In this document: in pieces, positions 1 to 38,592 of the stretch
Position numbering within the stretch: the stretch's first letter is position 1
Layout: every line of letters starts with the position of its first letter
Assembly (NCBI GenBank): GCA_016222905.1
Contig: JACRPZ010000051.1
Span: forward strand, 1 to 38,592
DNA length: 38,592 nt
DNA from: Nitrospirota bacterium
GTDB lineage: Bacteria; Nitrospirota; Thermodesulfovibrionia; UBA6902
Direction of reading: 5' to 3'
Translations under genes and position numbers: made by a program
The notes under the pieces: generated by a model
The model's database searches: none
What the model saw: only the letters and a program-made list of their open reading frames with translations
Told to the model about the DNA's origin: nothing

Positions 1-156
1 ATTTCTCAACGGAGGAGACGAAAAACAGAAATTGTCTCTCGGAAGCTCCAAGACTGAAGTGAAGTCTCTTTGCTTCCTCCAGACAAGACTTATGGAGTGT
101 GCACTTTATACTTGAAAAACTTTTTCATAGATGACGACTTTAATGGATTTAATCAT

Positions 157-912
157 ATGAAACTCAAAAAAGCATACAGGGTCTGGCAGAGAAATTTAAC
201 CGTCTATACAAAACGATATAAATCAAGCCTTGTGCTGAACTTTGTTGATCCGGTACTCTATCTTATTGCACTTGGATTCGGCCTCGGCGCTTTTGTTAAG
301 GAGATAAACGGTGTTCCGTACATAAACTTTCTTGCCCCCGGACTGATAGCCTCGTCATCAATGTTTGCGGCTACTTTTGAGTGCACTTACGGGACATATA
401 TCAGGATGACGTATCAAAAGACATTCGATGCAATACTTGTCACCCCTATTAACATTGACGACCTTGTGGCAGGCGAATTGCTATGGGGCGCTACAAAGGG
501 AACTTTTTATGGAATTATAATTATATTTGTCCTCTCAATCTTCAGGCTCGTGGATTCGCCGTATATTATTTTGACAATACCTCTCATATTTATCGGCGGA
601 CTCGTCTTTGCAGAGATAGCTGTAATCGCTTCTTCGGTGATACCCGGCATAGATTCGTTCAACTACTTTAATACACTCTTTATGACCCCCATGTTCCTCT
701 TCTCCGGCATCTTCTTTCCACTTGACACGCTCCCTCCGGCTGTTGCAAAGGTCGCCTTCTTTACGCCCCTATATCATGTTGTAAATATTGCGCGCTCTTT
801 TTCTTCTGGACATATAAAAGCCTCTCTGCCGGATATTGTCTGGATAACAGTTGTTGCATTGCTCCTTCTCCCCTACCCTTTCAGGCTTATGCGGAGACGG
901 ATAATAAAATGA
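157..912 (+). CDS. ABC-2 type transporter permease (NodJ/DrrB-like)
   Basis: Integral membrane permease of an ABC-2 type exporter, expected to pair with a cytoplasmic ATPase lying left of the window and to export a lipid, polysaccharide or drug; the substrate cannot be told from sequence. The 251-residue protein has about six hydrophobic segments (roughly residues 28-48, 58-80, 108-130, 138-160, 168-188 and 224-242) and the ABC-2 signature stretch MFLFSGIFFPLDTLP near residue 190, followed by a positively charged C-terminus. I start it at the ATG at 157 (MKLKKAYRVW) because the protein then begins just before the conserved amphipathic N-terminus; an upstream TTG at 70 would add 29 residues unlike the family. 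Its stop overlaps the next ATG (ATGA), so the Cys-rich miniprotein is translationally coupled. Confidence 0.88.
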   Translation: MKLKKAYRVWQRNLTVYTKRYKSSLVLNFVDPVLYLIALGFGLGAFVKEINGVPYINFLAPGLIASSSMFAATFECTYGTYIRMTYQKTFDAILVTPINIDDLVAGELLWGATKGTFYGIIIIFVLSIFRLVDSPYIILTIPLIFIGGLVFAEIAVIASSVIPGIDSFNYFNTLFMTPMFLFSGIFFPLDTLPPAVAKVAFFTPLYHVVNIARSFSSGHIKASLPDIVWITVVALLLLPYPFRLMRRRIIK

Positions 913-1082
913 AGAAGCCTGTAATTCGGAAAGTCAAGAAGTTAGAAAAAAAACATCCCTGTCCCGACTGCAGCTTCTGTCAATTGTGCAATGATGAGAA
1001 ATGCGCAATGTGCAGGCCTGCAAAACCTGAAAGATCAAATAAGAAGCATAAAAAACATAAGCCTCTCTTCTGCCGCTTTTAA
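909..1082 (+). CDS. Small Cys-rich, Lys-rich protein
   Basis: A 57-residue reading frame whose ATG overlaps the permease stop in an ATGA arrangement. It contains the cysteine cluster CPDCSFCQLCNDEKCAMCR (residues 18-36), six cysteines in CxxC-like spacing, between two lysine/histidine-rich tails, and one more Cys near the end (LFCRF). This spacing suggests a metal-binding knuckle or zinc/Fe-S site. I do not recognise a named family. Coupling to the ABC permease suggests a role with the transporter or simple co-transcription. It is too short for a default ORF cutoff, but the overlap and cysteine pattern argue that it is real. Confidence 0.7.
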   Translation: MKKPVIRKVKKLEKKHPCPDCSFCQLCNDEKCAMCRPAKPERSNKKHKKHKPLFCRF

Positions 1083-1114
1083 AATTATTTATTCTGACGT
1101 GAACAAATCCTGTC

Positions 1115-1144
1115 TTGACAAGAATCATTCTTAAGTGGTATGCT
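1115..1144 (+). promoter_or_regulatory. sigma70-type promoter with embedded Fur/PerR-like box
   Basis: The -35 hexamer TTGACA (1115-1120) and -10 hexamer TATGCT (1139-1144) are separated by 18 bp. The spacer holds a perfect 6-1-6 inverted repeat AAGAATCATTCTT at 1120-1132, the geometry of Fur-family boxes. It lies directly before the PerR-like gene, so autoregulation is likely (inference). Confidence 0.65.
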
Positions 1145-1180
1145 TTATTTGTAAGGAACAAAACTACAATTAGAGGTATT

Positions 1181-1570
1181 ATGGAGCGTTACAGGGAAAA
1201 GGGATTTAAGCTGACTCCGCAAAGGATTGCGATAATGAAGTTCCTTGAGGGAAATAAAAACCATCCGTCTGCCGAGGACATTTATCTGTATGTGAGGAAG
1301 ACGTTTCCTACGATGTCATTCGCGACCGTCTACAATAATCTTGAGACATTAAGAGAGAAAGGACATATCTCAAGCCTCTCGATTGATCCTGAAAGAAGGC
1401 GTTATGACCCTGATACGTCCAGCCATCATCACCTGATATGCCTTAAGTGCAAGATGGTGGTTGATGTGCATGCCGATTTTAAAGTGAACGTACCTGAAGA
1501 ACAGAATACAGCTTTCGAGGTTTTAGGCAGCCATATAGAATTTTACGGAACCTGCCCTGAATGCAAATAG
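1181..1570 (+). CDS. Fur-family transcriptional regulator, PerR-like
   Basis: A 129-residue metal-dependent repressor of the Fur superfamily, probably sensing peroxide or iron in the cytoplasm. The N-terminal winged helix (LTPQRIAIMKFLEGN, then SFATVYNNLETLREKG) is followed by the dimerisation/metal domain. Two CxxC pairs (CLKC and CPEC) would form the structural zinc site. The segment RRYDPDTSSHHHLICLKC and the following VVDVHAD align with the regulatory-metal region of Bacillus PerR (an Asp, two His and a later Asp), so PerR is a better match than Fur. The ATG at 1181 follows an AGAGGT-like ribosome site; the longer frame from the TTG at 1115 would start inside the -35 box. A zinc-ribbon gene follows by 11 bases, so the two form an operon. 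Confidence 0.88.
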   Translation: MERYREKGFKLTPQRIAIMKFLEGNKNHPSAEDIYLYVRKTFPTMSFATVYNNLETLREKGHISSLSIDPERRRYDPDTSSHHHLICLKCKMVVDVHADFKVNVPEEQNTAFEVLGSHIEFYGTCPECK

Positions 1571-1581
1571 GAGGAAAGCAT

Positions 1582-1758
1582 ATGATCTGGAACCAGTTTA
1601 AGGATAAACCGGCTTCTTCTTTTAAATCAATGACGCTTTCCGCAGAGGTTATCTGCCCAAGGTGTGGCTTTGATATAGAGCTATGGAGTGATAATATTGA
1701 GACCGCATGCGATTTCTGCGGTTTTCATATCTTCAACCATGAAAAGACGGTTAATTGA
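1582..1758 (+). CDS. Zinc-ribbon miniprotein
   Basis: A 58-residue protein with two CxxC knuckles, CPRCG and CDFCG, spaced about 19 residues apart, the pattern of a single zinc ribbon or rubredoxin-like fold. The ATG at 1582 is chosen because a GGAGG ribosome-binding site sits 7 bases upstream, overlapping the stop of the regulator gene; an ATG at 1561 in the same frame lies inside that gene. It is co-transcribed with the PerR-like regulator, which suggests a role in metal or oxidative stress, but the function is unknown. Confidence 0.75.
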   Translation: MIWNQFKDKPASSFKSMTLSAEVICPRCGFDIELWSDNIETACDFCGFHIFNHEKTVN

Positions 1759-1774
1759 GAAGCTGACAGTTTCA

Positions 1775-1914
1775 ACAGTCTGTTGAAGAACTATTTCTAT
1801 AGCCTTTTTGGTCATTCCCGTGAAAACGGGAATCCAGTTTTTTAATATGTTCTGGATACCCGCTTTTGCGGATATGACGTCTATTCGGTAAGAATGAACT
1901 TTTTCAACAAACCT
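1775..1914. repeat. MITE-like inverted repeat element
   Basis: A roughly 135-base palindromic unit. The outer ends are related inverted copies (CAGTCTGTTGAAGAACT near 1778 and the complement of GAACTTTTTCAACAAAC near 1896-1912). Inside are two inverted arms, GTCATTCCCGTGAAAACGGG at 1811 and the complement of TACCCGCTTTTGCGGATATG around 1857-1876, followed or preceded by matching TCCAG/CTGGA. The GTCATTCCCGnnAAnnCGGGAATCCAG core is a known dispersed repeat type in several environmental bacteria. Confidence 0.7.
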
Positions 1915-2515
1915 TTAATATTTTGTGCTGCTCCAAAAGAAGTAAAAAAACTCTTTTTGCTTTGAATGATATGGACTGTACCTGCGTTAATATCTGCCTT
2001 ATTTTGCGTGAGTAAAGATGACGCTCACGTTCAGAAGGAGGCCAGAAAGCAATAACGATAACGAGTGAGCAATCAGAATAGTCTTTTTTAGCCTTTTTCA
2101 AACAAACATCATGAATAAATTTACCAAGACGGTCAATATCTTCTCCAGGTGAATGTGAATCAAATTTTCCATATCCCCGCGACACAATGAGTTTGGCATC
2201 GTTTGCCTCAGCTTTCCAATCGTCAGGAAACGTAAGCTCAACGTAATCAATAACATTACCGCAACTATCCCTAACTATCGCATCATATCTTTGATTGCCA
2301 TGTATAAGCTCCACACGATATGAGTTTGGATAAGCCTTCAGTGCAAAAATGCTGAGTGGTACGATTTCCTTAATAAAATAATTATAAATACCTTTTCTCA
2401 GTATTGCAGCGTGTCGCTCAGATCTGACCTGCCTTACTTTCTTTTTACGATAACAAACGAACTGGCGTAAGCCGCGCGGAGATCTCGATTTTTCAATATC
2501 CTCTTTTGTAATCAT
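1904..2515 (-). CDS. Hypothetical protein, 203 aa
   Basis: I do not recognise this family. The protein is soluble, basic at the N-terminus (SRSPRGLRQFVCYRKKK VRQ region, residues 10-30), with a central segment YDAIVRDSCGNVIDYVELTF and a C-terminal stretch of beta-strand/helix alternation. It has no signal peptide or membrane segment. Its stop codon lies inside the end of the adjacent MITE-like repeat, so the last few residues may have been supplied by the insertion. No clear Shine-Dalgarno site precedes the ATG at 2515. It is transcribed in the same direction as acnA upstream but is separated by 66 bases. Confidence 0.55.
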   Translation of the reverse strand: MITKEDIEKSRSPRGLRQFVCYRKKKVRQVRSERHAAILRKGIYNYFIKEIVPLSIFALKAYPNSYRVELIHGNQRYDAIVRDSCGNVIDYVELTFPDDWKAEANDAKLIVSRGYGKFDSHSPGEDIDRLGKFIHDVCLKKAKKDYSDCSLVIVIAFWPPSERERHLYSRKIRQILTQVQSISFKAKRVFLLLLEQHKILKVC

Positions 2516-2581
2516 GCTAACTTGCCCATTGACACACCTTTAAGAATAATAACAACTTCTTCTATATTATCGACTGCCTGT

Positions 2582-5308
2582 TTACATCTTTGAAAGTTTT
2601 CTCAACACAAACGGCAGTATCCCGCCGTGTTTGAAGTACTCAACCTCAACCCCTGTATCAAGTCTTGCCGTTACCTCGAAATTCACAATAGCGCCGTCTT
2701 CTTTAACAGCCTCAACTTTAAGGACTTTACCCGGTGTTATGTCCACAATCCCATTAATTGAAAATTTTTCTTTGCCGGTCAATCCCAAATCTTGCCAGCT
2801 TGCTCCCTGACGGAAGGTAAGCGGAAGAACGCCCATGCCTACGAGATTGCTCCTGTGTATCCTCTCGTAAGAGCCTGCGATAACCGCCTTTATGCCGAAG
2901 AGATGAGTTCCCTTTGCAGCCCAGTCCCTTGATGAACCTGTTCCATATTCATTTCCTGCCAGCACAATAAGAGGGACGCCCTCCCCGAGGTAGCTCATTG
3001 ACGCATCAAAAACAAACCGCTCTTCCTGCTCCGGAAGTTTGAGCGTGTAGCCGCCTTCCTTTGCAGCGAGCTTGTTCTTTATCCTTACATTGGCAAATGT
3101 CCCTCTCATCATCACCTCATGATTGCCTCTTCGTGAACCGTATGTATTAAAGTCTTTGGGAGTGACGCCATGTTCGGAAAGATATCGTCCAGCTGGATAT
3201 TCCTTTGGAATAGAGCCTGCCGGAGATATATGATCGGTTGTCACAGAATCTCCAAGAACGAGGAGCGCCCTTGCATTTTTTATCTCGCCTTGCATTTCCG
3301 GTTTGGGACTAAACCCGATGAAGAATGGGGGCTTCTTGATATATGTTGAATCCTCATCCCATTTAAATGCGCTGCCTGAAGGCGCAGGAAGCGACTGCCA
3401 GTGCTTATCCCCGTCAAGCGCGGAGGCGTACTTTTGTGTGAACATAGATGCTGTCAGAAGAGAGTTCATGGTCTCATTTATCTCATCTCTTGAAGGCCAG
3501 ATATCTTTCAAATATATCGGCTTATTATTCTTATCCATCCCAAGAGGCTCTTTTGTCAGATCAATATCCACTCTTCCGGCAAGTGCCAATGCAACAACAA
3601 GAGCCGGCGATGCAAGGTAATTAGCCTTGACGCTCTGATGAATTCTTGCCTCGAAGTTTCTGTTGCCCGACAATACCGAAGTGAGGATCAACCCCTTTTC
3701 CTTTACAGCTTTCTCAATCTCAGGATGAAGCGAGCCGCTGTTTCCAATGCATGTTGTGCATCCGAAACCTACAGTATAAAAACCAAGATTCTCCAGATAA
3801 GAAAGTAGCCCTGACTTTTGGAGGTACTCTTCCACAACACCGGAACCCGGCGCCAGAGATGTTTTTACATGCGGGCTGACGCTCAGACCCTTCTCAACCG
3901 CCTTTTTTGCAAGCAGCCCTGCCCCTATCATCACTGAAGGATTTGAGGTGCTTGTGCATGAAGTTATCGCAGCGATGGCAACAGCGCCGTCAGAAAGCTT
4001 TATCTCATGCGAGTCTATATTTATTACCGCCTCTTTTTTAGCGGTTGGCGCTTTGCATCCGCCGCCTTCATTATGCCATGCCTCATTGTTGGAAGGGGGA
4101 GATGATTTATCAGCCCGGCTTGATGTTATAAATCCCATAAAGCTCTTCTTAAGTTCGTTTAGCGGAAGCCTGTCCTGAGGTCTCGAAGGACCTGCTACTG
4201 ACGGGACTACTTTGGATATATCGAATTCAAGAACCTCAGAATATTCAGGCTCTTCGGTGCCGTAGTAGAACAACCCCTGCTCTTTTGAATATGCCTCAGC
4301 CAGAGATGCGGCATCTCCGCGTCCGGTCAGTCTGAGATAAGCGATTGTCTCTTCATCAACAGGGAAAAAGCCTGTTGTCGCGCCATACTCAGGCGCCATG
4401 TTAGCCAGCATAGCCCTGTCAGCAAGAGACATACTCTTAACCCCCTTGCCGAAGAACTCCACAAACTTACCGACCACCTTATGTTTTCTAAGGAACTCTG
4501 TGATTGTGAGCGCAAGGTCGGTAGCCGTTGTGCCCTCAGATTGTACGCCTGAGAGCCTTACTCCGATAACTTCAGGGATGGTCATATAGTAAGGCTGACC
4601 AAGCATAACTGCTTCAGCCTCAATCCCTCCGACTCCCCATCCAAGAACACCGAGACCGTTTATCATAGTGGTATGCGAATCAGTGCCTATAACAGTATCG
4701 GGAAATGCTGTCACTTCTCCCTCTTTTTCTTCAGTCATTACAGCCTTTGATATATGCTCAAGGTTTACCTGATGAATTATTCCTGAGCCCGGAGGAAAGA
4801 CCCTCATATTCTTAAAAGATTTTTGCGCCCATTTCAGGAGCGTGTATCTTTCCACATTCCTCTTATATTCCATCTCCATATTCTTCGTGATGGAATCAGA
4901 TGTGCCATAGTGATCAACCTGGACTGAATGGTCAATAATGAGATCAACAGGCACGAGCGGATTTATCTTCATAGGGTCTCCGCCTAATTCAGCCATCGCA
5001 TCTCTCATGGCGGCAAGATCAACAACACACGGCACACCTGTGAAGTCCTGTAATATAACCCTTGAAGGGTAATAGGCAATTTCCTTCAGTTCATCATATC
5101 TTCTCTTCCAGTTTACTATCTCTCTCACGTTTTCTTCGGTAATCGTGCTTGCGTCCATATTCCTGAGGAGGTTTTCTGCAAGCACTCTGATACTGAAGGG
5201 CAATCGGGAGATATTTGCGATGCCTTTTTCTTCGAGCTTTTTTAATCTGAAGATCGTGTATCTCTTTCCTTCAACTTCAATTATCCCTTTTGAACCAAAT
5301 CTCTCCAT
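2582..5308 (-). CDS. acnA: Aconitate hydratase A
   Basis: Aconitase of the AcnA/IRP type, interconverting citrate and isocitrate through cis-aconitate in the TCA cycle with a [4Fe-4S] cluster. At 908 residues it has the usual full length. The cluster ligands are Cys451 (TSCTSTSNPSV) and Cys517/Cys520 (GFGCTTCIGNSG). The family signatures FPDTVIGTDSHTTMINGLG (residues 202-220) and the C-terminal swivel domain with YGTGSSRDWAAKG are intact. The insertion around residues 395-425 is low-complexity (SSPPSNNEAWHNEGGG) and is the least conserved part. It lies 22 bases downstream of the acyltransferase gene on the same strand and is probably co-transcribed with it. Confidence 0.97.
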   Translation of the reverse strand: MERFGSKGIIEVEGKRYTIFRLKKLEEKGIANISRLPFSIRVLAENLLRNMDASTITEENVREIVNWKRRYDELKEIAYYPSRVILQDFTGVPCVVDLAAMRDAMAELGGDPMKINPLVPVDLIIDHSVQVDHYGTSDSITKNMEMEYKRNVERYTLLKWAQKSFKNMRVFPPGSGIIHQVNLEHISKAVMTEEKEGEVTAFPDTVIGTDSHTTMINGLGVLGWGVGGIEAEAVMLGQPYYMTIPEVIGVRLSGVQSEGTTATDLALTITEFLRKHKVVGKFVEFFGKGVKSMSLADRAMLANMAPEYGATTGFFPVDEETIAYLRLTGRGDAASLAEAYSKEQGLFYYGTEEPEYSEVLEFDISKVVPSVAGPSRPQDRLPLNELKKSFMGFITSSRADKSSPPSNNEAWHNEGGGCKAPTAKKEAVINIDSHEIKLSDGAVAIAAITSCTSTSNPSVMIGAGLLAKKAVEKGLSVSPHVKTSLAPGSGVVEEYLQKSGLLSYLENLGFYTVGFGCTTCIGNSGSLHPEIEKAVKEKGLILTSVLSGNRNFEARIHQSVKANYLASPALVVALALAGRVDIDLTKEPLGMDKNNKPIYLKDIWPSRDEINETMNSLLTASMFTQKYASALDGDKHWQSLPAPSGSAFKWDEDSTYIKKPPFFIGFSPKPEMQGEIKNARALLVLGDSVTTDHISPAGSIPKEYPAGRYLSEHGVTPKDFNTYGSRRGNHEVMMRGTFANVRIKNKLAAKEGGYTLKLPEQEERFVFDASMSYLGEGVPLIVLAGNEYGTGSSRDWAAKGTHLFGIKAVIAGSYERIHRSNLVGMGVLPLTFRQGASWQDLGLTGKEKFSINGIVDITPGKVLKVEAVKEDGAIVNFEVTARLDTGVEVEYFKHGGILPFVLRKLSKM

Positions 5309-5330
5309 GTAATTCCCCTTCCTAATTTCG

Positions 5331-6110
5331 TTATTCTCTCCATTCTTTTAACTTATTCTCAATAAACTCTATTATCTTATTTTGCTCCTCCATGCCTCTA
5401 TCTTTGACCATGAGAGGTTCTCCGAAGGCAAAACGCACAGTGAGCGACGGATCTATTCTGCCAAAGTCTTTAAATATCTTTCCATAACCCCATGCGTCTG
5501 TCTTTAACGCTATTGGAATTACGGGTACGCATACTCTCTTTGCGAGCTTCACACCTATAGTATTGAATTTTTCAGGCTCAAAGGTGATTGACCTCGTAGT
5601 CTGCGGAAATACGACAATGGATTTGCCTTCCTTCAGTTTTTGCTCGCCTTCTTTTAAAACCGTTATCAGGTCTTCGCGCGCGTTTGTCCTGCCTAATACT
5701 ATCGGGTTTGTTGAGGTCATCACATGCTTGAATACAGGGTACTTCACAAGACTCTCTTTGACTATGAATGTTATATCTTTAAAGGGTAGAAGCATGACAG
5801 GAAGTATTAGAGTCTCAAGTGTGCTCATATGGTTTGCAACAAATATACAAGGGCCTTCCACTGCTTTGACATGCTCCATCCCTTTCATTTCAATCTTAAC
5901 GCCTACGCTCTCTATTGCGCGGAGAATCGCTTGACTGCTTCTTGACCATTCAGTTCTTCCGTGCATGGAGCGTTTAGCCATCCGGCTATTTTTGAAAATG
6001 ATAACTACTGCCTTAAAGTAAAAACTGACCGTCGGAAACAGCTTTGCAAAGAGCGATATCCTGCGCTCTTCTGTTTTATATTCCGGACTCATATCAAGCA
6101 TTCTTTTCAT
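5331..6110 (-). CDS. 1-acyl-sn-glycerol-3-phosphate acyltransferase-like (LPLAT) protein
   Basis: PlsC-superfamily acyltransferase, expected to acylate lysophosphatidic acid or a related lyso-lipid at the inner membrane. The 259-residue protein has an amphipathic/hydrophobic N-terminal region (residues 20-40) and the catalytic block NHMSTLE (residues 93-99), an HX4E version of the usual HX4D motif. The second block reads FPQTTRS (168-174) rather than FPEGTRS. Both changes occur together in a recognisable subfamily, so the enzyme is likely active but its acceptor is uncertain. It sits between the Mur ligase and acnA in a minus-strand run. Confidence 0.82.
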   Translation of the reverse strand: MKRMLDMSPEYKTEERRISLFAKLFPTVSFYFKAVVIIFKNSRMAKRSMHGRTEWSRSSQAILRAIESVGVKIEMKGMEHVKAVEGPCIFVANHMSTLETLILPVMLLPFKDITFIVKESLVKYPVFKHVMTSTNPIVLGRTNAREDLITVLKEGEQKLKEGKSIVVFPQTTRSITFEPEKFNTIGVKLAKRVCVPVIPIALKTDAWGYGKIFKDFGRIDPSLTVRFAFGEPLMVKDRGMEEQNKIIEFIENKLKEWRE

Positions 6111-6198
6111 TATGTTAGCCGTTACTCCTGTAATTTAAATTGAGTGTAAATCAGGGATAATTTTATGAGTGAAGCGATGCTTTTTTTAAACCATAAAA

Positions 6199-7560
6199 TT
6201 ATAGCATTTTCCGCTTATCCGCTATATCTTTTGCAAAATCTGCAAGCGTTTCATCGCGAGCGCCAAAGATAACATAGTTCTTCTGCTCATGAAGTCTCTT
6301 TATAATATCTCCTCTTTTAGTAACCACCTCCACAGAACCTCCCTGTGCTTTAATGCCGTCGGCAAGGTCATGGCTTGATATCTCTTTGCTTACAGTCCCG
6401 CCTGCATAAAAAATGGAGAGAAGCATCAGGTGGTCAGAGCCGCGAAGGTTTTTTGCAAAAACATCTATGTATTCATTCCTCATCATTTTGGTAGGAGCAA
6501 ATCCATGCGGCTGGAATATATAACAGATATTCTCTTTTATCTTTTGGACAGTCTGCATGAGTGAATATATTTTGTGAGGGTTGTGCGCGTAATCGTCAAT
6601 TACAAGGCCGTGCTCGTTGTTCAGGTAAATATCAAAGCGTCTCTCTATGCCCGCAAACTCCGGCAATACTTCGGTGATCCTCTCTAATGGAATTTCAAAT
6701 TCTGAAAGAAAAGCAATGCATGAAAGCGCATTAAGAAGATTATGCTTCCCCGGAAGAGATAAGCTGAACCTGATATTGTTCAGTGAGAAATCAGTGTTGA
6801 AGGGCATATAGTGTATGTCATGCGCTCTAAATGCTGACTGCTTCTCTATTGAAAATGTAACAACATCTCCGCCGGTTACCATGCCAAGATTTTCATCATC
6901 AGCATTCAATATAACCTTACCGGCTGTATTCTTTATTAATTCCCGGAACATTGAGGCGGTCTTGTCTATAGTGTGGTGATCAAGAGCGAGATTGAGGATG
7001 ATCGAATGCTCCGGCCTGTAGTTCACGATAGTGCCGTCAGACTCGCATGCCTCGATAATGAGATGCTGAGACTCTCCGGTTAGGTAATTGCCCTGACTTG
7101 ATGATGACTTGAACTGCTTAACCCTTCCTCCTCCTATGAAATTAGGACTGATCCCGAGTTCCTTCATAAGAAAGGCAAGTAGTCCCGAAGCGGTTGATTT
7201 TCCGCTTGTGCCTGAAACAGCGATTGTCTTAAATGAAGCGGACAATTCGGAAAGAAATTCAGGCCTTGTTTTAACAGGAATTCCGAGTGATGCGGCTTTT
7301 AAGAATTCCGGCTGATCATGCTCAACAGCAGTGCTGAATACCGCAAGATCAAAAGTATCATCAATGCCGCTTCCGTCCTGCGGAAAAATATTGATGCCCT
7401 TTAATTTAAGAGTCTTTTTGAGCGGATGATCCGGATTCTTATCAAACAACCTGTCCGAGCCGGCAATTATATGGCCCTTATCAGCCATAAAACCCGCAAT
7501 AGCCGAAACCCCGCTCCCGCCTATTCCAGAAAAGAATATTTTCAATTTATCGTTCTTCAA
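6199..7560 (-). CDS. Mur ligase family protein, MurC/Mpl-like
   Basis: Cytoplasmic ATP-dependent amide ligase of the MurC/Mpl type, which joins UDP-N-acetylmuramate to L-alanine (MurC) or to a recycled tripeptide (Mpl). The 453-residue protein has the N-terminal Rossmann-like domain with GIGGSGVSAIAGFM (residues 12-25), the central P-loop GTSGKST at 117-123 (canonical form GTHGKTT), the Asn/His segment NLALDHH, and a C-terminal domain with DDYAHNPHKI. The P-loop variant and total length fit the Mpl-like branch better than classical MurC, and no mur/fts cluster surrounds it, so a recycling role is the more likely one (inference). Confidence 0.82.
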   Translation of the reverse strand: MKNDKLKIFFSGIGGSGVSAIAGFMADKGHIIAGSDRLFDKNPDHPLKKTLKLKGINIFPQDGSGIDDTFDLAVFSTAVEHDQPEFLKAASLGIPVKTRPEFLSELSASFKTIAVSGTSGKSTASGLLAFLMKELGISPNFIGGGRVKQFKSSSSQGNYLTGESQHLIIEACESDGTIVNYRPEHSIILNLALDHHTIDKTASMFRELIKNTAGKVILNADDENLGMVTGGDVVTFSIEKQSAFRAHDIHYMPFNTDFSLNNIRFSLSLPGKHNLLNALSCIAFLSEFEIPLERITEVLPEFAGIERRFDIYLNNEHGLVIDDYAHNPHKIYSLMQTVQKIKENICYIFQPHGFAPTKMMRNEYIDVFAKNLRGSDHLMLLSIFYAGGTVSKEISSHDLADGIKAQGGSVEVVTKRGDIIKRLHEQKNYVIFGARDETLADFAKDIADKRKML

Positions 7561-7663
7561 TTAATTAACAATATATAATCGTCAGGCTTTTCTGTAGAAA
7601 CTTACTTCTGCCTGCCGTCTCTTTATTTCCCTTGTTCCCATAGTCATACGCCGCTTAATTAAC

Positions 7664-8864
7664 TCAAAAATCAAGCGGGCTTTTGACGCCAAGAATATTC
7701 TTCGTTGCCACGTGCGTGTATATCATGGTAGTTTGAAGATTGGTATGTCCGAGGAGTTCTTGAATTGTCCTTATGTCATATCCGTTTTCAAGAAGATGTG
7801 TTGCAAAGCTATGCCTGAGTGTATGAACTGACGCCTGTTTGGTTATGCCAGCTTCTGCCGCCGCTGTTTTAAACGCCCTTTGAAGCGATGCTGGATGCAT
7901 ATGATGACGGCGGACAATACGTGTGCGCGGGTCAACAGCAAGCGATTTTGAAGGAAAAAGCCAGAACCACCCCCACTCCTTACCTGCATTCGGATATTTT
8001 CTCTCAAGTGCGTTTGGCAGATAAACGCCGTTAAGTTCTTCTTTTCTATCATTATCGTAAATACAGCGCACCTCAGTAATCTGCTGGATCAGATCATTCT
8101 TCAATGATTCAGGAAGAACAGTTCGTCGATCCTTATCACCCTTACCAGCCCTGACAATTACAATGCACTGTTCAATATCAACATCTTTTATTCTCATGTT
8201 CAGGCATTCATGAATCCGCAGGCCGCAGCCGTAAATAACCATCGCCATCAAGCGGTGAACTCCAGACATCTTATCAAGTATTGCATGCGTCTCTTTTGCA
8301 GTCAGGACAACGGGCAGTCGCCTCCTGTAAACCGCCCTGACCGCATTCAGTTCATTATCTCCGATTGTCTTATTAAGAACATTCCGATAAATGAAGATAA
8401 GCGCATTGAGGGCCTGATTCTGAGTAGAGGCAGAGACCTTGCGATCTACGGCAAGATAACTCAGATATTTCTGTATATCAGCAACTGCCATATCATCAGG
8501 TATTTTCTCCGCAATAAATCCGGCGAATGACCGCAGCCAGAGCAGATAGGTCTTTTCAGTGCTGTACGACATGTGCCTCAACCGCATAGCCTTTTGCGTA
8601 TTGGTCTCAACAATGCTCCATTCACCTTTATTTTGAGGAGACTTTTGTTTTGCGGATGTTTGCAAGCCTGATAGGTATATAGTCATAAAGCCTGAGCGCA
8701 GCCTCCGCCTGCTTAACCTGCCAGTCTTCATGGTTTTTCGCAAAATGCTTGAAGAAATCTTCTTTTTGTTCCTTAGGCAAAACTTCAGAAAGCGGTTGGT
8801 TTACAAAGTCATAACAGGCTGAAACCCACCTGGCATAATAAGGCGCATACTTATCATTCACCAC
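7664..8864 (-). pseudogene. intI: Integron integrase (IntI-type tyrosine recombinase), frameshifted
   Basis: Site-specific tyrosine recombinase of the integron type. The main part (7664-8743) carries the core-binding domain (STEKTYLLWLRSF), the catalytic Arg (GCGLRIHECL), the IntI-specific insertion LPNALERKYPNAGKEWGWFW that binds attC, and the HTLRH...LLGHTNLQTTMIYTHV box with the nucleophilic Tyr. The natural N-terminus (KYAPYYARWVSACYDFVNQP and WQVKQAEAALRLYDY) is encoded at 8628-8864 in another frame. The two frames meet near 8640 in an A-rich stretch; removing one A from the AAAA run would rejoin them. The start is uncertain: GTG at 8864 is the only candidate after an in-frame stop near 8913, so the 5' end may also be lost. 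Either the gene is broken or there is an assembly error. Confidence 0.85.
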
Positions 8865-9074
8865 AGAGTTTGATGAAAGGTAGGCGCTAGAAAGATAAAA
8901 ATAAATTTAGTCATTATGAATATATCGGTAGTAGGTTGATGTTATTGCGATTATACGATGTTCTGTGTTTTGTTGATTAAATAAATTGTTAGCGAACAGA
9001 TTTATGAGTAACATTCAAACTCTATTGTTGACTGCTAAATATATGAAATCGCAAGATTGAAAAGAGGGGGGGGA
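8865..9074. other. Integrase-proximal intergenic region, candidate attI and first cassette junction
   Basis: This is the position where an attI site would lie, between the integrase gene and the first cassette gene. It contains TATACGA (8952-8958), TTGTTGATTAA (8970-8980) and GTTAGCGAACAG (about 8988-8999). TTAGCGAACAG recurs before the gene at 12300, and the TGTTGATTAA element recurs at 12243 (with one inserted A) and at 15460. No confident promoter is visible. The assignment as attI is inference. Confidence 0.35.
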
Positions 9075-9560
9075 ATGACTGACGAACTTAAAGTCGAATA
9101 CGATCAATGTTTTGACAACTGGCGTTTTCTTGTCGGTTTGAGATTTACTGTACTTGCATTTTTTTTAACACTGACATCAGCACTACTTTATGCGGTATTT
9201 ACTCAGCCAATTTTCAACAATAAGCCGTATCAATATTTGGTATCTATCATCGGCATAGTTTCTTCATGGGCTATAATCATGCTTGAAGGTCGAAATAGAC
9301 AGTTGTATGATGTTTGTATAAACAGGGCTAAAGCGATTGAAAAACAATTTTATACTACACAGGGTCAGCAGCAATCTACAGTATCAGATAATTGTCTTGC
9401 TCATTTACTTTATTCCGCTCCACGACAATTTTGGGCTTGGCATACAGGAGCAATTTACATACTTTATGCTATAGCATTTCTGATCTGGCTTGGTTTATTA
9501 TTCACTGCCAGTTGTGGTGGATTTCCTATTCAGCCTGTGACGACACATGGTACTGGCTAA
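9075..9560 (+). CDS. Orphan integral membrane protein (putative cassette gene)
   Basis: A 161-residue protein with three strong hydrophobic segments (about residues 22-44, 55-75 and 120-146) and a cytosolic helix between the second and third (LEGRNRQLYDVCINRAKAIEKQ). I do not recognise a named family; the two N-terminal membrane spans followed by a long helix recall small SLATT- or RipA-type membrane proteins, but this is only an architectural resemblance. The ATG at 9075 directly follows a G-rich ribosome site (GAGGGGGGGG). It is the first gene after the integrase, in the orientation expected for an integron cassette. Confidence 0.65.
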   Translation: MTDELKVEYDQCFDNWRFLVGLRFTVLAFFLTLTSALLYAVFTQPIFNNKPYQYLVSIIGIVSSWAIIMLEGRNRQLYDVCINRAKAIEKQFYTTQGQQQSTVSDNCLAHLLYSAPRQFWAWHTGAIYILYAIAFLIWLGLLFTASCGGFPIQPVTTHGTG

Positions 9561-9595
9561 ACGATACATGACAAATAAAGTCAGTTGAGTATTTA
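9554..9595 (+). repeat. Candidate degenerate attC site
   Basis: The end of the membrane-protein gene reads GGCTAAACG (one mismatch to the RYYYAAC core) and is followed about 30 bases later by GTTGAGT, a perfect GTTRRRY core. Between them lies a short hairpin TGAC-AAATAAA-GTCA. The spacing is shorter than usual, so this is a weak call. Confidence 0.25.
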
Positions 9596-9625
9596 TCAAC
9601 AAATTTGAGCAAAAAAGAATGACTA

Positions 9626-11632
9626 ATCGGGTAGCCGGGGGAGTTTAACCCCCAGCCCCCACAACACCCATCATGCGGGTCCGCAATGGGCGTTTCGCAG
9701 AATCATCGTGCCTTAGCCGGATAGTGAATCCCAATCCACAGCGTGCGAATAGAAACAAGTCCCTGCTTTTCAAGGTGCGCATTGGACAACCCCATGTTCG
9801 TAGACAAGGTCTTCGCAAGATGCCAGTAGCCCTTCCTGCTCAGCCCCGTCAGAATCGCGTGGTATCTCGGCGCACCGAGCTTTATCAATTCACCGATGCG
9901 TTTTCTCGCCCTGTTCCATTGTTTCATGTAACACATGCGAATACGACGCCTAAGCCAATGATCGAATTCGACGACATCGTTATACTTCATAGCGATACCG
10001 AAGTAATTCATCCATCCCTGACTGTAGGTACTGATTTTCCAGTAACGGTAGTCCATCGAAACGCCCCAACTGCGACCGGTGAAACGCCGCAATTCGGACT
10101 TGAAACGCGCAAGGGATTTCTCAGAGACAGTAAGCCTTTTACGGGTGAAGGTAAAGCCGAGAAAAGAACTCTCCTCAGCCTTAACCACCCGGCTTTTGTC
10201 CCTGTTGACCTTCACCTTGAGTTTCTTTTCAAGGTAACGGCTGATACTGTCCATCACCCGATAAGCGGCACGTTCCGACTTTACGAGGATGGTAAGATCA
10301 TCTGCATAGCGTGCGAACCTATATCCCCTTCTCTCCAACTCCTTATCAAGATCATCCAGAAGGATGTTGCTCAGAAGGGGCGAAAGCGGCCCGCCCTGTG
10401 GCACTCCTTTGGATGTTTGGTTCAGCCTGCCGTCTACGACAACGCCAGCCCGAAGGTATTTCCCGATAAGCCGAAGGATGCCTCTGTCCCTGACTCTGCG
10501 GGACACCCGATTCATCAGAGTGTCGTGGTCAACCGTATCGAAGAACTTCTCAAGGTCAATGTCCACGGCATAGCGGTATCCTTTCTGAATGTCGTTCAAT
10601 ACCTTCTTGACCGCCTGATGCGCAGAGCGGTTAGGTCTGAAACCAAAGCTGGATTCGGAGAAATGGGGGTCAAAGACAGGACTGAGAATCTGACAGATCG
10701 CTTGCTGAATCAGACGATCCATGACAACGGGGATACCCAAAGGACGGGTTCCGCCGTTGTCTTTCGGTATCTCGACTCTCTTGACTGGTGAAGGTCTATA
10801 CTCTCCTTCCAGTAAAGATTGTTTAATTCCTTTCCAGTTCTCATGGGCATACTCTGGAAACTCCTCGATGGTGATACCATCAATACCGGGAGACCCTTTG
10901 TTTGCCCTGACTTGTTTCCATGCATTGAGTATGTTGCCTCTTTTGACAACGTACTCCACTGAGACAGGTTCGAGGGGTCGGTCTTCCATGACGCGCCTGT
11001 TTACAACTCCTCCGTTCGGATTCATGGTTGCATCAGAGCTCATGGAATCGCCTCACTCTTTTCTGCGTTCAGGCCTTCGTCCCTTAACGGAACTACTATG
11101 CCCTCTGCTGACTTCTGCGTGCTTACCCTGCATGTTTCCATAAAGGGCGCTATAGGATTGCTCATGAGTTGCTGTCTGTTTCGTGTCTCCCTTTGCAGGG
11201 ACTCATACCCGTCAACAGCAACGGTATATGCCGGGTCTTTGGTCAACCGGTCAGACCTCTCCGGTATTAAGCTCATGAACCTCCTATCGCGTGACGCGCA
11301 GATCTCCCCGGATAAGAACGTGAACTTTCCATGCACAACCGCCGCATTTACCCTGCCCTTTGAACCTGCGGGCTTCGTCATGTTGTGCTGACTCGCCCAA
11401 GGGCTAAGCCTTGTATGCGGTTTCTGTTCGTCGGCTCGCACTTTTGCGCTCCGGCTTCCTTCAGACCATTCCTCACGGAATCGCCCTTGCCTTCGGCTGT
11501 ACTTTTGGTAGTATTCATTACTATGAAAACCTCCGGGTTCTCGTACAGGGGACTTTGACCCCATAAGTTCACGCCCATGCCGGGCGTACACCAGTCAATC
11601 AACCCGCCTGATCGGGTTACTTCCGCGTACAC
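9626..11632 (-). mobile_element. Group II intron, class C (IIC)
   Basis: A complete-looking bacterial group IIC retroelement of about 2.0 kb on the minus strand. The 5' end is placed at GTGTACGCGGAAGTAACCCG (11632 downward), followed by the domain I start CGCCCGGCATGGGCGTGAAC. Downstream of the reverse transcriptase stop the minus strand has a domain V-like hairpin (CGCCCATTGCGGACCCGCATGATGGGTG, around 9665-9692, key pairs GCGGACCCGC) and a domain VI-like hairpin with GGGGG/CCCCC arms, ending CTACCCGAT at 9626. The 5' exon ends in a T-run (TTGTCTTTTTT), as is usual for class C insertion. Both ends are placed by eye, within a few bases. Confidence 0.85.
9703..11043 (-). CDS. ltrA: Group II intron reverse transcriptase/maturase (class C)
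   Basis: Intron-encoded protein that splices and retrotransposes the surrounding intron RNA. The 446-residue protein contains the RT blocks (GSPGIDGITIEEF, RPLGIPVVMDRLIQQAICQ, FGFRPNRSAHQAV, the block with VDIDLEKFFDTVDHD, GVPQGGPLSPLLSNILLDDL and the catalytic FARYADDLTILV), then the maturase domain (SFLGFTFTR; GIM domain WISTYSQGWMNYFG-like segment, residues about 355-400). No HNH endonuclease domain follows, which is typical of class C. The reading frame is intact, so the intron could be mobile. Several long frames on the opposite strand are shadows. Confidence 0.95.
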   Translation of the reverse strand: MSSDATMNPNGGVVNRRVMEDRPLEPVSVEYVVKRGNILNAWKQVRANKGSPGIDGITIEEFPEYAHENWKGIKQSLLEGEYRPSPVKRVEIPKDNGGTRPLGIPVVMDRLIQQAICQILSPVFDPHFSESSFGFRPNRSAHQAVKKVLNDIQKGYRYAVDIDLEKFFDTVDHDTLMNRVSRRVRDRGILRLIGKYLRAGVVVDGRLNQTSKGVPQGGPLSPLLSNILLDDLDKELERRGYRFARYADDLTILVKSERAAYRVMDSISRYLEKKLKVKVNRDKSRVVKAEESSFLGFTFTRKRLTVSEKSLARFKSELRRFTGRSWGVSMDYRYWKISTYSQGWMNYFGIAMKYNDVVEFDHWLRRRIRMCYMKQWNRARKRIGELIKLGAPRYHAILTGLSRKGYWHLAKTLSTNMGLSNAHLEKQGLVSIRTLWIGIHYPAKAR

Positions 11633-11712
11633 AAAAAAGACAATTTGAGACTGCTGAAAAAGACTGGCATTAAGTTTGCATAAATAAAGCAAACATAAAG
11701 TCAGGAGGGACG

Positions 11713-11802
11713 ATGATAAAGAAGGATTACGGGCAGGTCAGTTTCTACAGCTCCATTCCGGTGCATAGGGAAGGAACCAAATTAATAGGCTTATACGTCA
11801 TG
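11713..11802 (+). pseudogene. Transposase N-terminal remnant (IS1182-like, tentative)
   Basis: An AGGAGGGACG ribosome site precedes ATG at 11713, but the frame (MIKKDYGQVSFYSSIPVHRE and a few more residues) stops at once. The opening resembles the start of IS1182-family transposases, and the flanking GACTGCTGAAAAAGAC near 11650 looks like an IS end. Only about 28 codons survive, so the family call rests on a short match. Confidence 0.4.
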
Positions 11803-11804
11803 TG

Positions 11805-12209
11805 ATGGGAATTGTGGCGGGCGGTATCACAGGGGCCTTTACTGGCGCCATAGTCGGTGCTGTTGGTTTTGCTCTAGCAGAAGCAGGCTTTGGCCGAGGA
11901 TTTGGTATATTCGGTCCCTCCCCCTTAGTGGGGGCTCTGTCGGGAGCTATTATGGTGGGCTTAGCAGGCTTTGCGGCTGGCGCAATTTCCGGAGGTATTG
12001 GGGGAGAACGTAAGTGGAGTTGTGTAGCGGGTGGGAGCGTCGGGTTGTTGGCCGCAATATATGTATTCTCAGTGCATGCCGATTACTTCGCGGAGTACGG
12101 GGTAATAGCTTTTATTACAGTGTTGTCGGGAAGTGTTGGCGCAAGTATAGCTGGGGGAGAGCTGTGTCGGCACTTGATATATCTCAACAAAGAAACTTGG
12201 GCCTTGTAA
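11805..12209 (+). CDS. Glycine-rich membrane protein (glycine zipper)
   Basis: A 134-residue very hydrophobic protein dominated by Gly and Ala with GxxxG-type spacing (GGITGAFTGAIVGAVGFALA, then GALSGAIMVGLAGFAAGAIS and LSGSVGASIAGGE), giving four or so predicted membrane segments. The family is not recognised; Gly-zipper proteins often oligomerise in membranes. The start is ATG 11805 or the GTG just before it; there is no clear ribosome site, and the frame begins immediately after the transposase remnant, so its 5' end may have been replaced. It is a probable cassette gene. Confidence 0.5.
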   Translation: MGIVAGGITGAFTGAIVGAVGFALAEAGFGRGFGIFGPSPLVGALSGAIMVGLAGFAAGAISGGIGGERKWSCVAGGSVGLLAAIYVFSVHADYFAEYGVIAFITVLSGSVGASIAGGELCRHLIYLNKETWAL

Positions 12210-12241
12210 ATCGAACAGTGAGAAGTATCAACTTGTGGTAA

Positions 12242-12291
12242 TGTGTTAGATTAACGAAATTAGAAAAACTATACATTAGCGAACAGTTAGA
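12242..12291 (+). repeat. Cassette-junction motif cluster
   Basis: GTTAGAT, a perfect GTTRRRY attC core, occurs at about 12244-12250 within TGTTAGATTAACG, and a second junction-like element ATTAGCGAACAG lies at about 12284-12295, matching GTTAGCGAACAG near 8990. They separate two orphan genes, as expected at a cassette boundary, but no good partner core or stem is visible. Confidence 0.3.
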
Positions 12292-12299
12292 AATATTGT

Positions 12300-13430
12300 A
12301 TGAAAATGAATCGGAAGCGACGGCACGCTGCTATGAGGACAACAATATATGCAGTCATATCATCCCTGATTATTTTGGCGATGGCACTGCCGGCGTACTC
12401 AGGCGTACTGGTAGATATAGGACCTGTTGCGGACAAGAACAAATATTTTTTAATTAAGACCGGTTATAACAGACCCAAACTTGATGGCAGCAGTTCAGCA
12501 TATCTGGACACAAGGCTTATTCAATCTCCCGGGCCGCATACAATACCTGTCAATTTTTATAATCCCTTTATGTTTAATTATGTTTATGCCACGGTTTATC
12601 ATCCTGCGTACATCATGGAGACCAAAAGTTCGAAGAAGATGCCATCCCTGCTTAAATCTGTATCACTGGAGAAATTTAATCCAAGGCAATGGCAAGACCT
12701 GATTAAATCCGGCGAGAAAATACAAAAGGCAGGTTTTAATGTTAAGGTGAGAGATGTTATTGCTCATCTGCAGTTGTTTGTTGAATGGTATATGCCTGCT
12801 GCCGACGATGAAGGGGAAAAGATAGATCTGCGCAGTTACATTCCTCTTTTTGAAGAACTGGTTGCTTATACAAAAAAAACATCTCCCGGGACTAAATATA
12901 ATGATGCATTTATTGACGCCAAAATCCTTGGAGACCCTGCGTATGCAAAACTTATGCAGGCAGCAGAGCAGAAAGATCTGATGAAGCTGGATGAATATCT
13001 CATAGAAATAGTAAACCTGCTGTCATTAAGCGCTGAGAAGCGTGTCAAGTTGAGATGGATGCAGTCAAACATCTTTAAAACCAAAGTCATTTATTACAAT
13101 CTCATGACAGATAAGGACAGGCAAACCATAGAGGAGTTTCTCGAGCACCAGTACCGGGAAAGAAATGCGCACAGAAGGCTTGACACCTTGAGGAACTGGA
13201 TTAACAAAGAAAACAATATCACATATTCAGTAAGGATTGGTAATGTGTATCAATCTGAAACAGAAAAAGGCAGCGGTGCATTTCAGGAATGTATTGAATC
13301 AACAATAAATGTAGATTTGACCTCCGCAGTAGAAGCCCCTTTGAAAAACCTCATGAAGGAGGACCGTGCAAATTTTTGCCGTGGAAAGCAGGGGTGGCAA
13401 TTACGCTTGATTGGCGCTGATAATTGGTAA
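12300..13430 (+). CDS. Secreted protein of unknown function
   Basis: A 376-residue protein with a clear signal peptide: basic start (MKMNRKRRHAAMR), hydrophobic core (YAVISSLIILAMALP) and a likely cleavage site near AYSG at residues 32-35. The mature part has no membrane segment, is rich in Lys/Tyr, and is mostly helical after residue 110 with regions such as DEYLIEIVNLLSLSAEKRVKL. Two Cys near the C-terminus may form a disulfide. No family is recognised. It follows the junction-like motif TTAGCGAACAG by only a few bases and ends about 54 bases before a good attC-like site, so it looks like a single-gene integron cassette. Confidence 0.7.
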   Translation: MKMNRKRRHAAMRTTIYAVISSLIILAMALPAYSGVLVDIGPVADKNKYFLIKTGYNRPKLDGSSSAYLDTRLIQSPGPHTIPVNFYNPFMFNYVYATVYHPAYIMETKSSKKMPSLLKSVSLEKFNPRQWQDLIKSGEKIQKAGFNVKVRDVIAHLQLFVEWYMPAADDEGEKIDLRSYIPLFEELVAYTKKTSPGTKYNDAFIDAKILGDPAYAKLMQAAEQKDLMKLDEYLIEIVNLLSLSAEKRVKLRWMQSNIFKTKVIYYNLMTDKDRQTIEEFLEHQYRERNAHRRLDTLRNWINKENNITYSVRIGNVYQSETEKGSGAFQECIESTINVDLTSAVEAPLKNLMKEDRANFCRGKQGWQLRLIGADNW

Positions 13431-13483
13431 TTTTATTGCTAAACGCAATGAAGGATTAGCCTTGACCTGGACAAGGATGGCCA

Positions 13484-13531
13484 CACTAACGAGTCGTTCG
13501 AGCGGGGAACCCGCTCAGCGCCGCATTAGAT
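13484..13531 (+). repeat. attC-like integron recombination site
   Basis: The left core CACTAAC (close to RYYYAAC) and right core ATTAGAT (close to GTTRRRY) flank GAGTCGTTCGAGCGG and a perfect 7-bp hairpin GAGCGGG-GAA-CCCGCTC (13500-13516). CTAA and TTAG pair as the outer arm. Order, length (48 bases) and the TAACnAnTCGTTCnAGC start resemble known attC sites; one mismatch in each core suggests drift. Confidence 0.6.
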
Positions 13532-13565
13532 TTTTATAATTGTTCTACCATTATGGTGTTGCTGG

Positions 13566-13589
13566 TGTATAATATAGTTTATCTATACA
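13566..13589 (+). promoter_or_regulatory. vapBC promoter -10 and candidate operator
   Basis: A TATAAT box (13568-13573) lies 30 bases before vapB. The flanking inverted repeat TGTATA (13566-13571) and TATACA (13584-13589) is of the kind bound by VapB-VapC complexes for autorepression. No good -35 box is seen. Confidence 0.45.
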
Positions 13590-13603
13590 CACAGGAGGTA
13601 GAC

Positions 13604-13798
13604 ATGAGAACAAACGTCGTTATTAATGATTCCTTGATGGAGACCGCTCTTAAATCATCTGGGCTGAAAACAAAAAAGGATGCTATAGAGGCCGGGTTAA
13701 AACTATTGGTGAAGTTCAAGCGTCAAGCAAAGATTAAAAATTATCGAGGTAAACTTAAGTGGGTTGGTAATCTCGATGAGATGCGGGCAGACAGATGA
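13604..13798 (+). CDS. vapB: VapB-family antitoxin
   Basis: A 64-residue ribbon-helix-helix antitoxin of the VapB type (VapB_antitoxin family): beta strand MRTNVVINDSLMETAL, helix KTKKDAIEAGLKLLV and a basic/aromatic C-terminal tail (KLKWVGNLDEMRADR) that would thread into the toxin active site. The ATG at 13604 has a strong AGGAGG site 6 bases upstream; an in-frame ATG at 13553 lies before the promoter and is not used. It overlaps vapC by ATGA. Confidence 0.9.
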   Translation: MRTNVVINDSLMETALKSSGLKTKKDAIEAGLKLLVKFKRQAKIKNYRGKLKWVGNLDEMRADR

Positions 13799-14190
13799 TA
13801 TTGGTCGATTCATCCATCTGGATTGATTATTTCAATGGGAAGGCAACAGATAAAACTGATTGGCTGGATTCTGCGATAGGGGATAAGGAGATTATTTTAG
13901 GAGATATTATTCTAACTGAGGTTTTACAAGGGTTTCAAAACGATCATGACTTCAGAACGGCACAAAAACTATTATTGGATTTTCCATTCATGGAGATGGT
14001 AGGACAAGAACTGGCGATAAAGAGTGCATTGAATTATCGATTTCTCAGAAAGAACGGAGTCACTGTACGGAAGACTATAGATGTTATGATTGGGACCTTT
14101 TGTATTCATTATCACTTCTCTCTGTTGCATGATGATAGGGATTTTGAACCTATTGAGAAGTATTTAAAACTAAAAACAATAAAAATCTAA
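13795..14190 (+). CDS. vapC: VapC-family PIN-domain toxin ribonuclease
   Basis: A 131-residue PIN-domain endoribonuclease that cleaves RNA, typically tRNA or rRNA, with Mg2+ and is neutralised by VapB. The acidic active-site residues are in place: Asp5 (MILVDSSIWIDYF), Glu42 (ILTEVLQGF), Asp96 (KTIDVMIGTF) and Asp114/Asp116 (LLHDDRDFEPI). It starts inside the vapB stop (ATGA), so the pair is translationally coupled. Its stop codon lies inside ATCTAAC, a perfect attC-type core, which fits a toxin-antitoxin cassette of an integron. Confidence 0.93.
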   Translation: MILVDSSIWIDYFNGKATDKTDWLDSAIGDKEIILGDIILTEVLQGFQNDHDFRTAQKLLLDFPFMEMVGQELAIKSALNYRFLRKNGVTVRKTIDVMIGTFCIHYHFSLLHDDRDFEPIEKYLKLKTIKI

Positions 14191-14340
14191 CACTTATAAT
14201 GCCTCCGGTTGTCAATAGCAAAAACTCACCCGTAACGGATTTTAAAAAAATCCGTCAATCGAAGCGATACAAAAACATACTCTGACTTAGTTTCACAATC
14301 ACCGGCAGAAGAACATGGTCTGCGCCAAATCCCGTTAGAA
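14185..14340 (+). repeat. Possible long attC with central hairpin
   Basis: ATCTAAC (14185-14191, RYYYAAC) and GTTAGAA (14334-14340) pair as outer arms over six bases. In the middle is a perfect 9-bp hairpin with a 3-base loop, ACGGATTTT-AAA-AAAATCCGT (14235-14255). The span of 156 bases is longer than most attC sites and inner boxes are not convincing. The hairpin alone could serve as a terminator for vapBC. Confidence 0.3.
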
Positions 14341-14478
14341 ATAAAGCATTGAGAAGAGTTTCTAAGCGGGGCAAACACTTATAGATGTTCAATAGTCCCT
14401 AATCATAGAGACGACAGCAGGGGCGGCGGTTACCCATTCCTCCGCGACATAGAAAATAATCCGTGCCCTTGTGCCGTC

Positions 14479-14661
14479 TTATTCAAAACAGACGAGGTAC
14501 TCTCGGCAGTCCTTTATAATATTCAGGAATGCCTCAGGTGTTGCTTCGATGTTTTTGTGCTTGACTATGCTTCCCTCCTTGTCAATAATACAGACATACA
14601 GACTGCGGGCGTGGAGATCTACTCCACAGTAATACTTGTGCTGCTTAACATAGAATTTCAT
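14479..14661 (-). pseudogene. IS110-family transposase, N-terminal remnant
   Basis: The first 60 residues of an IS110-type DEDD transposase (MKFYVKQHKYYCGVDLHARS, with the first catalytic Asp in GVDLH, then YVCIIDKEG and DCREYLVCFE). The frame stops where the second catalytic region (normally VCVE followed by about 250 more residues) should continue, so the element is cut at about 14479. The ATG at 14661 has a GGAGG ribosome site. The missing 3' part is not elsewhere in the window. Confidence 0.8.
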
Positions 14662-14692
14662 ACTGGCCTCCTTTTTAGGTTTTTTGGATATA

Positions 14693-14719
14693 ACATGATA
14701 CTGCATTGCAGTATCATGT
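14693..14719. repeat. Perfect 27-base palindrome upstream of the IS110 remnant
   Basis: Arms ACATGATACTGCA and TGCAGTATCATGT (13 bases each) are exact reverse complements around a single T at 14706. It lies 32 bases upstream of the truncated transposase start, in the non-coding end where IS110 elements encode their bridge RNA or form the junction promoter. Confidence 0.8.
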
Positions 14720-14790
14720 GGAGGTCTTGATTAGTATCAAGTCATTGCAGTGAACGAGTACCACAGGACACTTTTTCAGGTAGCATTGTT

Positions 14791-15069
14791 TTGAGGACTG
14801 CAAATCGGTTTGGAGGCATGTTGTCATCTTGCAGTGGCACTCGTCACTCAACTTTTGATGAACTGCAGGAAACAGCCAAAAAGCAGCATCGTTCCAGAAG
14901 CGAGCTTTTTACCATTGCGGTCAAGGAATATCTCGAGCGAATCAAGTCCCAAAATCTTTTATCATCTCTCAATGAGGTCTATTCAGAACCGGAAGAGGCT
15001 CAAGATACCACTTTACGGCAAACGAGCAAAAAATACTATTCTCGGGAATTGTTAAAGGAACCCTACTGA
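14791..15069 (+). CDS. MazE/RHH-type antitoxin
   Basis: Probable antitoxin of the following MazF toxin. The recognisable part is the ribbon-helix-helix segment FDELQETAKKQHRSRSELFT and AVKEYLERIKSQN, followed by an acidic C-terminal tail typical of toxin-binding regions. The N-terminus is odd: MRTA, as in related antitoxins, is followed by about 15 unusual residues (NRFGGMLSSCSGTRHS) where the usual short beta strand should be. Start choices are TTG 14791 or ATG 14818, the latter with GGAGG only one base before it. The IS110 end lies just upstream and may have altered the start. It overlaps closely with mazF (1 base apart). Confidence 0.7.
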   Translation: MRTANRFGGMLSSCSGTRHSTFDELQETAKKQHRSRSELFTIAVKEYLERIKSQNLLSSLNEVYSEPEEAQDTTLRQTSKKYYSRELLKEPY

Positions 15070-15070
15070 T

Positions 15071-15427
15071 TTGGAAATCAGGCAGGGTGATATTTTCTGG
15101 ATTGATTTGGGCATACCGCAGGGATCGGGGCGGCTTGGCTATAAACACCCTCATGTTATCGTACAAAACAACATATTTAATCTTAGCAGGATCAATACCG
15201 TTGTTGTTTGCTCCGTAACATCAAATCTCAAATTGTCAAAAGCTCCGGGCAACATTCTTCTCAAAAAAGGAGAAGGCGGTCTAAAAAAAGAGAGCGTTAT
15301 AAATATATCGCAGATAATTACGGTTGACAAAGCCGATCTTGTTGAAAAGATTGGAAGGCTCTCACCGACAAGGATTAAACAAATCATCGAAGGCATTAAA
15401 CTCCTAATAGAGCCGCGAGAATTCTAA
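15071..15427 (+). CDS. mazF: MazF/PemK-family endoribonuclease toxin
   Basis: A 118-residue sequence-specific mRNA interferase of the MazF/PemK family, acting in the cytoplasm and inhibited by the upstream antitoxin. Family marks are the N-terminal QGDIFWIDLG, the conserved GYKHPHVIVQNN, VVVCSVTSN with the catalytic-region Ser/Thr, and the C-terminal VDKADLVEKIGRLS. It begins with TTG one base after the antitoxin stop, so coupled translation is likely. It lies at the right edge of the cassette region, converging on queC. Confidence 0.93.
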   Translation: MEIRQGDIFWIDLGIPQGSGRLGYKHPHVIVQNNIFNLSRINTVVVCSVTSNLKLSKAPGNILLKKGEGGLKKESVINISQIITVDKADLVEKIGRLSPTRIKQIIEGIKLLIEPREF

Positions 15428-15457
15428 AAGACTATACGAACGGAAGCACTGTCTATT

Positions 15458-15499
15458 TATTGTTGATTAACAACATGTTACGTATTAATCTTAACAATA
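15458..15499. terminator. Inverted repeats between convergent mazF and queC
   Basis: TATTGTT (15458-15464) pairs with AACAATA (15493-15499), and inside is TTGTT-GATT-AACAA (15460-15473). It could terminate from either side. TTGTTGATTAA here is an 11-base match to 8970-8980 at the other edge of the island. Confidence 0.4.
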
Positions 15500-15503
15500 C
15501 ACT

Positions 15504-16196
15504 TTAAGTGACAAGAGAGTCTTTAATTCCGGCTTCTTCAAAGCCACGCGCTCTTAAAAGACAGCTGTCACAGCGCAGACAGGGGACATATTGTCCGTTT
15601 TTCTGAACTGGGTCATAACAGCTCCATGTAAGCGAATAATCAACGCCGAGTTCAGTTCCCTTTTTGATAATCTCCGACTTGGTAAGATTTATTAGCGGCG
15701 TTCGTATATGAAACATCGCCCTTCCCTCAACAGAAGCCTTTGTGGCAAGGTTTGCCATATCTTCATATGCCTTGATGTATTCGGGCCTGCAATCAGGGTA
15801 ACCGCTGTAATCAACCGCATTGACCCCGATAAATATATCTTCCGAATTGATCGTCTCAGCCCATGCTAATGCAAAGGATAAAAATATTGTATTTCTTGCA
15901 GGCACATAAGTAACCGGTATAATATTTATTTCGGCAGCGTTATCCAGCCGCTCTTTCGGCACCTCCATATCCGACGTCAAGGCTGACCCTCCGATCTCTC
16001 TCATATCAAAGCGAATGATAAGATGCTTTTTAACTTCATATTTGGCTGCGATTCGCCGCGCTGATTCAAGCTCTACCCCGTGTTTCTGTCCATAGTCAAA
16101 GCTGAGGGCATAAATTTCAAACCCCTCAGCCTTTGCTATAGCCATAGAAGTGGTTGAATCAACGCCTCCGCTGAGCAGAATTATTGCAGGTTTCAT
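15504..16196 (-). CDS. queC: 7-cyano-7-deazaguanine synthase
   Basis: QueC converts 7-carboxy-7-deazaguanine to preQ0 using ATP and ammonia, a step in queuosine tRNA modification. The 230-residue protein is full length: the PP-loop LSGGVDSTT at residues 8-16, the SFDYGQKH substrate segment, [18 protein letters not shown], and the zinc site Cys193, Cys206, Cys209 and Cys212 (SCYDP, then CLRCDSC). It is the first housekeeping gene right of the integron-like island and has no other queuosine genes beside it. No preQ1 riboswitch is visible upstream. Confidence 0.97.
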
Positions 16197-16253
16197 AATA
16201 ATTATTCAGATGACCGATAGGGGGAAAGCAATGCTCGGAAGGGATGTTCTGCA

Positions 16254-17303
16254 TCAATATACATCATCATCAGTACCCTCGATTCCATCCTGACCCATGC
16301 TGAAGAGGCTGAAGCCGTCCTTAGACAGTCTGTATATGTACGGCCTTCCCCATGAATCTTCCTCTTCCCCTATTATCTCTTTCTCGTCAGGATACCGGCC
16401 TTTTTCAATGAAATATATATCCGTTTTTTCTTTTAATCTCTCAATCTTTGAGTCAGCCCGCACGTGACTTAGAGCCCTGAAGGTATCAAAGACTCCTTTG
16501 AGAGCAACTATCAATACAATTGCCGCGATTATTAAGGTTGTTATTATAAAAGGCTTCTCAGATACACTTACCTGAACTACTTCTTCTTCCCTTAATTCCT
16601 TATAAAGGTCAATAACAGCAGGCGCTATGATGCCCTTCTCCTCAAGTGAGATCAGCGCCTTGGATGTATCAAAATCTCCTGACGGGCTTACGCTGATAAT
16701 TGTGCTGACATCGCTTACACCGTCTATAAGATTAAAAACGGCCATCTCGGTCTCGTCCAGCTGTCCCGGCTCCGGCTCTTTCCTAAGCTCAAATGTCGTA
16801 TCAAGATCAAGCTTTCCTTCAATCAGTGACCATTCATCAACAGTCCTGAGACCATCCATAAGCAGATGCTGAGTATCTATCGAAACAGGGAGTTCAGTGT
16901 CAGGGGAGATATCCTGCGCAATAAATTCATATCTGCCCTCTTTCCAGGCAAAAATATTTGCTATCGCTTCAGTAATTCGTTCCTTTATAGCCGCCTGAAG
17001 CACTTCTTCGGAAACCAGTCCGCGTCTTAAAAAGACTATACCGAGCTTTATCTTTTCTTCTTTCTGGATCTCCAAAGCAACGTTCAGGTTATCGGATGTT
17101 ATTAAGCCTTTCTTTACCAATATACTGCCGAGCTTGAAGTCCCCTAATTTTCTCTTGGACTCAACGCCTGAAATATTCCCGTTGATCAGGTTTATTTTTA
17201 CCGTGTCCTTATTGCCGATAACATTCAGCACGCCGCTCTTCTTCTGAAAGTATATCAACTGAAGAATATCAGCAAGCCCGAATTCCTCTAAAACGCCTTC
17301 CAT
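16254..17303 (-). CDS. DUF4388 (PATAN-type) protein with membrane anchor and pseudopilin-like tail
   Basis: A 349-residue multidomain protein. Residues 1-50 are a DUF4388 module (MEGVLEEFGLADILQLIYFQ, then GVLNV and INGNISGVES). Residues 50-130 contain helical pairs of the GspE N-terminal kind (LGSILVKKGLITSDNLNVAL and FLRRGLVSEEVLQAAIKER). A single membrane segment lies near 255-275 (PFIITTLIIAAIVLIVALKG). The C-terminal tail (DSWGRPYIYRLS, then FSLFSMGQDGIEGTDDD) closely resembles the calcium-binding end of GspG pseudopilins. I start at ATG 17303, three bases after the upstream stop with an AAGGTAG site; the longer frame to 17432 overlaps the upstream gene. Its role is unknown; signalling or surface assembly is possible. 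Confidence 0.8.
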   Translation of the reverse strand: MEGVLEEFGLADILQLIYFQKKSGVLNVIGNKDTVKINLINGNISGVESKRKLGDFKLGSILVKKGLITSDNLNVALEIQKEEKIKLGIVFLRRGLVSEEVLQAAIKERITEAIANIFAWKEGRYEFIAQDISPDTELPVSIDTQHLLMDGLRTVDEWSLIEGKLDLDTTFELRKEPEPGQLDETEMAVFNLIDGVSDVSTIISVSPSGDFDTSKALISLEEKGIIAPAVIDLYKELREEEVVQVSVSEKPFIITTLIIAAIVLIVALKGVFDTFRALSHVRADSKIERLKEKTDIYFIEKGRYPDEKEIIGEEEDSWGRPYIYRLSKDGFSLFSMGQDGIEGTDDDVY

Positions 17304-17305
17304 TG

Positions 17306-19105
17306 TCAATCTACCTTTCTTAAGATATGCATAACTACAGCAAAATAAAAAATAATAATGCCCGCTATTGACAGCCACGTAACAGTGTGAGCAAACGGCG
17401 CCATTATAACTGAAGGCATAAGGAGCCCCCATATGAAGGCAGATGATATGAGGAAAAGAAATAAGAATAAAAATAAGAAACCCGGAATAAGCTCATCAAA
17501 ATATATATGTCCACTGCCGGGAAGAAACAGAGTCATTATTCTTAATTTGTAATTCCTTTCCTCTCTATAACGATTTATCTCTATCTTCTTTGACATTCTG
17601 TCTTTGGGGTTGAGTTCAGTGGTACGGGAAAGGGTTTTATAACATTTGGGGCATATATCATCTTCTACGATCTCTTCTTCCTCGCAGCCGCTGCAAAGGA
17701 TCCTTCCGCATTTTTGACATCTAAATGCCTTATTAAGCGTCTTCTTGTCGTAAATGGTTACAGCGGCAGTTATCAGCAAAAGCAGGAATATGGCGAAAGG
17801 GGCCTGAACAAAAGTGAAGATGTTTCCGATCCGGCCTGAGAAAGCCTTGCCGGATATGCGTTGAAATGCCAAAACCCGTAATCCGTTATTGTCTATCACC
17901 TCGTCTACAACAGCGCTTTTGGCGGAATGACCTTTGATTATTGTGAATATAGCGACTTCATCAGCATTCACCTCAAGCGATTTTTTATAAAAAGCATCGG
18001 CATCTTTAAACTCAAAAAGCTCATTCTTTAACTGGCTCAGATTGTAATACGCGGAAGCCAGATCTCTCGACTTTAAAGATTTATCGTAGTGCAAGAATGC
18101 GTTTTTATAGTCGCCGAGGCCGACATAGCAGTTTGCCATATTGTTGTAAATTTTAGCGTCATTCCCCTTTCCAAGGAGATTCTCGTAAGTTTTTATTGCT
18201 TCATTATAATCGCCTTTTTGTTTCTTATATAACGCATATGAGAAAATGGTTTCATAATCCTCCTGCCCTTTCTCAAAGTAAGCGGTATTGCCATGATATA
18301 ACGTACTGTTGACATTGATAATGCTTCTCAAAGTGGCTTCACTGTGGGCATTAAGAAATGTGGAAAGGTAAGGGATAGTAAATATAGCCACAGCAGAGAT
18401 AAAGAAGAGGCTGTATAAAAGCGCTTTCTCTTTCTTCTTCAAATAGACCCAGAAAGGGAGCGTCAAGGCAAATATCCCGAATATCGGGCCGAGGAAAACA
18501 AGGATTACTGAGGGAAGCATAAGAAAGATCTTTTTCCGGTCTTCAATAATATCATGCAGATAGATTCTGAATTTGGATAGCGCCAGCAAGGCAATAAAAA
18601 TGCCTATGGCTGCGAATAAAGCTATATAAATACTGGCAAGCATCATGCCCGCTGTCTTGAATGACCACCAGAGGTTATCTGTAAGCGCTTTCCATGCATC
18701 AAGCACATAGCCCACAGAGCCGATAAAGCCTTTTGGAGAGAATGAGAAAGTTGCCTTTGCCATATTTAAATATGATTGCGGCAAATGGGGCGACAGTGCT
18801 ATAGCGGTTTCAAAAAAAGCGATTGCCTCTGTTTTTTGATCATTTTGCAAGGCCTCTTCACCCTTTTTAATAAGAGCGGTTGAGTACGGCTCCATGTTGG
18901 TGAACCTGTTATCAACTTTGTAATAAGATAATGACTTGAAATCAGTCAGCCGGGGCAAGGCATGATCAGTCTTTGCTGATTTATCTTCAGTATGAGTTAA
19001 CTCAGCGGTATTATTAATATGGTCATCCGAATAGACGTATTCAGATGACAGCAATATGCCGGCAGTGAAACAAAGAAAGAAGAGGTATCTTAATTTTCTA
19101 ATCAA
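17306..19105 (-). CDS. TPR membrane protein with zinc ribbon
   Basis: A 599-residue protein with an N-terminal signal/anchor (IRKLRYLFFLCFTAGILLSS), an extracytoplasmic TPR near residues 65-110, several membrane spans (about 155-250), a second block of TPRs (about 290-370: KKQKGDYNEAIKTYENLL, NNMANCYVGLGDYKNAFLHY and ELFEFKDADAFYKKSLEV), another span, a zinc ribbon with CQKCGRILCSGC and CPKC, and two C-terminal spans. I prefer the TTG at 19105 (AAAGGA 6 bases upstream) over the TTG at 19138 overlapping the plsY stop. No named family is recognised. It is coupled to plsY upstream and to the DUF4388 gene downstream. Confidence 0.75.
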   Translation of the reverse strand: MIRKLRYLFFLCFTAGILLSSEYVYSDDHINNTAELTHTEDKSAKTDHALPRLTDFKSLSYYKVDNRFTNMEPYSTALIKKGEEALQNDQKTEAIAFFETAIALSPHLPQSYLNMAKATFSFSPKGFIGSVGYVLDAWKALTDNLWWSFKTAGMMLASIYIALFAAIGIFIALLALSKFRIYLHDIIEDRKKIFLMLPSVILVFLGPIFGIFALTLPFWVYLKKKEKALLYSLFFISAVAIFTIPYLSTFLNAHSEATLRSIINVNSTLYHGNTAYFEKGQEDYETIFSYALYKKQKGDYNEAIKTYENLLGKGNDAKIYNNMANCYVGLGDYKNAFLHYDKSLKSRDLASAYYNLSQLKNELFEFKDADAFYKKSLEVNADEVAIFTIIKGHSAKSAVVDEVIDNNGLRVLAFQRISGKAFSGRIGNIFTFVQAPFAIFLLLLITAAVTIYDKKTLNKAFRCQKCGRILCSGCEEEEIVEDDICPKCYKTLSRTTELNPKDRMSKKIEINRYREERNYKLRIMTLFLPGSGHIYFDELIPGFLFLFLFLFLISSAFIWGLLMPSVIMAPFAHTVTWLSIAGIIIFYFAVVMHILRKVD

Positions 19106-19134
19106 CCAATATCCTTTCGTCAATCCAAAAGAAT

Positions 19135-19764
19135 TCAAGGCACTTTCGCGCCAATCCTCGATTCAGTTCCATTAATAAGTTTCTTTATATTTTCTTTATG
19201 CTTTAATACTATCAAAATTGCAAGTAATATTCCAAAAGAAATTTTAGCAAATGAACCGCCTGACAATAAATATATGAAAGGCAGGGAAAGAACCGCGCTT
19301 ATGGCGGCAAGCGAAGAATACCTTGTCAGGGCTGCGATTGATATCCAGATAAGCAAAACAACGGCAGCAGGCACCGGGCTGTAAACAGCAAGAACTCCAA
19401 AACCTGTAGCAACACCTTTGCCGCCTTTAAATGAGAGAAAGACCGGGAATACATGTCCGATCACAACTGTCAGACCTATAACCCCTTCCCATAATTCAGC
19501 GCCGGAGGCTGTTTTCCCAAGCACTGCCCTGAATATAAGGAGAGGTATCGCGCCTTTTAAAGAGTCTCCAAGAAGGGTCAATAAAGCCGGTATCCTGCCA
19601 GCTGTTCTAAGCACGTTTGTGGCGCCTATATTTTTACTTCCAGATGCTCTCAAATCTATACCCATTCTCTTTCCGATAAGCAGTCCGAAAGGTATGGAGC
19701 CGATGAGATAAGCAACAGGGATAAGAAGATACAGCGCCGGATATAAAATCAGGGAATCTGTCAC
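19135..19764 (-). CDS. plsY: Acyl-phosphate:glycerol-3-phosphate acyltransferase
   Basis: PlsY is an inner-membrane enzyme that transfers the acyl group of acyl phosphate to glycerol-3-phosphate, the first step of phospholipid synthesis. The 209-residue protein has five or so membrane segments and the three conserved motifs: GSIPFGLLIGKRMGIDLRASGSKN region (substrate loop with SGSKNIGATNVLR), the glycine-rich SFKGGKGVATGFG, and the C-terminal LKHKENIKKLINGTE. The start is the GTG at 19764, whose GTGA overlaps the pgsA stop; the longer frame would lie inside pgsA. Confidence 0.95.
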   Translation of the reverse strand: MTDSLILYPALYLLIPVAYLIGSIPFGLLIGKRMGIDLRASGSKNIGATNVLRTAGRIPALLTLLGDSLKGAIPLLIFRAVLGKTASGAELWEGVIGLTVVIGHVFPVFLSFKGGKGVATGFGVLAVYSPVPAAVVLLIWISIAALTRYSSLAAISAVLSLPFIYLLSGGSFAKISFGILLAILIVLKHKENIKKLINGTESRIGAKVP

Positions 19765-20285
19765 AAACGTTTTCCAAAAAGTATAAAGTATTGAACTCCG
19801 GAGAAGAGGCCGATAAGCATCGCGCCCCAAAGAAACGCTATGCCTATGCTGTATAAATCCATGCCGATAAATTGTGCCTTATCAACGAGCAGAACAAGAA
19901 TGGATGTTATCTGGGCACCCATCTTTATCTTGCCGCCTGCTTCAGCAGGTATAACAATATCTTTTGAGAGAGCAACAATTCTCAGAACAGTGACAGTAAA
20001 TTCCCTTGCGATGATTACGATCGCTATCCATGCCGGAACCAATTCCATGTCAACAAATATAATAAGAGCGGAGATCACAAGAAGCTTATCAGCAATAGGA
20101 TCAAGGATAATGCCGAATTGCGTCACCTGCTTTGACCTCCTTGCAATATATCCGTCAAGGAGATCTGTTACAGAAGCGATTGTGAAGATTACTGCTCCCA
20201 GCAAGGGATTTCTTGCAGCAACGAGAACAAAAAGGGGGATAAGAAGTATCCTGCTGAAAGTAATTGCTGTGGGCAGATTAAACAA
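19761..20285 (-). CDS. pgsA: CDP-diacylglycerol--glycerol-3-phosphate 3-phosphatidyltransferase
   Basis: PgsA makes phosphatidylglycerol phosphate at the inner membrane. The 174-residue protein has the complete CDP-alcohol phosphotransferase motif D41xxDGxxAR...G58xxxD62xxxD66 (DLLDGYIARRSKQ then FGIILDPIADK) and several membrane spans. The start is TTG at 20285 (MFNLPTAITFSRI), overlapping the kdsC stop by a few bases, so the genes are tightly coupled. Together with plsY it puts phospholipid synthesis in one operon with KDO synthesis. Confidence 0.95.
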   Translation of the reverse strand: MFNLPTAITFSRILLIPLFVLVAARNPLLGAVIFTIASVTDLLDGYIARRSKQVTQFGIILDPIADKLLVISALIIFVDMELVPAWIAIVIIAREFTVTVLRIVALSKDIVIPAEAGGKIKMGAQITSILVLLVDKAQFIGMDLYSIGIAFLWGAMLIGLFSGVQYFILFGKRL

Positions 20286-20823
20286 GAGACTCTCCTGACG
20301 CCTTTTGCCAGAGTCCGGCTGATTTCAATATCAAATCAGTGAACTCTCTTACCGCTCCCCTGCCGCCGTCCGTATTCATAACCATGTCAGCATGCTTTTT
20401 TGCCTCTTCATCTGCATCAGCAGGAACAGCGGAAAGCCCGGCTCTTTTCAAGAGCTCAATATCAACAATATCATCTCCCATGAACGCAACATTTTCATCT
20501 TTGTAATTGTATTTTTTTAATATCTTTTTGTAAACCTCTGATTTCTTATAAACCTTTTGGAACACGTCTGTAATGCCAAGCTCCTTTGCCCGGATATCAA
20601 CGACCTTTGATCTTCTGCCAGTAATTAGTCCAGTTTTTATCCCGGCTTTGCCGATCATCTTTATGCCGTGACCGTCACGAACATGAAAACTCTTAAATTC
20701 GTTCCCTTCGTTGTCAAGAATAATGCTGCCGTCCGTCATAACTCCGTCAACATCAAGGATGAGGAGTTTGATCTTCTTGGACTTTTCTATAATTGTTTTT
20801 TTTGTCTGTTTTATGGTCTTCAT
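20278..20823 (-). CDS. kdsC: 3-deoxy-D-manno-octulosonate 8-phosphate phosphatase
   Basis: KdsC is a cytoplasmic HAD-superfamily phosphatase that releases KDO from KDO-8-phosphate. The 181-residue protein has HAD motif I LLILDVDGVMTDG (nucleophile Asp24, acid/base Asp26), motif II in GLITGRRS, and the motif III/IV part VAFMGDDIVDIELL. Its ATG overlaps the kdsD stop by ATGA and its end overlaps pgsA. Confidence 0.95.
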   Translation of the reverse strand: MKTIKQTKKTIIEKSKKIKLLILDVDGVMTDGSIILDNEGNEFKSFHVRDGHGIKMIGKAGIKTGLITGRRSKVVDIRAKELGITDVFQKVYKKSEVYKKILKKYNYKDENVAFMGDDIVDIELLKRAGLSAVPADADEEAKKHADMVMNTDGGRGAVREFTDLILKSAGLWQKASGESLV

Positions 20824-21788
20824 ACTATCCCAGCCTTCAGAAGATCATGTAAATGGATAACGCCTTTAATGTTATCTCCCTCATCGGTTACCATCAGCAC
20901 CGTGATAGAGTATTTCTCCATTATTGATACGGCCTTTGCAGCGAGAATACTGCTTGTTATCGTCTTAGGTTTGGGTGTCATGACATCTCCTGCCTTAAGC
21001 AAGAAAAATTTGTCTCCCCATTTCTCAAGCCCTCTGCGCAGATCTCCGTCAGTTATGACGCCCTGCATTTTATTATTGCTGTCAGTAACTCCTGTAATTC
21101 CCAGCCGCTTGGAGGATATTTCAATGATAGCATCTTTCATGAGCGTGTCGAGGTTGACTGATGGCACGGCATCGCCTGTATGCATCAGGTCTTCTACTGT
21201 TGTAATAAGCCTGCGGCCGAGATTCCCTCCCGGATGAAAGAATGCAAAATCCTCCTTGCAAAAACCCCTTTTATTAAGCAGCGTCACTGCCAGCGCGTCT
21301 CCCATTGCAAGGGCCGCGGTTGTAGAAGCAGTAGGCGCAAGACCCATCGGACAAGCCTCCTCTTTCACTGAAACATCAAGCGAAACATCAGACGCCTTTG
21401 CAAGCGCGGATTGAGGATTTCCGGTCATCGCAATAATTTTAATATCCATCCTCTTTAAGGTTGGAAGTATCCTGATAAGCTCTTCAGTATCTCCGCTGTT
21501 TGATATTGCAAGCGCCACATCACCTTTTGAAACAACACCTATGTCGCCGTGGCTGCCTTCAGCAGGGTTGAGATAAAACGCCGGGGTGCCTGTGGACGCG
21601 AGAGTTGCCGCTATCTTTTTGCCGATAATGCCGGATTTGCCCATCCCCGTCACAACAACTTTACCGGTACACGCATACATTATTTCGATCGCTTGAATAA
21701 AGCTTTCATCAATGCGGTCAATCAGCGAGCTTACCGCTTCTGATTCTATCCTGAGTATATTCTTTGCCTGATTGATGATATCGTTCAT
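20820..21788 (-). CDS. kdsD: Arabinose-5-phosphate isomerase
   Basis: KdsD converts ribulose-5-phosphate to arabinose-5-phosphate, the first step to KDO. The 322-residue protein has an N-terminal SIS sugar isomerase domain (VVVTGMGKSGIIGKKIAATL, STGTPAFYLNPAEGSHGD and AISNSGDTEELIR) and a C-terminal pair of CBS domains (from about residue 200), the usual architecture. The start ATG at 21788 overlaps the kdsA stop (ATGA); the TTG six bases upstream is less likely. Confidence 0.96.
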   Translation of the reverse strand: MNDIINQAKNILRIESEAVSSLIDRIDESFIQAIEIMYACTGKVVVTGMGKSGIIGKKIAATLASTGTPAFYLNPAEGSHGDIGVVSKGDVALAISNSGDTEELIRILPTLKRMDIKIIAMTGNPQSALAKASDVSLDVSVKEEACPMGLAPTASTTAALAMGDALAVTLLNKRGFCKEDFAFFHPGGNLGRRLITTVEDLMHTGDAVPSVNLDTLMKDAIIEISSKRLGITGVTDSNNKMQGVITDGDLRRGLEKWGDKFFLLKAGDVMTPKPKTITSSILAAKAVSIMEKYSITVLMVTDEGDNIKGVIHLHDLLKAGIV

Positions 21789-22615
21789 CTCCAACCTTTC
21801 ACCAGCTGATTCAATTCCACCAGCCTCTTTGCCAATTCAAAAAAACTATCGAGACCCAGCATATTCGGCCCGTCGCAAAGGGCTTTATCAGGGTTCTCAT
21901 GAACCTCCATGAAAACTGCGTCGCAGCCTGTGGAAACAGCAGCCCTTGCAAGAGGCTCAATAAATTCCCTCTGACCTCCGGAGCAGCTGCCCTGACCTCC
22001 CGGCAATTGCACGCTGTGCGTTGCGTCATAGACAACCGGATAACCAAAACTCCGCATTACAGGGATCGAGCGCATATCAACAACAAGGTTATTGTATCCG
22101 AATGAAGCGCCTCTTTCAGTAATCATTATATTTTCATTGCCTGTTGAAACAGCCTTGTCAATAATATTATTCACATCATAAGGAGAGAGAAACTGCCCCT
22201 TCTTTATATTCACGGGTCTGCCGGTCTTTGCCGCTGCAACTATTATATCAGTCTGCCTGCAAAGGAAGGCGGGAATCTGAATGACGTCAAGCACCCCTGA
22301 ACTCTTTGTTATTTCGTCTGCCGAATGAATATCGGAAAGAACAGGAAGATTAAATTCTTTTTGGACCCTTAGAAGAATTCTCATCCCTTCATCAATGCCC
22401 GGGCCTCTGTAAGAATTTACTGATGTCCTGTTTGCTTTGTCGTAAGAACTTTTAAAGATGAAAGGGATATTGAGTTTTTCTGAGAAATCTTTAAGTTTTC
22501 CGGCAATACTTAAAGTTATTTCTTCGCTTTCAATAACGCAGGGGCCTGCAATAAAGGCAAGAGGATTCTGCCCGCCAATTGTGATATTTCCTATTTTTAT
22601 CTCTCTGGTTTTCAT
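21785..22615 (-). CDS. kdsA: 3-deoxy-8-phosphooctulonate synthase
   Basis: KdsA condenses arabinose-5-phosphate with phosphoenolpyruvate to give KDO-8-phosphate. The 276-residue protein is complete, with FKSSYDKANRTS, IQIPAFLCRQTD, NIKKGQFLSP, and DATHSVQLPG. The residue after AGP is Cys26 (AGPCVIES) where the E. coli enzyme has Asn, which marks the metal-dependent class of KDO8P synthases. It is the first gene of the run kdsA-kdsD-kdsC-pgsA-plsY-TPR-DUF4388, which shows that the organism makes lipopolysaccharide. Confidence 0.97.
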   Translation of the reverse strand: MKTREIKIGNITIGGQNPLAFIAGPCVIESEEITLSIAGKLKDFSEKLNIPFIFKSSYDKANRTSVNSYRGPGIDEGMRILLRVQKEFNLPVLSDIHSADEITKSSGVLDVIQIPAFLCRQTDIIVAAAKTGRPVNIKKGQFLSPYDVNNIIDKAVSTGNENIMITERGASFGYNNLVVDMRSIPVMRSFGYPVVYDATHSVQLPGGQGSCSGGQREFIEPLARAAVSTGCDAVFMEVHENPDKALCDGPNMLGLDSFFELAKRLVELNQLVKGWR

Positions 22616-22644
22616 TACGCAAAAAAAAGAAACTACAACGCACT

Positions 22645-22650
22645 ATTATA
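22645..22650 (-). promoter_or_regulatory. Candidate -10 box of the kdsA operon
   Basis: TATAAT on the minus strand, 30 bases before the kdsA start, in a 51-base gap. No convincing -35 hexamer is found 16-18 bases upstream, so the call rests on the -10 alone. Confidence 0.4.
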
Positions 22651-22666
22651 CAATAACTCATTAAAA

Positions 22667-23023
22667 TCATGAGGATAAAAAATAGTATGCCTGCTCTGCC
22701 TGCCTCAGGACACTGACCGCCTCATTGCATGATCTGCACGGGATAAGTTTTAAGATGATCGCGTCAAGGGGATGGTTCACTTCAGAAGCCTTTTTATCAG
22801 TGAACATTGAGATCATTCCGGCATGAGGGTCTTTCCTTCCCTTGTTTGCCGTATTAAATTCCCATATCGTCTTGTAGGGGATGACGCCTGCAAGGAGCTT
22901 TATTACCTTAATGCTTGGTTCAGGCGCAGTTGCTATGGATATGAGAATGCGTTCCCTGCTCCTGAACTTTATCTGGCAGAAACAAACCTTGTCGGTGTTT
23001 TTATACGCGATTAATTTAGTCAC
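22667..23023 (-). CDS. Hypothetical protein, 118 aa
   Basis: A small soluble protein that I do not recognise. It begins with GTG (MTKLIAYKNTDKVCFCQIKF) and has a beta-rich N-terminal half (RERILISIATAPEPSIKVIKL) and the segment GVIPYKTIWEFN; the C-terminal third contains CRSCNEA followed by a helix. There is no signal peptide, membrane span or obvious ribosome site. It lies upstream of the kdsA promoter on the same strand. Residue composition looks like a true protein, and the opposite-strand frame is shorter, but without homologs this stays tentative. Confidence 0.55.
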   Translation of the reverse strand: MTKLIAYKNTDKVCFCQIKFRSRERILISIATAPEPSIKVIKLLAGVIPYKTIWEFNTANKGRKDPHAGMISMFTDKKASEVNHPLDAIILKLIPCRSCNEAVSVLRQAEQAYYFLSS

Positions 23024-23098
23024 GCATTATTTTAACAAAGGAAGAAGCCATCTTCAATAAATGTGAACAATAGGGAAGAAAATGTTTACCATATCATG

Positions 23099-23127
23099 TT
23101 GACTTTTGACTATTTATAGTCTAAAAT
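23099..23127 (+). promoter_or_regulatory. sigma70-type promoter of the chemosensory operon with spacer palindrome
   Basis: TTGACT (23099-23104) and TAAAAT (23122-23127) are 17 bp apart, so transcription would start near 23134. The spacer holds a perfect inverted repeat GACTAT-TT-ATAGTC (23108-23121), a candidate operator. The resulting leader of about 240 bases contains the riboswitch and terminator. Confidence 0.6.
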
Positions 23128-23149
23128 TTATTCCATCTAAAATAAAACG

Positions 23150-23262
23150 TTACCGAAAAGAGCAAACTATCTGAAAGGATAGGGCGCAAAGCCACTTGCC
23201 CTAACGCCTTGCACAATATGGTGTGAGGAGACGTAATGGGTAGCAGGGTTACCGAAGTAGCA
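23150..23262 (+). ncRNA. GEMM-I riboswitch (c-di-GMP-I class; A at position 20, predicted GEMM-Ib/3',3'-cGAMP type)
   Basis: Cyclic dinucleotide aptamer in the leader of the chemosensory operon. The GEMM hallmarks are present in order: GAGCAAACTATC (23160-), hairpin CTATC-TGAAAG-GATAG with the GAAA tetraloop, GGGCGCAAAGCC (23182-23193), the tetraloop-receptor strands CCCTAA and TAATGG, a peripheral helix CCTTGCAC/GTGTGAGG, and GGGTAGC...GGGTTACCGA (23238-23255). Aligning by eye with the V. cholerae Vc2 aptamer, position 20 is A (23161), position 47 is A (23188) and position 92 is C (23252). G20 is found in c-di-GMP riboswitches and A20 in the GEMM-Ib riboswitches of Geobacter that prefer 3',3'-cGAMP. 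Class assignment is strong; ligand assignment is a prediction. Confidence 0.9.
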
Positions 23263-23270
23263 TATTAAAA

Positions 23271-23309
23271 TAGGCCCAAATCTTTTCGGTTTGGGTCTTT
23301 TGTTTTTAA
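23271..23309 (+). terminator. Intrinsic terminator, riboswitch expression platform
   Basis: AGGCCCAAA (23272-23280) pairs with TTTGGGTCT (23290-23298) around loop TCTTTTCGG, followed by TTTTGTTTTT. An outer stem CATATTAAAA (23261-23270) with TTTTAATATG (23304-23313) can extend it. It lies immediately after the aptamer and before the STAS gene, so ligand binding probably sets readthrough. Confidence 0.85.
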
Positions 23310-23371
23310 TATGTAAGAACTTAGAGCATTACATTGATCTTTTCTTAATTAGATTATAGGGAGGAATTGAA

Positions 23372-23719
23372 ATGAGCGACTTTAAAGTCACTGAGTCAGA
23401 CGGGGGTGGCGAGATAGTTCTGAGCGGATCTCTGACAATCAAAAATGCTTCAAAGCTGAGGACAAAGTTTATTGATGCTCTAATGAAGGAAGACAATCTG
23501 TCGGTCTGCATTGATGCTGACGCTGGAGTGGATCTCTCTTTTCTTCAGCTTCTATGTTCATCTCACCGCACTGCGTTAAAGCTTGGTAAATCAATCACGC
23601 TTAGAATTTTGGCCAAAGCTAATTTTCTTACCGCAGTGGAAAATGCAGGATACACCCGCAGAAGAGGATGTGCCCGCGACAATAACGGGACCTGCCTCTG
23701 GTTGGGAGACCGTCCATGA
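23372..23719 (+). CDS. STAS-domain protein
   Basis: A 115-residue single-domain STAS protein of the anti-anti-sigma/MlaB-like fold (KVTESDGGGEIVLSGSLTIKNASKLRTKFID region, residues 5-35, and LSVCIDADAGVDLSFLQLLCSSHRTA, with Ser54/Ser-rich face). In chemosensory clusters such proteins often sit beside CheY and may act as a phosphorylation target or scaffold. It is the first gene of the operon, with GGGAGGAA 6 bases before ATG, and overlaps cheY by ATGA. Confidence 0.85.
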   Translation: MSDFKVTESDGGGEIVLSGSLTIKNASKLRTKFIDALMKEDNLSVCIDADAGVDLSFLQLLCSSHRTALKLGKSITLRILAKANFLTAVENAGYTRRRGCARDNNGTCLWLGDRP

Positions 23720-24090
23720 ATAAGACAATTATGACTGTAGATGATTCAGCCAGCATCAGGATGATGGTGCAGTTCACGCTCATTGATCTAGGCTATGATA
23801 TAGTCATGGCAGCTAACGGAAAAGAGGCTCTTGAAAAGCTCACTAATAAAAAGATGCCGAAAATAGATCTGCTGATAACGGATTTCAATATGCCTGTACT
23901 CAACGGCATCGGCCTGATAAAGAGCGTGAGAGAAATTCCGGATTACAAGTTTATGCCGATCATAATGCTCACCACCGAATTTCAGCCGGAAAAGAAATTT
24001 GAAGGAAGGCAGGCCGGTGCGACCAGTTGGCTTGTAAAACCTTTCAAACCTGAACAACTGGTTGCGGTTGTAAAGAGGATGATAGGATGA
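23716..24090 (+). CDS. cheY: Chemotaxis response regulator CheY
   Basis: A 124-residue stand-alone receiver domain. The acid pocket Asp9/Asp10 (TVDDSASIRMM), phospho-acceptor Asp56 (LLITDFNMPVLNG), switch Thr86 (IIMLTTEFQ) and Lys108 (WLVKPFKPEQL) are all present. It is phosphorylated by the adjacent CheA. The output may be a motor or another effector; no flagellar genes are in the window. ATGA overlaps couple it to the STAS gene before it and to cheA after it. Confidence 0.95.
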   Translation: MNKTIMTVDDSASIRMMVQFTLIDLGYDIVMAANGKEALEKLTNKKMPKIDLLITDFNMPVLNGIGLIKSVREIPDYKFMPIIMLTTEFQPEKKFEGRQAGATSWLVKPFKPEQLVAVVKRMIG

Positions 24091-26216
24091 ACGAGGATTA
24101 CGAAATAATTATCGAGATATTCAAAGAGGAGGCTTGTGAACTGCTCTCTGAAGCAGAAAATTCACTCCTCGAACTTGAAAAAGCCCCCGGCAATAAGGAG
24201 GCTATTTCTGCTATCTTCAGGGCATTTCATTCCATCAAGGGTGGAGGCGGGATGTTCGGTTTTAACAATATAACGAGCTTTACTCATGAGATAGAAACGG
24301 TCTATGAAGACATCAGAAACGGGAAGATCATACCTGATAAAGAACTTATAGATATCTCCCTTGCCTCATGCGATGTGATACGGGAGATGATCAAAGCCCC
24401 GCATGCAGAACCTGACGAAAATGCCCGGGACATACTTGCCTCTCTCAGAAAATATCTCTCGCAGGAAAAGGTTGTCACTAAGACGCCAGCCGAATCCCCG
24501 AAAAAAGCCGTTACAACGGAACAGGAATCCGCAAGGATGGTTACTTACAGGATACGCTTCAGGCCTTTTCCGGGCATCTTTGCAACCGGCACAAACCCTG
24601 TTTTGCTGCTGAATGAGCTGCGCAATCTCGGAGAGTGCTGTATGATAGCCCATACTGATGAAATCCCTGAACTGGATGAAATTGATGCTGAGACATGCTA
24701 TACCGCCTGGGATGTCATTCTCACAACCAGCCGCGGCATTGACGCCATAAAAGATGTATTCATTTTCGTGGAAAGTGAATCCGAACTCGCAATAGAAATT
24801 ATAGATGATAGCGAAAACCCGGCAGAGAATTCCGATTACAAGAAACTCGGAGAGATCCTTATCGAAAAGAGGGACATAACTCAGGAGGACCTCGAGAGTG
24901 TATTAGGTGAAAGGAGGCTCATCGGAGAGGTGCTTATAGACAAGGGGCTTGTTGAGCCCGCATGTGTTCAGTCCGCGCTTAACGAGCAGGAACATGTGCG
25001 TCAGATAAGGGAGAACAGGATCCGGGCTGATGTTATTTCGAATATCAAGGTGCCTTCCGACAAACTCGATAAACTTGTAAATCTCGTTGGCGAACTTGTC
25101 ACTGTACAGGCACGTCTCAGCCAGACAGCAGCATACAGGGAGGACACTGAACTCAGTTCTATAGCGGAAGAAGTAGAGCGGTTGGCAGCCGAACTCAGGG
25201 ACAACACCATGAACATCCGCCTGCTGCCTATAGGGACTACCTTCAGTAAATTCAAACGTCTTGTAAGAGACCTTTCAAAGGAACTCGGCAAGGAAGTTGA
25301 GATGACAACTGATGGCGCTGATACTGAACTGGACAAAACAGTCATTGAGAGACTGAGCGATCCCCTGCTCCACCTTATAAGGAACTGCATAGACCATGGC
25401 ATTGAACTGCCTGAGGTGCGGGAGTCATCAGGCAAGCAGAGGAAGGGCACTATTAACTTATTCGCAAGGCATTCCGGGCCCAATGTCCTTATACAGGTGA
25501 GCGATGACGGAGAAGGCCTTGATAAAGATGCGATCCTGGCAAAGGCATCAGAAAGAGGATCGATAACAGCAGGCCAGGAGCTTTCAGATGATGAGATTTA
25601 TTCTTTAATATTTTCAGCAGGTTTTTCTACGACTTCAAATGCTACAAAAATATCGGGGCGCGGTGTAGGGCTCGATGTGGTTAAGAGAGCCGTGGATTTC
25701 CTCAGAGGCTCAATAACAATCGAAAGCAGGAGGGGGGCAGGAACAACGATCACTCTTGTACTGCCCCTGACCCTGGCCATTATAGAAGGGCTTCTTGTAA
25801 CTATCGGGGAGGAATACTTTGTACTGCCGCTTTCATCTGTAGAAGAGTGCGTAGAACTGATTCAAAAAGAGGTATCTGAGACCCGCGGAAGGCATATCCT
25901 GAACGTAAGGGGGAAAGCAGTACCATACATCAGGCTGCGGGAGCAATTTTCGATCAGCGGAATACCCCCCGCCATCGAACAGATAGTGATTGTGAAACAC
26001 GGCGGCGATCAGGTCGGCTTAGTAGTGGACAATGTGATCGGAGGACACCAGACAGTGATAAAGAACCTTGGTTGGATATACAGGAGTGCTGAGGGAATAT
26101 CAGGTGCGACTATTCTCGGAGACGGGTCGGTCGCTCTCATATTGGACATCCCAAAACTCTTGATGTGCGCATTGAACGAAGAAACAGTGTCACTGAATTT
26201 CAAGTACAACATTTAA
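24087..26216 (+). CDS. cheA: Chemotaxis histidine kinase CheA
   Basis: A 709-residue CheA. Domains in order: Hpt with phospho-acceptor His48 (AIFRAFHSIKGGGGMFGF), a linker, a P2-like domain (about 150-250), two helical repeats of the GspE N-terminal kind (LGEILIEKRDITQEDLESVL and IGEVLIDKGLVEPACVQSAL, about 256-305), the dimerisation helix pair (KLDKLVNLVGELVTVQARL), the HATPase_c domain with N box RNCIDHGIE, G boxes SDDGEGLD and SGRGVGLDVV, and a C-terminal CheW-like domain (about 565-700). All catalytic parts are intact. The GspE-N-like insert is not part of classical CheA. Confidence 0.96.
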   Translation: MNEDYEIIIEIFKEEACELLSEAENSLLELEKAPGNKEAISAIFRAFHSIKGGGGMFGFNNITSFTHEIETVYEDIRNGKIIPDKELIDISLASCDVIREMIKAPHAEPDENARDILASLRKYLSQEKVVTKTPAESPKKAVTTEQESARMVTYRIRFRPFPGIFATGTNPVLLLNELRNLGECCMIAHTDEIPELDEIDAETCYTAWDVILTTSRGIDAIKDVFIFVESESELAIEIIDDSENPAENSDYKKLGEILIEKRDITQEDLESVLGERRLIGEVLIDKGLVEPACVQSALNEQEHVRQIRENRIRADVISNIKVPSDKLDKLVNLVGELVTVQARLSQTAAYREDTELSSIAEEVERLAAELRDNTMNIRLLPIGTTFSKFKRLVRDLSKELGKEVEMTTDGADTELDKTVIERLSDPLLHLIRNCIDHGIELPEVRESSGKQRKGTINLFARHSGPNVLIQVSDDGEGLDKDAILAKASERGSITAGQELSDDEIYSLIFSAGFSTTSNATKISGRGVGLDVVKRAVDFLRGSITIESRRGAGTTITLVLPLTLAIIEGLLVTIGEEYFVLPLSSVEECVELIQKEVSETRGRHILNVRGKAVPYIRLREQFSISGIPPAIEQIVIVKHGGDQVGLVVDNVIGGHQTVIKNLGWIYRSAEGISGATILGDGSVALILDIPKLLMCALNEETVSLNFKYNI

Positions 26217-26242
26217 AATAAGCTTAAATAAGGAGGCTAAGC

Positions 26243-27934
26243 ATGTCTTTTCGAAATATGAAAATCGGAATAAAAATGGGGATTGGTTTTTTAGGTGTGG
26301 TCATCGTCTTTATCGTCGCCGCAGTCATAACGAGCTTTACGCTCTCTGTAGTAGAACAAAATGCAGGACACGTTAAAAATGAAAGTCTGCCCTTCGTTAT
26401 TCTCGCAGGAAGTATGGCAAGGAATATAGTACAGGTTCAGCAGTATCTGACCGATGTCTCTGCAAGCCACAACACTGACGGTTATGGGGAGGCGGAAAAA
26501 CAGGCGAACGAGTTCCGCGATGGCGTTGCACAATTCAAGAAAATGTTCAGGGATGAAAACGATTCAGAAGCGCTGAATGAGATAGAGACTATCGAAAATT
26601 ATTTTGACAAATTTTATGAAACCGGCAAGCAGATGGCGAACGTTTACGTAAACCAAGGGATGGAGGCCGGAAATAAAATTATGGAGGATTTTGACAAGGC
26701 TTCCCTGAATTTAACTGAATCCATCCTCAAATTCGAGAATAGTCAAAATGACGAGGCTGAACAAATGACTAAGGAGATGACCAGTTCAGTCGCAAAAACC
26801 AAACAGACGCTGATCATTTTCGGCATAGTGGCGGTTATCATCTCCGTGCTCCTGTCGTTCTTTATCACTCGCGGCATCACTCAGCCCCTTAGCGAAGGCC
26901 TGCTCGTGGCAAACAGTCTGGCTGCGGGAGATTTAACGATGGATGTCAAAGTGAGAAGTTCGGACGAGACAGGTCAGCTGCTTCTTGCCATGAAAAACAT
27001 GATTGAAAAACTAAAAGATATTGTGGTGGATGTAAAGTCAGCCTCTGACAATGTGGCATCCGGGAGCCAGCAGATGAGCTCCAGTTCAGAGGAGATGTCA
27101 CAGGGCGCTTCAGAGCAGGCGAGTTCTGTGGAAGAGGTCTCTTCTTCCATGGAAGAGATGGTGTCGAACGTACGGCAGAACGCTGATAATGCACTTCAGA
27201 CAGAGAAGATCGCTCTGAAATCTGCCAATGACGCAAGAGAAAGCGGTAAGGCAGTTGCCGATACTGTTATAGCAATGAAAGACATTGCCGGCAAGATAAC
27301 TATTATTGAAGAGATAGCGAGACAGACGAACCTCCTTGCCTTGAACGCAGCTATTGAGGCAGCACGAGCAGGCGAACACGGCAGAGGTTTTGCGGTCGTT
27401 GCATCAGAGGTGAGAAAACTTGCGGAGAGGAGCCAGGCAGCGGCGGCAGAGATAAGCAAACTCTCATCATCAAGCGTGGAGGTGGCGGAGATGGCAGGCC
27501 AAATGCTTGCCAAACTCGTGCCTGATATCCAGAAGACAGCAGAACTCGTGCAGGAGATAAACAGCGCAAGCGGAGAGCAGAACAGCGGCGCTGAGCAGAT
27601 CAACAAGGCAGTCCAGCAGCTTGACCAGGTTGTGCAGCAGAATGCGACCGTGGCCGAAGAGATGTCTTCTACTGCCGAGGAGCTTGCGGCCCAGGCCGAA
27701 AACCTACAAAACGCCGTAGAATTTTTCAAGGTAGGCGGCTCAGACAGAAGAAGGGTCACAACAGTGGAGCATAGGGCCCCTGTATTTGAACACAAGACAA
27801 AACTTGCGCATATTCCCCATCAGGGAATAAAACAGACAAAGGTCGCGCTTGCAAAGCCGGCAGCCCAAAAGGGTTTTACGCTCGACATGGGTGGAGCAAA
27901 GGACACTGAAGACAACGAATTCGAGAAATTTTAA
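26243..27934 (+). CDS. Methyl-accepting chemotaxis protein
   Basis: A 563-residue membrane receptor. Transmembrane segments lie at about 10-32 and 188-208, with a helical periplasmic sensor of about 155 residues between them (four-helix-bundle type, Asn/Glu/Gln-rich). A HAMP domain follows (209-262), then the signalling coiled coil. The conserved hairpin tip spans about 357-397 ([20 protein letters not shown] then [17 protein letters not shown]). The C-terminal tail ends NEFEKF. Ligand unknown. It lies between cheA and cheW, with an AAGGAGG ribosome site, and is presumably the dedicated receptor of this array. Confidence 0.96.
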
Positions 27935-27946
27935 GGGGGTAATGAG

Positions 27947-28444
27947 ATGAACGCAACAGGAATTACAGAGACGACCCAGTATCTCACGTTCAGGCTTGGG
28001 GACGAGGTCTTTGCCCTCGATATTTCGAAGGTGAGAGAGGTACTGGATTTCACGTCTATAACCAAGGTGCCTCGCACGCCGGAGTTCATGAGGGGCGTTA
28101 TAAACCTCAGAGGCAATGTTGTGCCTGTAGTGGATATGAGGCTGAAATTCGGGATGACTAAGACCGAAAACACAGTAAACACCTGTATCATCATCGTGGA
28201 GATATACCTGGACGGCGAAACGACCATACTCGGAGCTCTGTCGGATTCAGTGCAGGAGGTGATAGACCTCGAACCCGGACAGATAGAGCCTGCCCCGAAG
28301 ATAGGTACGAGGCTGAGGACCGAGTTCATCAAAGGCATGGGAAAGCGGGATGGACAGTTCATCATCATCCTGGATATTGACAAGGTCTTTTCCGCGGATG
28401 AACTCTCTATTGTCAAGGATACCGGTGAGCAGGCATCTGCATAA
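27947..28444 (+). CDS. cheW: Chemotaxis adaptor protein CheW
   Basis: A 165-residue CheW that couples the receptor to CheA. The family pattern is clear: YLTFRLGDEVFALDISKVREVL at the start, TKVPRTPEFMRGVINLRGNVVPVVDMRLKF in the middle, and GALSDSVQEVIDL and FIKGMGKRDGQFIIILDIDKVF at the end. It starts 12 bases after the MCP stop behind a GGGGG-type ribosome site. A terminator-like hairpin follows it. Confidence 0.96.
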   Translation: MNATGITETTQYLTFRLGDEVFALDISKVREVLDFTSITKVPRTPEFMRGVINLRGNVVPVVDMRLKFGMTKTENTVNTCIIIVEIYLDGETTILGALSDSVQEVIDLEPGQIEPAPKIGTRLRTEFIKGMGKRDGQFIIILDIDKVFSADELSIVKDTGEQASA

Positions 28445-28495
28445 CCTTATAGGTAGACCTGAAGTTATCCTTATACAGTTTGTATAATTAATACA

Positions 28496-28522
28496 CCCTG
28501 CGGCATCAGCCGCAGGGTCTTT
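28496..28522 (+). terminator. Intrinsic terminator-like hairpin after cheW
   Basis: CCCTGCGGC (28496-28504), loop ATCA and GCCGCAGGG (28509-28517) form a perfect 9-bp stem followed by TCTTTC. The T tract is short, so partial readthrough into cheR is likely. A TATAAT at 28483-28488 just before it has no clear -35. Confidence 0.65.
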
Positions 28523-28555
28523 CATCAAGCCTGTTTCAGCCAGTTTAAAAATAAT

Positions 28556-29443
28556 ATGCATATTAATACCGACATTTCTGAAAATAAAGCCTACAATTCC
28601 TACAGTAAGATCATGACCGCCAAGCTTTCCGACAGGAATTTCACGCAGTTGAGTCAGTTTATCCATTCGGAGTGCGGCATCAAGATGCCGGTCCCCAAGA
28701 GAATTATGCTCGAGGCACGGCTGAAAAAGAGGCTCAGGGCGCTCGGCCTTGAATCCTATGAAGAGTACTGTGATTTTCTCTTTAGTCCGGAAGGCCTGGA
28801 AAAGGAGCGTGTCTTCATGATCAATGTGGTGACAACGAACAAGACTGATTTTTTCCGGGAACCGAGGCACTTCGAATACCTTGTGCAGAACGCGCTCCCC
28901 GAACTTATGCGCCTTTACGGAACCGGCATGAGGAAGCTCTGGTCAGCCGGATGTTCAACAGGAGAAGAGCCTTATACGCTGGCCATGGTGCTGAGCGAAT
29001 TTGCAGCCAGAACCCCTGGATTCGATTTCACTATTCTTGCTACTGATATTTCTACGACAGTATTAGAAAAGGCTGTCCGGGGGATATATAAAGAAGAAAG
29101 GATTGAGACCGTCCCTTTAGAGTTAAAGCGAAAATACCTGATGAAGAGCAAAGACAAGGGGAAAAAACTGGTAAGGGTTACTCCTGAGGTGAGGTCGCTT
29201 GTTAAATTTCGGAGATTGAACTTTATAGATCATGACTTCGGTATGAGAGAACTACAGGATGTTATTTTCTGCAGAAACGTCATCATATATTTTGATCGGT
29301 TGACACAGGAAAAAGTTTTAAAGAGACTCTGTAAACACCTCATTCCGGGCGGGTATCTTTTTATGGGACATTCCGAGACCCTGAGCAGTCTTGCTCTCCC
29401 TCTTGTCTCAGCAGGACCCATGGTCTATCGGAAGCCGCTATGA
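28556..29443 (+). CDS. cheR: Chemotaxis protein methyltransferase CheR
   Basis: A 295-residue S-adenosylmethionine-dependent methyltransferase that methylates receptor glutamates. The N-terminal helical domain (NFTQLSQFIHSECGIKMPV, ARLKKRLRALGL) precedes the catalytic domain with TTNKTDFFREPRHF, the SAM loop SAGCSTGEEPYTLA (130-143), and IFCRNVIIYFDR (about 238-249). The first ATG is at 28556, without a clear ribosome site; the ATG at 28613 (MTAKLSDRNF) is a possible alternative. The stop overlaps cheD (ATGA). Confidence 0.94.
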   Translation: MHINTDISENKAYNSYSKIMTAKLSDRNFTQLSQFIHSECGIKMPVPKRIMLEARLKKRLRALGLESYEEYCDFLFSPEGLEKERVFMINVVTTNKTDFFREPRHFEYLVQNALPELMRLYGTGMRKLWSAGCSTGEEPYTLAMVLSEFAARTPGFDFTILATDISTTVLEKAVRGIYKEERIETVPLELKRKYLMKSKDKGKKLVRVTPEVRSLVKFRRLNFIDHDFGMRELQDVIFCRNVIIYFDRLTQEKVLKRLCKHLIPGGYLFMGHSETLSSLALPLVSAGPMVYRKPL

Positions 29444-29982
29444 CAAGATTGCACGATTCTGATATCAAGAAAATATTTCTTAAGCCCGGTGAGATCTATA
29501 TAGGGGAGAGACCTGCCAAGGTGGTCACAGTCCTTGGTTCCTGTGTTTCAGTCACCATCTTCAGCAAGAGGCTGCGTATCGGCGCCATATGCCATGGAGC
29601 ATTGCCGCATTGCAGGAAAATGAGGAGATGCCATGATCTGTGCGACGATACCTTTAAGTATGTGGATTGTTCATTGCATTATATGCTCGGAAGAATGAGG
29701 AGTTTAGGATGCGCGGACAGCGAAATAGAGATCAAGCTCTTCGGAGGCGCAGACACATTGTCATCAAAGAAGGAAAATACCATCGGGAGCATGAATGTAA
29801 AGATGGCGCTGGATATAATCAGGCAGGAGAATCTTAGGGTAATAGCCGCTGATGTGGGAGACTCCTTTGGCCGGAAGATATTTTTCATGACCCATACCGG
29901 CGATGTATATCTGAAGAGGCTGATCAATGCCGCAGCAATTAGTCAGTCGCCGGGAGTGACCTTCAAGATGAGGGGGAAATGA
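29440..29982 (+). CDS. cheD: Chemoreceptor glutamine deamidase CheD
   Basis: A 180-residue CheD that deamidates receptor glutamines. The catalytic Cys35 ([12 protein letters not shown]) and His52 ([11 protein letters not shown]) are present, as are [10 protein letters not shown] and [20 protein letters not shown]. The ATG overlaps the cheR stop, and its own stop overlaps cheB by ATGA. No cheC or cheX lies in the window. Confidence 0.93.
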
Positions 29983-31040
29983 GGGAAAAGATCAAGGTCC
30001 TTATTGTGGATGACTCTTCCGTTGTCCGCCAGACGCTTAAGGATGTCCTTTCATCAGACCCCATGATTGAGGTTATGGGAACAGCACCCGACCCCTTTAT
30101 AGCGGCTGAAAAGATACGCCATGAAGTGCCTGACGTAATTCTGCTTGATATCGAGATGCCCCGGATGGACGGGGTCACATTTCTGCATAAGATAATGAGC
30201 CAGCACCCTATCCCCGTTGTGATATGTTCAAGCCTGACAGAGTCCGGAGCTGAAACTACCATGAAGGCGCTGGAATACGGTGCAATCGAGATCATACTGA
30301 AATCCAGGCTGGGCACAAAACAGTTTCTCGAAGAATCAAGAGTGCGCATCTGCGATGCTGTCAAGGCAGCTTCCGTGGCTAAAATAAGGCCTGTTGCGTC
30401 CAAGCCGCTTAAGATAAGCCCGAAACTCACCGCTGACGCGGTCATAGCGCCTTCAACAAAGGCCATGATACAGACCACAGAGAAGGTCGTTGTGGTCGGT
30501 GCTTCAACAGGCGGCACCGAGGCACTGCGGACACTGCTTGAGGATATGCCTCTCGATGCTCCCGGAATCGTAATAGTGCAGCATATGCCGGAGAATTTTA
30601 CCACTGCTTTTGCAAAGCGCCTTGACGGCACTTGCAGAATAACCGTTAAAGAGGCTGAAGATAATGACACTGTTATAAGAGGAAGAGCTCTAATTGCTCC
30701 CGGTAACCGCCACACATTGCTCAAGCGGAGCGGAGCGCGATACTATGTTGAAATAAAAGACGGCCCCCTGGTCTCCCGTCACCGGCCTTCGGTAGATGTG
30801 CTCTTCCGTTCTGCTACGAGATACGCGGGGAAGAATGCTGTTGGGGTTATTATGACAGGCATGGGCGATGATGGCGCTAAAGGGATGTTAGAGATGAAAA
30901 ATGCAGGCGCGTATACGATCGCCCAGGATGAAGCCACTTCCGTTGTATTTGGAATGCCCAATGAGGCGATCAAACTCGGCGGGGTCAATAAGGTGCTTCC
31001 GCTTGAAAGTATTGCCCATGAGGTTATACGGAAGACTTAA
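29979..31040 (+). CDS. cheB: Chemotaxis methylesterase/glutaminase CheB
   Basis: A 353-residue CheB: receiver domain with Asp11/Asp12 ([12 protein letters not shown]) and phospho-acceptor Asp57 ([14 protein letters not shown]), a linker (about 120-165), and the methylesterase domain with catalytic Ser176 ([12 protein letters not shown]), His202 ([10 protein letters not shown]) and Asp298 ([12 protein letters not shown]). All residues are intact. It closes the operon; no strong terminator is evident directly after it. Confidence 0.96.
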
Positions 31041-31131
31041 ATTTTTCAGCTATCTGCCGGCCTTTTCTTTCTCCATGGTCACACAATAAATACTTTTTCC
31101 CTTACATGCCGGAAGCATTCATTATCCGATT

Positions 31132-31212
31132 CCAATATCCTGTCGCTTTACCTATAGGCTACAGCTGACGGGATGATGTGTATCCTCAGTTCATTACTGA
31201 TGAATATGGTCT
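31132..31212. repeat. Conserved 3' flank of the TPR gene, copy 1
   Basis: This non-coding stretch (CCAATATCCTGTCGCTTTAC... to ACTGATGAATATGGTC) is similar to 38431-38507, which lies at the same place downstream of another TPR paralog. Blocks such as TCAGTT(C)nTTACTGATGA and CCTGTCGC are shared. It points to duplication of gene plus flank. The rest of the gap 31041-31242 shows nothing else. Confidence 0.55.
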
Positions 31213-31242
31213 TATGGTTTGCATTTTAAAAAGACTGCCCAC

Positions 31243-33042
31243 TTATTTTTTCAGAAGAAAGTCAAGAAACTTACGTGCCAAGGGATAATCATCAGGACTG
31301 ATTTCCAAGATGGTCTGGAATTCCTTTATAGCATCATCAACCCTTCCTTTATCTATATAAACAAGGCCGAGGTTATTATGGGCTTTGACATAATCAGGCT
31401 TTAGTTTAATTACAGTTTGGTATTCGTTTATAGCATCATCAACTCTTCCTTTGTCTATATAAGCAATCCCGAGATTATAATGTGCGTCAACATAATCAGG
31501 CTTTAACATCACTGATATTTCAAATTCTTTTATAGCTTCATCGGTCCTTTTCTGTTTTGCATATTCAAGGCCGAGGTTATGATGGGGGCGTGCCTTATTG
31601 GGACTCTTCTCTGCAGCATCTTCCCATAAACTCATATTGTCCTGCCATACGGTATTCCTTGCATATGTCGCACCTGAAAGTACAATAACTACAAGAAGCA
31701 TCACAGACACAGCCGCCTTTTTTGCGTATATGCCCCTATCTTTCCATCTTGCCAGCCCTGCTCCGATTGCCGCTGTTAATGCTATAAAAAAACCAACGGA
31801 CGGAAGATAAACTCTGTGTTCAAATATCACATCAATTATAGGTATAACACCTGATTCAGGCGACAGGGTTATAAAAAACCAGAATATTCCAAAAGAGATC
31901 AACCTAAGCCAACATCTGTCTCTTCTCTCCGGCCTTTTTGAAAGACGGTACAGATATATCCCTGAGATAATGACCGATAACAGAAACAAAAAAGAGAGAA
32001 CAACGGCAGGGTCTAAAAAAGAATTGTATATCGGATAATCATAATCAATATTCTGGTTTATTGGAAGAAATAATAGCCTGATATATGTCACTATCACACG
32101 GAACTGTGTAAAGAGATAGTCCCCCCTTGATATGCTTGCGCGTTCCCCTGATAGATTCACAGCTTCATCATTGATTCCGCTCAAAGCGGCGATGTGACCC
32201 CCTGTGTCTGCCAGAGACAGAGGAATAATGAGTATGGCAAGAAAAAAAGGGCTCAAATATAACGCTCTTTTCATCTTCTTCCCGTCAAAAAACATAAGTT
32301 CATATACGGCCATAACGATAGGAAGAGTAAAGGCAAACTCCTTTGTCTTCATCGCTAAAACAGCGGAGAGAAGTGAGACTGCATAGAGCATAGTGCATGA
32401 CACATAGCGTTTAGCTTGTTGTTCTTTGATCTCTTTCCACTTTATATACATTACAAGCGAAAGCAGGTAAAAGAGTGTGGCAAGAGAGGCAAATCTCTGG
32501 ACTATATAGGTGACAGCTTGTGTCTGTATCGGATGGACTGCGAAGAAAAGAACAGTAAAGAGAGTAATGAGATTGCGGGACCCATCAGGAAAAGGCAAAT
32601 GCCTTCCGGCAACTGAAAAAAACGGAGTTCTGAACGTAAGGATCATTAACCAATACAGAAGAACTGCATTGAATATATGGATAAATATATTGACCAGGTG
32701 ATAACCCATGACGTCAAGTCCGTGCAGTCTGTAGTTCAAAGCAAAGGTCAAATAGCCTATATATCGTGTTATTAAAAAGGCTTTGATGGGACCATTTGCT
32801 TTACTAATGCCTTCCACCATTGATGGGTCTGAATAATAGTGAAGATCTTTAATTGCAGGATTATCCACTATATTGGAAACATCATCAAATTGAAAAGGCG
32901 CATTGAACGTATTGGAATAAATCAGAAGAATAACGAATATGATAGTCAACACATGGATTAAAGGCTTGTTTAATGCTGGTATTGTATCAGTGGGGCGCGC
33001 CAGGCTGGTCTGTTCAGTCATTATGCCTTTCAAAAGTCTCAT
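31243..33042 (-). CDS. TMTC-like GT-C membrane protein with C-terminal TPRs (paralog A)
   Basis: A 599-residue membrane protein with about ten hydrophobic segments, then three TPRs (about 500-595: RPHHNLGLEYAKQKRTDEAI, AHYNLGIAYIDKGRVDDAI and AHNNLGLVYIDKGRVDDAI). Asp53-Asp54 in FNAPFQFDDVSNIV follows the first membrane span, the place of the catalytic acid in GT-C enzymes such as TMTC and PMT O-mannosyltransferases. The membrane part is nearly identical over long stretches to the protein at 36403-38364. A role in transferring sugar from a polyprenyl-phosphate donor to proteins is inferred. The ATG overlaps the methyltransferase stop. Confidence 0.85.
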   Translation of the reverse strand: MRLLKGIMTEQTSLARPTDTIPALNKPLIHVLTIIFVILLIYSNTFNAPFQFDDVSNIVDNPAIKDLHYYSDPSMVEGISKANGPIKAFLITRYIGYLTFALNYRLHGLDVMGYHLVNIFIHIFNAVLLYWLMILTFRTPFFSVAGRHLPFPDGSRNLITLFTVLFFAVHPIQTQAVTYIVQRFASLATLFYLLSLVMYIKWKEIKEQQAKRYVSCTMLYAVSLLSAVLAMKTKEFAFTLPIVMAVYELMFFDGKKMKRALYLSPFFLAILIIPLSLADTGGHIAALSGINDEAVNLSGERASISRGDYLFTQFRVIVTYIRLLFLPINQNIDYDYPIYNSFLDPAVVLSFLFLLSVIISGIYLYRLSKRPERRDRCWLRLISFGIFWFFITLSPESGVIPIIDVIFEHRVYLPSVGFFIALTAAIGAGLARWKDRGIYAKKAAVSVMLLVVIVLSGATYARNTVWQDNMSLWEDAAEKSPNKARPHHNLGLEYAKQKRTDEAIKEFEISVMLKPDYVDAHYNLGIAYIDKGRVDDAINEYQTVIKLKPDYVKAHNNLGLVYIDKGRVDDAIKEFQTILEISPDDYPLARKFLDFLLKK

Positions 33043-33716
33043 AATGCGGAAGCCTGTTTCTTTGCTTTATGTGCTGTTGGTGCGGAATAATTTTGAATAA
33101 CCATTATTTTTTGAGTCAGAAAGATCGGCCAGATTATTTTTTCATAGAGGATAGTCCCGAGGTCTTTGACCGCATCAGACACCTCTTCCCCGGACAGAGG
33201 TCTTTCATCATTAAATATCCACAGACCCATGCCCTCGGACAAAAACCTGATAATCCGGTATAAAAATGTTGGAGTCGGAAAGGATATGATTGCGATACCA
33301 CCAGGCTTGAGGATATTGAAATGAGCCTTAATCGCCTTTCTTGTATCAGCGGGGGTAAAGTGTTCTATTAGACCCACGCTAAAGACCATATCTAATTCAA
33401 GTTCCCTACTCATCGCAAGAATATCATCTTTATACAGAAAGACATCGTTAACATTATTTTGAAGCTTCTTGCTGAACTCGTCCAGTCCAAGCTGGTTGTT
33501 ATCTATAACATGATATTGTGCCGGCTTTATTTTTTCTCTTACGCCCTCAAAAAAACAACTATTAGCTCCGCCCAGTTCACCCAGCCGCAGTTTTTCGCAG
33601 GATACCGGAGAATATTTTTTGATGAGCCCGAGAAGAATTCTTTCGGTAATTTTCCTGGTAAATACAGCAGTTCTGTAGGGACTGCTGTAATATCGGTCCC
33701 AGTCAGTCTTTTTCAT
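33039..33716 (-). CDS. Class I SAM-dependent methyltransferase
   Basis: A 225-residue methyltransferase of the Methyltransf_11/12 kind. Motif I is atypical (LRLGELGGANSCFF, near 42-55), followed by VFSVGLIEHFTPADTRKAI and NILKPGGIAIISFPTPTF, the usual post-motif segments. The substrate is unknown; the setting between a radical SAM protein and a TMTC-like protein suggests a sugar, lipid carrier or glycoconjugate. ATGA overlaps on both sides show strict coupling. Confidence 0.85.
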   Translation of the reverse strand: MKKTDWDRYYSSPYRTAVFTRKITERILLGLIKKYSPVSCEKLRLGELGGANSCFFEGVREKIKPAQYHVIDNNQLGLDEFSKKLQNNVNDVFLYKDDILAMSRELELDMVFSVGLIEHFTPADTRKAIKAHFNILKPGGIAIISFPTPTFLYRIIRFLSEGMGLWIFNDERPLSGEEVSDAVKDLGTILYEKIIWPIFLTQKIMVIQNYSAPTAHKAKKQASAL

Positions 33717-35134
33717 TTCTTCTTGTGTGTGCCAATGAATCCCAAACCAAGAATAGCATTTTTTATAGACATCAAAAACATATTAAAGGACCTGATTTTT
33801 AATATCTGGCGTACAATAACTTCAAAACGGAAATAAAACCGGCGGTATAATTCAGCCTGTTTTTGCAGCATGAAATCCCTTGTAAGTCCCCTGGGTACAA
33901 AAACCGGAGTCCAATAATTGAGCGAAGTCCAGTCACTTTCATCATAGGTCCCATATTCTTTTGCCTTTTCGTAAGATTCAGTACCCGGGATGGGGGTATT
34001 AATAGTTGCTGTGACGTCAGTCAACGGCAGGGAAGCCGCAAAATCAATAGTCTCCTGAATTGTCTGAGGCGTGTCAATATGATGCCCAATCATAAAAAAA
34101 CCTGTGGAGCTTATCTTTAAACGTCTGCACCATTCCGTAACGTTTCTGACCTGTTCCAATGTTATCCCCTTTTTTATAAAATTAAGGACTTCCTGATTTC
34201 CGCTTTCTATCCCGAACCTGATCTGCCAGCAGCCGTTGTCTTTCATAAACTTGAGCGTCTTATAATCCAGGTTATTGACTCTCGTCATACATGTCCAGGT
34301 GAATTTAATTCGTTTCTGAGCAAGTAAGTCAAATATTTTGTATAACCGCTTTTTATCAAGCACGAAAGTATCATCAAGAAATGCTATTTCCCTGGCCCCG
34401 TATTTGTTTATCACTTCACTGATTTCAGCGACCACATATTCAGCAGAAAAAAAACGGGTCTTCCTTCCGAATGTATTGTTGTCGCAAAAAATGCACTGGT
34501 AAGGGCAACCCCTGCTGGTGATCATACTAATGACAGGATATTGGCGAAAGGCGCCTATCGGGGGTTTGTAAACGGAAATATCCGACCATAAATGGCGTGC
34601 CGGAAAGGGGATGGTATCGATGTCCTGAATATATTCAATACCCGGATTGCATACGATTTCCACTGCATTCTTATAGTAAAGATTAGGGATTTCATCTATT
34701 GTCCCTCTGCCGTATAATAACAACTGGACCAGCTTTGAAAAAGCGATTTCACCTTCACGGACTATGCCGTAATCAAATGCCCCTGTTTTCATTGTGGCAT
34801 CAGGCATGGCAGTCATATGCGGACCACCTATTACGATGTTAATATCCGGCAATGCCTTTCGTATCATCTCAGCAAGCATTCGGGTATTTCGGAAAGCCAC
34901 AGTCGTGGACGTAATGCCTACGATTTTTGTATCGGATTTAATGAGAAGGGCTACGACTTCTTCATGTACCAGATTCAGCGCTTCGGCATCTATGACATTA
35001 ACCTCAACAGAATCTTTTATGAGGCTGGCCGCCAGGTAATATATTCCAAGGGGCATCTGGTGCCCTCCGATATCGCCGATATCTTTACCATACCTTTCAG
35101 CGCTGGTGATAAAAGGGTTTATCAGATAAACCAT
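33713..35134 (-). CDS. B12-binding domain radical SAM protein
   Basis: A 473-residue class B type radical SAM enzyme. The N-terminal cobalamin-binding domain (YLAASLIKDSVEVNVIDAEAL, IVGITSTTVAFRNT and DINIVIGGPHMTAMP) is followed by the radical SAM core with Cys210, Cys214 and Cys217 (SRGCPYQCIFCDN), then GIESGNQEVLNFIKKGIT and FFMIGHHIDTPQTIQ. Such enzymes methylate or rearrange unactivated carbons, often in lipids, hopanoids or natural products; the substrate is unknown here. The start ATG at 35134 follows AGGAAA and the upstream stop (TAATATG); the longer frame to 35188 overlaps the GT gene. Confidence 0.9.
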   Translation of the reverse strand: MVYLINPFITSAERYGKDIGDIGGHQMPLGIYYLAASLIKDSVEVNVIDAEALNLVHEEVVALLIKSDTKIVGITSTTVAFRNTRMLAEMIRKALPDINIVIGGPHMTAMPDATMKTGAFDYGIVREGEIAFSKLVQLLLYGRGTIDEIPNLYYKNAVEIVCNPGIEYIQDIDTIPFPARHLWSDISVYKPPIGAFRQYPVISMITSRGCPYQCIFCDNNTFGRKTRFFSAEYVVAEISEVINKYGAREIAFLDDTFVLDKKRLYKIFDLLAQKRIKFTWTCMTRVNNLDYKTLKFMKDNGCWQIRFGIESGNQEVLNFIKKGITLEQVRNVTEWCRRLKISSTGFFMIGHHIDTPQTIQETIDFAASLPLTDVTATINTPIPGTESYEKAKEYGTYDESDWTSLNYWTPVFVPRGLTRDFMLQKQAELYRRFYFRFEVIVRQILKIRSFNMFLMSIKNAILGLGFIGTHKKK

Positions 35135-35135
35135 A

Positions 35136-36254
35136 TTATTTCCTGTTTCCTGCTTCAATCTTTCTACTGTCATGCCCATTATAGACATTAAAGATGAAAT
35201 CTCGCTGTATTGAAAAACTCGCCATAAACAATAAGATCTCGGCCAATACCTTGGCTAAAAAAACATTCATTTCAAATTGATTAACCATTGTGCTGATCAT
35301 ACTAAAAGCCAGAACCATTATAGAGGCTGTCAACGCATAATATTTTATAACCGTTTTCAATATACTGTCACTGCTATGGAACACTATGCGCCTGTTGACC
35401 GAAAAATTTATGACGGAAGCAATAAGCCTTCCAAGTATAATGCTTGACAGTAAGCTCTTAAAAATAAAGTTATAGCTGACCGCAAATACGACCAGATCCA
35501 TAGAGGCTGCAAAAAATGATGAAAAAGCAAACCTGATGAGAAGAAAATAAATCTTCATCGAATCTATCAAAGGGTTGAAATGAGACGCCCTGTTGTTTTC
35601 AATATATATTGTGCCTATTGGCTCCTCCTTCAGTCCTATTGCGTGTTCTTTAGCTGCTATGAGCATACTCATCTCAAACTCATACCGCTCGCCGTCTAAT
35701 TGGAGAAAGGCCGGAATATATTTTCTCGGGATCCCCCGCAGCCCCGTCTGAGTGTCGGATATTTTCATGCCGACCAAAAAAGAAAAGAGCCTCCTTGTTA
35801 TCACATTTCCTATAAGACTTCTCAAGGGAGTACTCTTGCCAAAACTTCTTGTCCCAAGAATCAGTTTGTCCTGATTGTCTTTAAGACTCTTTGCTGTTTT
35901 CAGAATATCTTCAGAAAGGTGCTGACCATCAGCATCAGCGGTTACTACACCAGTTGAATCCGGAAAATGTAAATAGCAGTAATTCAGGCCGGTTTTTAAA
36001 GCTCTCCCTTTGCCAAGATTAACAGCATGCGTCAGCAGGTGGCATTGTTTGAAATTCCTGATCCTCTCAAATACAGGGGCACTTTCTGCTGAACTGCCGT
36101 CGTTGACAACTATGATATGGCCGACCCCTGCTTCAATAAGGTCTTCTACCAGTTGCTCCAGATGGCCGTCAGGATTATAGGCCGGGATCAATATACAGGT
36201 GTCCCTGTAATCGCCTGCCTCTGCTGCAGCTCTGTTATTCAGAAAGGCCTCCAT
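35136..36254 (-). CDS. GT2 glycosyltransferase fused to a GtrA-like membrane domain
   Basis: A 372-residue polyprenyl-phosphate sugar synthase candidate. Residues 15-235 are a GT-A fold of the dolichol-phosphate mannose synthase/ArnC kind (ILIPAYNPDG, IIVVNDGSS, the metal site DADGQH at 107-112, GTRSFGKSTPLRSLIGN, SDTQTGLRGI and YEFEMSMLIAA). Residues about 240-365 are a four-span GtrA-like domain (FSSFFAASMDLVVFAV, GRLIASVINFSVNRRIVF). It would load a sugar on undecaprenyl phosphate at the cytoplasmic face, with GtrA assisting flipping, and so feed the GT-C proteins nearby (inference). It heads an operon; the ATG is only a few bases from the predicted transcript start. Confidence 0.92.
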   Translation of the reverse strand: MEAFLNNRAAAEAGDYRDTCILIPAYNPDGHLEQLVEDLIEAGVGHIIVVNDGSSAESAPVFERIRNFKQCHLLTHAVNLGKGRALKTGLNYCYLHFPDSTGVVTADADGQHLSEDILKTAKSLKDNQDKLILGTRSFGKSTPLRSLIGNVITRRLFSFLVGMKISDTQTGLRGIPRKYIPAFLQLDGERYEFEMSMLIAAKEHAIGLKEEPIGTIYIENNRASHFNPLIDSMKIYFLLIRFAFSSFFAASMDLVVFAVSYNFIFKSLLSSIILGRLIASVINFSVNRRIVFHSSDSILKTVIKYYALTASIMVLAFSMISTMVNQFEMNVFLAKVLAEILLFMASFSIQRDFIFNVYNGHDSRKIEAGNRK

Positions 36255-36266
36255 CAGTCATGAGCT

Positions 36267-36272
36267 ATTATA
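36267..36272 (-). promoter_or_regulatory. Extended -10 promoter of the GT2 operon
   Basis: The minus strand reads TGTTATAAT, an exact TGnTATAAT extended -10, 13-18 bases before the GT2 start. No good -35 box is seen. Transcription would start about 5 bases before the ATG, giving a nearly leaderless mRNA. The rest of the gap 36255-36402 shows no other feature. Confidence 0.5.
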
Positions 36273-36402
36273 ACATGGGAAAGTGTGACCTACTTTTAAG
36301 CCTAAGAGTTCCTATCCAGCAGATAAAAATAGTCAGGGAATTTGATGACAGTCATGTTTACACTGTGACTGAGGAGTTCTTGCGTAAGCTTCATACGTTA
36401 GC

Positions 36403-38364
36403 CTACTTTTTCAGAAGTAATTCGCCGAGGTTATTATGGGCTTGGGCATGATCAGGCATCAGCCTGAGTACGGCTTGATATTCTTTTATCGCATCATGCG
36501 TCCTGCCTTGAGAGGCATAAGCAACCCCGAGGTCATAATGAGCTTCAGCATTATAAGGGTTGAGCCTCAATGAGGTATTAAGTTCAAGTATAGCTTCATC
36601 GATCCTGCCCCGTTTTGCATAGGCATTTCCAATACTATAATGAGCCTCTGGATAGTCAGGATTCAGACTTAGTGCAATTTTAAATTCACTTATGGCCTCA
36701 ATAAGACGGCCCTGTGTCAAATATACAGTTCCGAGATTATAATGGGCAGGAGAATAATCAGGACTAAGTTTTAAAACCGTCTGATATTCGTTGACAGCTT
36801 CATCCATCCTGCCCTGACTGAAATAAGCGAGTCCGAGGTTAATATGCGTACTGTATTGATAAGGATCAAGCTTTAGCGAGGTTTGAAATTCACTTATGGC
36901 CTCGTCGATTCTGCCCTGAGCCAAATATGCGACCCCCAGGTTAAGATGAGGCCTGGCCTTGATGTCGCTTGCTTCTACATTTTCTCCCCATATACTTGCC
37001 AAGTCATTCCACATACTGTTTCTTTTATATGTTGCGGCTGACAGAACGATAACCGCCAAAAGCATCACATACACAAGCGCCTTGTTCGCATATGAGAGCC
37101 TGTTTCCCCATCTTGTGCCAACCATTACGATGCTTGATGTCAATGCTATGAAAAAGCCGATGGACGGAAGATACACCCTGTGTTCGAAGATCACATCCTT
37201 TATCGGTATAACACTGGATTCAGGCGACAAGGTTATAAAAAACCAGAATATTCCAAAAGAGAGCAACCTAAGCCAACATCTGTCTCTTCTATCCGGTCTT
37301 TTTGAGAAACGGTACAGATATATCCCTGTGATAATGACTGACAAAAGAGACACAAAAGAGAGAACAACAGCAGGGTCGAAAAAGGAATTGTATATCGGAT
37401 AATCATAATCAATATTCTGGTTTATTGGAAGAAATAATAGCCTGATATATGTCACTATCACCCGAAACTGTGTAAAAAGGTAGTCTGCTCGTGAGATGTT
37501 TCCGCTTGCCCCGGAGACATCCGCAGCTTCCTCATTGATTCCGCTCACAAGAGAAAGAGCCCCCTCTGTGCCTGTCAGAGACAGGGGAATAAGGAGTACG
37601 GCAAGAAGAAATGGGACTAAATACAACAGTCTTTTGATTATATTGCCGTCAAAAAACATAAGTTCATATACGGCCATCACGATAGGCAGGGTAAAGGCAA
37701 ATTCCTTTGTCTTCATCGCTAAAACAGCGGAGAGAAGCGAAACTGCATAGAGCATAATGCATGGCATATAGCGTTTAGTTTGTTCTTCTTTGAGCTCTCT
37801 CCATTTGATATACATTACAAGTGAAAGCAGATAGAAGAGAGTGGCAAGGGAGGCAAATCTCTGGACTATATAGGTGACCGCCTGTGTCTGTATCGGATGG
37901 ACTGCGAAGAAAAGAGCAGTAAAGAGAGCTATGAAATTGCTGGATCTATCAGGCAGAGGCCTTCCAACAACTGTAAAAAACGGGGTTCTGAACGTAAGGG
38001 TTATTAACCAGTACAGTAGCAGTGAATTGAATATATGGATAAGAATATTGACCAGGTGATAACCCCAAACGTCAAGTCCGTGAAGAGTATAGTTTATGGC
38101 AAAACTCAGGTACCCTATATATCGTGTCTTGAATAAGGGTTTGCTGAATCCGATTGAATTATCAATGAGTTCCACTCTTGATGGATCTGAAAAATAGTGA
38201 AGATCTTTAATTGCGGGGTTATGTACTATATTTGTATCATCATCAAATTGAAAAGGCGCATTGAAGGTGTTGGAATAAATCAGGAAGACCAGACCTGCTA
38301 TTGCCAGCAGGTGGATAACGGGACTGTTTACACTTTGTACCCTGAGTCCTTGAATAAGCTTCAT
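36403..38364 (-). CDS. TMTC-like GT-C membrane protein with C-terminal TPRs (paralog B)
   Basis: A 653-residue paralog of the protein at 31243-33042. It has about ten membrane segments, with Asp41-Asp43 in FNAPFQFDDDTNIV after the first span, long identical blocks (FFAVHPIQTQAVTYIVQRF; AMKTKEFAFTLPIVMAVYEL) and six TPRs in the C-terminal 200 residues (for example AISEFQTSLKLDPYQYSTHI and AHYDLGVAYASQGRTHDAI). The TPR number differs (six against three) while the catalytic half is conserved, which suggests change in target recognition. The start is ATG 38364. It is separated from the GT2 gene downstream by 148 bases and has its own leader. Confidence 0.88.
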   Translation of the reverse strand: MKLIQGLRVQSVNSPVIHLLAIAGLVFLIYSNTFNAPFQFDDDTNIVHNPAIKDLHYFSDPSRVELIDNSIGFSKPLFKTRYIGYLSFAINYTLHGLDVWGYHLVNILIHIFNSLLLYWLITLTFRTPFFTVVGRPLPDRSSNFIALFTALFFAVHPIQTQAVTYIVQRFASLATLFYLLSLVMYIKWRELKEEQTKRYMPCIMLYAVSLLSAVLAMKTKEFAFTLPIVMAVYELMFFDGNIIKRLLYLVPFLLAVLLIPLSLTGTEGALSLVSGINEEAADVSGASGNISRADYLFTQFRVIVTYIRLLFLPINQNIDYDYPIYNSFFDPAVVLSFVSLLSVIITGIYLYRFSKRPDRRDRCWLRLLSFGIFWFFITLSPESSVIPIKDVIFEHRVYLPSIGFFIALTSSIVMVGTRWGNRLSYANKALVYVMLLAVIVLSAATYKRNSMWNDLASIWGENVEASDIKARPHLNLGVAYLAQGRIDEAISEFQTSLKLDPYQYSTHINLGLAYFSQGRMDEAVNEYQTVLKLSPDYSPAHYNLGTVYLTQGRLIEAISEFKIALSLNPDYPEAHYSIGNAYAKRGRIDEAILELNTSLRLNPYNAEAHYDLGVAYASQGRTHDAIKEYQAVLRLMPDHAQAHNNLGELLLKK

Positions 38365-38387
38365 ATTTTAGTCTATTTCTTGCAAAT

Positions 38388-38434
38388 TGCTGGCTAACAG
38401 TCGTCAGCGCATAATATTCTACAACAGTTACCAA
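38388..38434 (-). pseudogene. GtrA-like remnant
   Basis: The minus-strand frame reads VTVVEYYALTTVSQQ, matching KTVIKYYALTASIMV of the GtrA domain encoded near 35340; the DNA is similar over about 35 bases. The rest of the gene is absent. It lies directly after the conserved 3' flank of the next TPR gene, at a duplication junction. Confidence 0.45.
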
Positions 38435-38507
38435 TTTCCTGTCGCACTACCTAAAGTATGCAGCGTATGGATGATGACTATCTTCAGTTCTTTACTGATG
38501 AGGTCAT
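38431..38507. repeat. Conserved 3' flank of the TPR gene, copy 2
   Basis: Similar to 31132-31212 (shared CCAATnTCCTGTCGC, ATGATG and CTTTACTGATGA-type blocks) and at the same distance from the end of the TPR paralog at 38525. It could be a 3' UTR element or just duplicated DNA. Confidence 0.55.
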
Positions 38508-38524
38508 ATTGATTGACTGAACAT

Positions 38525-38592
38525 CTACTTTTTTTGAAGAAATTCAAGAAATTGACGCGTCATGAGATAATCAGGATTGAGTTCCATCACTA
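38525..38592 (-). CDS. C-terminal end of a third TMTC/TPR paralog (partial)
   Basis: The minus-strand frame entering at the window edge ends VMELNPDYLMTRQFLEFLQKK and stop TAG at 38525. This matches the end of paralog A (ISPDDYPLARKFLDFLLKK). Only about 22 codons are inside the window. Together with the two complete copies it makes a tandem family of at least three. Confidence 0.7.
   Translation of the reverse strand, partial: VMELNPDYLMTRQFLEFLQKK

Follow-up and report, generated by a model that had tools for sequence, protein, structure and literature searches.

How is the production of a whole chemosensory array controlled in a bacterium that apparently lacks a flagellum? The question is raised by a stretch of 38,592 nucleotides (hereafter, the window) that makes up the whole of contig C26 in the draft genome of an uncultured Nitrospirota bacterium (2.84 Mb in 90 contigs; estimated as 100% complete and 1.5% contaminated). 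The original prediction placed a GEMM-I riboswitch in front of an entire chemosensory operon and proposed that a cGAMP-type signal sets the operon's expression. If true, cyclic-dinucleotide signalling would be tied directly, at the RNA level, to the production of an entire chemosensory array. Elsewhere, the window also carries a group II intron with a reverse transcriptase/maturase ORF (9703–11591, minus strand), with a phage-type integrase gene nearby (7664–8743).

The aptamer and its ligand-contact base

When the whole window was scanned with Rfam 15, a full-length match (model positions 1–87) to the c-di-GMP-I family, RF01051, was found on the plus strand at 23151–23256, with a score of 57 bits against a gathering cut-off of 35 and an E-value of 9.9e-9. 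A separate covariance model, built from 17 sequences with the window aptamer among them, gave it 69.8 bits, while the runner-up match in the window reached 10.8. The complete GEMM-I aptamer claimed for 23150–23262 was therefore confirmed, with that slightly longer interval also taking in P1. The P1 stem was assigned by eye to GUUAC (23149–23153) and GUAGC (23257–23261), whose pairing was forced during folding. P2, with its GAAA loop at 23173–23176, lies at 23162–23188 in the Rfam alignment, and P3 (23190–23250) is enlarged into a long hairpin according to both the alignment and the predicted fold. Within P3, the segments CCUAA (23200–23204) and UAAUGG (23234–23239) resemble, by eye, a GAAA-tetraloop receptor.

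Membership in RF01051 is a matter of sequence and structure above a curated score, which this RNA exceeds. As is typical of GEMM-I leaders, which lie 5′ of environmental, membrane or motility genes and contain an expression platform, it precedes a che operon and carries a terminator at 23272–23308. Judging from its sequence, then, every testable feature places the RNA in RF01051. The riboswitch class is a known one, and what is new is one more member, with an unusual target and logic.

The original prediction also assigned A, rather than the consensus G, to the ligand-contact base at position 20 in Vc2 numbering. The Rfam alignment is gap-free ahead of P2, and the base just before the G-C of P2 is A (23161, model position 11). 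Model positions 12–13 (G and C) are paired with 36–37, and position 38 is the A that follows P2 (23188), which we take to be A47 in Vc2 numbering; model position 11 thus corresponds to Vc2 position 20. The covariance alignment therefore agrees with the earlier hand alignment, and the A at position 20 by which GEMM-Ib RNAs are recognized occurs at 23161. Position 20 was read out in 91 aptamers, those of this genome included; it is G in 83 of them and A in the other 8.

Only one further GEMM-I was found in the genome (L001), a G20-type aptamer ahead of a gene for an exported CxxCH-motif protein. In that locus (1501–1578), a 7-nt complement to the pocket strand occurs near the terminator and is not significant (0.13). 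On a single contig of another genome (G010:C123), the GEMM-I aptamers L031 and L166 lie about 9.5 kb apart with related proteins downstream; one is of the G20 type and the other of the A20 type.

Which cyclic dinucleotide?

The cGAMP aptamers of Geobacter have A at position 20, and the pocket in the window, A20-G21-C22, resembles that of the Vc2 G20A mutant. That mutant binds cGAMP (PMC6274999, PMC7288161), whereas the contacts listed for the Geobacter cGAMP aptamer read A14, C15 (PMC7288161). The base at position 20, however, has been described as a selectivity factor and not a hard filter (PMC9262584).

A cGAMP signal would also call for a source. Fourteen GGDEF matches were found in the genome, in which the Hypr position is occupied by Asp (12), by Ala (1) or is degenerate (1). 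A Ser/Thr, or Hypr, GGDEF was sought with an HMM, a motif, a relative's protein and a loosened DNA pattern, and none of the 14 qualified, an absence that is not final in a 90-contig draft. Four matches to the loosened pattern were rejected, since none lay at any GGDEF match, and the closest match in the genome to the relative's Hypr domain was 46% identical and carried Asp. Likewise, no SMODS cyclase was found in the genome, a DncV-like source having been sought through PF18144 only. A genome-encoded cGAMP source, which supports a GEMM-Ib assignment without strictly defining it, was thus not recognized here, in a draft that could miss a Hypr gene. Since this expected source was not found and cGAMP binding is only predicted, the riboswitch was not filed as GEMM-Ib. 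The lack of a Hypr GGDEF, coupled with equal or better binding of c-di-GMP, was one of the grounds that the original prediction had named against cGAMP, and the genomic half of that pair is what the search returned.

It is nonetheless possible that the RNA is a cGAMP-selective switch of the GEMM-Ib type, with cGAMP from an atypical cyclase setting che expression through the same OFF platform described below. The A20 pocket, with the base found in cGAMP aptamers, argues for this. In addition, Ser-type (GacA-like) GGDEF proteins are encoded by about 26 of the 47 genomes compared from the order, though not by this one, which makes cGAMP signalling plausible in the lineage. For the family member in genome G039, for example, the best solved match is GmGacA of G. 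metallireducens (6d9m), and the Ser residues of the two proteins align. Against cGAMP selectivity stand the lack of a recognized Ser/Thr GGDEF or SMODS cyclase in the genome and the fact that A20 does not track Hypr: by our count, Hypr-type proteins occur in 10–11 of 19 G20-only genomes vs 4 of 6 A20 genomes of the order. The idea that A20 genomes are Hypr genomes was consequently dropped.

The GGDEF protein whose Hypr residue is Ala (L044; G000:C45:211-669) departs from both canonical enzymes, which have Asp, and Hypr enzymes, which have Ser/Thr. Its closest relatives in the compared set are L114 and L116, both with Ser and both 56% identical to it, which lends some weight to an atypical cyclase. 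The fuller scenario, in which a cGAMP-sensing OFF riboswitch shuts down the whole array of a flagellum-less Nitrospirota in response to cGAMP made by the non-canonical L044, is speculative and rather unlikely.

The ligand may be c-di-GMP, 3′,3′-cGAMP or both. The presence of ordinary diguanylate cyclases and the lack of a recognized cGAMP synthase tip the balance slightly towards c-di-GMP, perhaps bound with relaxed specificity. Of the proposed control by a cGAMP-type signal, then, the A20 pocket stands, while cGAMP as the signal is not established. Since A20 occurs here although no cGAMP synthase was recognized in the genome, the switch also offers a natural test of the notion that A20 alone means cGAMP.

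The expression platform

A possible σ70 promoter, TTGACT-17-TAAAAT, occurs upstream of the aptamer at 23099–23127 and is the only one found on the plus strand between 22600 and 23500; the call is weak, since the number of promoter-like matches (2) did not exceed the chance expectation (2.2). Downstream of the aptamer lies a strong intrinsic terminator (23272–23308), consisting of an 11-bp stem (23272–23298) and a U-rich tail, with the stem-loop region having a folding energy of −15.2 kcal/mol and a z-score of −4.2. The pocket strand of the aptamer, ACCGAAAAGA (23152–23161), ends in A20 and is perfectly complementary, over 10 nt, to the apex of the terminator, UCUUUUCGGU (23281–23290). Complementarity of this length was reached by only 0.0008 of mononucleotide shuffles, and the two segments would constitute the 5′ and 3′ strands of an antiterminator.

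Folding predictions are consistent with such a role. For an RNA ending at 23290, the minimum-energy fold includes the antiterminator helix, at −46.9 kcal/mol vs −33.6 kcal/mol with the aptamer pairs forced. With the terminator complete, its own predicted fold has a slight edge over that of the antiterminator (−50.2 vs −48.0 kcal/mol), so that antitermination must be kinetic.

The same platform layout, with other bases, was found in L148, L175, L181, L143, L154 and L178, all six of them G20 riboswitches from the order. Because they were chosen for showing complementarity, they serve as illustrations of the design and not as independent tests of it. Position 20 pairs with the terminator apex as G-C in five of the six and as G-U in the other; in the window, the pair is A-U. 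Downstream of three of these relatives (L148, L143 and L154) are genes for one HD-domain response regulator and two GGDEF-EAL proteins, which are likely to act in c-di-GMP turnover. Taken together, the 10-nt complement, the nascent fold and the six relatives predict an antiterminator that is drawn from aptamer sequence and excludes the terminator, in the manner of Cd1.

An ON switch of the Geobacter pilM kind, in which ligand would prevent the terminator and turn on the che operon, has precedents: pilM of G. metallireducens is the ON member of a compared pair (PMC9262584). An ON layout, with the aptamer's 3′ strand doubling as the 5′ arm of the terminator, was also recognized by eye in the A20 riboswitches L017 and L163 of a same-class genome and L174 of the order. 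In the window, however, the terminator that an ON platform would need to overlap the aptamer 3′ strand begins at 23272, clear of that strand's end at 23261, and the complementarity is with the 5′ pocket strand instead. An ON direction is for these reasons unlikely. The platform most likely predicts an OFF switch, opposite in direction to Geobacter pilM and to the same-class A20 switches.

The operon and its orthologous loci

The forecast of a whole che operon downstream was borne out by Pfam, which identifies eight genes on the same strand 3′ of the riboswitch, mostly overlapping or closely spaced. These encode a STAS-domain protein (STAS_2, PF13466; 23372–23719), CheY (PF00072; 23716–24090), CheA (24087–26216), a methyl-accepting chemotaxis protein with MCPsignal, HAMP and 4HB_MCP_1 domains (MCP; 26243–27934), CheW (27947–28444), CheR (28556–29443), CheD (29440–29982) and CheB (29979–31040).

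Residues 253–301 of the CheA form a degenerate MshEN-like insert that matches an NCBIfam c-di-GMP-binding, MshE-related domain with 34.5 bits, below the cut-off of 38. MshEN in CheA has been mentioned previously (PMC5013675). Motif I of the insert reads KLGEILIEKRDI, with Lys in place of Arg and Arg in place of Gly, which makes c-di-GMP binding by the insert doubtful.

Similar che clusters occur in other Nitrospirota, in Geobacter and in other Deltaproteobacteria, with CheA proteins 53–60% identical in named records. The separate covariance model was run on 98 loci with orthologous CheA genes (18 of them in the order and a further 80 in named genomes; 1.16 Mb in all, with some identical places and some loci short upstream), and a credible GEMM-I was found in none. 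Seven weak matches appeared at E-values up to 10, the best being 0.094. The sole match just upstream of a che cluster (L212, 4618–4728) was rejected as apparent coding DNA that Rfam missed. Within this sample, the pairing of riboswitch and che operon was therefore peculiar to this genome. A search of mostly open-access literature likewise turned up no description of a che operon controlled in this way, so that novelty of the target is unproven.

Absence from the orthologous loci could mean a recent, non-essential insertion, yet it is very improbable that the aptamer has decayed or lost its activity and persists merely as the leader of a constitutive terminator-attenuator, given the intact conserved core and pairings, the 57-bit score and an apex complement that fits A20 and not G20.

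A proposed transcriptional OFF switch

The best explanation, to which a probability of about 0.6 may be given, is a transcriptional GEMM-I OFF switch on one chemosensory operon, with a guanine-containing cyclic dinucleotide as the ligand and a probably non-flagellar output. Without ligand, the pocket strand (23152–23161) would pair with the nascent terminator apex (23281–23290), and this pairing would block the terminator and allow STAS-cheY-cheA-mcp-cheW-cheR-cheD-cheB to be transcribed. A guanine-containing cyclic dinucleotide in the pocket would instead hold the pocket strand in P1 and the ligand site, leaving the terminator (23272–23308) free to form and turn off the operon.

As for what the array controls, FlhA is absent from the genome, whereas it has four PilB/GspE-like and three PilT-like matches to pilus-type ATPases, a distinction drawn solely from score and length. 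Because of this gene content, type IV pili or some other non-flagellar output are the more probable target of the array. The word chemotaxis in the original prediction should accordingly be qualified, since flagella are probably not what the array steers. The genome encodes five MCPs in total, and a second che cluster, on contig C36, has no GEMM-I.

Comparison with known riboswitches

The window RNA shares with Vc2 and the rest of RF01051 the P1-P2-P3 architecture, the conserved core, the GAAA loop and a score far above the gathering cut-off. It differs in having A rather than G at position 20, a long P3 and a che operon as its target. A counterpart of the pocket is the cGAMP-binding Vc2 G20A mutant (PDB 4YB1), which likewise sets A20 in a G21-C22 background; the mutant is engineered, whereas the window RNA is natural and has another P3 and platform.

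In its predicted logic, the window RNA resembles Cd1 of Clostridioides difficile, a c-di-GMP OFF switch in which the antiterminator state comes at the cost of ligand-binding ability (PMC9262584). Both are class-I aptamers ahead of motility-related operons in which ligand promotes termination, as predicted in the window's case. Cd1, however, has G at the position-20 equivalent and lies upstream of flagellar genes, whereas the window has a che array.

Finally, GEMM-Ib cGAMP riboswitches are known from Geobacter, with 13 in G. sulfurreducens (PMC8835794) and another at pilM of G. metallireducens (PMC9262584). Like these, the window RNA has A20 in the pocket and a leader with a transcription terminator. 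Unlike them, its A20 is followed by G-C, compared with the published contacts A14 and C15 of 4YAZ, and its genome has no recognized Hypr GGDEF. Its platform would also combine A20 with an OFF layout, in contrast to the ON layout of Geobacter pilM.
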